Program-made: the position numbers and the translations under genes
The notes under the pieces: generated by a model
What the model was told of the DNA's origin: nothing
Seen by the model: the letters and a program-made list of their open reading frames with translations, nothing else
Databases searched by the model: none
Shown: piece by piece, positions 1 to 64,000 of the stretch
How the letters are laid out: every line of letters starts with the position of its first letter
How positions within the stretch are numbered: the stretch's first letter is position 1
Assembly (NCBI GenBank): GCA_028689205.1
Contig: JAQTWP010000002.1
Span: forward strand, 62,001 to 126,000
Length of the DNA stretch: 64,000 nucleotides
Reading direction: 5' to 3'
From: Candidatus Altimarinota bacterium
Lineage (GTDB): Bacteria > Patescibacteriota > Gracilibacteria > BD1-5 > UBA2023

Positions 1-688
1 GGAAAGATAAAATCATTCCTCCTTTGTCATTGCGAGCGACAGCGTGGCAATCCCTTTTAATCAAGATGTTTGAAACCAAAACTTGCAGAAAAGTAAAACC
101 TATTTTGTCATCTTGAGCGAAGTGAAACGAAGTCGAAAGATCTATTCAAATCAAATCAATACAAAATAAAATCTTCAAGATAAATACAAAATAAAACTCG
201 GGAATTAAATTTCCCAAAAGTGTTTCTAAAAGAGATTTCTCGACAAGCTCGAAATGACAAAATACTGTCATTCCTGCACCCGTACCGGGTATAAACTCTG
301 GCAAGAATCTACAATTTATTAAAAAATTAATCTAGTTTTTATGAAATCAATACAATATATATGATTTTTTAGGTATGTTATTTCAATAATATCTTGATTA
401 ACATTGTTATTAAGTAAAAATAATATTTATTTATGAATTTTAATAATTCAAATTCTTGTTTTCTTAATATGTATTTATGAATCTGATTCAATTAAATATA
501 TGGAAAAAGAAACTGAAGGCCTTTATGATAAGATATTTATATTGATTTTTGATTTATTTGATGTAGTTGTTTTAGAAGGTATATGCCTTTATTTTCTTAT
601 TATTAACTTTTTATAACTATATAAAAGGTAGATTCCTGCCTTCGCAGGAATGACAATAAATGACAAAACTATTTATTAACAATAGAAT
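1..688. repeat. Intergenic cluster of dispersed GTCATT-type repeats
   Basis: No convincing gene is present. Several short repeats with the core GTCATT...(C/T)GA or its complement AATGACA lie at about 24-110, 108-160, 225-270, 268-312 and 626-659. Each can fold into an imperfect hairpin. Related copies occur at 11351, 14111, 23405, 30834, 36319, 40037, 40874 and 62760. The block 24-240 reappears inverted at 23649-23777. A 38-codon ORF at 500-616 is too short and featureless to call. Confidence 0.75.
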
Positions 689-1048
689 ATGGATTTGAAA
701 ACTTTTATAAAAGAAGCTCTTACTCAAATAGATGGAGCAATTGAAGAAACATCAGCAGTGTTTGATAAATATAATTACAAATATTGAAAAAATACCTGAT
801 GAAATCAAACTATAGATTTTGATATACAAGTATATGCTTCAGATTGAACTGGAACAAATTGATGAATCTGAATAGATGTAGCAGGATTTAAAATTTGAAC
901 AAATTGAGAAAGTATTAAATCAAATTATGAATTGAGTAAGATATCATTTAGTATTATTAGAGAAAATACTCTAGAACAAGAACAAAAAGAACAAATAGAA
1001 AAAAATAAAAACAATAAAATATATTCGCCTAATATTCCATGAATATAA
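689..1048 (+). CDS. Conserved hypothetical protein
   Basis: This 119-residue protein uses TGA as glycine several times. It begins MDLKTFIKEALTQIDGAI and has a middle section FDIQVYASDGTGTNGGIGID followed by a beta-rich stretch. From memory this resembles a widespread family of small bacterial proteins of unknown function with the same N-terminal helix and a GG-containing beta region. The C-terminus is charged and low in complexity. There is no signal peptide or membrane segment. It lies 44 bases upstream of groEL on the same strand and could share its transcript. Function is unknown. Confidence 0.75.
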
Positions 1049-1092
1049 AAAAACCAAAAAATAATTAACTTAACTTTTAACTAACCCACACT

Positions 1093-2745
1093 ATGGCTAA
1101 AAATATTACTTTCTGAGATGATGCAAGACTTAAGATGTTTGCATGAGTAGAAAAAATCTCAAAGACTGTTGCAGCTACAATATGACCAAAATGAAGAAAT
1201 GTCATTTTTTCTAAATGATATTGAGCACCTCAAGTTACTAACGATTGAGTAACAATTGCAAAAGAAATCGAACTTGAAGATAAACTTGAGAATATGTGAG
1301 CAGAACTTATCAAAGAAGCTGCATCTAAGACTAATGATGTTGCTGGAGACGGTACAACTACCGCTGCCCTTCTGACATATGCTATGATTAAAGAGTGATT
1401 AAGAGAAATCAGATCTGGGATTAATGCAATTGAACTTAAGAATGGTATGAAAAAAGCTTGAAAAGCTATTGAAGCAGAGCTAGAAAAAAATACAAAAGTA
1501 ATTAATACAAAAGAAGAAATAGAGCAAGTTGCAACCATATCTGCACAAGACAAAGAAGTATGAGAAATTATTTCTGAAGCAATGGAAAAAGTTGGTAAAA
1601 ATGGTGTAATTACAATTGAAGAAGGTCAAACATTTGGTTTAGAGGTAGAACTTACAGAATGAATGAAATTTGATAATTGATATATAAGTCCCTACATGCT
1701 TACTGATTGAGAAAAAATGGAAGCTCGTATTAATGAGGCACATATATTAATTACTGATAAAAAAGTTTCATCTTTGAAAGATTTACTTCCAGTTCTAGAA
1801 CAACTTTCTGCAAATGGTAGAAGAGATTTGGTAATAATCTGTGATGATATTGACGGAGACGCTTTAGCTTGAATTATCTTGAATAAATTAAAATGAGTAC
1901 TTAATATTCTTGGAATTAAAGCTCCAGGATTCGGTGATAAGAAAAAAGAAATGTTAAAAGATATTGCAATTCTGACTGGTGCAACTGTAATTACAGATGA
2001 ACTAGGTTACAAACTTGAGCATGCGAGTCTAGAACATCTTGGATCAGCAAAATCAGTAATCTCTACGAAAGAAAATACAACAATTATTAGCTGAGGTTGA
2101 GATAAAGAACTTATTGCTCGCAGAGTTAGAGAAATCAAAAACCAAATAGATGAATCCAAGTCAGACTACGATAGAGAAAAATTAATGGAAAGACTAGCAA
2201 AATTAGCTTGAGGAATAGCAGTAATTAAAGTTGGTGCAGCTTCAGAAGTAGAAATGAAAGAAAAGAAGTTAAGAATAGAAGATGCGCTAAACGCTACAAA
2301 AGCTGCAGTAGAAGAATGAATTGTTGCTTGAGGTTGAGTTGCACTTCTTAAGGCATCAGTTGTTCTTGATAACTTAGACCTATGAAGTAAAGACCAGAAT
2401 ATATGAGTTCATATTGTTGCTAGAGCATTAGCATATCCTCTGAAACAAATTGCAGAAAATGCAGGAAAAGAATGAGCAATAGTAGTTGAAGAAATCAGAA
2501 AAAACTCTGATGCTAATTATTGATATGATGCATCTACAGATGAATTCAAGGATATGATAAAAGCATGAATTGTAGACCCGAAAAAAGTTACAAGATCAGC
2601 TATGGAAAATGCAATTTCTATTGCATGAATGTTCCTTACTACAGAAGCCGTGATATCAGATATCCCAGAACCAAAATCAGTAGCTCCTCAACTTCCTGAT
2701 ATGGGTGGAATGGGTGGAATGGGTGGAATGGGTGGAATGTATTAA
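1093..2745 (+). CDS. groEL: Chaperonin GroEL (Hsp60)
   Basis: This encodes a 550-residue 60-kDa chaperonin, which forms the cytosolic ATP-driven folding barrel, normally with GroES. The sequence begins [16 protein letters not shown], contains the nucleotide-binding motif GDGTTTA and the conserved APGFGD segment, and ends in a GGM-repeat tail. The length is normal for the family. Many glycines are written TGA, including the one in the N-terminal GDDAR, which confirms the recoding. All eight glycines of the GGM tail use GGT or GGA. No groES is adjacent and no CIRCE operator is visible upstream. A strong terminator follows. Assignment is secure. Confidence 0.98.
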
Positions 2746-2768
2746 TAAGAAATATTATAAAAAAACTA

Positions 2769-2799
2769 AAAAATCTCCGAAACTTCGGAGATTTTTTAG
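2769..2799. terminator. Bidirectional terminator between groEL and the RsbW-like gene
   Basis: The perfect inverted repeat AATCTCCGAA / TTCGGAGATT is flanked by A-runs and T-runs, so it can act in both directions. It sits between the convergent ends of groEL and the minus-strand ATPase gene. Confidence 0.85.
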
Positions 2800-2800
2800 T

Positions 2801-3382
2801 TTAGAATACTTTTGTAGTTATTTTGATTTGTTCATGTAAATTAAATATATCTAATTTATTAGGAATTGGATTTTCATCTGTATACTCTGGAATGAATTTT
2901 TTAGTTATTTTTGCAGTTAATCATCAATCTAGGTTATCTATATATTCAAAGCTATCACTCCAACCAAGTACAATCATTGCGAGTCATCTTCATCTAATGG
3001 TTTTATTTGATGATGGATTAATTAACATCGCTTCCCTATTTAATTTTATATTTTCTATAAGATCTTTAGCTTTTATTTTCTTTTTTCAATTTCAATTATT
3101 AGTTACTAATATTTCAATATTACTGTTATCAAAAATAGCTATATCAATAATAATATCATCGGTTTTTATTGATCAATGCTCAACTGCATTATTAATAAGT
3201 TCTTCTGCAATAAGCTGGATTCTATATCTCCATCTTGAAGAATATTTTGTATCATTCTCCAATAAAGCTCAAATAATATCTCTAAGACTAGAAGAGAAAT
3301 CCGTAGTTGCTGGTATTATTATTTGGACAAGTTTACCATTTTCTTTGCAAAAAATATCATTCCTGTCTTTATTTAGAGTCAT
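2801..3382 (-). CDS. RsbW-like ATP-binding protein (anti-sigma factor / histidine-kinase-like ATPase)
   Basis: This 193-residue cytosolic protein has the Bergerat ATP-binding fold. The N-box is EELINNAVEH (residues 60-69), a second motif NNGNGK is at about 95-100, and the glycine-rich lid RGRGLAMI is at 130-137. There are no dimerisation or transmembrane parts, as in RsbW/SpoIIAB serine kinases that hold a sigma factor or another partner. A STAS-domain protein at 20296-20667 could be the matching antagonist, although it is not linked. A proper histidine kinase is unlikely because no H-box precedes the domain. The physiological partner cannot be seen here. Confidence 0.8.
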
Positions 3383-3449
3383 ATAGCATAACAAATAAAT
3401 AAGTTCTATATAATATTATCACATAACTTTTAAAAAAACAAAAAACTGA

Positions 3450-4091
3450 TTAAATAATTCAATCAATTTCATAGTTTAGTCTATCAAAAAATTCCACCAT
3501 AAAATTATGTCTTCATTCTGCAATTCTTTTAGCCTCAGTTGTGAATAATTTATCTTTAATTTTTGATAATTTTACTACAAACTCTCTATATGCTGTATCT
3601 TCCTTGGTATATTCTGCTTCGGGAGATATATTTGGTTCATTAGAATGTAGTTTCGCGTGATGTTCTCAGGCAAAAAGGAAAGCTCTTCAAATTCAAGTTG
3701 CTCAAATTCAATCTAATTTATCTGCATCAAATAATATTTTAGCCTCTAGTGTTTCTGGAATATTTTTTCACCTAAAACGATGACAAGTTATTGCATGTAC
3801 AACTTTAGCTATAAAATCTTCTTCAAATCATCTTTTTTGTAAAAAACTTCTTGCTAATTCTCATCATTTCTCAGCGTGACATATTTTTCATTTAGATTTA
3901 TCTTGTTCGTGGCGAGCAATATCATGAAGAAGAGAACTAACTTCAATTATTTCAAGATCTGCATTTTCTATTTTTGCAATATGCAAAGCGAGATTACAAA
4001 CTCTAAGTGTATGATCAAAATCATGAGTGGAATCTTGAGAATTAAATATATATTCTATTTCTTTTCTTATTTCTGAGATTTTATTTTTCAT
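3450..4091 (-). CDS. HD-domain metal-dependent phosphohydrolase
   Basis: This 213-residue protein has the HD-superfamily motif set: an early histidine in HDFDHT, the HD doublet in LLHDIARH (residues 56-57), a later CHAEKG histidine and an aspartate in LFDADKLDGIG. Family members bind divalent metal and hydrolyse phosphomonoesters or nucleotides, and this layout resembles the YedJ group. The ATG at 4091 is preferred over a TTG 33 bases upstream because the longer form would overlap the upstream gene. It lies 17 bases downstream of the glycosylase-like gene, so the two are probably cotranscribed. The substrate is unknown. Confidence 0.85.
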
Positions 4092-4108
4092 ATATTTTAT
4101 AGTAATTA

Positions 4109-4537
4109 TTAAACTTTTTCCCAAGTTTCAATTCATAATGCAATTATTTTAAAAATTGGATTAATCTCAACTTTATCCACTAAAGATAAATTATTAAATC
4201 TCTTTAAATCCCTAATTTCGAGCTTTTTTAATAAATGCTTTTTTTCAAACTCTACCTGTCAATCATTAACTTCAATGATTCATATTTTGTGAATTATTTC
4301 AATTTTACTTGCAGAGAATTTGTAATTCCTATTAATAGCTTCATTATAAATTATAGTCAAATAAGCATTTATTCAATCTAGGGGATTTTCTAAGTTTTTG
4401 AATCTATATAATTGGGGATGATTTTTATATCAAATAGTATTCCCTTCTAAAACTTTTTTAGCCAAAAGTCATTCTCTCCAACAAGCAAGAAGCCCAGCTC
4501 TGTCAAGATATTTGGGATCAAGTGACCATAATCGCAT
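4109..4537 (-). CDS. Pyrimidine-dimer DNA glycosylase / endonuclease V-like protein
   Basis: This 142-residue protein begins MRLWSLDPKYLDRAGLL, with CWREGLLAKKVLEG and a GYKNHPQLYRFK motif following. I recall this pattern from the bacterial family annotated as pyrimidine dimer DNA glycosylase, distantly related to T4 endonuclease V. The glutamate in WREG (about residue 22) would correspond to the catalytic Glu23 of T4 DenV, but residue 2 is Arg rather than the nucleophilic Thr. The chemistry is therefore uncertain. It heads a two-gene unit with the HD phosphohydrolase. A role in DNA repair is inferred from the family name only. Confidence 0.75.
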
Positions 4538-4622
4538 AAATATATAAAATTAAAGATTGAAAAAATTCATTTAAAAGTAATATATAACTAAATTAGAAAA
4601 TATAAAGTATAAATATAATAAA

Positions 4623-5519
4623 ATGAACCCAGAAAATCTAGAAAATTTCTTAAATAAAAAAACTAAGCTACCTAAAATAATAATTATTTATGGGCCAACA
4701 GCATGTTGAAAAACTGCATTAAGCATAGATATTGCCAGAAAGCTTGAAACGGAAATAATATGAGCAGATTCAAGGCAAATATACAAACTTCTTGATATTG
4801 GAACTGGTAAAATTAAAGAGGAAGAGAAAAAGTGAATCAAGCATCATATGATTGATTTTCTTAATATTGACGAAGAATATTCTGTCTGAGAATACAAAAA
4901 GGAAGCAGAAAGATTAATTCTAGAAATTCATAATAAATGAAAAATTCCTGTAATTTGCTGATGAACATGACTTTATTTGGATTCTATTGCATTTAACTTT
5001 GATATTCCAGAAATAAAACCCGATTGGGTATATAGAGAAGAATTAGAAAAAATCAGACTTGAGAAGTGAAATGAATTCATATGGAAAATGCTAGAAAAAA
5101 TCGATAGCGAATATGCGAATGAATTAGAAATCAATAATCATAGATATGTAATTCGTTGATTAGAAATTTTTAGTCAGACCTGAAAATCAAAAAAAGAATT
5201 AAAGAAAAAGCTTCCTCCAAAATATGATATTTTGTTTATAACTCCATACGATTGAGATAGGCAAAAGTTGTATTCAAGAATTAACTCAAGAATAGAAGAA
5301 ATGTTCTCAGAATGACTTCTAGAAGAAGTGAATAATATACTTGCAAAATGATATAGCAAAACAGATTTTGGACTTAATACGATTTGATACAAAGAAATTA
5401 TAACTTATCTAGAATGAAATATAACTATTGAAGAAAGTAAGGATTTAATCAAACAACATAATCGTAATTATGCCAAAAGACAATTAACTTGGTTCAGAAA
5501 ATATGAAAATTATAAGTAA
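4623..5519 (+). CDS. miaA: tRNA dimethylallyltransferase MiaA
   Basis: This 298-residue enzyme transfers a dimethylallyl group to A37 of tRNAs that read UNN codons. The P-loop GPTACGKT (residues 24-31) opens the protein and its GK glycine is encoded by TGA. The motifs ADSRQIY, DIGTGK and CGGTGLY are followed by a C-terminal region with GYKE and RQLTWFR, as in the family. The length is normal. The start is the first ATG after the intergenic space shared with the divergent glycosylase-like gene. The assignment is secure. Confidence 0.96.
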
Positions 5520-5613
5520 TAAAAATTAGAAATAATTTCTTGGAAAAAAATATTGTCATTTCTCTTTTGATACATATATTACTGACATAAAAATATAATA
5601 AAAATAGAATATT

Positions 5614-6000
5614 ATGAATAAATCATCAACAATAAAAGCATATCTATTAACTCTTTTCATAATATTTTTGACAAGTTTACTTTCAATGATTCTGCTTTTT
5701 TATTATATGGATCCAGAATCAAATCTTAGTGTAGCAATAGCAACAATTACTACGGCATCATTTTTAAGTTTAAGTTCATTATTTACTCTTGTAATATATT
5801 TTTTCAAAAGAATATATTACAGATGAGAAATGTTTATTTCAAACCTCAATTCTTCACTTAGACAATGAATACTTCTTGCTTGATATATTCTCTGAGTTAT
5901 TACTTTTTATTCAGTATGAGTATATAATTTAAAAACTGCAATATTGCTACTTATATCACTTATCTTCATTGAACTTATTTTCCAAAGCATGACCGATTAA
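5614..6000 (+). CDS. Small integral membrane protein
   Basis: This 128-residue protein has a short positive N-terminus and about four hydrophobic helices, at roughly residues 8-30, 38-62, 80-98 and 103-122. I recognise no family motif. Its stop codon lies one base before the start of the MFS transporter gene, so the two form a transcription unit and may act together. Function is unknown. Confidence 0.75.
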
Positions 6001-6001
6001 T

Positions 6002-7138
6002 ATGAAAAAAGAATTAAAAATAATACTTTTAACAGCTCTATTGGAGATTGTTTGACTTGGAATAATAATTCCAATTATGCCCTTTGTTATAAAATGATTC
6101 GGCTTTTGATCTCAGTGGGTATGATTTTCATTTGCTATTTCATCAGTTGGAATGTTTTTTTGATGACTTGTTTTTTGAAGGCTATCAGATAAATATGGTA
6201 GGAAAAAAATTCTATCATATACAGTTCTACTTAACGTAATATGATATAGTCTTTTTATGATAGCATGAAACATCTATATATTCCTATTCGCAAGATTAAT
6301 CTCTTGAATAGCATCCGCTTGAATATGAGTTGCTCAAGCATATATTAGTGATATTTCAAAACCTTCAGAGAGAACTAAGAATATGTGACTAATATGAGCA
6401 ATGTTTGGTGTATGATTCATTCTAGGACCAGTTATTTGAGCATTATTCTCTTGATATTCTCTTCAATTCCTTGGTTGAGTTTCTGCATTTATCTTATTCG
6501 TAAACGCCTTAGTTATTTGGTTTCTACTTCCAGAAAGTAAAAAATGCATTAAAACTGCCGAAAAAGATGAAACAATTAATCCTATAGATTTTCACCATCA
6601 CAAAAAACAACTTCAGGTTTTATTTCTTACTTCTTTTTGAGTTGCTCTAGGTTTTTCTGCTAATCAATCTATATTACCTCTGTTTCTGAATGATAAATTC
6701 AATATATCAGAAAAACATATTTGATATGTATTTTGACTAATATGAGCTGTAGCAGTAATTTATCAGGCATTTCTAATAAAGTATGTTAGAAATGCATTAA
6801 AAGAAAAATGACTTGTTATATTCTGAATAATATTAATGACAATAGTATTTATAATTTTTTGATTGAATAATTCTTTAATATTAGCGTTAATTCTTGTTAT
6901 ATTCTTCCCAGTAGCATATTGAAGTGTTAATCCGTGAATTAATTCATTAATTGCAAAATATGCAGAAAATGAGACAGGAAAAGCAATGTGAACCAATGTT
7001 TCTTATATAAGTATTGCTAATATTATAGGTCCTCTGCTTGCATGATATTCATATATAATTTGATTTTGAATGCCTTATTTAATTTCTTGTATATTTTTTA
7101 TTGTCACTCTTTGACTTTTTTATAAGTATATTAAATAA
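6002..7138 (+). CDS. MFS transporter (TetA/multidrug efflux-like)
   Basis: This 378-residue protein has about 12 predicted hydrophobic helices. The major-facilitator signature GRLSDKYGRKK lies between helices 2 and 3, and a GPVIGA motif follows in helix 5, typical of proton-driven drug exporters. Most of the small residues in the helices are TGA-encoded glycine. It follows the small membrane protein gene directly and is closed by a strong terminator. Efflux of a small molecule is likely, but the substrate cannot be read from the sequence. The length is slightly short of the usual 390-410 residues but the fold appears complete. Confidence 0.88.
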
Positions 7139-7160
7139 AGACCGCACATGTGCGGTCTTT
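7137..7160. terminator. Bidirectional terminator
   Basis: A 24-base perfect palindrome with arm AAAGACCGCACA lies between the convergent MFS and SH3-protein genes and ends in T- and A-rich sequence. It overlaps the MFS stop codon. Confidence 0.85.
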
Positions 7161-7184
7161 AAATTTTTTAAATAATTATTAAGC

Positions 7185-7940
7185 TTATAATCATTCAAAT
7201 AATTTTGCGAATTCATCTTCTATAGATGCATCTTCAACTCAACTACCCGTATCTGATTCTTCTACTTGAGGAACTACTACTTCTTCAGGTGCGCTATTAA
7301 AATCAGGTAAAATATCTGCAGGAACATCTTCAGTTATTACTGGAGTATCTTCAACCGGAGTTTCGATAACTGGCATTTCTACAACTGGAACTTCAACAAT
7401 TGGTGCAATATATTCATATCAACTAAGTTCAGATAGAAGTCTTTTTGCAACATATCAAGTTCTTCAGTTATATCTAGGATGCTTAGCGTCAACTACTCTT
7501 ACTTGTATCCATCTATTTAGATATACTTTTTCACTTGTAACTTCTAATATATCTCCTTGATTAAGTACAGCTACTTTTTGAATAAGATCAAAACCTCTCA
7601 TAAAAGCTGTACCAGATTTAATAGTATATCTAGCAGAAGTAACTTTCTCATAAGCTGGTTCAGAGGCTACAAGATATCAACCATTTACATATCAAATTTG
7701 TCAGTTCTCTAGAAGAACTTTTTTCCATCAATTAGTAAGAGATTCAAGAATTGTAACTTTGTATCAACTATCAACTGTAGCAATAATTTTTGATTTAACT
7801 GTACCTTCGGCTCTTACATTAAGATGTGTAGCTTTTACATACATATAATCATCAGCCAAAGTAATTGTAGAAGCCATTCAAGTAATAGCTAATATTGTCA
7901 AAAGCCCTTTAATGGCTTGTTTTTTGTATTTATTTATCAT
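7185..7940 (-). CDS. Secreted protein with tandem bacterial SH3 domains
   Basis: This 251-residue protein has a signal peptide (about residues 1-29, ending TITLADD). A bacterial SH3 domain of the type LNVRAEGTVKSKIIATV ... GYV (about 32-92) follows, then a second, more divergent SH3-like unit (about 98-165). The final third is acidic and proline/valine-rich with repeats such as VEVPVVEMPVIETP, probably a flexible spacer. Such domains bind peptidoglycan or cell-surface ligands, so an envelope role is likely. No catalytic domain is visible. The start ATG follows the AT-rich intergenic region shared with the divergent LysM gene. Confidence 0.82.
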
Positions 7941-8181
7941 AAATATGAAATTAAAAATAAACTTGTAATCGTATTACATCATAAAATAAAATATTTGTCA
8001 AAAAATGAATATTACTTTAAAAAAATATAAAATATAAAGTAATAAATTAGAGTCATTTTTTTGACACGTATAAAAAAATATGCTAGAATTAATTCTGTAA
8101 GTTAGGAATATGGAATTTCCAAAAAAACCTAGAAATTACTAAAACAAAAATAAATTTATTTACTATTTAATATAATATACT

Positions 8182-9909
8182 ATGGCTGAAACTTTATCTG
8201 AACAAGCTCCCGTATGAGCTACTAAAAAAGAAAATTTACAAGACACTCTAAAAAAAGCAAAAGATGATTGAATATTAACTACCCAAGAGCTTCTTGATAT
8301 ATCAACAAGACATTCAGCAGAAATGCAAGAAACTTTTAATGCAACAGCACTAGAAGTAAATGCTCATGCAGAAAAAATGTTAGATAATTGAATTTCATTA
8401 AAGAATACTTGAGAAGTAAATACTGTACTTGCAAAATTAGTAACTCTAGCATTTGGATCAAATGTTCCAAAGAGTATAAAAGATGAATTTAATAGTTTAC
8501 AAAATTGAAAACTAAAAATAGAACTTGAAGAAGCTTTAAAGAAACAAGAAGTTGAATTAAAGAAACAAGAAGTTGAATTAAAAGCAAAAAATACAAAAAT
8601 ATCAACTGTTGAATCCAAACTTAGAGCAGAGCAAGATTATAAGATTGAAACATGAGCACAAAAAGTTTCAAGTGGAGAAAAAATTATAAATCTTGAAAAT
8701 GATTTAAAAACACTAAAAGAAGAAAAGTCAGATATAGAATGAAATATAAGTAAACATAAAGCTTGAGTTACAGTTTCAATTGATAAATCTGGTATATCTG
8801 GATCAAGTGAAAAATACCAAATTAATATACATAGTGAATGATTCTTTTGAAACTTATTTGATTGAAATAAACCAAATAACGATGATATGGTAATTACTGA
8901 TGATAAAAAAGCTGAAGCAACTCAAGAGGCTGCTAAAAAAGCAGGAAAATCAGTTGGAGAAATAGAATCTGATACATCTGAGGCTTGAAAAAAAGTAGAA
9001 AAAAAAGAAGCTACTCCAGATAATAGAAGTCCCGATGAAAAAGCTAAAGATCAAGTTACAGTTGCTGCTGAATGACAAAAAGTACTTGATGCAGTAAGAG
9101 ATTGAAAACTTGATTTAAGTGCTGCATTATGTAGTTTTAAAGATGCATTCAAATGAGTTCCTTTTTTATGAAAATTATTTGATGCATTATTTAGTATGAT
9201 GAATCCTAAGCAACAAGCTGAAGTTCAAAACTTAAGCCTAGCAACTAAAGCGATAGAAAATTGAAAACTCAATGCAGATGATAAAGAATTTTATGAATAT
9301 CTAGAAAAAAGTATAAAACCCGCAGTAGAATGAAATCTTACACCTAAAGAAACAAAAGATATAAAAGAATTACAAGAAAAACAATTCCAAGCTTCAGAGG
9401 AAGTTCTTAAGTCTATAGCGACTAAGAATTTTTTAGAAACTTCTTGAACTAAATTTTCTATAAAAAATGAAAATATTGTATTCTGAGTATGAAATGAAGT
9501 TATTACTAAAGAATTCGTAAAAAATCTATGTAAAGCTCTTCAAAATTCATGAAAAGATGAATTCAAATGATTTGTAGCTGACAATAAAGAATGAAATGTT
9601 GGTAAATTAGTTGATTATTTAAATTGATTTGGACCTAAAGATAATACTGGAGATAAGGCTGCTAAAGATAAGGCTGCTGCAGATAAGGCTGCTATTGCTC
9701 CTGCTACTAAGGAAGTTGCTCAATCAAGTGATTACAAAATTAAGGAATGAGATAATCTTACAAAAATTGCAAAGAGAATATATTGACAAGAATCACAAAA
9801 GGAAATTAATGATTTTATTGCTGACGCAAAAAAAATGAATCCTTGATTAAAACCTAATGCTCTGAAAATATGAAGCACTATCAAAAGTTCATATATATTA
9901 GAAAAATAA
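8182..9909 (+). CDS. Large coiled-coil protein with C-terminal LysM domain
   Basis: This 575-residue protein starts MAETLSEQAP and has no signal peptide. A long charged coiled coil (about residues 105-190) contains a duplicated heptad-like unit KKQEVEL. A charged middle section, an alanine/lysine-rich linker (KAAKDKAAADKAA) and a C-terminal LysM domain (about 520-573, starting YKIKEGDNLTKIAKRIYG) follow. LysM domains bind peptidoglycan-like glycans. Without an export signal the protein may be cytosolic, may leave by a non-classical route, or may be a component of a cell-surface machine. It is followed by a terminator. Function is unknown. Confidence 0.78.
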
Positions 9910-9938
9910 TATAAAATTAAATAATTCTTCATATATTA

Positions 9939-9975
9939 AAAATACCTTTCGTAATGCGAAAGGTATTTTTTTTGC
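9939..9975 (+). terminator. Terminator after the LysM gene
   Basis: The inverted repeat AATACCTTTCG / CGAAAGGTATT has a 5-base loop and is followed by a T-run. It also ends in front of the convergent ligA gene and may serve both. Confidence 0.85.
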
Positions 9976-10032
9976 TGATTTTTGACAAATAAATTAAGAA
10001 TTTGTGAAGTTTTTTTGCGAGAAAATTAATAA

Positions 10033-12228
<2,196 letters not shown>

Positions 12229-12387
12229 GTTATAATTTTTATTAATATTCAAAGGATTATAGATAAAAAATATAAAATTCAAAACTAATAATATACACAC
12301 ATTAAGAATGTTTATAAAAAATAATTTCTCCTTGTAAATACTTGCTTTTTTCTTATTATGAAGACGTTATTTTTTACTTAAATAATT

Positions 12388-14067
12388 ATGTCAAAAACTT
12401 GAACTTTAAGCCAATTAATTAATGAAAGAGAATACACACAAACCGAAAAAATAGTTCTTAATTATTTTTTCACTAATATTGATAAAAATATTTATTGTGC
12501 AAGAGATACGCTGCCAAGTCAAGTATGGGCATTTCTTATGTGACAATATTCAAGAAGTCACCTTTCACTTAGAGATAGATTTTTGAAAGTTTTTGAAGAC
12601 CAAAAACTAGCTTTTGAACAAGGAAAAATATTAAAAGAGGAATTCGTAAGCTTAGAAGATTTAGCTGAATCAATTTCTAATAATAACGATAAGAATTTGC
12701 AATATTTCTATGACAAAGCTGCTTCATTTCTTAAAAAATGGTGAGTTCAATATGGTCATAATTCTCTTAAAGATTCTGACACAATTAGATTCGCTGTAGA
12801 ATGAGTTTCAGAAGTTTTCACCAAAATTATAGAATCCCCTTTCCCAGCTTTATGAGCTTTCCAAGAAACTTCCACTAGATATATGCCTTTTACAAAAGAA
12901 AGTATAATATTCCCTCCAGAATTAGAAAAATCTGAATACTCTGAAGAAATAAAAAAAGGTCTATATTCACTATTCGAAGTATACGAAAAGGGTCTTGTAA
13001 TTGTTAAGCAAGCTTTATTAGAAAACTGAATTTTCAAGAGAGAAGATTTTTCGACTGATTGAGCTTTCAATACAACACTTAATACAAAAGTATTCGATAT
13101 TTGCAGATATCTTCTTCCATCTGCAACTGCAACCAAACTTGGGTGTAGTTTCCAGACTCGTACTCTAGAGTCTCACTTATCGTGGATGCTATCTCATCCT
13201 CTGGAAGAAGCTCGTTTAATTGCAAAATCAATTTGGGAAGAAGCAGTGAAAATCTCACCAGGACTTCTAAGTCATGTTGAAGAAAATCAGTATGAAATTA
13301 CAAGACAAAAGGATTTAGAAGCTTGGTCTGATAGTTTGTTTGAATGAAAAAATCTTGAACAAAAAGAATATAAATGAATAAGTGATGATGATAGAATTAA
13401 ACTAATATCCGTTGGAAATTTAGATGACAATATTCTAGAATCAGTATTATTCGAATCTTCTAGGAAATTCTGAATTAGTTACACTGAATGCCAAGAAGAA
13501 ATCAAAAATCTAACGCAAGAGAAGAAAGAAGAATTAATGGAAACAGCTTTAGCAAAAAGATGAGAATTCGACAGAATGCCAAGATCTTTCCAACATACTT
13601 CTGTTTTTGTAGAATTTCTGATGGATTTTTGAGCTTTTAGAGATTTACAACGCCACAGAGCAACCAATCAAATCTGGCAATGAGTAACTTCTATTCATTG
13701 ATATGATTACCCAGAATACATAAACTTGCCTTGAATGGAAGAATTCAAAACTATGTACGATGAAGTAATGTCAGAACTAGTAAGACTTGGTAAATTAGTA
13801 ATAAAAGAAAATCCTTATTTGGCTGAATACTGTGGAGCTCTATGACATCTAATCAGAACAACTTTTGAAATGAATCCCGGGCAATTAGCTTATATTATTG
13901 AATTAAGAACAACTCCTCAAGCTCATCATAGTTACAGGAATCTTATAATCAGATTATATGATGAGCTCAAAATTAAAGCTCCCATTTTTGCCAAATATAT
14001 AAGATGTTGAAGTTGAAATTCTTCTCGTAAAGAAGAAGCAGAAAGAATTGAAAAAAAACAGAACTAA
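12388..14067 (+). CDS. Double-length ThyX-like (FAD-dependent thymidylate synthase family) protein
   Basis: This 559-residue protein is about twice the length of classical ThyX. The first half has YGHNSLKDSDTIRFAVEGVS and QETSTRY, matching the GHxS and NExSxRY regions of ThyX, but lacks the RHR triplet. The second half carries RHRATNQ (Arg422-Arg424) and the C-terminal IIELRTTPQAHHSYR, matching the nucleotide- and FAD-binding ends. It looks like a tandem duplication in which the motifs have been split between the halves. ThyX makes dTMP from dUMP using FAD and methylene-tetrahydrofolate. The neighbouring dUTPase fits this pathway. Exact activity is inferred. Confidence 0.82.
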
Positions 14068-14110
14068 AAAATATTTTTTTAGTAAAAGAAAATATGCAAA
14101 ACTATTTTAT

Positions 14111-14137
14111 TGTCATTCTGAACTTGATTCAGAATCT
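14111..14137. repeat. Dispersed GTCATT repeat
   Basis: A short imperfect hairpin of the repeat family (GTCATTCTGAACTTGATTCAG then AATCT) lies between the thyX-like and dut genes. Confidence 0.6.
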
Positions 14138-14226
14138 GTTAAAATTAACAAAATCATTATATTAAAAAACCTAGTTTTATAATATTCTAGTAATTTATAA
14201 CTTTATAATTTTTAACCCAATATTTT

Positions 14227-14655
14227 ATGAAAGTAAGAATTAAAACTCCTAATAATGAACCTCTTAATTATGAAACTCCAGGGGCTTGTGCATTTGATTT
14301 TAAATGCTCTGAGCAAATTACAATTAATCCAGGAGAATACGCGCTAGTTGAGACTTGAACTGTTGTAGAAACTCCAGTTTGATTTGTGCTTCTTACCGCC
14401 CCAAGAAGCTCAACATTCAAAAAATTCTGACTTATTCAAGTTAATTCATGTGGAATAATTGACCAAGATTATTGTGGAGATAATGATACTGTTAAATTCC
14501 CTTTTATGAATCTTAGGAAAGAGCCTGTTACACTTAATGTCGGGGAAAGAATCTGACAATGAATGTTCGTAAAAATCGAAAAACCAGAAATTGAAGTCGT
14601 AGAAACTATGTGAAATAAAGAAAGATGAGGTTTCTGAACTACTTGATATAATTAA
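14227..14655 (+). CDS. dut: dUTP diphosphatase (dUTPase)
   Basis: This 142-residue trimeric-type dUTPase converts dUTP to dUMP and pyrophosphate, which keeps uracil out of DNA and supplies dUMP for thymidylate synthesis. Motif 1 is PGACAFDFKC, motif 2 is APRSSTFKKFG, motif 3 is CGIIDQDYCGD with the catalytic aspartate, motif 4 is GERIGQ and the C-terminal motif 5 is RGGFGTTG. Two of the motif glycines are TGA. The gene follows the ThyX-like gene on the same strand. Its 3' end overlaps the convergent minus-strand gene by four bases. Confidence 0.93.
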
Positions 14656-15398
14656 TATTCATAAAAATCATCTTCTTCATCAGTTAATATTCTAACTTGT
14701 GAATCTAGAATTTTTTGAGAATAATAATTAGAAGCTTGGATAAGAGAAACAACTTGTTCATGTTTTATAAGATTTTCTAAGAAAAAAGAATAATATTCAG
14801 AAAGCATTCTATAAATTGAGTGCTTTCTTTTTTTATAAAGAAGTTTTATTTGATTTCAAATTAAATCTAATTTTGGATTCTCATATTCTTCGAATTCCTC
14901 TAATTCGATATCTTCATTATCTTCGGTTTGAGAATCATAAAAATGGGAAAGATACTCGAATATCTGTGTTTTTAAAATTACTAAATCGTCTTTTATTTGA
15001 TTTTGATGATTATTAATTATATCAATTCACTCATCTGACATATAAAATAAATTCTTGAAAAAAGTCAGAAAAAAAACTGAAACTTGTGCAATTTCATTAT
15101 TAGCTTTTTCATCAAAATACAGCTCGCTATCTTGATTTAAAGCCTCGGTTATAAAATTAGTTACATAATCCTGATATAATTCTTCCCATAATTTCCAATT
15201 TTTATCATCTGGAGAATCAAAACTGTATGTTTGGGATTTATTATTTTTAAATTTTAGAATTGAATCTATTCAAGTAGAAGTCATATTAGTAACTTTACTA
15301 AGGTTTTCTGGGATTAATTTGGCAAATGGTCAATATCAATTATCTTCAATTGTTTTTTCTCTTTTCTTAGAGAAATCTAAATGTGTTATAGTTCACAT
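14652..15398 (-). CDS. Hypothetical protein
   Basis: This 248-residue soluble, acidic protein begins MGTITHLDFSKKREKTIEDNG. It is largely helical in character with a C-terminal third rich in Glu, Asp and Tyr, and ends DEEDDFYEY. I see no signal peptide, membrane helix or known catalytic motif. It is separated by only 18 bases from the upstream PAS-GGDEF gene, so it may belong to the same operon and could be an accessory to that sensor. Function is unknown. Confidence 0.72.
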
Positions 15399-15416
15399 AA
15401 ATATATAAAAAATGAA

Positions 15417-17273
15417 TTATTTTGTTTTATTTATATCTAATTCTCATTCAAAAAATCTGAATCAATTTTTTCAACTATTCTTTACTCTGTACATCGCTAT
15501 GTCTGCTTTTTTTTGAAGTTCAACCTGATTAACTCAATCTTCAGGGAAAAGACTTATTCCAATACTTGTCCCAATCCTTAATTCATATCAATCAATATTA
15601 AATGGCTCATTAATAATTTTTATAATCCTTTCGCATACTAATGATAAATTTTCTTTTCTTTTATAGTTATTAATTATCATTCAGAATTCATCTCAACCAA
15701 TTCTAGCAAAAATATCTGATTCCCTAGCTAAAGAGTTAATTCTATTTCATACTTCAATTAGTAATTTATCTCAAACATCATGTCCATGTGTATCATTTAC
15801 ATTTTTGAATCAATCAAGATCAAAATATAAAACTGCTAATTTATTTTTTTGTCTTGATGAAAGATTAATAAATCTTGGAATTTCTTCATTAAAATAAGCC
15901 CTATTAGGAAGTTTAGTAAGCACATCGTGCATAGCAAGAAATTCAATTTCTCTTTCTTTTTCTTTTTCTTTTGTAATATCTCTTGTAATTATGACAACTT
16001 CATCATCATTGAGAGCTCTAATTTTTCAGCTAAAATAATGAGTTTTTCAAGTTGAATCAGTTATGTTATAAGTTATTGATTCGACATTTTGGGTTTTAAT
16101 AGCCTTAGAAATCTTATCTTGAATGACTTTAGAATTTTTATTATCAAAAATACTCCAGATACTTGCTCACACCTTCCTATTTCCTATGAAATAATTAGGA
16201 TTACCGGTATATATTTCTTTATATTTTCATTCTTTATCAAGAACAAGTAATAAATCTGGTATAGAACCAATAATTGCCTGCAGCTTCTGTTCATTGGCAA
16301 TTAAGAAATTCTTCATATTAGTAATTTCTGTAAGATCCATATGAGTTCATATGGCCTTAAGTGGATTATTATCAAGATCTACTTCCGTAACCTTTCATGT
16401 AGCTGTAAGCCATATATACTCTCAGTTTTTATGTCTTAATCTGTAGGTGAATTGAAAATGTTCAGTCATTCATCTTATATGTTTTCCTAATTCTTCCTGA
16501 ATTATTGATTTATCTTCTGGATGAATTATTTGATCCCAGAATTCATATGACATTTTTTGTTTTTTTGGATCATATCCAAGCATTTTATAGAAATTATTAT
16601 CAGCTTCTACTTCTCAAGTTTGCATATTCCATTCCCAAATTCATTGTTTAGAATTCTCCAATGCTGATTCTAAGAATTCCTTTGTTTGAGTAGTTTTTAT
16701 ATTCAATGCTTGTAATTCCCTATCCTTTTGAATAATTTCTGTTCTGTCTTGATAAGTTTCTACATAACCCAAAAATTTACCTGAATCATCAAAAACCATT
16801 TCAGCTTTTTTTTCATAAATTCTATCTTCAAGATCGCAAATAAAGCTTAATTTTTCTCATTTTTTAGCATGTTCTATGGGACAACCTTCCTTGCAGTTGC
16901 CTCAGGTACAAAATATCTCAGTACACTTTTTCCCTATTATTTCATTTTTTGGAAATCAAACAAGTTTTATGTATGTATCATTACAATCAATAATTATATG
17001 ATTTTCATCTTGGAAATTAATAGCATAATCACTTAGAGAATTAAGTATAGACCTTGAGTGAATGGAATTTTTAACTCATTCATTTATTATTATTTTTTGA
17101 ACTTCTTTTGATATTTTTCTAACTAAACTTTTACTGAACGTTCAGATGATCTTTTCTAGAGAAGTTTGAACCATTGGAATAATATAGTTTTCTAAAAAAC
17201 TATTTTTATTTGTTGGTGTTAGATTTTGCTTATCTTGTACTATTTTATCTAAATTATTTGCTCACATATTCAT
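15417..17273 (-). CDS. PAS-domain diguanylate cyclase (GGDEF)
   Basis: This 618-residue protein has an N-terminal helical part, a PAS-like domain with an unusual cysteine cluster (CTEIFCTGGNCKEGC), a clear PAS/PAC pair (GIWEWNMQTGEVEADNNFYKMLGY ... in outline), a further PAS unit, and a C-terminal GGDEF domain. The GGDEF domain shows HDVLTKLPNR, YFDLDGFK and the intact active site RIGGDEF. It should make cyclic di-GMP from GTP in response to ligands of the PAS domains. No EAL domain or transmembrane helix is seen. The Cys cluster could bind a metal or sense redox, which is my inference. Confidence 0.9.
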
Positions 17274-17417
17274 ATAATTAATATATGTACTATATAGAAA
17301 GGATTAAAAGTGTCAATCTATTTTCATAGGAAAAATGTTATCTAAAAAATAATATATATTTTTAAAATTGCATTTTTTTAATATAGTTTAGAATAAATAA
17401 AAATTAAATAAATATAT

Positions 17418-18632
17418 ATGCAAAACAAGAAAAAAATATACCTAGTAGATTGATATAATTTTATATATCGTTTATTTTATGCTATTCCTCAATTCTCACT
17501 TAAAGATTGAACTCCAATTAATACTGTTTTTGGTATGGCAAAAATTATACTTGGCTGGCATCATGAGGATAAACCTGATTATCTTATATTCACTCTTGAT
17601 TACAAATGAAAGACAATAAGAGAACAAATATATTCTGATTATAAAGGGACAAGAGATAAAATGCCTACTGACCTAAAAATTCAAGAAAAACTTATAATGG
17701 AACTTCTAGAAAAATTCTGAATAAAAACAGTATCTCTTGAATGATATGAAGCTGATGACATAATTGGAACTCTTGCTCTTAGACTTAAAAAAGATACAAG
17801 TAATGAAGTTTTTATACTTTCTTGAGATAAGGATCTTTACCAATTCATAGATACTAATGTTGCAATATATGACACTATGAAGCGTAAGATTTTTCATAAA
17901 GAAGAAGCAATAGAAAAATTCTGAGTAGAACCAGGACATGTAGTTGATTATCTTGCTATATGTGGAGATAGTTCTGATAATATTCCCTGAATTCCAGGAT
18001 TCTGACCCAAAAAAGCTCAAGAATTAATTAATAAATATGGTAATCTAGAAAAAATATATGAAAGTATTGAAGAAATAATTTGAAAAACCAAAGAGGTTTT
18101 AGAAAATAATAGAGAGGTTGCCTTTTTAAGTAAACAGCTAGCTTCAATATATTCTGATTTGGAATTGGCAGATTTTAATCTTGAAGATCATAATTTTACA
18201 AAAAAAGAAATTCTAAATCCAGAAGTTATAGATATTTTCAAGAGATTTGAATTCAAATCTCTAATTCCTTCTCATCATCAAGAAAAAATCAAAAATTTTG
18301 ATACTCTTGGCCTTAAAATAACTAAAATTAAAAATTCTACAGAATTAGATGAACTTTTAAAAAAAGTAAAAAAATCTTGAAAAGTTGCAATATCTACAAT
18401 ATGAAATTGAACTTTTGAACTAAATTGAATTAATTTATATCTTTGAGAAAAGATAATTTATTTCGTAGATTCAAGAGAATTAGAAATTAAAGATTTTTTA
18501 AATAATTTACTAAATTGTGATATTGAAATAATATGATTCGAACTAAAATCTGACTTGAAAAGAATTTATTGATATCTAGAAAATATGTGAACAAAGGAGA
18601 TTCGAAGCGAAATACAGGCTAGTTTGTTTTAA
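17418..18632 (+). CDS. 5'-3' exonuclease (Pol I N-terminal type) with a partial 3'-5' exonuclease-like tail
   Basis: This 404-residue protein starts with the 5'-nuclease fold: VDGYNFIYRLFYA, GYEADDIIGTLA, LSGDKDLYQFI and the HhH segment GDSSDNIPGIPGFGPKKAQELI. It corresponds to the flap nuclease domain of DNA polymerase I. Residues from about 310 onwards resemble the beginning of the Pol I 3'-5' exonuclease domain (VAISTIGNGTFELNGINLYLG, FVDSRE) but stop before completing it, and there is no polymerase domain. The last 15 residues have no family resemblance. It may be a natural stand-alone nuclease or a truncated polA; the polymerase could be encoded elsewhere. Confidence 0.88.
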
Positions 18633-18672
18633 TAAATAATCCCAAGAGAAATTCTCTTGGGATTATTTATTA
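18631..18672. terminator. Bidirectional terminator
   Basis: The long perfect inverted repeat TAATAAATAATCCCAAGAGAA / TTCTCTTGGGATTATTTATTA has a minimal loop and separates the convergent exonuclease and 502-residue protein genes. Confidence 0.9.
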
Positions 18673-18673
18673 T

Positions 18674-20182
18674 TTATGATTTACAATTATCAGAAACTAT
18701 TGAAGCATATTTTTCAGCTGATGTTCAGAGCCAATCAGTTTTTGAACTTTTTATTAATGCGCCTGGTCATCAAATGTGAGTTAAAGCAAGATAATAAGGT
18801 ATATCTTTGTTTCAATCTGCAACTTTTTGCATTATTTTAGAATTTGGCAATATTTTTTTTTGTAAAACTTGAATCATATATTTATCCATAATTTCTTCTT
18901 GTAGAAGATGATTATTTAAAAAATCTTGAATATTGTTTTCTAAAGGCGGTCTTCATAAATCAACTCAAAATCCTCTCAAAGTTTCAGTTGTAAACTGATA
19001 TTTTCAAAATGCCCATTTTTCAGAAGAAATTCATTTTTTCTTTCAAAGATTATCATTTCTTGCAGTATATAATCAACAACTTTCTACTTTTGATATTGAA
19101 AGTTTGTATGAATCCCAATCAAAATTAAATTCCTTGTTTCAAATTATTTCAAGAGTTTTTGATAATCTTTTAATTACCAAATTCAGTTCATCTTCTGAAT
19201 ATTTTAATTTATTAATTTTATACTCATTTGCTTTTGCAATAATCTTTTCAAGTCTTTCTTTATAGCTTTGTGTAGTTCATATTTCATTTCATATTTCTGA
19301 AACGATATCACTAATTTTTTCTATTTTTTCATTTGCCTCAACTTGAGTTATATATTCATTTCTTGATTTGTTTTCTAAAGCCTCTAAATTACTTATCTCA
19401 TTTTTATCAGAAATTTTAGTTTTCTTTATTTTATATTCTTCAAATGGAGACTTAATTAAATCTTCATCTTTTGGAATATAAATCTTATATCAATTATATA
19501 TTGGAATATACTTATTATTTTTATCATAATATCAAACTTTATTTCATGCAATATCTCTTGTTCAGACAAATTCGTTTCATTTATTATCAGTAATCTTAAT
19601 TATTGTAATAGACGGAGGCAAAATATCTCCTGCTCATATTTTAGAGTTAGCCCCTCTATTTTTTCAGAAATCAATTAATATTTTATCTCATTCTTTGATA
19701 TCCGAAGGATTAGTAATTGGTTCTTCAATGGTATTTCAATCTTTATCTTGAGTTTGTTTATATGAAAAAGCCGAAGATAGGAAACCTTTCTTTTCTTTTT
19801 CAATTTGAAGTAATTTTTTAGCTCCAATATTATCAACATCTTCTTTTTCAAGATTTTCTATTCCAGGTATTTTTTGTTTTGAAACAGCTCAAAATCTAAT
19901 TAATCTATTTTTTTCTCTATTTACAGAATTAATTTCTTCTTGAATTTTAAGTTTTTCTTGCTTATCTTTTGATTCTCATTTTTGTTTTTGCAAATTTTTT
20001 AATTTTTCATTCGATGTTCTCAATTTAGTTGAAAAATTAATATCTTCTTTTGAATTATTTAAAACTTCTTCTCATAATTCATCTAGAGGGTTTTTTGGAG
20101 TTTGTGTTTTTTCTTTTTCCTTAAGTCAAGCATCTTCCATAAGAGAAGCTAAATAATCAAAAGGTTTTTTAATTTCAGACAT
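18674..20182 (-). CDS. Multidomain protein with a putative C-terminal lysozyme-like domain
   Basis: This 502-residue protein begins MSEIKKPFDYLASLMEDAG and has no signal peptide. A charged coiled coil (about residues 50-95) and a middle beta-rich part with EGDKILIDFG and NKVGYYDKNNKYIPIYNG come first. A second helical section (about 265-360) follows. The last 130 residues read SKVESCGLYTARND ... WAFGKYQFTTETLRGFGVDL ... GGPGALIKSS. The GKYQF-T-ETL pattern with an upstream Glu resembles lysozyme or transglycosylase-like domains of phage and secretion hydrolases. That match is by eye and not certain. Export route and target are unknown. Confidence 0.68.
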
Positions 20183-20253
20183 AATTTATGTTTATAATTA
20201 TTAATACCTTCTGATTTTACCATATAAATAATAATAAAGCAAAAAACTCACTA

Positions 20254-20283
20254 AAAAACCGGTTAATTATAACCGGTTTTTAT
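20254..20283 (-). terminator. Terminator after the STAS gene
   Basis: The inverted repeat AAAAACCGGTT / AACCGGTTTTT with a short loop is located just downstream of the minus-strand STAS gene. Confidence 0.85.
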
Positions 20284-20295
20284 GAAAATTAATTT

Positions 20296-20667
20296 TTATT
20301 GAGGAGCAGGAATATTAATATTGAATTTAACTAGAACTTCTTGCTCAGTATTGAATGTTTCTATAATTGTAGTAATACCTACAAGCTCAAGAGTATCTCT
20401 AACTTCATCAGTCATATTAGTAAGAAACATTTGTCAGTTACCATCTTCTATATTAGAAAAAATATCAGCAATATAACCTATTGATTTTGAATTAAGATAT
20501 TTAAGTCATGAAAAATTGAAAACTAGTATTTTACCGGTAAAATCACCAATCGCATTATAAATAGCAGTAAATGTTTTATCTGCATTAGTTTCATCAAGTT
20601 CTCAGATGAATTCAAAAACTTCAACTTTATCGTAATTTCTTTTTTTTATATCTATTGGAGTGTTCAT
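20296..20667 (-). CDS. STAS-domain protein (anti-sigma factor antagonist type)
   Basis: This 123-residue protein consists of one STAS domain: VEVFEFIGELDETNA, ILVFNFSGLKYLNSKSIGYI and GITTIIETFNTEQEVL. SpoIIAA/RsbV-type proteins with this fold bind RsbW-type kinases and are switched by phosphorylation of a serine in the loop where this one has SKS. An RsbW-like ATPase is encoded at 2801-3382, so a partner switch is possible in this organism. The link is inferred only from domain pairing. It is closed by its own terminator and seems monocistronic. Confidence 0.82.
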
Positions 20668-20803
20668 ATTTGTTTTAATTAGTTAAATCTAAGCTATTAT
20701 AGCAAATATAAGAAAATAATGCAAATATTTTGCTTAAAAACTATTTTTTTTTATATTTATACAAAAGTATTCGTTTATTCTAATAAAAAATCAATTAAAA
20801 GCA

Positions 20804-21826
20804 ATGGAAATTATAAAAATCATTATTGATGACAAATTCCCTTCTGAGATCAAAAAACAAGCAGAAGAACAGAATAAAAATATTGAGTTTTCACCAATAT
20901 GGCAATCTATAGAATGGAACATAATGCTTCAAAATACAGCTTATATCGAAAAATGAATTTTTGTATGAATTTTTGATTCTTTCGAGTTAGTTAACTTTGT
21001 AATTATTGAAAAAAGAAGTATTTGATTTAAAAAATACTGAAATTTCATAATCTGATGACCGAATAATAATAAATATATAGAAGAGCTTGAACTAGAAATA
21101 ATTAATATCTGAAAGGAGGAAGATGTAATTTTTACTCAAATTGAAAGTCTGAATGAAATTGAATTAAAAATATTCAAGTCTTGAGTATTTAAAAAATTCA
21201 TAGAAAAATGCACAGCTATAATTAATCTTTCAGAATGAAAAGATATAATTCTTTCAAAAATGAAACAAAAATGAAGATATAATATAAAAATTGCAGAAAA
21301 AAATAATGTTATAGTATCCAGAGTTGAAAACTCATCAGAGAATATTGAAAACTTCTATAACCTACTTACAGAAACAAAAGAGAGAGATAGTTTCAATGTT
21401 AATTCTAAAGCTTATTTTGAAAAATTATTAAAATATCTTTATGAAAATAATCTATGAGCTCTATATCTAGCATCAAAAGATAATGAACTTATTGCATGAT
21501 GAATTTTTGTTAACTATCTTAATACTACATATTATTATTACTGAGCATCAACTTCTGATAATGAAAAAAGGAAATATATGGCAACTTATCTTCTTCAATG
21601 GAAAGTTATTGAAGATTCAATAGAAAAAGGAATGCAGAATTTTGATTTCTTATGAATAACATGCCCTTGAGATAAATCAACAAAGCTTGCGTGAGTAACA
21701 GATTTTAAATTAAAACTTACTTCAGAAATTAAAATCTGGCCAAGTCCCAATATATTTGTTCATAAAAACTTAATATATTTGTTATTTAAATTGAAAATAG
21801 CTATCAAAGGTATTATAAAAAAATAA
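20804..21826 (+). CDS. FemAB-like aminoacyl/peptidyl transferase
   Basis: This 340-residue protein has two GNAT-like lobes typical of the FemABX family. The N-terminal part has SPIWQSIEWNIMLQ, and the C-terminal part has the family pattern LIAGGIFVNYLNTTYYYYGAST followed by YLLQWKVIEDSIEKGMQNFDFLGI. FemX-type enzymes add amino acids from aminoacyl-tRNA to the lipid II stem peptide to build the peptidoglycan cross-bridge. The substrate could also be a non-peptidoglycan amine. It stands alone between AT-rich intergenic regions. Confidence 0.85.
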
Positions 21827-21986
21827 ATCAATTAGATAATCATTTTTTATTATTCCAGATTATATTAGCCATCTCAAGCAAATTCGAGAGATTTAATAAT
21901 TTATATCACCTATTTTTAAAAGGAATTTTTTATAATTTGCCACAAATTAATTAATAAATATAATGAAGAAAAATAACTTATAAAAT

Positions 21987-22259
21987 ATGAAAAAAATATT
22001 AATATCAATAGTTTTAGCTAGCTCATTTATTCTTGTTTCCTGTAATGACTGATCTTCGACTAATAATGATGCATATAAGCAAATAAACGAATCATTCACG
22101 AGTACATGAAATACTGATTCTTGAATTGAAAAAGCAAAAATAAGCAATGATATTAATTACGAAGCTACAGAAGAAATAGAAGAAGTTTCTACTTGAGAAA
22201 CAGCAACTGTGACAAGTTTCTGAAGTGGATGAACAGAAGATAATTGAAGTGGACAATAA
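21987..22259 (+). CDS. Small putative lipoprotein
   Basis: This 90-residue protein has an N-terminal hydrophobic segment and the lipobox-like end SFILVSC at about residue 17, followed by an Asn/Ser/Thr/Gly-rich low-complexity region ending SGGTEDNGSGQ. It looks like a surface lipoprotein with a flexible body. No domain is recognised. Confidence 0.72.
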
Positions 22260-22315
22260 TTTTAGTTAATTTATTTCTGATTTTATTTGAAATAACGAAA
22301 GAGAATTATAAAAAA

Positions 22316-23344
22316 CTACTTATTTTTTATAATCTTATAATAAGCCAAAATACCTACCATTGCAGCATTATCTTGAGAATAAACAGGTTTAGAAGGATAT
22401 AAGAATTTATATCCTTTTTTGTTTGCTTCTTCACTAATTATTCTTTTAAGTTTTGAATTAGCACTTACTCCTCAAGCAAGAACAATTGATTTGATTCTTT
22501 TTTGCTCAGCTGCTAGGAATAATTTAGTTGTAAGAATATCAATAACAGTATTTTCAAATTCAAAACAAATTTCTATTTTATCTTCATAAGTTAGGAAATT
22601 AATTGCATTTTCTCTTGTCGCACTAACTTTTGTAGAAATATTTTCGGTTGAAAGGATTGCTATTCTTTTATCTATTTCCCTTTTTACAGAAGATTTTAAT
22701 CATGAAAAACTAAAATTCAGACTTTCTTTATCAAGCAGAACTTTTGGGAAAATTCATTTAAATTCTCAGTTATATTCACTGGCAAGTTTTGAAACTACTG
22801 GACCTCCAGGAAATCATTCTCATATCATTTTTGCAACTTTATCAAATGCTTCTCAGGCGCTGTCATCCTGAGTTTGACCAAGAAGTTCTAATTCAAATAG
22901 ACTTTTCCAAAGGTAAATCTCATTATGTCAACCAGAAACTGTAAGACAAACAGATGGGAATTCTAATTCCCCTAAATCTCTTTCGAGTAAATTAGCAAAA
23001 ATATGAGCCTGAATATGATTAATTGGAATAAAAGGCTTGTTTAATAATTTTGAGATGGTTTTCGCAACAGTAAGTCAAACATATAAAGAAGGTAGAAGTC
23101 ATGGATCTTCAGTACAGGCTATATAATCTATTTGATCAAGTGATAATCAAGTTTGAGCTAGAACATTTTCTAAAACCAAAAAAACATTATTAGCATGGAG
23201 TCTTGCTGCAACTTCTGGAACTACTCAACAAGTTGGAAGATGTTCTTTAATTTGTGATTTTGTATCAAGTGCAATTAGTCTTGTGTCTTCAAAAATTGCA
23301 ATAGATGTATCGTCACATGATGTCTCAAAAGCTAGGATATACAT
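22316..23344 (-). CDS. tsaD: tRNA N6-adenosine threonylcarbamoyltransferase TsaD
   Basis: This 342-residue enzyme transfers the threonylcarbamoyl group to A37 of ANN-decoding tRNAs, working with TsaB and TsaE. It begins MYILAFETSCDDTSIAIFED, has the metal-binding INHIQAHIFA motif, the LTVSGGHNEIYLW strand-loop, the FPGGPVV motif and the C-terminal LAGGVSANSKLK plus PVYSQDNAAM. All are standard Kae1/TsaD signatures. The length is normal. The 3' side lies near the small lipoprotein gene and the 5' side faces a repeat cluster. Confidence 0.96.
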
Positions 23345-23913
23345 ATTAGTTTTTAGTTTAGATTTTAATTATAAGTTTTTTAAACTTGTTATTTTATAAT
23401 ATCTATTATTATTTCTAACTTTCTTTTTGTGTCATTTCGAGTGACTACGAGAAATCTTCTTTCTTTTATTAATTTTATAAAAAACTAGATTTTCTATTTC
23501 ATAGAAATAACGAAGGTTTCTCACATTCGTTCGAAATGACAATTAAATTTTATAAATTATAGATTCCTGCTTTAGTTTATGCTCGGTATGGGTTAGTGAA
23601 TGACAAATTTTTGCTGTATTTTGTCATTTTACTCAAAAGAGTATAAACTGAGAAATCTCTTTTAGAAACACTTTTGGATTTATAATTCCCGTGTTTAATT
23701 ATGTTCTTATTTTCCTTCAGGTTTTAGTTTCAAACGTTTTGATTAAAAGGGATTGCCACGTTTCACTCGCAATGACAGAAATCAAAATTTTTTCCCAGAT
23801 TCCTGTTTTCTCAGGAATGACAGATAATTACAAATAAGAATAAAGATTTCTCGTTATCACTCGAAATGACAAGTTGGCAATTATAATAATATTTTTTTTA
23901 ACTTTTAATTATT
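23345..23913. repeat. Intergenic repeat cluster, with an inverted copy of the 24-240 block
   Basis: I see no gene here. GTCATT/AATGACA-type repeats occur at about 23431-23465, 23505-23541, 23565-23640, 23649-23777 and 23795-23872. The 23649-23777 block, read on the minus strand, repeats the order of 24-240: GTCATTGCGAG, GGCAATCCCTTTTAATCAA, GTTTGAAAC, CGGGAATTA, CAAAAGTGTTTCTAAAAGAG. The copy at 24-240 contains an extra segment in the middle. Confidence 0.8.
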
Positions 23914-25560
23914 TTATTTCTTTATAATAAATTCAATATTATCCGGATTATTGGAAACTCTAGTTAGCCAAAATGGAGAAAACTCAATTTTTACATTAGC
24001 TATATTAGAATCATTTATAAGTATTGACGTAGCTTCTTTTGAAGAAGTATTTGCAATAAGATTTTTTAATTTACGTGTAAGATTATTGGAAGAATCTTCA
24101 AAATTATATGAAGTAGAATAATCAAGTTCTGTAGTAGCCTTCATATAAAAAGGACTTGCTGTTTGAGTTAATATATTACTAATTTTAAGTGAATCTTCGT
24201 TGATTCATATTAGTTTTTCTGTTCCAAGTAAAATACTTTCATTAACAATAGAACGAAGATAAAAAACTGTAGAATTCTTATCATAAACATAAGTTGTTAA
24301 GATTCATGTTCAATGAAGAGTAACCTCATCAACTGTATCATTAATTTTAATTCAATTAAGAGTATCTATTTTACCAATATTATAACTTAATATATTATCT
24401 ATAGGAACTATCTGAAAATTACTTCATCAAGCTGCATTCATTGCTTTAATTTTTTCTTTTATATCATTCAGAGATTTTGTTTTAATTTTTTCAGTTACGA
24501 TTCAAACAAATTTATCATATTCTTCTTGAGAAAGAATATGAACTTTTGGATCTAATCAATCTTTGAATACTTCTTTGGTTTTTGCGTATATTTTATCTCT
24601 ATTGAATTTGAGACCAGGAATAGTCAATACAATTCATGAATTAAGATTTCATCTTATTCAAATTATTTTACCATAATTATCATACATATCAGCAATTAAT
24701 GTAATTTGAGTTGTTCATATTATGAATTTTCAATCTTCTCATTTGGTAGCTCAAGGTACTTTTATCCATTCAGTGGACCTAAAAATTAATCAATCATCAG
24801 TCATGAATCTAGTATTTGGTTTGAATATTTGTTCAGAATTTAATTCGTTATAAATTTCAACAATTCAGTATGCATTTTTTGCACTCTTAATATCGATCGT
24901 AGAAACGTGAAATGGAAAATCAAGAGAAGTTTCTATGTTAATTGGATTGATTTTTATGATATTTTTACTTTCAAATAAGCTTGAATTATCTTTTTCACTA
25001 TAAATAAGATTCCTTGATACGGTTTTCACTCATAATTCTGGAGATATATAAATATAAGTTTTGGAAACTGCAAAATAGAATATAAACGAAAGAAGAGAAA
25101 ACGACAGAATTAATCCTGCCATAAGTAAAAAAACATGAGATTCAGGTCAATTTTTCTTATTTTTATAGGTTTTTTTAGCTTTTTTCTTGAGAAAAAATAC
25201 ATACTTTAAAAAGAATTTTTTTGCCTCATATTTGGCATATTCTATGAATGTAAAATTATGTCTTAGTACATTTGTTTTTGAGAATTTTTCATCGAACTCA
25301 ATTTCATCGCTTTTATAGAAATATTTAATTCCTAACTTTTCTCATATTTTTTTAATTTCCTTGTTTGAAGTAATTATTGCGAATTTTTTTCAAGCAAATT
25401 TTGTTAGAAGTATTTTGAGATTTAGATAATTTTTAAGTGCATTATTTTCTTCTACTTCAAGATAAAAAGCCCCTTCCGAAGAAGTAGATTTATTTATTTT
25501 TTTGAATATATCAAATAAAGAGTCGCTATTCTCTATTTTTATTTTTTTGTAACCTTCCAT
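23914..25560 (-). CDS. Single-pass membrane protein with large extracytoplasmic domain
   Basis: This 548-residue protein has a cytosolic N-terminal domain of about 120 residues (including KKFAIITSNKEIKKIGEKLG), a lysine-rich stretch, one membrane helix (about 142-165) and about 380 residues outside. The outer part is beta-rich, with repeated segments resembling baseplate-like proteins often encoded next to pilus ATPase-like genes in CPR genomes; this resemblance is by recollection. The gene starts two bases after the stop of the FtsA-like gene, so both are surely cotranscribed. A role in an envelope machine together with that actin-like protein is a reasonable guess. Confidence 0.75.
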
Positions 25561-25562
25561 TT

Positions 25563-26765
25563 TTATTCGTATTTATAAATTACATATTTTAATATTCTAA
25601 CTAGTGGATCTTTTTTTACTGCCATTAATTCTTTTCATGCTTTAGCAAGTGAAGCTACTGGCAATAATGCATTATTATTATATTCCACAAGATTTTCATC
25701 AAATAAAAACTTATCAAGCATTACTATGTGTTTTCCTAGATGATTTTTTTCTAAGCTTTCTAATAATAATTTTTTGATAGTTTCATTTATTCAGGCTCAA
25801 CTTAGGAAAAGATTTTTTATAAAAAAGGATTTTTCTACATCATCTATCGCAACTCTAATTGAATCAAAAATAAAATTATAAGTTTCATCGATTATTTTTT
25901 TATATTCCTCGTATTTTTCATCCATTGAAGACATAATGTTTTCAATATCAAGATAACCTTTGTTTAAGTGATTTTTTAACTCTTCTTCAATTATTGATAA
26001 TCATATATTAAGTACATTAAAACCAATTATTTCAGAATTATTCTGTAGAATAACTGTTGTTTTTGAATATCCAAAATCTATGAAAAGATTAGTATCGTAA
26101 TTATAAGGCGATTCTTCAATTAATTTTGGTAAGCTTATTGCAAGTGGAACTACAGAAATAAGATTATAATTAAGGTCTCTTATGATATTTTTGATTGTAA
26201 GAAATCTAGAAATTGGGCAAAAAATATTAATAAGATTGAATTTTATATTTTTTCATCCAAAACCAATAGGATTAGAAATCCTTTGACCGTCAACATATAT
26301 TCAAGTAATTGCAGTTGTCAGAAGTTTCATTTCTGCTTCTACAATTCCAAGTCTATTCTCTGTCTTTGCTTTGATTTTTTCTAATGATCTAAGTTCAACA
26401 TCTTCAATCATTTCGTCAATTTCTTTCATTGTAATAAGTCACTCTTTTGATTTCCTAATATAATTAACCGAAGTGAAATCATATATCAATTCCGAAGAAT
26501 TATATAGAACAATTATATCTTTTGGAATACTTATTAAATTCTGACATGCCTTGGTTATAGCCTTATTGATAGATTTACTAATGGAAGATATATCAGTTAT
26601 CTCTCATTCAAACATATCTTTTTTGCTTTGACGAAGAGAAGATGAACCAATAATTTTCAAATCCTGTCATTCAATTTTGCACACCAAAACCTTGATTTTG
26701 AATGATCAAATATCAAGAGCTATGAACGTATCGTAATCAAGAATGTTACTTATTTTAAAAGACAT
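25563..26765 (-). CDS. FtsA-family actin-like ATPase
   Basis: This 400-residue protein starts with the actin-fold phosphate-1 motif IALDIGSFKIKVLV and has an SHS2-type insert (about residues 95-195) with VDGQRISNPIGFGGKN, which matches the VDGQ-GIKNPIGMSG pattern of FtsA better than PilM. The second phosphate motif is LFIDFGYSKTTVIL, and LFLSGAG occurs near the end. The C-terminus, RILKYVIYKYE, is a short amphipathic helix like the membrane-binding tail of FtsA. FtsA tethers FtsZ to the membrane. The downstream membrane partner gene suggests that a pilus-type role cannot be excluded. Confidence 0.8.
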
Positions 26766-27079
26766 CAGACTATAAAGAAAAAAACTAAAAATCTACTGGT
26801 GGTTAATGTAATCAAAATGCGATTAATATCAAGAAATTTTTGATAAAAAAGTTAAGAAAAATTATTAAAATATAAAAGAGTTTAAAATATATTGTTATTC
26901 CTATTAAAAATGTATTAGAAAATTTTTAATATAAGATAAATTTTATTCTTTTAAACCAGATAAATTAAATTAATAAAAAATAGCTTTTCATTGCCGAAAA
27001 GCTATTTTTAAAATTAGAGATATAGATTTTTATTTAATTAGAATTTATTAAAATATTCATTTAATTCTTTTTTTTATAT
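26766..27079. other. Intergenic region with a terminator
   Basis: This AT-rich stretch separates the ftsA-like gene start from the end of the repeat lipoprotein gene. It holds the hairpin at 26978-27010 and probably the ftsA-like promoter. I see no gene or repeat of the GTCATT family. Confidence 0.6.
26978..27010 (-). terminator. Terminator after the repeat lipoprotein gene
   Basis: The inverted repeat AAAATAGCTTTTC / GAAAAGCTATTTTT has a short loop and sits downstream of the minus-strand lipoprotein gene. Confidence 0.8.
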
Positions 27080-28591
27080 TTATTTATAGGAATAAATATC
27101 TATGTATTCATTGTTATTTAAATTAAATTTTAAGGAGAATATTCATTTCGTATTAATGTCAATATTTTTGAATTCAATCCTATCTTTCATAGAATATGGT
27201 CAATATTCAATTCAATTTATATTTATATAATAATCATAAATATACATTTCCTTTTCTTTTTTATATATAACTCAAATATTATTTCAATTCAACGAAAAAA
27301 ATGAATTATCTTGATCAATAAGGTATAAAGGTCAAAAATCTTTTCAATTTATATTTATATGTTGTTTTAACTTATCTTCATATATAAAAGCAAAATTATT
27401 TCATGAAAATTTTATAAATTCTTTATAGTCAAGAATTTTACTAAAAGGACCGTAATCTTTTCCATTAATATTTATATAATTTTGATTTTTTAACTTATAT
27501 CAGAATCAGAAATTATTTCAATCAAAATACCATTTATTATTAATAGACTCAAATGCAGTAATTGTATCATATGGTCAGTAAACTTTTCCATTAATATTTA
27601 TATAATTTCATAACGGTTCTTTATATTCATAAATATATTTATCTCAAAAGATTTTTCATCAATTAAATTCATTGTAGTTATATATTTTTCAATTTATATT
27701 TTGATTCCATTTTTCTCAAATTTTATAAATAAAAATATAATTTCATAAATTATCAAAATCAGATATATTAGTATAATCATATGGTCCATAATCCTTTCAA
27801 TTTAAATTGATATAAGAATTTTTTTCACATTTCTGAAATCAGTTCATATCTTCACATTTCTGATTTAATGATTGGTATGAGAATATATATCATGCTGCTG
27901 AAATTTTTGCAAAAACTTTTTGTTTATAAGGTCAATAATCCTTTCAGTTTATTTTAATATTGAATCATGAACTATCTTTATATGAAATATAATAACTATT
28001 TCAATTTATATCAAAATCAAGAATATTTTCATAAGGTCAGAAATCTTTTCAATTTATATTAATATACTGTGAATCGCTTTTATTATATTTAAATCAAAAG
28101 CCTCAGTAATTTATTTTCATACCTATTATAGAATCATATGGTCAATAATCCTTTCAGTTAATATTGACATATTTCAAGCCTTTATTCGTATATTTATATC
28201 AGTAATTTCAGTTATCATCAAATATATAATCACTCTCAATTTCATCATACGGTCAATAATTTTTTCAGCTATTATTAAAATAATACTTTCAATCTTTATA
28301 AAAACTAAATCAGAATTTATTGTTATTTGATACTTTCAATCTTCATAAATTTCAACTGAATGGTCAAAAATGTTTTAATAATTTATGATTATTAACAATT
28401 CATGAACCAGCTATTATTTTTACTGAATTTGAAGCAATTATTTTTGTATTATTACTCTCAGTTCATTTTGAATTATTTTTATCTAAAACTCAACTTTTGC
28501 TTATTTCTTTTTCCTGTATATTATTAATTTCATTTTTTCAACATGAAATTAATAGAGAACTGACTAAAATGCAAATAATATATTTTTTCAT
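27080..28591 (-). CDS. Repeat lipoprotein with NINGKDYGPY motifs
   Basis: This 503-residue protein has a lipoprotein signal (MKKYIICILVSSLLISC, Cys17) and then at least ten degenerate repeats of about 35-45 residues. The most constant part is YININGKDYGPYD, with variants KDFGPYE, KVYGPYD and KDYGPF, each preceded by a Tyr/Asn/Gly-rich strand. Both glycines of the motif are mostly TGA codons. The unit resembles WG-type beta repeats, so a beta-propeller or solenoid on the outer face of the membrane is plausible. The exact family is not identified. It has its own terminator and is probably monocistronic. Confidence 0.78.
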
Positions 28592-28646
28592 ATTATAAAT
28601 TAATTATTAATGAAAAGAAGTATATTTATTATTTCAAATTATCAAA

Positions 28647-28739
28647 TTACAAATTAACAAATCTTTCCAATAATTCATTCTTAAAATCATCTCTATCAAT
28701 ATTTGGATTCAATTCAAAGAATTCATTCATAATTTCCAT
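28647..28739 (-). CDS. Possible small ORF downstream of uvrB
   Basis: A 30-residue ORF (MEIMNEFFELNPNIDRDDF and on to LLERFVNL) follows uvrB. The same frame stays open upstream across the end of uvrB, and the composition is coding-like and helical. It may be a tiny gene or the remnant of a longer one. There is no recognisable ribosome-binding site and no family match. Confidence 0.3.
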   Translation of the reverse strand: MEIMNEFFELNPNIDRDDFKNELLERFVNL

Positions 28740-28791
28740 ATAATAATTATAAGCCAAAGTTTTTATTAAAGTTTTATTAAACTTAAACCCG

Positions 28792-30741
28792 TTACTTCTT
28801 TCCTTTTCTCAATTCCAACAAAATATCTCTTATTTCAGCTGCTTTTTCGAATTCTAGATTCACTGATGCAATATCCATTTCTAGTTCAAGTCTTTTTATC
28901 TTGGAACTGAGATTTTCTCACTTTTCAAGAGCGTAGGATTTTTTACCTGTCATAGCTAATTCTTTGATTTTGGACAAGACTGTGAAAGGCTCAATATTAT
29001 GTTCTTTGTTATAATTATCTTGAAGTTCCCTACGGTTTTTGGTTATTTCTATTACTTCTTCCATAGCTTTTGATAATCTTGCTCAGTGTGAGTACATCGT
29101 AACTCTTCAATTCACATTGCGGGCTGCACGACCAATAATCTGAAGAAGCGAGCGAGTAGAACGAAGGAATCCTTGTTTATCTGCATCAATTATTCATATG
29201 AAACTTACTTCTGGCAAATCAAGTCATTCACGAAGAAGATTAACCCCGACAATAACTTCTATTTTACCACTTCTTAGATCTCTAATTATTTCTAGACGTT
29301 CTAGAGTCTCAACTTCACTATGAAGATATCTTACCTTAACTCAATTCGATGCAAGATATTCTGATAATTGTTCTGAAGATTTTTTGGTGATTGTCGTAAT
29401 TAATACTCTTTCATTTCTACTTCTAGCTTCCACTATATTACTCATAATATCGTCCACCATGAAGTTCATATCCTTAACTTCAATATTCGGATCAAGAAGT
29501 CAAGTAGGACGGATTATTTGCTCGACTACTATACTAGAATTATTAACTTCATAATCTGCTGGAGTAGCGGATACGTAGACTGTCTGACCAGTTAGCTTTT
29601 CGAATTCGTCGAACTTGAGAGGTCTATTCTCAAAAGCAGAAGGAAGACGGAATCAATTCTGTATAAGATTCTCTTTACGAGCTCTGTCTCAAGCATACAT
29701 TCATCCGATTTGAGGAATTGTCATATGAGATTCATCTATAAAAGTCAGAAAATCTTTCGGGAAAAAACTAAGAAGAGTTGAAGGAGATTCTCAAGGTTTA
29801 CGATCAGAAAGATACATTGAATAATTCTCAATTCAATTCACATAACCAGTTTCTAACATCATTTCTATATCGTATTCTACTTTTGTTTTGAGTCTCTCAG
29901 CTTTTACAAGTTCTCAAGCATCAGTGAATATTTTTAATCTTTCTTCAAGTTCTTTTTTGATAAGTGGTACAATCTGATTTATTTTATCAGTTGTTGTTAC
30001 AGTATGTTTTGCTGGGAAAACTTTTATCTTTTGTCTGTTTTCGAATATTTCTCAAGTAAGAGGTTGTCTTCTTGTAATTCTATCAAGCTCATTACCGAAG
30101 AATTCAAGAGTCCAAACTGTTTCTCTTGATGAAGGATAAATCTCAATCGTGTCACCAAGAATATGGAAAGTTCCAGGTTTAAAATCAGCTCAAGCTCTCT
30201 TGAATTGCAGGGCAACAAGATTATCGAGAATGCTTTCGAATTCGTATATCTTTCCTACTTCCAATTCTAATATCTGATTCGTATAATCGTCAACTTCCCC
30301 AATACCATAAATACAACTCACAGACGCAACAATTATTACATCCCTTCTCGTAAGCAGATTCTCAGTCGCAGCATGTCTTAATCTATCAATTTCTTCATTG
30401 ATTGTAGCCTCTTTCTCAATGTATGTATCAGTCTTGACCACATAAGCTTCCGGCTGATAATAATCATAATAAGAAACGAAATAATGAACCTCATTATCGG
30501 GGAAAAATTCCTTGAATTCCTGAGCCAATTGTGCAGCAAGAGTTTTATTGTGAGCCATAACAAGAGCGGGTCTATCCAGATTAGCAATTATATTCGCCAT
30601 CGTAAAAGTTTTACCTGACCCTGTAACCCCAAGAATAGCCTGTTTCTGATTCCCAGCCTTGATACTTTCTGTGATTTTATCAACAGTATTTTTCTGACCA
30701 TTAATGAGTTCGTAAGGAGATTTTAGTTTGAAAAGAGACAT
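28792..30741 (-). CDS. uvrB: Excinuclease ABC subunit B (UvrB)
   Basis: This 649-residue DNA helicase-like subunit loads onto damaged DNA and recruits UvrC in nucleotide excision repair. It has the Walker A motif GVTGSGKT (residues 38-45), the beta-hairpin region [10 protein letters not shown], the DEATH-type helicase motifs and a C-terminal UVR domain ([14 protein letters not shown]) that contacts UvrC. The length is normal. The upstream region carries copy A of a 47-bp direct repeat, suggesting that the promoter area was altered when the BRO-gene segment inserted. The assignment is secure. Confidence 0.97.
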
Positions 30742-30776
30742 AGCAAAAAGTTATAAATATATCTGGTTAAGTATAG

Positions 30777-30823
30777 TTCTAAAAAGTTTTATTGCAAGAG
30801 TAAATGAAAGTGAGGAGATTATT
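30777..30823. repeat. 47-bp direct repeat, copy A
   Basis: This sequence (starting TTCTAAAAAGTTTTATTGCA) recurs at 31910-31956 with two mismatches. The two copies flank the BRO-domain gene. Copy A lies 36 bases before the uvrB start. Confidence 0.85.
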
Positions 30824-30833
30824 ATAGTTTTTC

Positions 30834-30870
30834 TGTCATTTCGAACAAAGTGAGAAATCTTCCTTCTTTT
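30834..30870. repeat. Dispersed GTCATT repeat
   Basis: This is a single unit of the family (GTCATTTCGAACAAAGTGAG then AAATCTTCC), just downstream of the BRO gene and inside the segment bounded by the 47-bp repeats. Confidence 0.65.
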
Positions 30871-30882
30871 AAAATTATCTTT

Positions 30883-31737
30883 TTATTTTTTAGGTTTAGT
30901 AATTACTATTTTTGCATCAAGATTATTCTTCTTATTTTCTTCTAAAAGATTTTTATTGGAAATTACTTTTTTACCTGTTTCTTTTTCTAGCTGTTTTCTG
31001 GCAATTCAAGCAACTCATCATCATCTTTTGCTGGCTTTTTTTACTTCTTCAAAACCTATCAAATCATCTTCTTTTATTATTTCTGTGGTTGAAGCTTCAG
31101 CAAGCATATTAAAAACAAGTTCAAGATTTGTCATATTATCTTTAAGTGATTCTTTTTTAAGTCATTTATAATCTTTATATTCATTTGTTGTCATATCTGA
31201 CCATCATTTCAAAATTTCATTTGTCAAAATAGCATATTCTACTCATTCTTTAATTCATCTGTCTTTCCATTCTCAAGTTAATTCTTTTCTGATATCTATA
31301 GATTTTAATCTTTGTTTTATCCAGTCTTCACTATATCATTTTTTTCTATAAGTTGAAATAGCTCTTTCAAATGCTAATTCTGGATCATAAATTTCATTGA
31401 TTCTTTCATCTCAAACACGAGCTAGCCACATCTTAAAAGGTTCTGCTTTTTTACTAGGAATACTTTGAACAAGCCTCAAAATAGTTTTTGTATCTCACAC
31501 ATCTGTAAGATAATATTTTCAGTCGGAAGCTTTTATTTTCAGTTGTCCTATATTTTGGGACAACTCACTTCATTCTTCTTCTAATTTAGTTTTTAAAGCA
31601 TTCCAATATTTTCTAGGTCTTGGACTTTCAGTCAAAGCTTCGATAATATCAACTATAGAAAAATACCAATCTCAAACTTCTGAGTTCCATATTTTTCTTA
31701 TTTCCTTTTGTTCAAAAATTGCCAGTTTTGTTTCCAT
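30883..31737 (-). CDS. BRO-family antirepressor-like protein
   Basis: This 284-residue protein has an N-terminal Bro-N domain: IWNSEVGDWYFSIVDIIEALTESPRPRKYW, then YYLTDVGDTKTILRLVQSIPSKKAEPFKMWLARVG (quoted in outline). A conserved C-terminal part contains ELTGEWKDRG, EYAILTNEI and ASTTEI. Such proteins are common in phages and in small mobile loci of many CPR genomes and probably bind DNA as antirepressors. It lies alone between uvrB and the two-component operon, in a segment bounded by 47-bp direct repeats, so it is likely acquired. No neighbouring phage genes are seen. Confidence 0.87.
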
Positions 31738-31909
31738 AGGTTTTAGTAGTTAATAGTTTATAGGGTTATTTTTAGAATTATTTTTTATTTTTCTAGGTTT
31801 TATAACAAAAAAACTTACAAAATCATTATATATACTTTGTATATAAAGTAAAATTTTATTTAATCGATATTTTTAAAAAATGAAGAAAAAAATCAATAAT
31901 AACAACTAT

Positions 31910-31956
31910 TTCTAAAAAGTTTTATTGCAAGAGGAAATGAAAGTGAGGAGGTTATT
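31910..31956. repeat. 47-bp direct repeat, copy B
   Basis: This is the near-identical partner of 30777-30823 (two substitutions). The 1.09 kb between the copies holds the BRO gene and one dispersed repeat. Confidence 0.85.
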
Positions 31957-32002
31957 TAAATAATAACTAGTTTATATATTGAAAAAATAAAATAATAGAT
32001 AT

Positions 32003-32039
32003 CATACAATTATCATACAAATTATATTGAAAATATAAT
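32003..32039 (+). promoter_or_regulatory. Putative operator and -10 box of the two-component operon
   Basis: Two direct CATACAA copies at 32003-32009 and 32014-32020 are exactly 11 bases apart (one helical turn), with TATAAT at 32034-32039. The same arrangement occurs at 34382 and 35166. OmpR-family regulators bind such direct repeats, so autoregulation is inferred. Confidence 0.6.
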
Positions 32040-32060
32040 TAATTAATAATATTCTATTTC

Positions 32061-32717
32061 ATGAAAGTATTAATAGTAGAAGATAATAGAATCTTATCAG
32101 ATAACATCAGAGATTATCTTGAGGCAAAATCTATAAAATCAAAGCAATTATTTGATTGAGAGTTTGTTAATTTTGAACTTAGTTCCAATACTTATGATTT
32201 GGTTATTCTTGATTTGTGATTACCAATAATTGATGGCGCAGAAGTATGTAATAGAATTAGAGAAAGTGGTAATAATATACCGATTCTTGTTCTAACTTCT
32301 AGAAATTCAATTGATGACAAAATCAAATTATTCAAACTATGAACTGATGATTATCTGACTAAGCCATTCGAATATGCAGAACTTCTTATGAGAATCCATG
32401 CGCTAACTAAAAGAACTTTTAGTAATAAATCCAATATTATCAAGTCTGATAATCTGGAGATAGATATAGAAAAAAGACAAATTATTAATGCTTGAAAAGA
32501 AATCATATTGAGCAATCTAGAATTGAATCTTCTTACTTATCTTCTTCAGAATAAAGGGCAGAATCTTAGTAAAGAAAATATTCTAGAAAAAGTATGGTGA
32601 GAATATGACGCTTTTAATACTTCTAGAACTCTTGATATTCATATCTGATATCTGAGGAAGAAGCTATGAAAAGATCTAATTAAAACGATAAGATGAATTG
32701 GATATACAATAAATTAA
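32061..32717 (+). CDS. OmpR-family response regulator
   Basis: This 218-residue protein has a receiver domain with the acidic pocket (VEDN), phosphoacceptor Asp51 in VILDLGLPIIDG and Lys102 in YLTKPFEY. A winged-helix DNA-binding domain with LSNLELNLLTYLLQ, TSRTLDIHIGYLRKKL and IRGIGYTIN follows. It should bind DNA when phosphorylated by the histidine kinase, whose gene begins 12 bases further on. Tandem 11-bp-spaced repeats in front of this gene and two downstream genes are likely its binding sites. The length is typical. Confidence 0.95.
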
Positions 32718-32729
32718 TTATTTTATTTA

Positions 32730-33917
32730 ATGGAGAATTTTAGATTACTGGAAAAAAGAAGGAAAAAATTAAGCATATATTTTGCTCTTTTTGTATTATT
32801 CTCAACCTGGATGGTTCAGTGATTTTATTCTTTTTCTGTCTATTATACGCATAATCTAAAACTAGAGAATAGCTTGAAACTAAGAATTAAATGAGTAGAG
32901 AATATTTTAATTAACAAGCAAGAATATCTTAAGAAAATAAGTAGTAATGATTTTGCAATTAAATCAATATTAGAAAAATGACTTAGTTGAGTTACAATAA
33001 TAAGGAATAATGTAAGAATATTATGAGATATTAATCAAGAATATTTTGATAAAACAAACTCTTTCTATAATAGTTTTGATTATAAATATTACACCCAAAT
33101 CATTAATCTAGATACAACTTATCAAATCATTGTAAGCGAATATAATGAGTATTCTTATTATAGCTTATTCAAAAATCTTATTTATTTTGTATTATTCTCA
33201 CTTCCCTTTCTTGTGGTTTTTTATTTTTTATGATTCATTTTCGTAGGTAAGAATTTTAAGCCTATAAAAGAAATAATTGCAAGTCTAGAAGACTTTAGTG
33301 CGAATATTAATCATGAATTGAAAACTCCGATAACAGAAATAATATCTACTCTTAGTCTTACTAAAGAAATAAACAAAAATCACGAAAAAGCAATTGATAC
33401 TTCACTTAATTCTGCACAAAAATTAGCCAAAATACTTGATTCTATGCTATGAATAATTAATCTTGTGGACTCTTCATATAAAAAAGAAAAGCTTGATTTA
33501 ATATCTGAGATTAATAGAATTATAAAAGAAAATGATAATAAAATAGCTGAAAAAAATATCAAACTAAAAAAAGATTTTAAGAATAAAAACTATATTCAGA
33601 ACATCAATAAAGAACATTTTGAGATTTGCGTTGGGAATATTCTCAAAAATGCAATCAAATATTCTTGAGATAATGCAGGTATTGAAATATTCTTTAATAA
33701 CTGAATTCTAGAAATAAAAGATGATTGAATTGGAATTGAAGAAAAAAATCTAAAAAATATATTCAATAGATATTTCAGAGAAAATTATCTAAAAGAAGAA
33801 TGATATTGATTGGGCTTATCTCTAGTGAAAAAAATTATTGATCTTAACTGATGGAAAATAAGCATTGAAAGTGAAAAAAATATAGGAACTACAATAATTA
33901 TTAATTTTAATAAATAA
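32730..33917 (+). CDS. Membrane sensor histidine kinase
   Basis: This 395-residue protein has an N-terminal membrane helix (about 17-40), a short extracytoplasmic sensor domain of about 105 residues and a second helix (about 152-175). The H-box is NINHELKTPITEI (His195), the N-box is GNILKNAIKYS, and the ATP-lid motifs are DDGIGI and GYGLGLSLVKK. It belongs to the classic HisKA/HATPase class and should phosphorylate the preceding regulator. The sensor domain is small and I cannot name its ligand. The start codon of the next gene overlaps the stop (TAATG). Confidence 0.95.
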
Positions 33918-34375
33918 TGAAAAAGTTAACTCTACAATTTCTGCTGTTTTTTTTGCTTAGTTCTTGTTCATATATCAATGACACAAGTATTAAAGAAAAA
34001 AATATTGATGTGAATAATTTTCTAAAAAATACAGAAAGCAGCACCTGAACTGTAATTAAAAATACCAAGAAGAATATCCAATCTCATATTAGTACAGGCT
34101 TAACTTCTCAAGAAAAATCCGAAAGCTGAATTATAATTCCTCCGAATTTAACTCAAACAGGTTCAGAACAAATTACTACTACTGCTACACAAAACGAAAA
34201 CACTAATAATACTAATAATATTCCATCTGATTTAAGTACTTTAGAAAAAATAAATATCAATGATGAAAATATAATTAATACCAACTTAACTGATACTTGA
34301 GCTTACTCGATAGACAATACAACAGAAGAAGATATTAAAGAACTTATAGATATTCTAATTAATTCATGAAATTAG
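33917..34375 (+). CDS. Putative lipoprotein, third gene of the two-component operon
   Basis: This 152-residue protein has a lipoprotein signal (LTLQFLLFFLLSSC, Cys at about 17) and a Ser/Thr/Asn-rich body with repeated TTTATQNENTNNTNN-type low complexity. It is translationally coupled to the kinase by a one-base overlap, which suggests that it influences the sensor or is an output of it. No domain is recognised. Confidence 0.78.
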
Positions 34376-34381
34376 AATTCT

Positions 34382-34425
34382 CTTACAAATAACTTACAAT
34401 TCATTAATAAGATATAGCTTATAAT
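34382..34425 (+). promoter_or_regulatory. Putative operator and promoter of the 235-residue coiled-coil gene
   Basis: Two CTTACAA copies at 34382-34388 and 34393-34399 are exactly 11 bases apart. They are followed by TATAGC at 34413 and TATAAT at 34420 as candidate -10 boxes. This matches the operators at 32003 and 35166. Confidence 0.6.
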
Positions 34426-34434
34426 TAAAGAACT

Positions 34435-35142
34435 ATGAAAAAAATAATCACACATAAACTAGAAAGCTTAGCTTTAGTTTTTTTACTATTTACATCAAGC
34501 ACTATAATTCCACTTACTCAAGCAAGATATTGAGAAATGTCAGATTCAAAAGAAGAAAGCCAAGAAATAGAAAGAACTATTACTGTGGTTAATTCTTGAA
34601 GTGTATCCTGAAGTAATACCTTAAAATTAAATAAATATACTGAGAATCAAATTAAAAATCAAGTTGAGAATCAAAAATTAAGATTAGAAGCCAGAATACA
34701 GAAACTAGAAGAAAATAAAAGAAATCTTGAAGCAAAACTTAAACAAAGACAAGAAGTTGTATCTCAAATAAAAAATAATTTTGAATTAAAAAAGCAAGAA
34801 ATTATAAAAGAAGTAAAGATTTGAAAAATAAAACTAGAAGATGCCAAGAAACAAATCCTAGAACAAAGAGATAATTTTATTACAAAGACAAAAGCTGATT
34901 TTAAAAATCAAGATACACAAATCAAACAAGAAAAAATCAATTCTCTAAAAAAGATAATTAAAAATCAGTTTGATCTGAAATTAAATACAATAAATAAACT
35001 ATCAACTGCAGACCAAAAAGCAAAATATACAAAAATTTTACAAACTATAGATGAACAATTGAAGAATTGAAATACAGAAAAAAATGAAATATTAAAGCTT
35101 ATTAAAGAGGTAATCATGGAGAAAATAAATTCTTTGAATTAG
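34435..35142 (+). CDS. Secreted coiled-coil protein
   Basis: This 235-residue protein has a signal peptide (cleavage probably near PLTQA-RYG, about residue 37) and a long lysine/glutamate-rich coiled coil (about residues 70-235). It is similar in layout to the next gene, and both carry the operator of the neighbouring response regulator. Such extracytoplasmic coiled coils can act as periplasmic chaperones (OmpH/Spy-like), but no specific motif supports this. Function is unknown. Confidence 0.8.
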
Positions 35143-35165
35143 TTAAAAAACTTTTTTTGAATTTT

Positions 35166-35197
35166 CATACAAACATCTTACAATTATAGTATATGAT
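35166..35197 (+). promoter_or_regulatory. Putative operator of the 279-residue coiled-coil gene
   Basis: CATACAA at 35166-35172 and CTTACAA at 35177-35183 are 11 bases apart and are followed by the AT-rich TATAGTATATGAT. This is the third copy of the pattern seen at 32003 and 34382, located about 130 bases before the gene start. Confidence 0.58.
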
Positions 35198-35309
35198 GTG
35201 CATAACCTTAAAAAGGTAGATCAGAAATATTTAGGATAGTTAGAACTATTAGTAGAAACTATAAACTAATTCTGATAAAAAATATTTATTTATTATTAAT
35301 TTTATTACT

Positions 35310-36149
35310 ATGAAAAATTTTAGAAAAATAGCTTTAACCGCAGCTATAATAACTACATGAATTGTTTCATTTACTGCAAACGCTGATGAATCAATGACAA
35401 CTACTCAGACTTCAAAAAATAAAATAATGTCTGAAGTAAAAGAAACAAAAGAAGAAATGAAGGCACATTACGAAGAAATGAAAGCTCAAAGAAAAAATAT
35501 GATTGAAGAAAATAAAGAGCTATTAAACCAAGCAAAAGAAAATAGAGAAGATTTTAAAGAAGAAAATAAATGAGTAAAAGAAGTATTCAAAACATTAGAT
35601 GCTGAAACTCAAACTCAATTAAAAGAAGCATGAGAAGCATATAAAGATGCTCTTGATGTATTAAAAGAAGAATTAACTAATTCATGAACAACTGCAGAAA
35701 GAAAAATTGAAATCGATGCAGAAATTAAAACTCTAACTGATGCACATATTGCACAAATAAAGGAATTAACTTGAAATTCTGAAGAAGTAAACGCATTTTT
35801 TGCAAAGAGACAAGAATTAATAGCAAAAAATAAAGAATTAAGAGAACAAGCTAAAAATGCAAGAACTGAATTCAGACAAGGAAAAGATGCTCAAGTTGAA
35901 CAATATAGATCTAAATATAATAATCAACTTGGGACATTATTACCAAAATTAAAAGATACAAAACTTGAACTTGTAAATTCTAGAATTGACGCTCTTATAA
36001 CTAAACTTGAAGCAAGTTTAACTATGTTAGAAGAAAGAAAAGCTAAATTATTAGCTCAAGTAATTTCTATAAAAGAATTAATCCAAGAAGAACAAGATAA
36101 TAGAGTTATAGTAGAAGAAGAAAATGCTTTAATTGAAGTTGTTCAATAA
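35310..36149 (+). CDS. Secreted coiled-coil protein (Spy/OmpH-like layout)
   Basis: This 279-residue protein has a signal peptide ending at SFTANA-DES (about residue 26), after which nearly all of it is charged coiled coil, with repeated EEMKAHYEEMKAQRKNM and LREQAKNARTEFRQGKDA segments. Arg-rich LTxxQ-type motifs of true Spy proteins are not clear. The gene is preceded by the shared operator and followed by a terminator. Together with the 235-residue protein it may be the output of the two-component system in an envelope stress response; this is inferred. Confidence 0.8.
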
Positions 36150-36186
36150 ACACTTAATTAAAAATTTAATTCTCCGAATTAATCAT

Positions 36187-36227
36187 AAAAAAAATACTCC
36201 AATCATAAATTATTGGAGTATTTTTTG
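36187..36227 (+). terminator. Terminator of the two-component region
   Basis: The inverted repeat AAAATACTCCAAT / ATTGGAGTATTTTTT with a short loop ends the operon. Confidence 0.85.
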
Positions 36228-36318
36228 TTTAATTTTGTAATTTTATTTTGTACTAATACTTAATTTAATTCGTGTTTATAAAAATTACAATAATTACTTA
36301 GTAAAAAACAGTATAAAT

Positions 36319-36347
36319 GTCATTCCAGGCCCCGACCCGGAATCTAT
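36319..36347. repeat. Dispersed GTCATT repeat
   Basis: This is a single hairpin unit (GTCATTCCAGGCCCC, then CCGGAATCT) between the terminator and the end of rsmA. Confidence 0.65.
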
Positions 36348-36399
36348 TAATCAATTTTTAAATTCATAAAATGAATTTCTGTATCTATTAGATTAATTC

Positions 36400-37245
36400 T
36401 TATGATAAATTTTTATTGGGAATTAATGCAATTTCATCTAATAATTCATTCCACTTATCCAAATCTAATTCCTCAGCTCTTACATTATCGCTAAGATTCA
36501 ATTTAACAAAAATTTCATCTAGCATTTTCTTTTCATATCATCAAATTTTTGATAAATTCGAGATTAGTTTTTTTCTTTTTTCTGCAAATCAAGCTTTAAT
36601 TAATTTTAGAAAAATTTTGGATTTATCTTTATTAATATCTTTTTTTAGCTTAAAATACAATACACTTGATTCGACTTTTGGTGGTGGAATGAAGTTAGAA
36701 GCTCCTACTTTGATAATTTCTTTTACTTCTTCACAAGCAAAATCAACTCCAAGACTAAGAACCGAATTCTTATTTCAAGATTTTTTGAGGATTTTATCTC
36801 AAACGTCTTTTTGCATAAGAATTATCATCTCAGAAGCTTGAAACTCTGTATTGTAGAAAAAATGAGTTAGAATTGGAGAAGTAATATAATATGGAATATT
36901 GGCAACCACAAGATATTCCTCATAGTTTGGTTCGAATTTTAGAATATCTGCGTTATTTATTTTGAAGTTTATATTCTCAATTCTCAATTCTCAATTCTCA
37001 ATTCTGTCATTAAGTATTTCTATCATTTTTTTATCCAATTCCACAAGTTCTAGGGATTTAGGATTCTTACTAAGAATTTTAGAAGTTAAGGCTCAGTATC
37101 ATGGTCCGACTTCTATAATATTTTTGTTTTCCAAATCTATAAAATCAACAATCTCGTCAAGAATATTATCATTCACCAAGAAATTCTGCCCAAGACTTTT
37201 TTTCGGAGCAATATTATATTTTTTTATTATATCTAGATGGGACAT
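36400..37245 (-). CDS. rsmA: 16S rRNA dimethyladenosine transferase RsmA (KsgA)
   Basis: This 281-residue SAM-dependent enzyme dimethylates two adjacent adenosines near the 3' end of 16S rRNA. It has [14 protein letters not shown], the SAM motif EVGPGYGALT, the NIPYYIT catalytic motif and a C-terminal [10 protein letters not shown] region. The length is normal. Within the methyltransferase domain (residues about 80-91) four copies of a 7-base unit are translated as part of [13 protein letters not shown]. The TGA in that array is glycine. The assignment is secure. Confidence 0.96.
36973..37005. repeat. Heptanucleotide tandem repeat inside rsmA
   Basis: Four perfect copies of ATTCTCA (plus a partial fifth) occur in tandem within the coding sequence. 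Since seven is not a multiple of three, gain or loss of one unit would shift the reading frame. Confidence 0.9.
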
Positions 37246-37330
37246 TATTAAATAATTTGAATGATGAAAATATTTTGTTAAATCTCTAGACTTTGCTCGA
37301 GATTACAATTTAGTAGACTTTTAAGAACTT

Positions 37331-38050
37331 TTAATTTCAAGGATCCTTAGTATTCGTATTCCATTTATCCTTTATAACTCATAGCTGTCACATATATATT
37401 GTCATTTTGAATAATAGTGCTTCGTATTGTTTTTTAATTTTTGACATAAAAGTATGTTTGGATTCTTCATAACCATTAATTGTCTCTCTTACAGAGATTA
37501 CTTCTCAAGCGTCATAATAAGATTTTAATTTTAGCTTGAAAAGTGCTTTACATTTTACTCATCCAAGATAATCTTTGGTCATATCATTGGTAGTCAAAGT
37601 GGAAACTATATCAGAATGTGCTTTGACAAAATCTGTTGCATAGCTAAATATTCAGCTATTACAAGCTTCATTGTATTGATAATAAAAACTTCATTTATCT
37701 CAATTAAGTCAGAATTTCTTTTGAAGATCCTCAATGACATTTATTGGTTTTGAATTTCATTTAAGTGATTCTAGATATTTCTCTATTTTTAAATCTATTT
37801 CTGTGAATTTTACATCAAGGATTGCTTGGTATAAAATATCTTGGGATGTTGCTCATTTACATTGAAAAATTCTTTTTGGATCAAGAGGATTATTGATGTT
37901 TCACATAGAAACAACATCCATTGGAGATTTGTATGCAGCAGTCACACATTTGAGAACAGCATCTTCTCAAACAAGTCAAGAAGCTAAAGCATATTCTAAT
38001 TCTCAAAAGATGAAAAATAAAGATGTAATCAAAAAAATTATTTTTTTCAT
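37331..38050 (-). CDS. Secreted protein of unknown function
   Basis: This 239-residue protein has a signal peptide (MKKIIFLITSLFFIFGELEY, then ALAS). The mature part is mostly helical with four cysteines, in AVLKCVT, IFQCKGA, NEACNSG and GVKCKAL, that could form two disulfides. It overlaps the upstream small membrane protein gene by 13 bases, showing operon structure. It is the last gene of an Hsp20-led operon, which may hint at envelope protein quality control. No family is recognised. Confidence 0.75.
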
Positions 38051-38340
38051 AATCATTTGATTAAATTCCATACTCAAGATAATACTATCTTGACAATACC
38101 TGGTTTTTTTTCAACTGGTTTTATTTCTTCTTCCTTGAATCACATTACAAGTCATTTAAGCATTGATTTTGTTGACATTTTTCATTCAGATATTTTTTCA
38201 TCTTCTTGTTTTTTCCCTTCTTCATGCTTTTTAATTCCATAGACAGAGGCAACAATTCATCACAAAACTAATCATGTAATAACTGCGTCCATTTTTCTTA
38301 GACCTTTACCAACTTTTTTATCTCTGTGGAATAGTGCCAT
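38038..38340 (-). CDS. Small membrane protein
   Basis: This 100-residue protein begins MALFHRDKKVGKGLRKMD, followed by one membrane helix (about 18-36) and a charged, lysine/glutamate-rich cytosolic tail with a second weakly hydrophobic end (IVKIVLSGVWNLIKGL). It follows the hsp20 stop by one base and overlaps the next gene by 13 bases. Function is unknown. Confidence 0.75.
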
Positions 38341-38341
38341 A

Positions 38342-38773
38342 TTATCCTTCTAATTTATCAATTTTAATAGATTTTGATGGAAATTGTAATTTAGGAATTT
38401 CCACAATTAATAGATTATTTTCCATAGTAGCTCTAATTTTGTTCAGAGCAAGGTTCTCTGGTAGAATAATTGATCTTGAATATGGTCAGAAAAAACATTC
38501 TTGAACCAATATTTTTCAAGCATCATTATATATTTCTGGAGTTTTTCTTTCTCAAGAAATTGTTAATATATTGCGAGCAACAGATATATCAACTTCATTG
38601 ATATCAACTCAAGCAAGAGGCGCAATAATTATTATAGAATCTTCTAACTCTAAAATATCAAGAGCAACTTGACCTAGATCTTCTTCTATAATTTCATCAT
38701 CAGTGATTTCTACTTCAATTGTATCTCTATTCTCATCTCAATCTTTTTTAGTGGCATTAAACATTCCAAACAT
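38342..38773 (-). CDS. Hsp20/alpha-crystallin family small heat-shock protein
   Basis: This 143-residue protein has the alpha-crystallin core: LEDSIIIIAPLAGVDINEVDI, RNILTISGERKTPEI, GPYSRSIILPENLALNKIRA and TMENNLLIVEIPK. Small heat-shock proteins form oligomers that hold unfolding proteins without ATP. The N-terminus is short. It leads a three-gene minus-strand operon with two envelope-type proteins, which is an unusual setting for a chaperone. It is divergent from the pilC-like gene. Confidence 0.88.
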
Positions 38774-38931
38774 AGGAAACTAAAGGTTATAAATTATAAA
38801 AATTCTCTAGAATTAAACTAAAACAAATAGTAAAACTCATATATATTTCAACTTGAATATTATTCACCTTTCAAGTTTTTGCAAATTTTAAAAAAATATG
38901 ATAAACTCAAGAAGTATATAAGTTTTTATAA

Positions 38932-40032
38932 ATGAAAATCAATCAAAAACAAAAAATATTATTCCTTGATAATCTTGCAAGTCTTCTTAACTCATGAATA
39001 CCAGTTATTCAGGCTTTTGATATTATTTCATTCCAGACAAAAAACAAAAAAATCCTAAGCATAATAGAAACAATAAGAAATGCTATTTCAAAATGAGAAA
39101 CCTTTTTTTCAATATCTATGAAGCTAAGTTGAGTATTTAATGTATTTGACATTGCAATGATTGAGACTTGAGAAGCGACTGGGCAAATTGGAAAAGCTTT
39201 CGAAGTAATAGTATCAAAAGAAGAAAAAGAATTCGATCTAAAAAGAAAAGTAAAACAAGCATTAATGTATCCGATAATAATTCTTCTAATAACGTTCGCA
39301 ATGCTGACAGTAATTATGACTTTTGTAATCCCTAAAATAGAATGAATTTATAAGGAATCCAATGTTAATCTTCCACCATTAACAACCGCAGTAATAGGAA
39401 TAAGCCATTTTTTCGTTAATAATTTATTGCTAATTATAATATGAATTTTCTTAGTAATAATAGTATGTTGAATATTATACAAAAAAGTTCCGCTTATTCG
39501 TCTTAATTACGATAAGAATATATTGAAACTTCCTATTTTTTGAGAAATAATCAAGAAAAAAACCCTTATTAATTTTAGCGATTTTTTATCTACTCTTCTC
39601 GGTTCTTGAATAATGATAAATAAAGCTCTGCAAATTATAAAAAATGCAATGGATAATAGTTTTTATTCGCTTGTTGTTGAGAATATATCTAATGAAGTAA
39701 AAGTCTGAAAACCTCTAAGCTACGCTATGTGAGTTAATATTCTAGATAAAAAAATAGAAGTGGCTCAGCAAGAAAAAATGGATTTAGAAACCAAAACATT
39801 CGCTTTCCCAATAGAGCTTTCTACTGCTGTAAGAATATGAGAGCAAACTTGAACTTTATCCAAAATGCTTCATAAAACTTCTGCCAGATACACAAAAGAA
39901 ATCGATAATACAATCAAAAATCTAACAACAATTCTTGAACCAATAATAATTGTTGTGATATGAGTAATAGTCTGAACTATAATTATGGCTATAATGCTCC
40001 CCTTCCTCAATATCGCGAACGTAGTTAAATAA
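38932..40032 (+). CDS. Type II secretion / type IV pilus inner-membrane protein (PilC/GspF family)
   Basis: This 366-residue protein has two GspF domains. The first has LASLLNSGIPVIQAF ... MIETGEATGQIGKAF, and the second has TLLGSGIMINKALQIIKNAM ... VRIGEQTGTLSKML. Membrane helices lie near residues 120-145, 165-185 and 335-360. PilC/GspF forms the platform on which the assembly ATPase works to build pili or pseudopili. The pilin-like protein at 49493-51997 could be a substrate. No PilB or PilT is adjacent. The length is slightly shorter than the usual 400. Confidence 0.92.
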
Positions 40033-40036
40033 AACT

Positions 40037-40137
40037 TGTCATTTCGAGTGTTAACGAGAAATCTTCATTAGCTTTTTTATTAAAACAATTCGTCATTTCC
40101 GAATTATTTATCATTCCTGTTTATACAGGAATTTTTC
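40037..40137. repeat. Dispersed GTCATT repeats with terminator-like hairpin
   Basis: This contains GTCATTTCGAGTGTTAACGAG (40037 onward), a second GTCATTTCC unit and the hairpin ATTCCTGT / ACAGGAAT followed by a T-run (40112-40137). The last unit can serve as the pilC-like gene's terminator. Confidence 0.7.
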
Positions 40138-40238
40138 TTTTATTATTCATTACTTTTTTATAAGCTTTTTAAAAAAACTTTTCCAAAAAAAAAAAAAATG
40201 ATACACTTTGAAAGAATTTATTTATAACTTAAATAATT

Positions 40239-40763
40239 ATGTCATTAAAAAAAGATTTCATTTCTTGAATCGCTAAATGAACTGGCATGTTCGTAGCCTT
40301 AATTAGCTTATGAGTTGTTGTAGTTTTCGCAGCTAATTGGTATGATTGATTCAGCGCAGTTACAGATGAAAAACTCACAATTGCAAAATGGAATAATATG
40401 AGTAAGTATTTAGTTCCTCCTTGAATGATTGCATCATTTGATAGAAGTTGCCCATCAGAATGGAGCGAATATCTTCCTGCAAGATGAAGATTCTTGAGAT
40501 GAATTGATCCTACAGGAAATACAATTGATCCTGATTGAACAAGAGCTGTTTGAAGTTTACAAGCTGATATATTTAAAAGTCATAACCACCCTTTTACCGA
40601 TTGAGCAGATTTTAGGATTTGAGGATGAATATGATGAGCTTGAATAGTTCCAAGTACTGGTATTTATATGTGAACCACTAATAGAGCATGAGTTGTATGA
40701 TATTCATGATCAACAGAAACCCGTCCGAAAAATGTTGCAGTAATATATTGCATTAAGAATTAA
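40239..40763 (+). CDS. Membrane-anchored protein with phage tail-collar-like domain
   Basis: This 174-residue protein has one N-terminal membrane helix (about 14-36). The outer domain reads PPGMIASFDRSCPSEW, LPARGRFLRGIDPTG, KSHNHPFTDG and, at the end, ETRPKNVAVIYCIK. The order PPG-F...CP.GW, GRF.RG.D, H.H and RP.N is the typical pattern of phage tail-collar/fibre domains, which are also found in bacterial surface proteins. The two cysteines may form a disulfide. A T-rich terminator follows. A host- or neighbour-binding role at the cell surface is plausible but inferred. Confidence 0.8.
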
Positions 40764-40778
40764 TTTACCAATTTAACT

Positions 40779-40812
40779 TAATAATCCCTGGAAACTCCAG
40801 GGATTATAGTTT
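40779..40812 (+). terminator. Terminator after the tail-collar-like gene
   Basis: The inverted repeat ATAATCCCTGGA / TCCAGGGATTAT surrounds a short loop, and T-rich sequence follows. Confidence 0.85.
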
Positions 40813-40873
40813 TATGATATCTAATGTAGTAAAAACTAGATAATAAATTTCATCTTTGGCTTATTAATTTTAT

Positions 40874-40959
40874 TGTCATTTCGAGTGTTAGCGAGAAATC
40901 TTCCTTAGCTTTTTTACTTAAAACTATTCGTCATTGCGAACGATAGTGAAGAAATCCAA
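40874..40959. repeat. Two dispersed GTCATT repeats
   Basis: There are units at 40874-40905 (GTCATTTCGAGTGTTAGCGAG) and 40931-40959 (GTCATTGCGAACGATAG) between a terminator and the end of the 132-residue gene. The first closely matches the unit at 40037. Confidence 0.7.
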
Positions 40960-40991
40960 AAAATCATTATCAATGAATCATCAGGATTTTT

Positions 40992-41390
40992 CTAAACCAA
41001 ATAATCAATTTTAATTACTTTGTTTCAAAATATTTTACTATCCTCTGCTTCTCTAACCGAAATTATATTAGGTTCATTAAGTCAAGCTAAAACATTGTCA
41101 AAATCTATATTATCTCATTGAATAGATTTTAGAATATATTTTAATTTTTTAGCAGTTGTAAAAAGTTTAATTTTATCTTCTGTGCTTATTGAAATATCAA
41201 AACATAAAATCTCTCAGATTATCTTTCACCTAATACATTCCACAACTTCTTTGCTACTTTCTAATTCTGTATCTCAATAAACGAAAATATTAGATACTCA
41301 GTTTTTAGTCTTATTAAGAACATAATTTAGCGAAAAATTCTCTAATTCAATTGAACCATTAAAAGTAATACTTCAGGCTAATGTATTCAT
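40992..41390 (-). CDS. Hypothetical protein downstream of prfA
   Basis: This 132-residue soluble protein begins MNTLAGSITFNGSIELENF and has alternating strands and helices, with FDISISTEDKIKLFTTAKKL near the middle. No motif is recognised. It lies 25 bases downstream of prfA on the same strand and is likely cotranscribed. Confidence 0.7.
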
Positions 41391-41415
41391 AATTATAAAA
41401 TTATCAGATAAAAAA

Positions 41416-42495
41416 CTATAATCAACTTCTATTAAGTTCTTCCATTTTGGCAGTTTGGTCTGCGATAGAGAGAGCTTCAATTATATTACCTAATTTTCAC
41501 ATCATAATACCTGGTAAATTAGAAAAACTCTCACCTATTCTATGATCTGTAACTCTATCTTGTGGGAAATTATATGTTCTAATTTTTTCACTTCTATCTC
41601 ATGTTCAGACTTGTGCAAGGCGTTCTGCTCAGATTTTTTCTGATCTTTTAGCTTCTTCCATGGCATAAACTCTTGCCCTTAATACTTGCATTGCTTTTTC
41701 TTTATTCTTTAGTTGACTTCTTTGATCCTGACATTCTACGAATATACCTGAGGGTTTGTGGACAATTCTTATAGCTGATTCAGTTTTATTAACATGTTGT
41801 CAACCAGCACCAGAAGCTCTACAGGCTTGGATATCTAGATCTTCATCACGTAAAACCACTTCAACTTCATCAACTTCTGGTAGAACTGCGACTGTAATTG
41901 CAGAAGTATGGACTCTTCATTTGCTTTCGGTTTCTGGAATTCTTTGTACCCTATGAGTTCCTGCCTCGAATTTGAATTTGGAATAAGCACCGAATCAACT
42001 TATTTTCATTATAATTTCTCTATATCAACCGTTTTCACTAAGAGATTCATCTATTACTTCTAATTGAAAACCTTGTTCTTTCGCAAAAATCATATATGCA
42101 TTTGTAAGTTCTCTGGCAAATAAAGATGCTTCTTCTCAACCAGTACCAGCTCTTACTTCAAGCATTATATTTCTTTCATCATTCTTATCTTTTGGAATAA
42201 GCATTATATTAAGCCTATCCTCGAATTCTAGGATTTTTTGTTCACCTGTAGCTAATTCTTCCTTCATCATTTCAATCATTTCAGGATCTGATTCAGTTTT
42301 TATCAGATTCTTAGCTTCCTCATAATTAGAATATGTCTTCTTATATTCACGGTATAATATTACAGTATCCTCAAGGTTTTTCTTTTTTTGCATAAGTTCC
42401 TTAAGTTTCTTGGGATCTCCATAAACTTCTGGACTAGCAAGCTCTTTATCAAGGTTTTCATATTCAGTAACCAGATTATCAAGTTCGAATTTCAT
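41416..42495 (-). CDS. prfA: Peptide chain release factor 1 (RF1)
   Basis: This 359-residue factor releases the peptide at UAA and UAG. The stop-codon recognition motif is PET (in [10 protein letters not shown]), the PxT type of RF1 and not the SPF of RF2. The catalytic loop is [12 protein letters not shown]. In the GGQ motif the second glycine is encoded by TGA (the complement of 41800-41802), so the factor's own active site depends on the recoding. The first residues [16 protein letters not shown] match an RF1 N-terminus. RF2 should be absent or altered in a code-25 organism, and none is seen in this window. Confidence 0.97.
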
Positions 42496-42614
42496 ATTTA
42501 TATTTAAGATTAATATCGCGTCAAATAATAGCGGAAAAGTCCAAAATGTCTAATTTTTTTGACTTTTTAAGTTTTTTTTATAATCTGTGCGGACACCAAT
42601 CTAAAATAAATCTT

Positions 42615-42854
42615 ATGTATATATTACTATACGCTAAAAATTTTTTTGAGAATCTGATTTTTGTACTCTTTATTCCAACAATCTGTTTGATACCTGCAAT
42701 AATTATTTATTGAATATTAGGTAAAGTAAAAAAAGATTATTCAAAATTAAAAAAATACATAAAATGGTGGCTATATAGTCTAGTTCCTGTAATTATAACA
42801 TACTTAATATGGGTTGCTATTAATTACAAATTCTATGAAATGGTAAACTCATAA
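42615..42854 (+). CDS. Small membrane protein
   Basis: This 79-residue protein has two hydrophobic helices (about residues 12-33 and 48-68) joined by a lysine-rich loop (KVKKDYSKLKKYIK). It lies between prfA and the tRNA-Leu gene. No family is recognised. Confidence 0.62.
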
Positions 42855-42859
42855 TCTAC

Positions 42860-42944
42860 GCCCGAATGGTGGAATTGGTAGACACGCGGGACTCAAAATC
42901 CCGTTCCGCAAGGAGTGAGGGTTCAATTCCCTCTTCGGGCACCA
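42860..42944 (+). tRNA. tRNA-Leu (anticodon CAA)
   Basis: The cloverleaf has acceptor arms GCCCGAA / TTCGGGC, an anticodon stem CGGGA / TCCCG with loop CTCAAAA (anticodon CAA, reading UUG), a long class-II variable arm TTCC-GCAA-GGAG and a T arm GAGGG-TTCAATT-CCCTC. The discriminator base A and CCA are encoded. Its last 21 bases recur at 43113-43133, the mark of an integration or transposition site. Confidence 0.96.
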
Positions 42945-42945
42945 A

Positions 42946-42992
42946 AAGAATTAAAAAACTCTCGTTTGAAAAAACGAGAGTTTTTAATTCTT
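42946..42992 (+). terminator. Long palindromic terminator after tRNA-Leu
   Basis: The near-perfect inverted repeat AAGAATTAAAAAACTCTCG / CGAGAGTTTTTAATTCTT has a T-run within its 3' arm and immediately follows the tRNA CCA end. Confidence 0.85.
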
Positions 42993-43133
42993 GGTAGTCC
43001 GGAGAGGGAATTGAATAGAGGGGTAAAAATGTGAAACATTTTTAAGGAGACAATGATTTGTCTCCTGACCCCGGCCCGTCTCTGGCAAGGAGCGATAGCG
43101 ACTGGGGAAGAACAATTCCCTCTTCGGGCACCA
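42993..43133. mobile_element. 141-bp element with terminal inverted repeats derived from the tRNA-Leu 3' end
   Basis: The right end (43113-43133) is an exact copy of the last 21 bases of tRNA-Leu including CCA. The left end (42993-43013) is a degenerate inverted copy, with AGAGGGAATTG identical to the complement. Between them are two strong hairpins, AAAAATGT / ACATTTTT and GGAGACAA / TTGTCTCC, enclosed by GGGGT / ACCCC. There is no coding sequence. It resembles a small non-autonomous element or a folded recombination site. Its class is unknown to me. Confidence 0.6.
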
Positions 43134-43154
43134 TAAAGATATTAAATCATTTTT

Positions 43155-43190
43155 GTCACCAATACTTGGCGTATTGGTGACATTTTTTAA
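43155..43190 (+). terminator. Hairpin terminator before the lipase gene
   Basis: The perfect inverted repeat GTCACCAATAC / GTATTGGTGAC is followed by a T-run, downstream of the tRNA-derived element. Confidence 0.85.
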
Positions 43191-43280
43191 TAATGAATTA
43201 AATAATTTAAAAAGTAGTTCAAATTTGCTTTATTCTTCAATTTATACTAATATTTATAAGTATAAAAATAATGTAATTGG

Positions 43281-44792
43281 ATGGTATTTAATCCATATGA
43301 GAAAAAATCAGGTTTTGAATCCTTTGGATGATGAGAGGAGTCTCTTTGATGACTTCCAGAAAAGGAAAAAACACCTGAAGAAATAAAAGAATATCAAGAG
43401 AAATTAGAAAAAAGATCAAAAGAAGTTACAGAACATCAAAAATATGCCAATAATCTCACGGAATACCATTATAAACTTGAAGCAAAAGAAAATGAAGTGG
43501 TAAATGATGTTTATGATGCTCATTTAAAATTACCGGATTATATGTTTTGAGATAGTAGTTTTCTTGAAGCAAGAGCTGATATTAACACAATGTCGATTAA
43601 TCCAGAAAAAATAATACCACCACCTGAAAAACAGTTTAAAAATCCTGAAAGTATTTCAGAAAAAGAAAAAGTGAGAGAATATGCCGTATTATCAAACTTA
43701 TCTTATTCTAAGTTTAAAACAGTAAAATGAGAATTAACTATTGATGATGTTGAATTGGATCCTTTAAGTCATAGGGATCTTTTGAGACTTCTTAAAAAAG
43801 ATAAGCCTGAAAAAATGACTGCTGATGAAGAATATATCTATAAATATGTTCATAATCCAGAAAATAGAAATAATGTAAATTTTAATGAAAAAATTGAAGT
43901 TGCTTCTGATATAGAAAGAGTATTGAAATTATCAAATATCTATATTACTGACAAATATTTTGCTGATGTTTTACCTGGTCATAGATCCGTGTTAAGCGAT
44001 GTTGAAAATGCTGTTCTTTTACCTAATATCTCAAATTTGGAAAGAAGACTTCTGATACAGGCTTTAAAAGATATTAAATGACAGAAGATTATAGAAAATT
44101 GAAAGACCCTTGAATGAATGGGTGAAAAATATGAAATAAGGGATTATTTCCCTAATAAGAATGATATTGATAATTCATCTTTTTGAGCAGTATGTCTTAT
44201 AGAAAAAGGAACATGAAAAAAGATTTTTGCTATGAGATGAACTGATATTGAAGAATTTTGATGTCTTATAAGTGATAAGGATCTGGTATTTAAAAATGTT
44301 CCCGAAAAACAGACTATTGATATGATTAATTTCATAGAAAGAAATATTAAATTAGGAGAGAAATTCAAAATAACCTGACATAGTTTAGGTGGTGCATTAA
44401 GCCAAATTGCTAAGGCTATGTATAAAAATAATGTAATTGAAAATTATACTTTTAATTCACCTTGAGCTAAAAAATTAAATATAGATTCAAAATGGTGAGA
44501 TAAATCAGAAAAGTGAATTTTATTTGAAAAATTCAGAGAATTCTGATATAATAAAGAAAAACTGGAAACTTGAAAAAATGTTGTGAATGTAAAATGAGAA
44601 AAATGACCAAAACTCATTACTAATTTATGAGAAGATATATGAGAATATGAACTCAATCTTAAGGACTTAAAAGAACATGGTATAAAAGATTTGATTAATT
44701 ATATAGATAAATATTCTCAATTAAGTGAATTTATTAAGGTTAAACATGAAAAAAGTGATTCTAAAAAAGATAAAAATAAAAAAACAAATTAA
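43281..44792 (+). CDS. Lipase-like (class 3 / DUF2974-type) alpha/beta-hydrolase
   Basis: This 503-residue protein starts at the ATG at 43281 (MVFNPYEKKSGFESFGGG), chosen because a stop precedes it in frame. The N-terminal half is charged and helical (TPEEIKEYQEKLEKRSKEVT). The hydrolase part has IFAMRGTDIEEFG, which matches the oxyanion region, and the nucleophile elbow ITGHSLGGALSQ with Ser368, then NYTFNSPGAKKL. No signal peptide is seen, so the export route is unknown. It is followed 16 bases later by a 279-residue gene. The pair lies directly after a tRNA-derived element and could be an effector with a partner. Confidence 0.82.
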
Positions 44793-44808
44793 TTTATAAT
44801 AATAAAAT

Positions 44809-45648
44809 ATGTTGGAACCAATTGATTTACATAGAAACGAGGCACCTGCTATTATTGAAAAAGCACCTGCTGTTTCTGGTTCAGTAAAAACAAAAACTGA
44901 TGTTTTAACTCAATTAAATGGACTTAAAATTGATATTCCAGAAAGTATTTCTGAACAAGAGAAAAAAGTGAAAGCACTTGTCATAAAATGATTATTGGAA
45001 GACTGAGAAGATGCCTCTGAACCATTAAGTGTAAAATTCATATCAAAATGAGTTTTTGCCGTAAGGTGAAATTATAAAGATATCGATTTTATAGTTAATG
45101 AAAAATGAGAAAATATTATTAATATTTCTACACAAAGAGAAAGGGTTTTTGTTGAAAATTGAGATGTTTTAAAATTGATGTGATTGATTGAAAAATGAGA
45201 AAAATGAGAACATTTTTTATATAGAGAGGGTTCAGATGTTTCTATTAATCAAGATAGTTTAGAATATCTGAATATGTGGAAACAAATAGCTTTTGAAGCT
45301 GATATATTTTGAAAATTAATTAATTTAAAAAATAATATTAAGTTTTCAAGAGGTTTTCTTGAAAACTATATTGAAAGATGAAGTTTTAAGTTTGAAGATT
45401 TAGAATTGGTTAAAAGTAAGTGATTATTAGAAAATCCGAAAGATTATGAATATGCTATTCAAGAAATAAGAAAAAGACTTGTTTCTCAGTGTTGAGACAG
45501 AAGGCTTATTAAATTATGAATATGAATAAAAGAAAGTGATCTGAAGAAATATAAGGAAAATAAAGCTTATTGATTGACTGATGACTTGGTTTTAGAATGT
45601 TTTAGAGTATTGCCTGATAATATGATGGATTTAAGTGGTAAAAAATAA
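44809..45648 (+). CDS. Hypothetical protein paired with the lipase-like gene
   Basis: This 279-residue protein starts MLEPIDLHRNEAPAIIEKAP. The N-terminal 60 residues are linker-like and repeat the ending -IEKAPAV-. A beta-rich middle with FISKGVFAVRGNYKDIDFIV and a helical C-terminal part follow. No signal peptide or known motif is found. Because it directly follows the lipase-like gene, an immunity, adaptor or chaperone role is possible, but nothing in the sequence proves it. Confidence 0.7.
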
Positions 45649-45904
45649 AATTATAATTCAGGAATATAAACCTTTACTCCATTTTCTTTAAAAATAGTCC
45701 TGACTTCCTCCACTACTGGGCACCAAAAATAAAGTAAAATTAAGTAAAAAACTTACAATCTATAATAAATAAAAAAGTAAACAAAAAAACCCCTTGAAAA
45801 AAGGGCTTTTTTAATTATAATCAATAGGTTTATTAATTAGATTAAAGGAATAACAAATATTAAAATTTTAATAAAACATACTCAAATAAATAAATTTTTA
45901 AAAA
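45649..45904. other. Intergenic region with gene remnant, tRNA-end fragment and weak terminator
   Basis: On the minus strand 45651-45715 encodes a short run, VEEVRTIFKENGVKVYIPEL then stop, with no start; it looks like the end of a lost gene. At 45718-45728 the sequence GGGCACCAAAA repeats the tRNA-Leu 3' junction, so the segment from the tRNA to here may be inserted. A weak hairpin with ACCCC / GGG and a T-run is at 45784-45815. Confidence 0.5.
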
Positions 45905-47929
45905 ATGAAAAAAAATCCTAGTAGTAGTATAAATTCTATAAATAAATCTTTAAAATCTAAGTTAATAAAAACAGTAAAAGTTAAAGAATTTACAAAAAAT
46001 ATAGCTAAAACCATACTTTTAAATGAATATTATAAAAAAATTGAGTTATCTATAAATCAAATTAAGGAATTAAATGATATTTTAACTTGAAATGAATCAG
46101 CTAAGAATACAGAAATTAAATTGGATTTACTTTTTGAAGATGTTTTATTTAATTCTTCGATAGAAACTCAGGAACAATTCCAAATATTAAAAGCAAAAAA
46201 TCTTAAAAAAAGCACTAATAAAAATTACGAATATATGTATTCTTGAATTGAAAAATACACTATTCATGAAACAGAAGAAAATGATGAAGTTAACAAACTT
46301 ATTATATTTTATAATTGAATTATAAGAATAAAATGAAAATTAAAAGAAATGGAACTTTTAAAAAAATTCCCTGGGATAATTGATAGTGATGATATTGAAT
46401 ATATTTTTAAGAAAAAAATTAAATGAACCGAGTATGAAAAAATTTTTATTGATACATTCTGAAATAATTATGAATTAAATGAACTTAATAAAAAATTATT
46501 AGAATACTGAAATCTTGATTCCGAAGAAATAGATTTTGAAAATATAATAGAACCACCATCTATACCAAATGATTTTGAAAAAAAATGCCTATATAGAAAT
46601 TTATCACTTTGATTATCTGAATGTGAATCTCTTAGACTGGAATATGATAAGCTTAGCGTATCAATCTTTTTAGATAACTGAGATTATAACAAACTCATAA
46701 AAAATAACTCAAGTTGATCACATTATCCATGAACAGTTTTTAATGTAATAAGAGAATCTAAAGACACTAATCAAATGAATATTACATTAGAACATGAAAA
46801 AACACATAATATTTATCATGCATTCAACCCTGGACAATCTATTAAATGAATTGAATATTTCGATTCTAGTTTTAATAGAATTATAAGATTAATGCAATTG
46901 CAAGCTCCTGAAGTTATAATCCAAAGTGATTTTAAATTACTTAAAAAGAAAATTAGAAATTTTTTCTTAAGTAGTCAAGATGAAATAATTGCCAATTTTC
47001 ATGATTTAAAAAATGGGAAATTAGCAACAGCCCTATACCAATATACTGATATAATAAAGAAATTAAAATTCAGAAAAAATGAGTTATTAAAAGAAAAGAA
47101 GTTATCAAAATGAAATTCAGAAATTCTTGAACATATCAATGATATTCTTAATTGAATGTCAGAATATTTCGGTACGTTTTATAGGAGACTTGCTGATTTG
47201 GTTTATATATCCGAGCATGAATGATTACAGAAAGACTTATTTGCATCATTAATTCTATGGACACCATCAAAACATTATAAAATAGAGAAATACTTCAGAA
47301 TGAAAATTGGGAATACAAAATATGATTATTATTGTACAATCAGAACAATAATAAAGCCCGATTATTTCATAACTCCAAAGAAAAAAATAGTAGATCCATG
47401 TGAAAAATTATTAAATACTATTTTTGGAAATTGAAACTTAGAACATACTGAAAAAGAATTCGTAATAGCAAAACACAAGGATTATCTATCCCCTGTCAGA
47501 CTATGTGAATTTAATAATACAAAAAATATCCCTTCTTTTTTTGATCAAAGTAATAATATTTATAAAAAAATAGTAGAAACAGAATTTAGTGATATTTTTA
47601 TAAGATTAAAGATAAAATGAATTAGTGAATTTTTGAAGTATAAAAAAATATTATTAATATTCTTAGAAAAAGTCTGAATTAATAAAAAAGAATTAATAGA
47701 AATTGAAAATCAATTAATTTGAGAATATGATTTTTATATTTTCCAACATAAAAAAAGTGCTGAATTAATTAAAGATATGCTTGATAATTTACCAGAAAAA
47801 TACTCTGATTACTTGAATTATTCAATAAAAGAAACATACAATTTAAGAAAATGACATAAAGATAAAAAATCCATTGCTTTAATTAAAATTATTCTAAATC
47901 ATCCTAGATCAAAATGACTATTCAAATAA
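45905..47929 (+). CDS. Large protein with HEKTH zinc-protease-like motif
   Basis: This 674-residue charged protein begins MKKNPSSSINSINKSLKSK. Residues 297-301 are HEKTH in NITLEHEKTHNIYHAF, matching HExxH of zinc metalloproteases with helix-like surroundings; a conserved Glu or His third ligand could lie downstream but is not obvious. The rest is mainly helical with many Lys/Glu and no membrane segment. There are no recognisable full domains besides this motif. It is isolated in the accessory region and could be an effector or toxin protease. Confidence in the motif's function is low. Confidence 0.6.
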
Positions 47930-48013
47930 ACCATTCGCAAACTAATAATTCCCCTTGCACAAATTCTTATTTGAAATATACTGCTTAAGTATTTATTTTT
48001 AATAAAATTCAAT

Positions 48014-48217
48014 ATGACAAAAGAAGAACAAAATGAAAATGATTCAGAAATAATTGAAGAAATTGTAGAAGAATCAAAACCTCTAACTCCGCAACAACTT
48101 ATTCATCAATCAAAGACGCCACTATTCAATACTGGTAATCGCTTCGGTAAGGCAACGCAATGAAATAACATAAATAACAGACAACGCCCAGGAAGAGCTG
48201 CAAGTAGAGGAAGATAA
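48014..48217 (+). CDS. Small acidic-to-basic protein
   Basis: This 67-residue protein has an acidic N-terminal half (EEQNENDSEIIEEIVEES) and a strongly basic Arg/Gly-rich C-terminus (RQRPGRAASRGR). The basic tail is suited to binding nucleic acid. It is followed by a terminator. No family is recognised. Confidence 0.65.
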
Positions 48218-48228
48218 TATATATAATT

Positions 48229-48260
48229 ATTCAAAAGACTTCTTTTCTGGAGTCTTTTTT
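48229..48260 (+). terminator. Terminator after the small RG-rich gene
   Basis: The inverted repeat AAAAGACT / AGTCTTTT with a T-run follows the stop. Confidence 0.7.
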
Positions 48261-48332
48261 GATTAATAAAATAATCTTGCAAAAGTTACAAAAAACAACA
48301 AAATAAGTTATATAAAAATTTATTAAAATTCT

Positions 48333-49319
48333 ATGGCAATATCTAAGTTACCAGAACACAATCAAAAAACAGATAAGGGAATTATCGAGCCCAAAAATGG
48401 GACCTTTTTAATATGAAGTAAAATTAGAGATAATATTAATGAAAAACTACAAGATAAAACTGTATCTAAAATATTGGTAGAATCATTAATAAAATTCAAT
48501 ATAGATAAAGTAATATTAATTCTAACCGACTACAGTGATTGAATTGATTTTGAAGCATTCTCTGAAGCTAATAATGAGTTATTGTTAAAGTTTTTCAAAA
48601 AACTCATAAAAGGCAAATCATGAAAAGAGGTATCGAGTGATATGTGATTTAATTATATTTTTGATATAGAAAAAATTATCTTTTTCTATAATATTTTCTG
48701 AAACACACTCGAACTTGATGATATCATAAAAGCTAATTTATTGGTTTGTCTTTCTTCAGATACTTCTTTTAAAAGAGCTTATGAAATACACGATAACTTC
48801 CCTACCATTAATTTCGGACAAGAAGCAAAGATATCTTTTCAATTCTTTATACAAAAACACGCTTTAGTCAATCTGGATATAGCCATTATAATCAAAAATA
48901 AATTCTCAAATATTGATTTTGCAGATGAAATCAGGTGAAATGAATTGAATATAAAAACATATCTCAAGAAAGCGTGAAAAAAATACGACATAGAAAGAAT
49001 AGCTGCAATAAAAGATAATTTTTGAAGTTATATATCAATTGATAATGAGTTGTGTGATATTTTTGTTAATTATATTGAGAACTGCTATTGGAATGCTAAG
49101 CTTCTGTACAAACATATGGACTGAATAAAATTTGCTCAAGTATTAAATGAGTTTTTCCTTAAGAAAATTATGAAAAGAGAAATAACTCAAGCCAAAAAAA
49201 TTATAACTGATTTTTGAGATTGAATAGATTTTACAGAAGAGATAAAAGTATGAGCTAACTTTCTAGAAAAAGAATTTTTCTTGGAAAAAGCAAAAAAAGT
49301 TAGAGAAGATCTTTTATAG
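48333..49319 (+). CDS. Hypothetical protein
   Basis: This 328-residue soluble protein begins MAISKLPEHNQKTDKGIIEP. It has alternating hydrophobic strands and charged helices, including VILILTDYSDGIDF and a C-terminal helical region with AKKIITDFGDGIDFTEEI. The repeated DGIDF hints at an internal duplication. No signal or known motif is visible. Confidence 0.7.
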
Positions 49320-49492
49320 AACTTTTCTTCGAATTTAAATTTGACACTAACACTTAAATACCTTAAAATAAGGCCAGTAATTATATATAAACAAATAACA
49401 AATATCTTCATGATTAAACAAAAATAAAACTAAGTAAGAATTAACTGATAATCTTTAATTTAACTTTAATTTATTTTTTTAATACAAATATC

Positions 49493-51997
49493 ATGAAAAC
49501 CTCAAACCCAAAATACCGCTATGGTTTCACATTAGTGGAATTAATAACAACCATAACAATACTTGCAGTAATAGCAATTGTAGGATTCACTTATGCTAAT
49601 AATTACAAGCTTTCTGAATATAATGTTCGTCGTAAGGCTGATATGGGATTTCTTAATGCTACGATGAATTCGTATATGGCAGTTAAGAAAATATATCCAA
49701 ATCCTGCTGGTAATAAGCAATATTATGATGAGTCTTGAGTATATGCTCATTCTAGTTCTTGAGCTTATTGAGTTAGTTGATTCATTACTAGTGAAGTTCT
49801 TGGTAAACAGTTCTTGTCAGTTATACCCAAAGATCCTTTGACTAATAATTTTTATGCCTATGCTAGGACACTTTGAGAAGTTCCTACTTATCAATTAGCT
49901 ACAGCTTTTAATACTAAGTGAACTTACAATGCTTACGTGAAATGAACTTATCCTGGAGATGATTTATCTTGAATTATCAAGGAATATAATTGACCTAATT
50001 TTGTACTTAATGGTTCTTCTAGATATCTTCCCTACAATACATCAGAAGTTAAGCTTGTTGGTAAGATAGTCTCTTATTCATGAGTAGTGAATGTAACTAG
50101 AGAATCAGTTGATGTTGGTACAGATACAGACCTAGTAGAGTGAGACAAGGTGGTAGTTAATTCTTGATGATTGGCTACAATTTATCTATCAGATGGAAGT
50201 GAATTAAAGCTCTGAAGTACAACTAAGAATTCTTTATTAGATATGAATGATCTTAAGTACAAGGAAGATAATAATCTTCTTACTCAAGTATCACTTAAAT
50301 TAGTTCTATGAGAGATATGGGTAAAAGCACCAGAAATGGAAACTTGATCAGAATTCACTATTGAAACATCTAATGCTGCAGCTTCGGTGAGATGAACTGT
50401 ATTCGGGATGACAACTGATTGAGCAAGTTGAACTGGAACAATTGAATTAATTGAATGAAAACTGGAATTGCAGAAAGTGAATTGAACAGAGTTAAGTTCT
50501 AATTTTAATGTATTGTCATCTGGTACACCTTGAGTGAATCTGATTGATTCTACAACTACTTGAGCATTAAGAAAAGAAACTATTGATTGAGTATCTAAGA
50601 CTATTATGGAAGCTCTTCCTGGGAATCCTATTAAGATAAGCTATACGGTTAGTGTTGATGATTGAACAAGTTCTTTAACTTCTTGATTTACTTGAACAAT
50701 TACTGAAGTTAAGATAAAAGAAGTTATGGAAGAACAAGTTGGTCTTAATGAATGATACCTACCTAAGTTAAGTTACTTGAATAAGACTTTGACTTGATTA
50801 TTATTGGGTATAGAGAATATGAAAGGTAATTATTATGAGGTTAAGTTATGAAGTTGATATACGTCTTCTGGATCAGTAGATTCTAGTTCATGAGTAATTA
50901 ATGTTGATATTAGTTTTAGTGGTGCTAATGAACATTTGAATCTTGCTGATGAGCTGAACTTGGTTTGGAGGATATGTAGTCTGAGTAATAGTTGAATTGA
51001 GAATAATATTTCAGTGGATTGAGAAGAGATTTATCCGAATCAGAGAATGATTAGTAATCTATTGTTCAGGAAGTATAATCCTACGATAAGTAGAAGTTTT
51101 GATGGTTCAAGGAATAATATAATTCAGAAATATAGCAATATTTGTTCTAGTTGGTCTACTCTTGGGATATCACCTAATCCTATATCATGAACTAAGGAGG
51201 ATATATATTGGGAAGTTGGTGATGAGGTTGTAGCGGATGTGGAGGTTGATAATAATAATTGATGTTTAGCTACTGAGTACATGTCAGAAATTACTGATGA
51301 ATGTGAAGATGAAGTTGATTGAATGAAGTTAGTTGGGTTTGCTGGGTTTGATAGTGTTGGGGATTTGGGAATGAGTATATGAAGTAATACAGTAAATAAA
51401 ATTACACCGATTCAATGAAATATAATTTGAAATACTGTTTCTTATAGTGCAGATATAACTAATGTAACTTCATATAATACTTGAAATTCATTCGTAACAA
51501 TGAACAATTGAACCAAATGAATATTCATTGACAATAACTGAACTGATGACTTACTCAAATATGATATTTCTTCGATATTATGAACAAATGCAACAGCTTC
51601 TTGATTTGCTATAGAGATGAGTGTGAGAGGTGGGGCTTTGAAGAGGAGTAGTGGAACTTATTATTTATATAATGTTTCTTTGTTAGATTGAAAAAAAATA
51701 TATCTTGAAAAATATAATTGAAATTTGATTTTATGATATTATTATTCTTCTTATTATAATAATCTAATTCTTATTAGTAATTCAAATTTTGATAATTTAG
51801 AAGATAATACATTTTATAAAATAAAAACTATTTTTAATTGAACAGAGTGGAAAATGGACATAGTTAATACTTCTATAAATTGATTATCAAATACTTGAAT
51901 AATTTCAAATCCAGCTGACATATATATATGATCAAAAGCTACTCAAGAAAATCAATGGAATGATATAATTGATTATTTAAAAATTTACAGATATTAA
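49493..51997 (+). CDS. Pilin-like surface protein fused to FecR-like and LamG-like domains
   Basis: This 834-residue protein has a type IV pilin/pseudopilin N-terminus: a short leader and the GFTLVELITTITILAVIAIV prepilin motif with Glu5 after the Gly cleavage site. After about 220 residues of pilin-like head comes a FecR-like domain (GDKVVVNSGGLATIYLSDG ... VSLKLVLGEIWVKAPEM ... ASVRGTVFGM). The C-terminal 200 residues look like a LamG/concanavalin-type jelly roll, ending IIDYLKIYRY. It is far longer than ordinary pilins. The two Fic genes follow directly, so surface binding and Fic activity may be linked. Confidence 0.85.
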
Positions 51998-52002
51998 TTC
52001 AA

Positions 52003-52665
52003 ATGAAAGAAAAAATATTAGAAAGTATTATTTATGCCATGAATCATTATCTTGAAGAATCTTTATGAAGAGTTTCTCTAGATAAACATGAGCAAATGAA
52101 AAAAATGTTTTTTATGCACATGGAACAAATAACAAATTATTGTATTAATAAATATATTAACAAATGAGAATTAAGTGAAGAATTTATTAAATGACTTCAT
52201 AAAATTATTTATCCGCCAGATTATAGACAATATATTACAAATAATAAATGAAAACAGGTGTTATATATGCAACCTTGAATTTACAAAACAATTAATAACA
52301 GTATTTTTAATTATGTATTAAATAAAGAAGTAGATTTTATAAAACCAGAATTAGTTAATATTAAAATGAAACAATTATTAATTAATTTTAATGAAAATAT
52401 AAAATTAGAAGAAGATAAATATGATGTAATATTAAATTTTTTATTAGATTTTGGTAAAATACATCCATTTTGAGATTGAAATTGAAGAATAATTACTATT
52501 TTAATTGATTTATTTTTAATACAATTTAATTTAGAACCATTAAATATAACACAATTGAAAGAAAAAGATATGAAATGATTTTATTATTCTATACAAAAAT
52601 CAAGGATTGAAAGAGATTTATTTTATTTAAAAGAATTTATTAGGAATGTATCAAGAAACAATTAA
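52003..52665 (+). CDS. Fic-domain protein with intact active-site motif
   Basis: This 220-residue protein has the Fic core motif HPFGDGNGR (His154 onward), which agrees with HxFx(D/E)GNGR. Fic enzymes use the His to transfer AMP or another nucleotide part to hydroxyl side chains of target proteins. Most glycines in the motif are TGA codons. It starts five bases after the pilin-FecR-LamG gene and its 3' end overlaps the next Fic-like gene by 20 bases. No obvious inhibitory (S/T)xxxE(G/N) helix was found. The target is unknown. Confidence 0.88.
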
Positions 52666-53278
52666 ACAAACATTATTACCAAGATTTAACCATCTGTCTT
52701 TGTGAAAATCTGATGAAATCATAGATAATATGCGAAATGGTTTTGAGGCTCATATAAGATTAATGAGTGATTATTTCAAGTCATATAATAATTTCCCAGA
52801 TAAATTAGATATGGATTTATTTGTATGATTTCATAAATTACTATATCCCACTTGATTCGAAATAAAAGCTATATGAAATGATTGAATTAGTCACATAATG
52901 TATCCTTGAGAATGGAGAAAACAATATTTTGTAAAACAAATTACAAATTTTACAAAAGTCGAAGAAATTGAAAAGGATTTTCAAAAAATAATAGATAATT
53001 TTAATAGTTTAGAAAACAAAACTAGAGAAGATATTTTAAGATTTTATCTTGATTTTGGTAAAGTTCATCCCTTTTGAGATAGTAATGGAACAGTTTCTGC
53101 TATAATCTGTGATATTTTATGTGTATATTATAATTTTAAACCTCTTGAATTATTAAAAATAAGATTTAATAAAAAAAATAATCTATTTTCTTTAATTTCT
53201 GAATATGAAAAAGATGATTCAAATGAAAATTTATCAAAAATACTTGTGTTAATTGATAAATTCAATGGAACGATATAA
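52646..53278 (+). CDS. Fic-like protein with degenerate motif
   Basis: This 210-residue paralogue of the previous protein has the motif HPFGDSNGT at residue 141: the second Gly of the loop is replaced by Ser and the terminal Arg by Thr. The Arg normally contacts the nucleotide phosphates, so the protein is probably catalytically altered or a regulator. Shared features include the YPPDYRQY/YPGEWRKQY-type segment and the overall helix pattern. It overlaps the first Fic gene by 20 bases, implying coupled translation and a possible pair. This is an inference from the layout. Confidence 0.8.
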
Positions 53279-53421
53279 CTCTATTATATTAAGATTTGTA
53301 TTTATTTTGCTTTCTCTCAAATATTTATTCTTATTTTATATGATTTTAAGCGAAAATAATGGGGACAGAAGTTGCAATTAACAATAATAAATGATATAAT
53401 TATTCTCAATAATTGAACTTA
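53279..53421. other. AT-rich gap with repeat also found near 58734
   Basis: Bases 53283-53337 encode a hydrophobic stretch (ILRFVFILLSLKYLFLFYMI) in one frame without a proper start and are about 80% similar to 58734-58790. A TATAAT-like box is at about 53394 in front of the next gene. Confidence 0.5.
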
Positions 53422-53706
53422 ATGGAAATGGATAAAATTACTTATCTACAAAATGTTATAAGTGACCTTGAAGATAATTCAAAATTCAAGATGATTTTTT
53501 CAATTCTCCAATCCGAAAATATGATAACAGATGAATTGATTGATAAGATGATTGCTGAACTTGATGCTTTCTCTAAAGAATTATTAAACAATATCAATCA
53601 GATGAAATCATTTCTTGAAAACTTAAAAACTAAAGAAATCTTAGACAGGAAAAAAGAAATTGAAGAACTTTTAAAGTTTAATACGGGACTAGAGGATTAT
53701 ATATAA
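53422..53706 (+). CDS. Small helical protein
   Basis: This 94-residue protein begins MEMDKITYLQNVISDLEDN and is a charged helical protein with a long Lys/Glu coiled coil near its end. It lies 26 bases before the 921-residue gene and could act with it, for example as a chaperone or partner. No family is recognised. Confidence 0.7.
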   Translation: MEMDKITYLQNVISDLEDNSKFKMIFSILQSENMITDELIDKMIAELDAFSKELLNNINQMKSFLENLKTKEILDRKKEIEELLKFNTGLEDYI

Positions 53707-53732
53707 AATAATACAATTATAAATAATTGATA

Positions 53733-56498
53733 ATGGGAGAATGATTTAAAGATATAATGAGAACAATGGAAGATAATAATTCCATTAGTTTGCAGTTATA
53801 TAGTAATCTCAACAGATTAAATAATAATCCTAAAATCAAAACTGAATTTCATAAGCAAATTGATAGTTATGAGCCATTAAATGAAATTTTAAGACAACCA
53901 TTTGAATCTGTAATTATTGAGAAATTAAGAAGAAATGACAAATCTCCAAAACTGGCACAATGTCTCCAATTATATTGAAATCAATTTCTTAAGTTAAATG
54001 TGACAGTAGATTCAATATATTGACCTCAAACCCAAAATATTGAATCAATTTTCAGAAAAAAATTTTGATTGCCTGAAATTTCAGAACAACCAAAATTAAG
54101 AGAATCAAGAAATACTATAAATGAAAATTGAACTAAAATCGCAGAATACAGAATATTGAAAACCTGAGTTGTATATAAAGTTGATGTTAATTCATGAGAA
54201 AATATAAGACTTGATATGGAAGATTTTAAGGAATCTACTGAAACAAAGGAGAAACAAGAAAAATTTGAGAGAAAAATATGACAAATTACTTTAGTTATTG
54301 AAACAGCCAAAGTATATTGAGAATATCTTGCAAGTATAGAATCAAATATTATGTTAAAAATGCTCTCAAATAAAGATGAGAGATATGTTAATCAAATAAA
54401 AACAATATCATCTGAAATCTCAATTTTATCAAATAAACTAGATAATATTTCAAAATTAAGTCCTGGATCAATAGAAGATATTTTTAATACGGACATTAAA
54501 AAATCTGTAGATAAAATATTTGTAAGTGAAAGATCTTTGCCGAGCACATTTGTAAAATATACAGATAATATAACTAAAAATCCCGAAGTTGCAGACAAAA
54601 GATATGCTGAAATAAGAAATATTCTCATAAATTGAGATTCTCCAAAAGATAATTTTTCTAATGAATCACTCCATAAAAAAAGAATTAGAGTATTTGAATT
54701 ATTAAGAGAAAACGATAAAAACTGACTTGATGATGATAAACATAGATTCAATACTAATATTGCTATTCAGAAATGATTAGAAAATGACATTTTGTGTGAC
54801 TGATGATTAAGAATGAATGAGAAAATTAGGTCTAATTTTGATGTTATTACAAAAATAAAAGATAATCCAAGTCTTAAATTAAAACTTGTAGAATCTCTAA
54901 AATCTTGAAAAGAATGAGTTAAATCATTTCTAAAAGAAAATAATTTTAAATTAAATGAAAATAGAATTGAACAAATTTCAAAAGAAATGGTAAAAATTTC
55001 CGAAGAAATAGACAAAAGCCTTAAAGAAGCACTTAAAAAAGACCCGAAACTTGATATAAAAACATTATCAGTTTATCTAAAATCAGAATCATTATCAAAA
55101 CTTACAATATTCCATACGCTTGATTGAAATAAAGATACTGTAAAATCTCAGGAAAATACAAATAACGCTTTAAAATTGTATGCAAATATAGAATGAATTT
55201 GAGATAGCATTTCTGATTCAAAAATCAATAATTGTGTATCTTGAATCTATGAAATGATAAAACTCGTTATTGTAATGAGGATTTCTTGATGACTAGCTTT
55301 AAGAATGACTGAATGACTTGAATGATGAAAAGTATTGTTTTGATGACATGAAATAATAAATAAGATTGTAACAACTTCGCTTGAATGAGCCGCTTTTTAT
55401 TGAAGTTTTAACTGATTGGTTTGATTATTAGACCAACCCTGATTTAAAGAAATAAAAGAAAGTTATAATCTCAAAGATATGACAAGAATGATTCTATTTC
55501 TTGGAGTTCTTAAATGATTACTGAGAATATGAAATATTGATAAAATGCAAAATAAAGTCTGAAAGTTCACACTCGAAACTTGAGCCTTATTATGAACTGA
55601 TGTAATTATAAAAATCTGATTCAAAGAATGAATTCCTAAAACTCCTGAAGATTCATTTGAATTTATCAAAAAAGAATTGATGTTTATTATTCCATTCCTA
55701 TTATCTTTGAAATGATTAGAAACTGCACGAGTAAAATGAGAGAAAATAATGACTGAAATAGAAATACTCCCTAATCATGAAATTAAAATAATCCAGTATT
55801 CAAAAGAGAGAATAAGTGAAGTAACAAGACAAAAAAGGAATCTTGAACAGATGAGAAATATTGAAAGACAAAAGAGAAAACCTGATAAAAGAGAATTAAA
55901 AGCCTTTAATTCCAAGCTACATGAAAAGAAACAGGAAATAGCTACTTTACAACAACAAAGTAAAGAATCAAGATCACCTGAGCCAGAATCTCAAACTTGA
56001 AATGTAAACTACACTGTAAACTTAAGAGAAGCTATCTTAAAACTTAGCTCCAAAAAACTTAACGATACCTTGATATGATTAGACAAGGTAGGAATTGAAA
56101 AATTAAAACTTTCCGATAAATTTGAACATTTACTTGATAATTTCACAAAAGATAAAGATTTTTTCAAAGCTAAAAAAGAAGCTCGAGAGATTATTGACGC
56201 TGAGGTTACAGAATATCTCAAAGAAATCACAAAAGATAAACCATTAAATAAGGAGGAACAGGAAATAGTTGATAGATTCAAAGAAAATATGTCGATAGAC
56301 TTTGTAGAAGCTATCAAACAGACAAAAGAAGTTCAAAATTGACTCAGAGAAGAGATTGATTGAAAATTCTGAAATATTGAAGTTACAAAAAAACTACTTG
56401 ATCCTTTTGTTAAAGTTATTGAATCTATTGAAAAATGAAATGACCACAGTAAAGATAAGATAAAAGAAGATAAAAACAATAATATCATTTTAGAATAA
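53733..56498 (+). CDS. Giant protein of unknown function with central hydrophobic region
   Basis: This 921-residue protein begins MGEGFKDIMRTMEDNNSI. The N-terminal part (about 1-320) and the C-terminal part (about 670-921) are charged and helical. Residues from about 500 to 670 are rich in Gly, Leu and Ile and contain several hydrophobic stretches (MIKLVIVMRISGGLALRM; MILFLGVLKGLLRI). This layout, soluble arms around a membrane-active core, resembles pore-forming toxins or membrane scaffolds, but no named domain is seen. The 275-residue gene follows six bases later. Function is unknown. Confidence 0.7.
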
Positions 56499-56503
56499 TA
56501 AAT

Positions 56504-57331
56504 ATGAATAATAAAAATATAGAAATAAAAAACATTTCTCCTGAAAAACTTGTAATAAAAAGATTACAAGAACTTTGAGCTTTAAAAGAAATTCCAGGTT
56601 TAAAAGTCAAAGATATATGAAAATGAATTGTTTTGGTTGAAAGAGAATGAAATGTTAAAAGATATTATAAAGTTTTAGATTGAAAAGTTGAGGTTATTTT
56701 TAATATTGCATATTTAAGAGATGATTTGTATTTTAAAAATTGAACTTATAAAGCTTGATATAGAGAAATAAAAGATTCAAAATGAGTTTATAACATGTAT
56801 TCTCTAAAAGATATAGATTTTGATACGTGAAATCCTAAAGTTTGAGTAAAACCAGTAGATATACATAGTCAAAAATATTTTGAAATTTGGATTAATATCA
56901 ATTTTTTTGAATCCAAGTTAATGACAGAATCATTTAAACTTGAGGATAAAGGATGATGATATACAAAAATGAGTGATGGTAAACTTGAAAGAAAAATTGA
57001 TGCTTGAGCTCTAAGAATAGCTGATTTAATAAGTTTAGTCGATGAAAAAAGAAAGGTTATTACAAAAGAACAGTTTAATAAATATTTACCAATTCTTCAA
57101 TCAATACTTCTTAGTCAGATTTGAGATTCAAGATTTGAAAAACTTTGAGAATCTATAAATGAAAGAGAAATTAAATTCTACGTAGATTATTGATATATTA
57201 CAAAAGATTTAGCTAGAGAATGTTACAGAAAACTTAGAGAATTAGAAGAGATTAAACAAAAAAAAGAGAAATGAGAAAAAGAAATTCATTCTAAAACTCA
57301 TTTTGAAACACAAGAAATTCAAACTGCTTAA
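56504..57331 (+). CDS. Hypothetical protein linked to the 921-residue gene
   Basis: This 275-residue soluble protein begins MNNKNIEIKNISPEKLVIKRL. It has a beta-rich N-terminal half (GIVLVEREGNVKRYYKVLDG) and a helical C-terminal half ending in charged coiled coil. It lies five bases after the stop of the 921-residue gene, so an operon is very likely and a partner role is possible. No domain is recognised. Confidence 0.7.
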
Positions 57332-57706
57332 TTATTTTTTGGTAGATTTTCCTCAAAGTTTATTAACCAATTCAGTATAAATAATGTTTTTTATTTCTGG
57401 AGATTCTAATAAAATATCTTTATCAAATACATTATGTTCTTCAGTTTTTTTCAAAGATTGAGACATTAAAATCATATTTACCTTTAGATTAATATATTCA
57501 TTATCCATATCTTTAAAACCCTTGAAGCCACAACCACTTGTTTTGCTGAAATCATAAAATCTTGGTTCTTTATCAGTTCATCTTGTTAATATAAACGAAA
57601 CAGCAAAAGTGATAGCTACACTTAATAATTTCCAATTTAAAAAATTAGAACTTTTGGAAAGTTTATTTATATCGGAATTTCTATTAGATTTATTAGGTGT
57701 TTTCAT
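57332..57706 (-). CDS. Small membrane-anchored protein
   Basis: This 124-residue protein has a basic, Asn/Ser-rich N-terminus, one membrane helix (about 32-48) and a mainly helical outer part. Its stop is adjacent to the convergent 275-residue gene. It lies downstream of the ankyrin lipoprotein gene on the same strand. No family is recognised. Confidence 0.68.
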
Positions 57707-57741
57707 AAACAAAATTTAGTTATGTAAATGACTATTAAAAA

Positions 57742-58599
57742 CTATTTTGTTTTATAAGAATCTAATAATTTTAATATTTTATTATCCTTATCTTTTTCAA
57801 TGTAATGATAGACTGTTTTTCATTTATTGTCATTTTTGGATATTTTCGCTCATGCGCTGAGTAAAAGTTTCATTCAATCAATATTATGTAAAATAACAGC
57901 ATACATTAAAGGAGTTATTCAATATGAACTATATGCATTAACATCAGCTCATTGTGAAATTAGATATTCTAATATTTTAGGATTAGAATCACTTAAAGCA
58001 GAAAATACTGCCTTATTACCTAATTTATCTAAACAATGAATATCTCATCATCTTGCTCATAATAATTCTTTAAGTCATGCAAGATTTCATTCTAGAGAAT
58101 ATACGGATAGTTCTATTTGATTATCAATTTTCTTAAATTCTCACTTTTTTATTAGTTCCATTTCATATTGGATATATTTTTTAGGAATTCACCTTGTACC
58201 AATAATTTTTTCAAGCATAAAAGATATTTCTCTCTCTTGTTGGTCTTTTGGCATATTTTCATAAATGTCTTTTGCTGGAGAACCCAAGTATCATATTCAA
58301 AATCTTTTTACCACTTCTGTTCAATTTGCTTCAATTATTCTCTTATCCTGCGATTCAATTAAAAATTTACTAATTTTCTTTGAAAGTTCCTCTCGTGTTC
58401 TTTCACTGGTTTTATGAATTCAAACCGATTCTTGTACTTCTTCTATAATTTCTGCGGAAGTTTGTTCCTTTTGACATCATGTTGCTATGATTAATGAAAT
58501 TACAGAACTTATTCCTAGTTTAACTAAATTTAAATTAGAAATTAGAGCTGGTGTTTCATTAAGGTTTCTCGGTGAAATTAGGTTAAGTTCTTTTTTCAT
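57742..58599 (-). CDS. Ankyrin-repeat protein with probable lipid anchor
   Basis: This 285-residue protein has an N-terminal charged part, then a hydrophobic segment ending ISLIIATGC, a lipobox-like Cys near residue 42. The C-terminal third contains two to three ankyrin-type repeats, including ILEYLISQGADVNAYSSYGITPLMYAV and GMKLLLSAGAKIS. Ankyrin repeats bind other proteins. A surface location fits an organism living attached to hosts, though this is inferred. The middle section has FEREISFMLEKIIG-like helices of unknown role. Confidence 0.78.
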
Positions 58600-58991
58600 T
58601 TTAACTACATTAGGGATTATTATTAATATAACAATTTTGTAGAATTTGTCTAGTACATTATATTATACACTTACTCAAAATTAATAAAAAGAAATTATTT
58701 AGATTACATTACTGCACATAAAAGATATAATTGATCATTCTAAGATTTGTATTTGTTTTATGTTCTTTCAAATATATATTCTAATTTTTTCATTCCACCA
58801 ATTATTTTAGCTTTATATTTAAATAATATTTATGCTTTAAATATGGTTTTATTTAATTTAATTTGAACTTATTTAGCTAATTATTTTTATAAAATTAAAT
58901 AACTTTCCACTAGAAACTTCTGAAAATAGTCATTATTTTGCATAAAAACGAGTAATATATTATAATAGTATATATTTTAAGTGAATTATTT
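58600..58991. pseudogene. Intergenic region with decayed membrane-protein remnant
   Basis: Bases 58734-58790 resemble 53283-53337. A frame from about 58786 to 58902 reads FFIPPIILALYLNN and ends in a stop, with frameshifts before it. This looks like a membrane gene that has decayed. No complete gene is present. The promoter of the 115-residue gene is probably near 58955-58975. Confidence 0.45.
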
Positions 58992-59339
58992 ATGCTTTAT
59001 CCATATAAAAATACTTGGGAAATATACAATATTGTAGATATTGTGAAAACAATATTTCTGGATTATCCAGAGGTTATTAATTGAATAATATTCAAGATAT
59101 TTGCACTATCTCAAGATAAAATGATATTTGCAGATTTTTTGGATAAATTAAAATTGATTAATGATGATATTTTGAGTTGAAATATCGATGAAGAATCACA
59201 AAAATTACTTATAAATAAATTGAATTCCATAATTCAACAATATGATAAAATAAGAAATTTTAAAAATAAAATGGAGTATGTAAATAAAAAAGAAAATAAT
59301 AATGAAAATATAGAAGATATATTTAATAATTTTTACTAA
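58992..59339 (+). CDS. Small hypothetical protein
   Basis: This 115-residue protein begins MLYPYKNTWEIYNIVDIVK. It has a mixed strand-helix first half and a Lys/Asn/Glu-rich coiled C-terminus. It is the first of three closely packed genes (next start one base after its stop). No family is recognised. Confidence 0.65.
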
Positions 59340-59340
59340 A

Positions 59341-59931
59341 ATGTCTTGAATAGAAGGTAATAAAATAATAAAAACTCACAATCCAAATTCTTGACTAGAT
59401 GAATCTTTTTTAGTGCAAAATTGAAAACTAGAAGATAAAGACAGAATTATCTCTAGTGAAGAACTAGAAAAACTTGTAAAACAAAGAGAAATTGCTATAC
59501 AAGAAACAAGATTTTCAATTCTTTTAAATAAATATGACGAATCTGATGAAGAAAATAAGAAAAATATTGAAAAATTAATAATAAAAAATTATGATGATAA
59601 TCCAAACAATGAAACTAGTAATTTTCATTTATGAGTATTCTATTACAAAAATTTAGATAAAATGTTATTTTTTCTATGAAAATCATTACATTTTTGAATA
59701 AAACATAAAAAAGATATAGAAGATTTAACAAAAAATTATTTTATAAGATTAACAAATAAATTTATAACAAATCCTGATATAATAACAATAAATGAAAAAA
59801 ATATAAAACAGATAAATGATTATGGGCTATCTTGAATCTATAGAGAATTCCTAAACAAACAATTAAAAAAATGAGAATTGAATATTAATGAAATGGAATT
59901 AATTAATAAGATAATATCTAATCTAAAGTAA
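59341..59931 (+). CDS. Hypothetical protein
   Basis: This 196-residue soluble protein begins MSGIEGNKIIKTHNPNSGLD and is rich in Lys, Glu, Asn and Ile, with mainly helical segments and no membrane helix. It is one base away from the upstream gene and one base away from the next, showing an operon. Function is unknown. Confidence 0.68.
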
Positions 59932-59932
59932 T

Positions 59933-60175
59933 ATGTGATGAGAAAAAATGGAAAACAAAAAAACACAAGAAGAATCATTAAATGAATGAAATGATTGAGC
60001 CAGTGAGTGAATTAGGAAAAAAATAAAGGGCTTAGCAAAATCATTGGAAGATGCAATGTATAAACTTCTTAATGATGACCAATTAAAAGGTAGTTGAGAT
60101 AGAATAAAAAAAGTTGAGCCACCAAAACAGAGATCATGAGATGAAATAAAGAAATTTGAAGATAATTTCAATTAA
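59933..60175 (+). CDS. Small charged protein
   Basis: This 80-residue protein begins MGGEKMENKKTQEESLNEG. It starts with two TGA-encoded glycines and is nearly all charged residues. It is the last gene of a three-gene set. No family is recognised; the start could also be the internal Met6. Confidence 0.6.
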
Positions 60176-60199
60176 AACTAATTAATTTTAATATTGGAA

Positions 60200-62710
60200 T
60201 TATCTATTCAGAAAAATTGTCTTAACTATAACCCTAGAAGATTCTGCTCTTGTTATTCAATCATTGGGACGGAATTTTAATTCTCAATCAATAGTTTGTC
60301 ATCCGGCAATTCATAATTCTTTTGCTTTTTCGATATATTTTACCATCCATAGTCAATCTGCTGGAATATCTGTGAATTCTGTAACTATCGTGTCGCCTAG
60401 CTCAATTTTAGCTATGCTAAATAGCATTGCCAGAGCTTCGGCTCTTGATATGGAATCATTTGGTCTGAAAATAGTTTTTTTGGTTATAATATTTGATTCT
60501 GCATACTCTATTGATTGAAGTAATTTTAGCTTTTGTGGTCCGAGATTCGTAGTATCATATTTCACTCATGTTTTCTGGAATATGTAATCATTAAGATTAT
60601 TCACTGTTTCAGAATCCAAGATTCAATTGAGATTATTATTATATCAATTAGTATTAAGTATCTGTTGGATAAGAATTACGCTTGGATCAGTATTTCAAGT
60701 ATCAAGCATTTTTAATTCATATTTATCTCAGATAGTTGAGTAATTTCATTCTCAAGAATTTAAGTCAATTTCCTGTCATTTAATTCAGAATTCTTTTGCT
60801 TTCTCAACGTATTTTATCATCCAAGATCAATCGCTCGGAATATCTGAAAAAGTGGTTTGAGTTAAGTTTTCATCCGTTTGGATTCATAATGATTTCATAG
60901 TCATTGCCAAGAATTCTCATCTTGTGATTGGACTATTTGGTTTAAAAATATTTCAGACGTATCACTTTACAACTCACTTTAAGGCTAGATAAATTATATC
61001 TTTTTTTGCAAAAGAGCTATCAATATCTACGAACCATATTTTTTCTTTTAATGATTCTTGTTTTATTAATTCAATTCAAGTAAGAATATTCTTATAAAGT
61101 ATGTTAATATTTGTCTGGTTTTCTGTCGAATTATTTCATGCGTAATAATCATTCAATTTGAGAGCAAAAAGAGTGAAGCTATTAATTATTTTGTTATATT
61201 CCCTTACAAAATCAAGGTCGTAAGTTACAAAATAATCAATTCAATCAAAAGTAAGTTTTTTACCTAAAGAATCAATAAAAGCTAGAACTTTAGAATTAAT
61301 AATATTTCAAGTCAGATAACTAACTGAAGAGTTAAGATTATTAAAATATGTTTTATCTAATGTGCTTATGTTCAAATCCGCAATTGGAGATATATCCTGA
61401 TAATCAATATCTTCTGTAACTCATGAACTAGGTATATCTGTCCCCGGAATTGTACCCGAAGATGTTGTAGTTCATGTAGAGATTACAGTTCATGTAAAAG
61501 TAGCCCCAGTGTTTGTTGTTCCAGAATTCGTAATTATAGCCGTACAGACTTTATCATAGAAGTTTCCAGATAAATCTCAAGTTGGACAATAATCTATTGC
61601 TGGTAATGAAACTCATCCGCCTCATCCGCCTCCTCAAGATGGAGGAGTTACAGGAGCAGTTGTACAATTAACTCAGGTATAATTATCAGTACACGCTAGA
61701 GCAGTACAAGCTGGATATATTCAATAAGTTCAATGAGCAGGATTAACTCAACAACTAAAATTATAGATGTAAGTATATATTTTAGCATTCCCATATACAT
61801 CTGTAACTCTGACGTTCAGAGTGGTATTCGCGTTAATATTAATTCAAGAAGTATAAGCTATATATGTTCATCAAGTAGAGTAAGTTATAGTTCAACTTTC
61901 TGATAGATTAGACAATATTATTGTTTGAGAACTAGCGAAAGTTCATCCAGTAGAAGTTGAATTAGTAATTGTTGGTGGAGTTGTATCATTCTCGATAATA
62001 TTCTCATTATTAATAGTAATTCATCAGAAATTACCGCTTATTTGAGGAAGTATAGAGGTTCATATAGTTCAACCGCTAAAACTAATAGTCCACAGAGTTC
62101 CAGATCCAACTACCGAACCAGGTAATCAAGAGAAAGTCAAACCAGAAAAACTACTTGCAACCGTAGGTTGAGCTGTAGTAATCTGATATCAATCAATAAT
62201 TCAATCGTTATTCTGATCAAGAGAATTAGCCTTAAGTATAGTATTAGTTCAACTTACATTAACATTTATTGAATTAAGTAGAGTCGTAGCTGTTGGTGAA
62301 GTTCACAATAAATTAATTGTATGATTCCCCGAACTTAATACTTGGTATTTGGAATAGAATTCATAAATACAGTCCAAATCTGGCACAGTGAATTTGAATA
62401 AATTGCTAGAATATTGAATTGAAGTTGGATTACATGGTCAAGATGAAGGATTAGTAATTCATGAAAATCCAACTGGCAAATTAATTGAATAGGTATTAAT
62501 TCCACTTCAAGCTTTTGTCTGAACTATTGTTTCAAAATCAAGAGAAACTCAAGTACTTACATTAAAGGGTCAGTCCATAAAACTTGTTCAGGTAGAATAT
62601 GAACTTCAATCGCTGACTCTAGCATTAAAATTAGTAATATTAGCGAAAACACTACCAAATATTGCAGAAAAAAATGTAAGACCAAGAATTATTTTAAATG
62701 TATTTTTCAT
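60200..62710 (-). CDS. Secreted multidomain protein with SLH domains
   Basis: This 836-residue surface protein has a signal peptide (MKNTFKIILGLTFFSAIFGS), beta-rich N-terminal domains including a chitobiase-C-terminal-like unit (STGGTFASSQTIILSNLSESG then TITYSTGG), a Cys-containing section and a poly-Gly linker. The C-terminal half holds an SLH-type repeat (FKPNSPITRGEFLAMT ... SDIPSDGSWMIKYVEKAKEFGI), a peptidoglycan-binding-like section (VILIQQILNTNGYNN) and further SLH repeats (FRPNDSISRAEALAML, RPNDGITRAESSRVIV). SLH domains hold the protein to secondary cell-wall polymers. It is the last known gene of a surface operon. Confidence 0.9.
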
Positions 62711-62759
62711 AAATTAATTAGTTAATTTTTTTAATATAAGATTGATTATTATTTTAAAT

Positions 62760-62790
62760 AGATTTCTCCACGTCGGTCGAAATGACAAAA
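62760..62790. repeat. Dispersed GTCATT repeat
   Basis: A unit of the repeat family on the minus strand (AGATTTCTCCACGTCGGTCG, then AAATGACA) lies between the SLH and TIG-like genes. Confidence 0.65.
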
Positions 62791-62833
62791 AGGAATTATT
62801 AAAATGCCATTTTGGGAATTTATTTATGTAATT

Positions 62834-63820
62834 TTATTCAATTATTCGTAATATTTTTGCTTCTTCATATATTCATGATGTATCCATAAGATTGAAGTTG
62901 TAGTTTCATGCGGGTATATCTTTTGGGATTTTAACAGAGAGAACATTATCATTAATTATTTGAAATGCTGTATTTTTGAGAACTATATTATTACTTAATT
63001 GCAGAGAAATTAATTTTTTGAATCAATTTCATTGAAGAATAACATATTTTTCTGTATTATTATCAATAATTCTTGGAGTTATAAAGGCTATATTTATATT
63101 ATTTTTGGAATAATCAAAATGAAGTTTGGAATTAATAGGAATAATCTGACCATCAAAAGTATTAATCATAATAAAGTAATCTCAAGTTCAGAAAATACTT
63201 TTATTAATTGTAATATATGCAATATTGTCCTCTATAATAGGCTTAAAAGCTTTTTCTCAAATCATTATAAATTGGATTGAGTCAAGATTAGTACCTTTTA
63301 TAGTAAGCAAGTTATTAATATTGGAATTGAAGTTTATTTGACCTAGAGTTATATTGGAAGGAATTCATTCTATTTTTTTTACAATTTCTTCTTCTTTTGG
63401 ATTATCAATCTCACTTACTTGCTCGATATTTAATTCATCTTCATTAAGATTTGTTTTGTTATTTTTTGAAATCACTTCTAGCTTAATTATTACAGGTTTT
63501 TCTTTTGTGATTTTTAAATTATTTATTGCTTCGATATTAGATATTTCTCAGTTAATTGAAATATTTTTTATATCAAAATTACTCTCCAAATCTTTGATAT
63601 TCACTCTATAAAATCAATTTCATTCTATAATAAAATTAAGTTCTAGATTGTCTCATTTTTTATAAGGAATATTGTTTTCAAAATCAGTTCACCAGCTTAT
63701 ATTTTTTTGAAGAGTTGTTATTTTAACATCATTTACGGATGATTTTTGAATATAAAAAAAACTTCATATTATTAGGGATAAAGAGAAGAAAAATATCAAG
63801 GAAAAATATATTTTTTTCAT
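62834..63820 (-). CDS. Surface protein with TIG/IPT-like domains
   Basis: This 328-residue protein has one N-terminal membrane anchor or signal (MKKIYFSLIFFFSLSLIIG). Strand-rich repeats follow with TIG/IPT-like starts, LLTIKGTNLDSIQFIIIGEKA and YVILQGNGFKKLISLQLSNN, and an acidic linker between the first and second halves. TIG domains are immunoglobulin-like and common in adhesins. It starts two bases after the stop of the next upstream gene and precedes the SLH-protein gene, indicating an envelope operon. Confidence 0.8.
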
Positions 63821-63822
63821 TT

Positions 63823-64000
63823 TTAATAAACGTAAATATTCAAATCTTTTGTAACAATTCAAGTTGACGTTTCTCCAGTTGCATAAGGAGTAGTAAGAGT
63901 AAGTGTTATTTTGTCCAAGCTACCAGTAGGTACTGATGAAGGAGTAATATATGTAAAATTGATATAAGCTCAACTAAGTGAATCGAATGTAGATATTTGT
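63823..64000 (-). CDS. C-terminal end of a surface-type protein (partial)
   Basis: The last 58 residues of a gene that runs off the right edge are visible: they contain SLSGAYINFTYITPSSVPTG and end STGIVTKDLNIYVY. The composition is Thr/Ser-rich and beta-like, as in secreted adhesins. Its stop is two bases before the TIG-like gene's start, so both belong to one operon. Confidence 0.75.

Follow-up and report, generated by a model that had tools for sequence, protein, structure and literature searches.

A small unit in a Gracilibacteria genome lies between the CCA of an intact tRNA-Leu(CAA) gene and the sequence that follows it; its two arms are copies of tRNA 3' ends, and its interior folds into a branched structure. 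The window analysed here is a 64,000-nt stretch of that genome, which is 1.25 Mb in size and in which UGA is read as glycine (translation table 25 yields long frames). Units of the same anatomy occur behind many kinds of tRNA. Their ends depend on the host tRNA, their single-strand folding is conserved, related genomes provide occupied and empty sites, units stand in tandem, and spacers and cores are shared at different tRNAs. With confidence a little above even, the units are read as gene-less insertion cassettes on tRNA 3' ends, which would be moved in trans via a folded single strand.

The locus is built as follows, in window coordinates.

42860..42944, + strand: tRNA-Leu(CAA), intact, with encoded CCA, the host gene of the unit (ARAGORN; Rfam RF00005, 61.3 bits)
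42945..42991, + strand: spacer of the unit, with a terminator-like hairpin AAAAACTCTCG...CGAGAGTTTTT (sequence)
42992..43013, + strand: left arm, an inverted copy of a tRNA 3' end (arm-versus-tRNA comparison)
42992-43000, + strand: outer part of the left arm, complement of the tRNA-Glu(CTC) 3' end (tRNA comparison)
43003-43013, + strand: inner part of the left arm, complement of tRNA-Leu (tRNA comparison)
43014..43112, + strand: core AATAGAGGGG...GGGGAAGAA, common to other copies (own-genome search; models R1 and R2)
43020..43072, + strand: P2 stem, 43020-43023 with 43069-43072, enclosing P3 and P4 (fold, covariation)
43025-43032 with 43036-43043, + strand: P3 (fold, covariation)
43045-43053 with 43058-43066, + strand: P4 (fold, covariation)
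43079..43108, + strand: P5 region with conserved CGTCTCTGGC; 43079-43082 pairs with 43104-43108 (alignment, covariation)
43113..43133, + strand: right arm, an exact copy of tRNA-Leu positions 56-76 including CCA (sequence)
43134..43188, + strand: sequence behind the unit, with a second terminator-like hairpin GTCACCAATAC...GTATTGGTGAC and a T run (sequence)

The sequence-only reading had taken the right end for an exact 21-base copy of the tRNA-Leu 3' end with CCA, and this is what 43113-43133 proves to be. Over tRNA-Leu positions 59-76 the agreement is 18/18, and the best of 32 other tRNAs reaches 15/18 over the same stretch. The left end, described as a degenerate inverted copy, is indeed imperfect, and it is also composite: the inner part follows tRNA-Leu, while the outer nine bases fit tRNA-Glu(CTC) alone, with 8/8 over eight scored bases. 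Derivation of this outer part from any tRNA other than Glu was rejected (at most 6/8; 33 tRNAs compared). A terminator-like hairpin lies between tRNA and element, in agreement with the earlier statement that the element follows the tRNA terminator. The sequence at 43134..43188 would be the native flank of the tRNA, by analogy with the comparisons made in relatives. No listed reading frame lies between the tRNA-end repeats (42945-43112, <200 bp).

Elsewhere in the window, two adjacent frames at 51880-53278 (table 25) carry the motifs HPFGDGNGR and HPFGDSNGT, which are presumably Fic-domain signatures. An 834-aa frame at 49493-51997 starts with GFTLVELITTITILAVIAIVGF, which is taken to be a pilin-like N-terminus motif.

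The genome of the window holds further copies of the long type, and a chance origin of the unit is thereby excluded. An own-genome search found a second copy behind tRNA-Glu(CTC), with 83% identity over 115 query bases; the alignment extends slightly into both arms, and both arms of this copy are copies of the Glu tRNA end. The covariance model R1 was built on six seeds, two copies misaligned in P5 in the first MAFFT alignments being excluded. It finds four long-type copies, behind Leu-CAA, Glu-CTC, Gln-CTG and Gln-TTG, with the model starting 51-64 nt behind the tRNA. The ends of the three copies outside the window fit their own tRNA. Other copies, which the sequence-only reading had proposed to look for by their ends, exist, but a fixed end sequence common to them is not supported; the ends follow the host tRNA instead.

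A model-free test, which looks for a second occurrence of the tRNA's own 3' end within 350 nt, identified nine tails at 33 own-genome tRNAs (33 of the 37 Rfam tRNA matches were covered), each scoring above the control tRNAs. Five of the nine, all outside the window, are of a shorter type (Ser-GCT, Leu-GAG, Lys-TTT, Ser-TGA and Pro-TGG), in which the copy of the own tRNA 3' end begins 70-113 nt downstream. The motif GTTTAT occurs in four of these five, and a GCTCGG..GCGAAGCGGA stretch in two. Neither R1 nor R2 reports the shorter tails in this genome; perhaps they are a second subtype, nearer to the RtT repeats of Escherichia coli discussed below.

The wider distribution was followed with R2, a covariance model from 47 sequences in which tRNA adjacency plays no part. 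It matches 26 of 77 genomes of the order (E<=1e-3). In a draw from the class, 21 of 288 genomes match (E<=1e-4), G078 being the single one outside the order; among 46 genomes reached via other loci, the sole match (E<=0.05) is in the one identical to genome G024. For the statistics, 84 loci, each selected for a model match, were rescanned; 95 of 97 matches, in 27 genomes, were kept, and two antisense matches (L397, + strand; L353, - strand) were dropped. A same-strand tRNA lies at most 80 nt upstream in 72 of the 95, comprising 29 anticodon kinds, and the gap from tRNA to element is 44-71 nt in 65 of these 72.

The ends of the units change with the host tRNA. The right arm agrees with its own tRNA at 15/20 or better in 51 of the 72 copies and at 20/20 in 31, and 5% of 5,088 control comparisons with other tRNAs reach 15/20. 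The left arm fits at 9/9 in 35 of the 72 (control, 0.9%). Both the tRNA adjacency and the agreement of the arms speak for the cassette reading. Against it count the 21 right arms that fall below 15/20, and the 23 of 95 matches that are without a near tRNA. Some of these 23 are second units of arrays, and several retain a tRNA-like CCA at their end; in none was an antisense tRNA detected nearby. A looser search of viral and genome contigs with the pattern CGTCTCTGGC-N{2,30}-GAAGAAC was discarded, since the matches listed were mostly from unrelated genomes; among the 80 genome matches listed, two are from Gracilibacteria (L181, L203). The literature, searched mostly as listings and with most subscription papers outside reach, yielded no description of this Gracilibacteria family, nor of RtT-like units outside Enterobacteria and Pasteurellaceae.

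Occupation varies between relatives. Tails were called at 11/36, 9/34, 3/31 and 5/31 tRNAs in four congeneric genomes, and at 9/33 in the genome of the window, with a threshold (at least 13/18 and above every control) that undercounts: the Arg-TCG copy of G020, for example, is a model match but fails the census. Several of the calls, at 13/12, are borderline. Empty-site versions, for which the sequence-only reading had proposed a search, do exist, and six occupied/empty pairs were aligned between congeneric genomes. The native flank follows the element in five of the six, in favour of a cassette. In these informative pairs (Leu-CAA, Leu-TAA, His, Ser-GCT and Leu-TAG), the native flank scores 30, 38, 44, 39 and 41 against the post-element sequence, and 10.5, 6.5, 14.5, 6.5 and 11.5 against the spacer. 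The unit therefore consists of spacer, left arm, core and tRNA-end copy, with a length from CCA to CCA of 145-179 bp in the five pairs, and the spacer with its terminator belongs to the unit rather than to the tRNA. The spacer tests covered those 65 of the 72 copies in which at least 40 nt separate tRNA and element; 45 of these spacers contain a terminator-like hairpin (shuffled mean, 1.9).

Several of these comparisons are less favourable to a cassette. The sixth, at Arg-CCT, failed and is uninformative. The two species of the His pair, one occupied and one empty, differ in the tRNA itself as well. At Leu-TAG of G020 (L402) a native-like terminator precedes the element, so that the order of terminators is reversed with respect to G024. 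Furthermore, exact deletion between the two tRNA-end copies leaves the same empty sites, and gain is thus unproven at single loci.

Sharing of units between tRNAs, and presumably their movement, is supported by spacers and by nearest cores. Five pairs of spacers behind different tRNAs score 49, 43, 33, 30 and 28, where the maximum among 2,000 shuffled pairs is 18; in G006 the spacers of Leu-GAG and Leu-TAG are nearly the same, as are those of Tyr and Lys in G018, and similar ones occur across genomes. Scores of 18-25 may reflect terminator composition only, which counts against the cassette reading. The nearest core belongs to the same genus but another tRNA in 37 of 72 copies, many of which are related by descent, a kinship that the permutations ignore. 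This result and the shared spacers both favour a cassette, as do the tandem units that G007 has at Leu-CAA and Ser-GCT. At Leu-TAG and Ser-GCT of G006, the block of tRNA end, terminator and left arm recurs after the core. Three contigs of G007 (C20, C61 and C175) end in or near units; tandem copies behind tRNA-Ser probably break the assemblies.

The fold described by the sequence-only reading, two hairpins inside a GGGGT/ACCCC stem giving a branched structure, is borne out. In the window, P1 is formed by the arms, a GGGG/CCCC stem encloses the two hairpins, and the fold has z = -7.8 as RNA on the + strand and z = -6.5 as DNA on the minus strand, with 0 of 200 shuffles as good on either. Eight copies were folded singly; seven have z between -3.7 and -6.6, and the eighth (L019, z = -1.1) is no better than shuffles, a point against the cassette reading. 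Across a 47-row alignment P1-P5 covary and 92.3% of cells pair, the alignment being fitted to the structure of the model and leaning towards it. Double-change cells number 355 against a shuffle mean of 96, a value reached by none of 500 shuffles, which is in favour of a cassette; sliding the partners lowers the covariation score from 0.53 to 0.11 or less.

The use of wobble pairs differs between the stems. Over 95 rows, G-U makes up 1.0% of paired cells in P2, 2.2% in P3 and 0.7% in P4, a further point for the cassette reading; in 108 tRNAs from five of these genomes it makes up 9.1% in acceptor stems and 5.4% in T stems. The near absence of wobble in P4 is thus unlike the tRNA stems of the same genomes. 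P1 has 5.5% G-U. In P5 the proportion is 13%, and G-U exceeds A-C by 34:5, which is RNA-like and counts against a cassette. This wobble pattern makes the tRNA-sense strand look like the folding one.

The arms themselves carry two kinds of history. In G024, the right arm of the Cys unit fits the tRNA-Cys end of the congener G020 and not the present tRNA of G024. It may preserve the tRNA end that was present when the unit was inserted, provided that the tRNA gene has not been replaced since, and this favours the cassette reading. The His copies of three species, whose right arm tracks the tRNA's own differences, count against it: some process must keep arms and tRNA alike, and simple drift after insertion would not give such tracking.

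The unit comprises a spacer (mostly 45-70 nt, usually with its own terminator), a left arm that repeats the T-arm half of the tRNA 3' end in inverted orientation, a folded core, and a right arm that repeats tRNA nucleotides 57-76 with CCA in direct orientation. Its place is between the CCA of the tRNA and the native downstream sequence, so that the tRNA remains intact and termination is resupplied. Movement would proceed in trans as a folded single strand, with the P1 stem rebuilding the T-arm/acceptor segment of the target. On insertion, the right arm would be taken from the target and the left arm from the source, the latter being adjusted later from the inside outward. The chimeric left arm of the window suggests such a course, as if the unit had come from a Glu locus and its arm had been rewritten from within.

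The closest known counterpart is the RtT RNA (rttR; Rfam RF00391), the 178-bp repeats of the tyrT-tyrV locus of E. coli, a long-known and unexplained oddity of this tyrosine-tRNA locus. It is annotated as the non-coding RNA rttR, which ends at the CCA of a tRNA-end copy. The order in E. coli is tRNA-Tyr, spacer, GGGGAAGGATGAGAA (an inverted T-arm), P2 with two hairpins, tail, and a 19/20 copy of the tRNA end; three units lie behind tyrV and one between tyrT and tyrV. In the Gracilibacteria units, too, a spacer follows the tRNA, the left arm is an inverted T-arm, P1 surrounds P2 with its P3 and P4 and a 3' tail comes next (as judged by eye), the right arm copies the tRNA 3' end with CCA, and units stand in tandem. 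They differ in their core, in the 29 host anticodons and in the frequent terminator-like hairpins of their spacers. RF00391 gave no match at E<=10 in ten Gracilibacteria loci, with four E. coli copies scoring 133-138 bits alongside, and none in the window at Rfam gathering scores. In the reverse direction, R2 run with filters off on the E. coli locus (L411) scores 9.3 bits at best (E 0.17), with the RtT copies at ranks 1, 2, 4 and 6 of 13. Since membership fails by sequence, the Gracilibacteria units are regarded as a variant of the RtT kind outside RF00391.

Within the order of Photorhabdus (G305), RF00391 matches are present in 53 of 247 genomes (E<=1e-3), 35 of them over the cut-off. The right-arm test was applied to 31 RtT loci, 29 from this search and two of three others, the third (L414) being read by eye and outside the scoring. 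Three loci dropped out, one at a contig start with nothing upstream (L429) and two without a tRNA within 900 nt. The hosts at the 28 remaining Enterobacterales loci are Tyr, Pro, four kinds of Ser, and Lys, and the right arm agrees with the host tRNA at 17/20 or better in 23. The scripted count was 22 of 28 before correction of L436, which belongs to a tRNA-Lys that its right arm fits and not to the neighbouring Val tRNA. Comparisons with other tRNAs also reach 17 in 13.5% of cases, since the same ends are common to many of those tRNAs. The block of tRNA end, terminator and left arm is repeated after the core in Photorhabdus, as in G006. A Xenorhabdus locus (L413, genome G306) has a degenerate third tRNA-Lys body that runs from the T-loop straight into an RtT-like core; its RF00391 match is weak and below the Rfam cut-off. 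Relatives of RtT occur in Pasteurellaceae, according to PMC4986893, and some rtT-like sequences of Enterobacteria are linked with BIMEs, according to PMC2965389.

The main rival of the cassette is a small RNA. The units would then be RtT-like non-coding RNA genes, read through from the tRNA promoter. Enzymes of tRNA processing would recognise the tRNA-like CCA end and cut the RNA out, which would function as a small RNA, and the spread of the units would reflect gene duplication and turnover. The shared anatomy and the annotation of rttR argue for this, as do RtT-family RNAs detected by Northern blot in Actinobacillus according to PMC4986893, where release from tRNA operons is also cited. In Gracilibacteria, all 72 near-tRNA matches are on the tRNA strand, the one covered by the upstream search, and the G-U excess of P5 points the same way. 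Nevertheless, a terminator-like hairpin precedes the element in most spacers, which argues against obligatory read-through; P4 and P3 are almost wobble-free, and tails differ between congeneric genomes. A small RNA gene is on this balance judged unlikely, and the answer may be mixed, a mobile unit with RNA as its active form. A passive origin is improbable. Template switching and slippage at the palindrome of the tRNA T-arm during replication, with no dedicated mobility or function, would account for the almost perfectly Watson-Crick hairpins of P2-P4, for arms that track the neighbouring tRNA and for tandem units. It does not lead one to expect a P2-P5 architecture and sequence conserved across genera, or cores and spacers common to different tRNAs, and the near-constant spacing is unexpected from local slippage alone.

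Remnant att sites of ordinary tRNA-integrating islands or prophages would explain a direct repeat of the tRNA 3' half from the T-loop, which many tRNA att sites have. This origin is very improbable for units that measure ~110-210 bp, have an inverted arm, fold in a conserved way and are present several times in one genome. Furthermore, no integrase was recognised by eye among the frames adjoining the window copy, and integrase counts do not follow the copies: PF00589 is found in 23 of the 27 family genomes independently of copy number (copies/PF00589 hits: 12/1 in G024, 8/1 in G018, 0/4 in G001). A dedicated tyrosine recombinase is therefore unsupported, which also counts against the cassette reading. 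The sequence-only reading had suggested three options: a transposable unit of miniature size, a target of att type, or a recombination site formed by a folded single strand. Given the other copies, the conserved folding and the empty sites, a mobile, folded, tRNA-anchored unit fits; any identified recombinase is unsupported.

A test for phage origin found the exact P4 22-mer in two viral contigs, where R2 is weak (27.0 bits) and no tRNA was found in the two loci. These contigs are GC-rich and carry the P4 hairpin GAAAGCCAACGATTTGGCTTTY at ~470-568 on the - strand (L524/L525). The same hairpin occurs in Aminobacter/Mesorhizobium plasmids (L538-L541), and an annotated site-specific integrase gene overlies it in four of five plasmid hits. 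R2 scores at the viral and plasmid matches are 19.7-27 bits.

With the RtT anatomy present in a distant candidate-phylum lineage, where 29 kinds of tRNA serve as hosts and sites are seen both occupied and empty, RtT looks like one case of a general tRNA-anchored unit. The questions of how units move and whether they are RNAs become directly testable. Such units could also account for the repeated pieces of tRNA ends near tRNA genes, and their tandem copies probably cause assembly breaks. It is possible, although on balance doubtful, that they form a new class of mobile elements not confined to one phylum, with members in Gracilibacteria, in Enterobacterales (as RtT) and possibly in Rhizobiales. 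Such gene-less cassettes would use the host tRNA 3' end, rebuilt as the stem of a folded single strand, as a rewritable attachment site, their ends being rewritten at each insertion; they would bring a terminator, keep the tRNA working, and build integron-like arrays without genes.

Other known systems share single traits with the units. In integron attC sites and in hairpin attP sites of the CTXphi type, a folded single strand recreates a duplex recombination site. The units resemble them in idea only, that of a folded-strand site and of cassettes that stack at one anchor; unlike attC cassettes they are gene-less, no integrase is tied to the copies, and they are anchored on a tRNA 3' end. REP/BIME and IS200/IS605-derived hairpin elements are likewise small, non-coding, structured repeats, thought to move in trans, but they are not known to carry copies of a host tRNA as ends. 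Islands that integrate at tRNA genes also have the 3' half of the tRNA as a direct repeat, which begins in the T-loop, whereas the units combine it with an inverted left arm and a conserved multi-hairpin core, carry no cargo, and are present in several copies per genome.

What the first reader, a model, noticed from the sequence alone, without database searches (positions are those of the whole stretch)
49493..53278. Pilin-FecR-LamG fusion coupled with tandem Fic proteins
A single 834-residue protein joins a type IV pilin N-terminus with FecR-like and LamG-like domains. Five bases later a Fic enzyme begins, which overlaps a second Fic-like gene. I do not know such a set from the described systems. 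One idea is a pilus-borne adhesin-sensor that works together with AMP-transfer enzymes aimed at the host or a neighbour cell.
Basis: partly seen in the sequence, partly recalled or inferred. Interest (0 to 1): 0.82.

Follow-up and report, generated by a model that had tools for sequence, protein, structure and literature searches.

The report
Pilus-adhesin gene coupled to Fic enzymes
In a tiny, probably host-dependent Gracilibacteria species, a gene for a pilus protein with a sticky tip is followed directly by two enzyme genes of the Fic type, and the same pairing recurs in related species far more often than chance allows, pointing to an undescribed tool for acting on, or attaching to, other cells.

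Summary
Read with code 25 (TGA=Gly), 49493-51997 encodes an 834-aa type IV prepilin + FecR + C-terminal LamG-like jelly roll; Fic1 starts 5 bases later and overlaps Fic2 by 20 bases. The gene order is conserved. The pilin-FecR-X family is vertically inherited (54 of 353 genomes of the class) and usually stands alone. A private Fic clade (12 domains, 8 loci, 6 genomes of the window's order, none elsewhere in the class) lies downstream of such a gene in all 7 loci whose upstream side is visible. A ~180-aa multi-pass membrane protein found only 4 times in 353 genomes sits each time directly behind the pilin gene. Some cassettes fuse Fic with deaminase and methyltransferase domains. An unrelated Fic lies 5 bases behind another pilin-FecR-LamG gene, and in another family Rhs-type toxins cluster at pilin-FecR genes (7 of 26 within 5 kb vs 0.33 expected). 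Best reading: a pilus-tip adhesin with exchangeable enzyme cargo used on contacted host or rival cells. Fic1 may be active; Fic2 is degenerate. Delivery, target and chemistry are unproven. The 'FecR sensor' idea is not supported. No such system was found in the open literature searched.

The parts
49493..51997 (+). Gene A: prepilin - FecR - linker - LamG-like, 834 aa (code 25)
   Evidence: single TM helix at residues 14-32; leader ...YRYG|FTLVE
49493..50122 (+). Prepilin leader, long N-terminal helix (residues 14-65) and pilin head, about residues 1-210
   Evidence: N_methyl; profile hits to solved pilins; model
50144..50464 (+). FecR domain, residues 218-324
   Evidence: PF04773 7e-11; 26 of 27 family members
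51320..51994 (+). LamG-like jelly roll, residues about 610-834
52003..52665 (+). Fic1, 220 aa, flap PGIYK, motif HPFGDGNGRIIT (last Arg of the canonical motif missing); no inhibitory-helix motif
52462..52500 (+). Fic1 catalytic motif HPFGDGNGRIITI
52646..53278 (+). Fic2, 210 aa, flap PGEWR, degenerate motif HPFGDSNGT that is conserved in G020 and G018
53066..53104 (+). Fic2 motif HPFGDSNGTVSAI
43281..44792 (+). Tentative member of the wider island: class-3-lipase-like 503-aa protein; homologues lie beside Fic in G018:C3 and G072:C166
44809..45648 (+). Tentative: 279-aa family, follows the lipase-like gene; rare family (4 of 40 genomes), repeatedly beside the Fic cassettes
56504..57331 (+). Tentative: second, diverged member of the 279-aa family, downstream of the Fic genes

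Best explanation
A contact cassette. Gene A makes a minor pilin that the cell's type IV pilus machinery assembles; its FecR and LamG-like parts stick out and bind the surface of a host or neighbour cell. The co-transcribed cargo (Fic1/Fic2 here; elsewhere a small membrane protein, deaminase and methyltransferase domains) acts once contact is made, most likely as effectors that modify proteins or nucleotides of the bound cell. Fic1 would transfer a nucleotide-derived group to target hydroxyls; Fic2 would be a catalytically changed partner that binds or regulates. Shown: domains, operon-like layout, exclusive recurrent linkage, exchange of cargo on a conserved carrier. Inferred: pilus incorporation, adhesion, contact dependence. 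Not shown: delivery, target, chemistry.
For: Private Fic clade beside pilin-FecR genes in 7 of 7 visible loci, against about 0.5% per locus by chance. Membrane protein only at these loci, 4 of 4. Independent, unrelated Fic 5 bases behind a pilin-FecR-LamG gene in G058. Carrier tree follows taxonomy while Fic linkage changes 7 times, and Fic2 of G072 groups with G018 of another family: cargo is gained and exchanged, as in toxin or effector loci. Rhs proteins, two with toxin/peptidase C-termini (Ntox24, M15), cluster at pilin-FecR genes in family f34. Prepilin peptidase in the genome, PilC homologue in the window. Lipase-like and 279-aa genes gather at the same loci.
Against: Fic1 and Fic2 carry no TM segment or hydrophobic signal and no export route was identified. 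The four-domain fusion Fic2-deaminase-FicX-methyltransferase looks like one cytosolic pathway as much as a set of effectors. The Rhs linkage is in a different family and does not involve Fic. Fic2 and FicX motifs are degenerate. Most pilin-FecR genes have no cargo at all.
Confidence: 0.45

Rival explanations
1. Self-modification: the Fic enzymes (with deaminase, methyltransferase and the membrane protein where present) act inside the producing cell and modify or regulate the pilin-FecR protein or its assembly machine, e.g. by adding a nucleotide-derived group.
For: Strict same-strand order pilin, membrane protein, Fic, with the membrane protein 2-10 bases behind the pilin gene; all enzymes look cytosolic; multi-enzyme fusion in G018:C1 and deaminase-Fic1 fusion in G072 suggest one pathway.
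Against: Within genus g11 no residue of the pilin-FecR part tracks Fic linkage beyond what other splits of the same sequences give; G020 keeps Fic2 although its tip domain is Fib_succ_major, not LamG; pilin heads are outside while Fic is inside; the same pilin family works without Fic in most genomes.
Confidence: 0.3
2. A Fic toxin-antitoxin or phage-defence module that happens to lie behind a surface gene, with Fic2 as the inactive partner that restrains Fic1.
For: 20-base overlap of Fic1 and Fic2; PADLOC hits to the Fic candidate family PDC-S04 and, for the deaminase, to anti-phage dCTP deaminase, all far below full-length scores; the pilus is a common phage receptor (own knowledge).
Against: Fic1 occurs without Fic2 (G018:C3) and Fic2 without Fic1 (G020); the clade is never found away from pilin-FecR genes where this can be seen.
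Confidence: 0.13
3. Genomic hitch-hiking: unrelated genes on a variable island that inserts behind pilin-FecR genes, with no functional tie.
For: Cargo is patchy and exchanged between families.
Against: Operon-like spacing, same strand in every case, exclusivity of the clade and of the membrane protein, and an independent second Fic lineage at the same spot.
Confidence: 0.08

Closest known systems
Fic-domain effectors and chromosomal Fic enzymes (NmFic, SoFic, FICD, Bartonella Beps)
   Same: Fic fold, flap PGxYK, HPFxDGNGR in Fic1
   Different: Last motif Arg missing; no inhibitory helix motif; no delivery domain; tandem degenerate partner; fixed behind a pilin gene
Type IV pilus minor pilins with adhesive C-terminal domains
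   Same: Prepilin signal, long N-terminal helix, large C-terminal binding module
   Different: FecR domain in the middle; enzyme cargo directly downstream
FecR-type cell-surface signalling proteins
   Same: PF04773 domain
   Different: No sigma-factor neighbour, no cytosolic anti-sigma part; FecR lies outside on a pilin stalk; NCBIfam puts it nearest to leptospiral LipL45/Lsa33
Polymorphic toxin / Rhs systems
   Same: Adhesive surface protein plus exchangeable toxin-like enzyme genes; real Rhs genes sit at the same pilin-FecR family in f34
   Different: In the window the enzymes are separate proteins without a secreted carrier domain or a recognised immunity gene
FicT-FicA (VbhT-VbhA type) toxin-antitoxin and PADLOC PDC-S04
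   Same: Fic1 hit at 9e-15; two small overlapping genes
   Different: Partner is a second Fic-fold protein, not a helix antitoxin; not an obligate pair

Membership tests
Fic/DOC superfamily | Fic domain above Pfam gathering score | tested here: met
   Fic1 37.6 bits, Fic2 24.9 bits, cutoff 24; fold of Fic2
Canonical Fic AMP-transferase | HxFx(D/E)GNGRxxR | tested here: not met
   Fic1 has HPFGDGNGR but no final Arg; Fic2 HPFGDSNGT
Class I-III autoinhibited Fic | (S/T)xxxE(G/N) inhibitory helix in the protein or in a small partner | tested here: not met
   No motif in window Fic1 or Fic2 or in the membrane proteins
Type IV prepilin | G|FxxxE leader with hydrophobic helix, and a prepilin peptidase in the genome | tested here: met
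FecR-type transmembrane signal transducer | Partner ECF sigma gene next door and cytosolic anti-sigma part | tested here: not met
   Neighbours are a 328-aa protein without a significant Pfam hit and the Fic genes; the cytosolic part is a short leader. The genome was not searched for sigma factors elsewhere
LamG / concanavalin-like binding domain | Profile and fold match | tested here: met
   (family and model; not Pfam on the window sequence alone)
Polymorphic toxin system | Secreted carrier fused to a toxin domain, plus immunity gene | tested here: not met
   Fic proteins are separate, without a hydrophobic signal; no immunity gene identified
Fic toxin-antitoxin pair | Both partners always together | tested here: not met
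   Fic1 alone in G018:C3, Fic2 alone in G020
Fic effector | Transfer into another cell | not testable with these tools
   Needs experiment

The most novel reading that the evidence does not exclude
A previously undescribed class of contact-dependent weapon or host-manipulation device of Gracilibacteria: a pilus-tip adhesin (pilin-FecR-X) as a conserved, vertically inherited carrier with interchangeable enzyme cargo (paired active and degenerate Fic proteins, deaminase, methyltransferase, dedicated membrane protein), with Rhs toxins as the cargo of the same carrier in another family.
Probability: 0.3. Interest if true: 0.9.

Novelty: new variant of a known kind. Interest (0 to 1): 0.7.

Why it matters
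How Gracilibacteria and their kin act on the cells they live on is largely unknown; pili are thought to attach them (PMC11452946, PMC8080830), but enzymes tied to that contact were not named in the papers searched. This cassette gives defined candidates: an adhesin with exchangeable tips and a set of Fic, deaminase and methyltransferase enzymes that go with it. It would also widen what Fic proteins do, through a conserved degenerate motif (HPFGDSNGT) and Fic-deaminase fusions.

Tried and rejected
Search of the GTDB contig set with Fic1 alone found no relative; that method reaches close relatives only, so alignment searches of whole genomes replaced it. Viral contigs: only generic Fic proteins, no pilin-FecR, so a phage origin is not supported. 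Substrate idea: no pilin-FecR residue tracks Fic linkage in genus g11 beyond other splits. Toxin-antitoxin pair rejected as obligate. FecR sensor rejected (no partner, wrong topology). Literature: no open paper joins Gracilibacteria with pilin and FecR, or with type IV pili and Fic, nor Patescibacteria with Fic domain; the two papers that hold both Gracilibacteria and LamG were judged by title and abstract only and are on other subjects.

Full report
What is there. The window belongs to a 1.25-Mb genome (contig 15) that reads TGA as glycine. Gene A (49493-51997) starts with a classical prepilin leader (...YRYG|FTLVE), has one TM helix, a pilin head, a FecR domain (218-324), a poorly predicted linker and a C-terminal jelly roll (about 610-834). 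Pfam finds N_methyl and FecR; the LamG call rests on relatives (10 of 27 hit Laminin_G_3), on profile hits to neurexin and laminin chains and on the model. Fic1 begins 5 bases after gene A and Fic2 overlaps Fic1 by 20 bases. There is no room for separate promoters between the genes, so an operon is likely (inference).

The carrier. A profile of the pilin-FecR half finds strong relatives (E<=1e-30) in 54 of 353 genomes of the class: 41 of 77 in the window's order and 13 in one other family, f34. Named hits are mostly Candidatus Gracilibacteria genomes, plus one frame-broken relic in the acidobacterium Sulfidibacter corallicola. The tree of this half follows the taxonomy. Of the copies whose downstream side is visible, most stand alone before a convergent gene (36), some are tandem pairs (6), ten have another gene on the same strand and six have the cassette genes. 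One of those ten, in G058, proved on inspection to be an unrelated Fic gene. The C-terminal module is exchangeable: LamG in many, Fib_succ_major in G020, other ends in f34.

The cargo. Searching with an alignment of the linked Fic proteins gives a sharp gap: 12 domains at E<=6e-34, all in six genomes of the window's order, then generic Fic proteins from 7e-23. They lie in 8 loci. In five the complete carrier gene is upstream on the same strand (window, G018:C3, G018:C1, G020, G049:C7, the last with further genes between); in two the contig begins inside the LamG end of a carrier gene, directly upstream of the cassette (G010:C64, G072:C101); in one (G072:C166) the contig begins too close to tell. 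With one or two carriers per 1.1 Mb the chance per locus is about 0.5%. The domains form three clades: Fic1 with HPF(G/S)DGNGR, Fic2 with HPFGDSNGT or close forms, and FicX with HPFPDDNGK. Fic2's unusual motif is the same in the window, G020 and G018:C1, so it is kept and not simply decaying. In G018:C1 Fic2, a cytidine-deaminase domain, FicX and a methyltransferase form one 967-aa protein; in G072 the same kinds of domain appear as methyltransferase, Fic2 and a deaminase-Fic1 fusion; G010:C64 has a Fic2-FicX fusion. This deaminase occurs at E<=1e-10 only at these two loci in 77 genomes. A ~180-aa protein with several predicted TM segments occurs at just four places in 353 genomes, each directly behind a carrier gene; in three a Fic gene follows, in the fourth (G010:C21) the contig ends. 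The window lacks it.

Independent support. In G058 a different Fic protein (Pfam 4e-9, HPFVDGNRR) starts 5 bases behind a pilin-FecR-LamG gene. In f34, 7 of 26 Rhs-type hits lie within 5 kb of a carrier gene against 0.33 expected, in 5 of 9 genomes (neighbours in one cluster are not independent, so the per-genome figure, P about 4e-6, is the safer one). Two of these Rhs proteins end in Ntox24 or M15-peptidase domains. Linkage to Fic changes seven times on the carrier tree, counting two uncertain states (G010, G072) as linked and including G058, and Fic2 of G072 (family f2) groups inside those of f1: the cargo moves, the carrier stays.

Wider island. A lipase-like gene with a 279-aa partner lies 4-6 kb upstream of gene A; relatives of the pair, or of the partner alone, lie beside the cassettes in G018:C3, G018:C1 and both G072 loci and beside the window genome's separate SoFic-like gene on contig 14. 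The 279-aa family is rare (4 of 40 genomes). I regard this as suggestive only.

How it may work. Gene A should be processed by the prepilin peptidase (present) and built into a pilus; FecR and LamG-like parts would face outward and bind (inference). The canonical FecR role is unlikely, since that needs a cytosolic anti-sigma part and a sigma factor. Fic1 keeps the catalytic His and the GNGR anion hole but not the last Arg, which in known AMP-transferases holds the ATP gamma-phosphate and pairs with the inhibitory Glu (own knowledge); the inhibitory motif is missing too. So Fic1 may use another donor or be differently controlled. Fic2 has lost the anion hole and is more likely a binding or regulatory partner. 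Because cargo is exchanged on a fixed adhesin and true toxins gather at the same adhesin elsewhere, I favour effectors or toxins that act on a contacted cell (0.45) over modification of the cell's own pilus (0.3). The second remains serious: the enzymes look cytosolic, no export route was found, and the four-domain fusion looks like one pathway.

Limits. Genomes are mostly metagenome assemblies; contig ends cut several loci; gene calls outside the window are simple open-frame calls. G049's Fic1 is broken by one TAA. The carrier model has low confidence in its middle. The carrier tree was a quick search without bootstrap. Absence from the literature refers to the open-access library only.

Noticed in passing
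L106 3712-4458 (genome G053, contig 24): A Fic gene lies inside a type III CRISPR operon, between a CARF-type Cas_APE2256 gene and RAMP/Cas10 genes. A Fic protein as a type III CRISPR accessory would be worth a separate look.
   Followed up: partly
L137 2236-3330, L148 2250-3302, L141, L143, L150 (family f34): Short Rhs-type proteins, two with Ntox24 or M15-peptidase ends, cluster at pilin-FecR genes.
   Followed up: yes
L157 8001-9557 (Sulfidibacter corallicola M133, Acidobacteriota): A frame-broken pilin-FecR gene 39% identical to the Gracilibacteria family in another phylum: a possible transfer.
   Followed up: partly
L107 2779-6940 (window genome, contig 14): A separate SoFic-like Fic gene follows another lipase-like plus 279-aa-family gene pair, like the pair at window 43281-45648.
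   Followed up: partly
window 45905-47929: 674-aa protein with an HEKTH (HExxH) motif and only a sub-threshold DUF2268 protease match; no relative at the other cassette loci.
   Followed up: no
window 60200-62710: 836-aa protein with S-layer homology domains, a further surface protein near the cassette.
   Followed up: no
G049 contig 7, L073 10455-11190: The Fic1 of this species is interrupted by one in-frame TAA, a decayed copy or an assembly error.
   Followed up: partly
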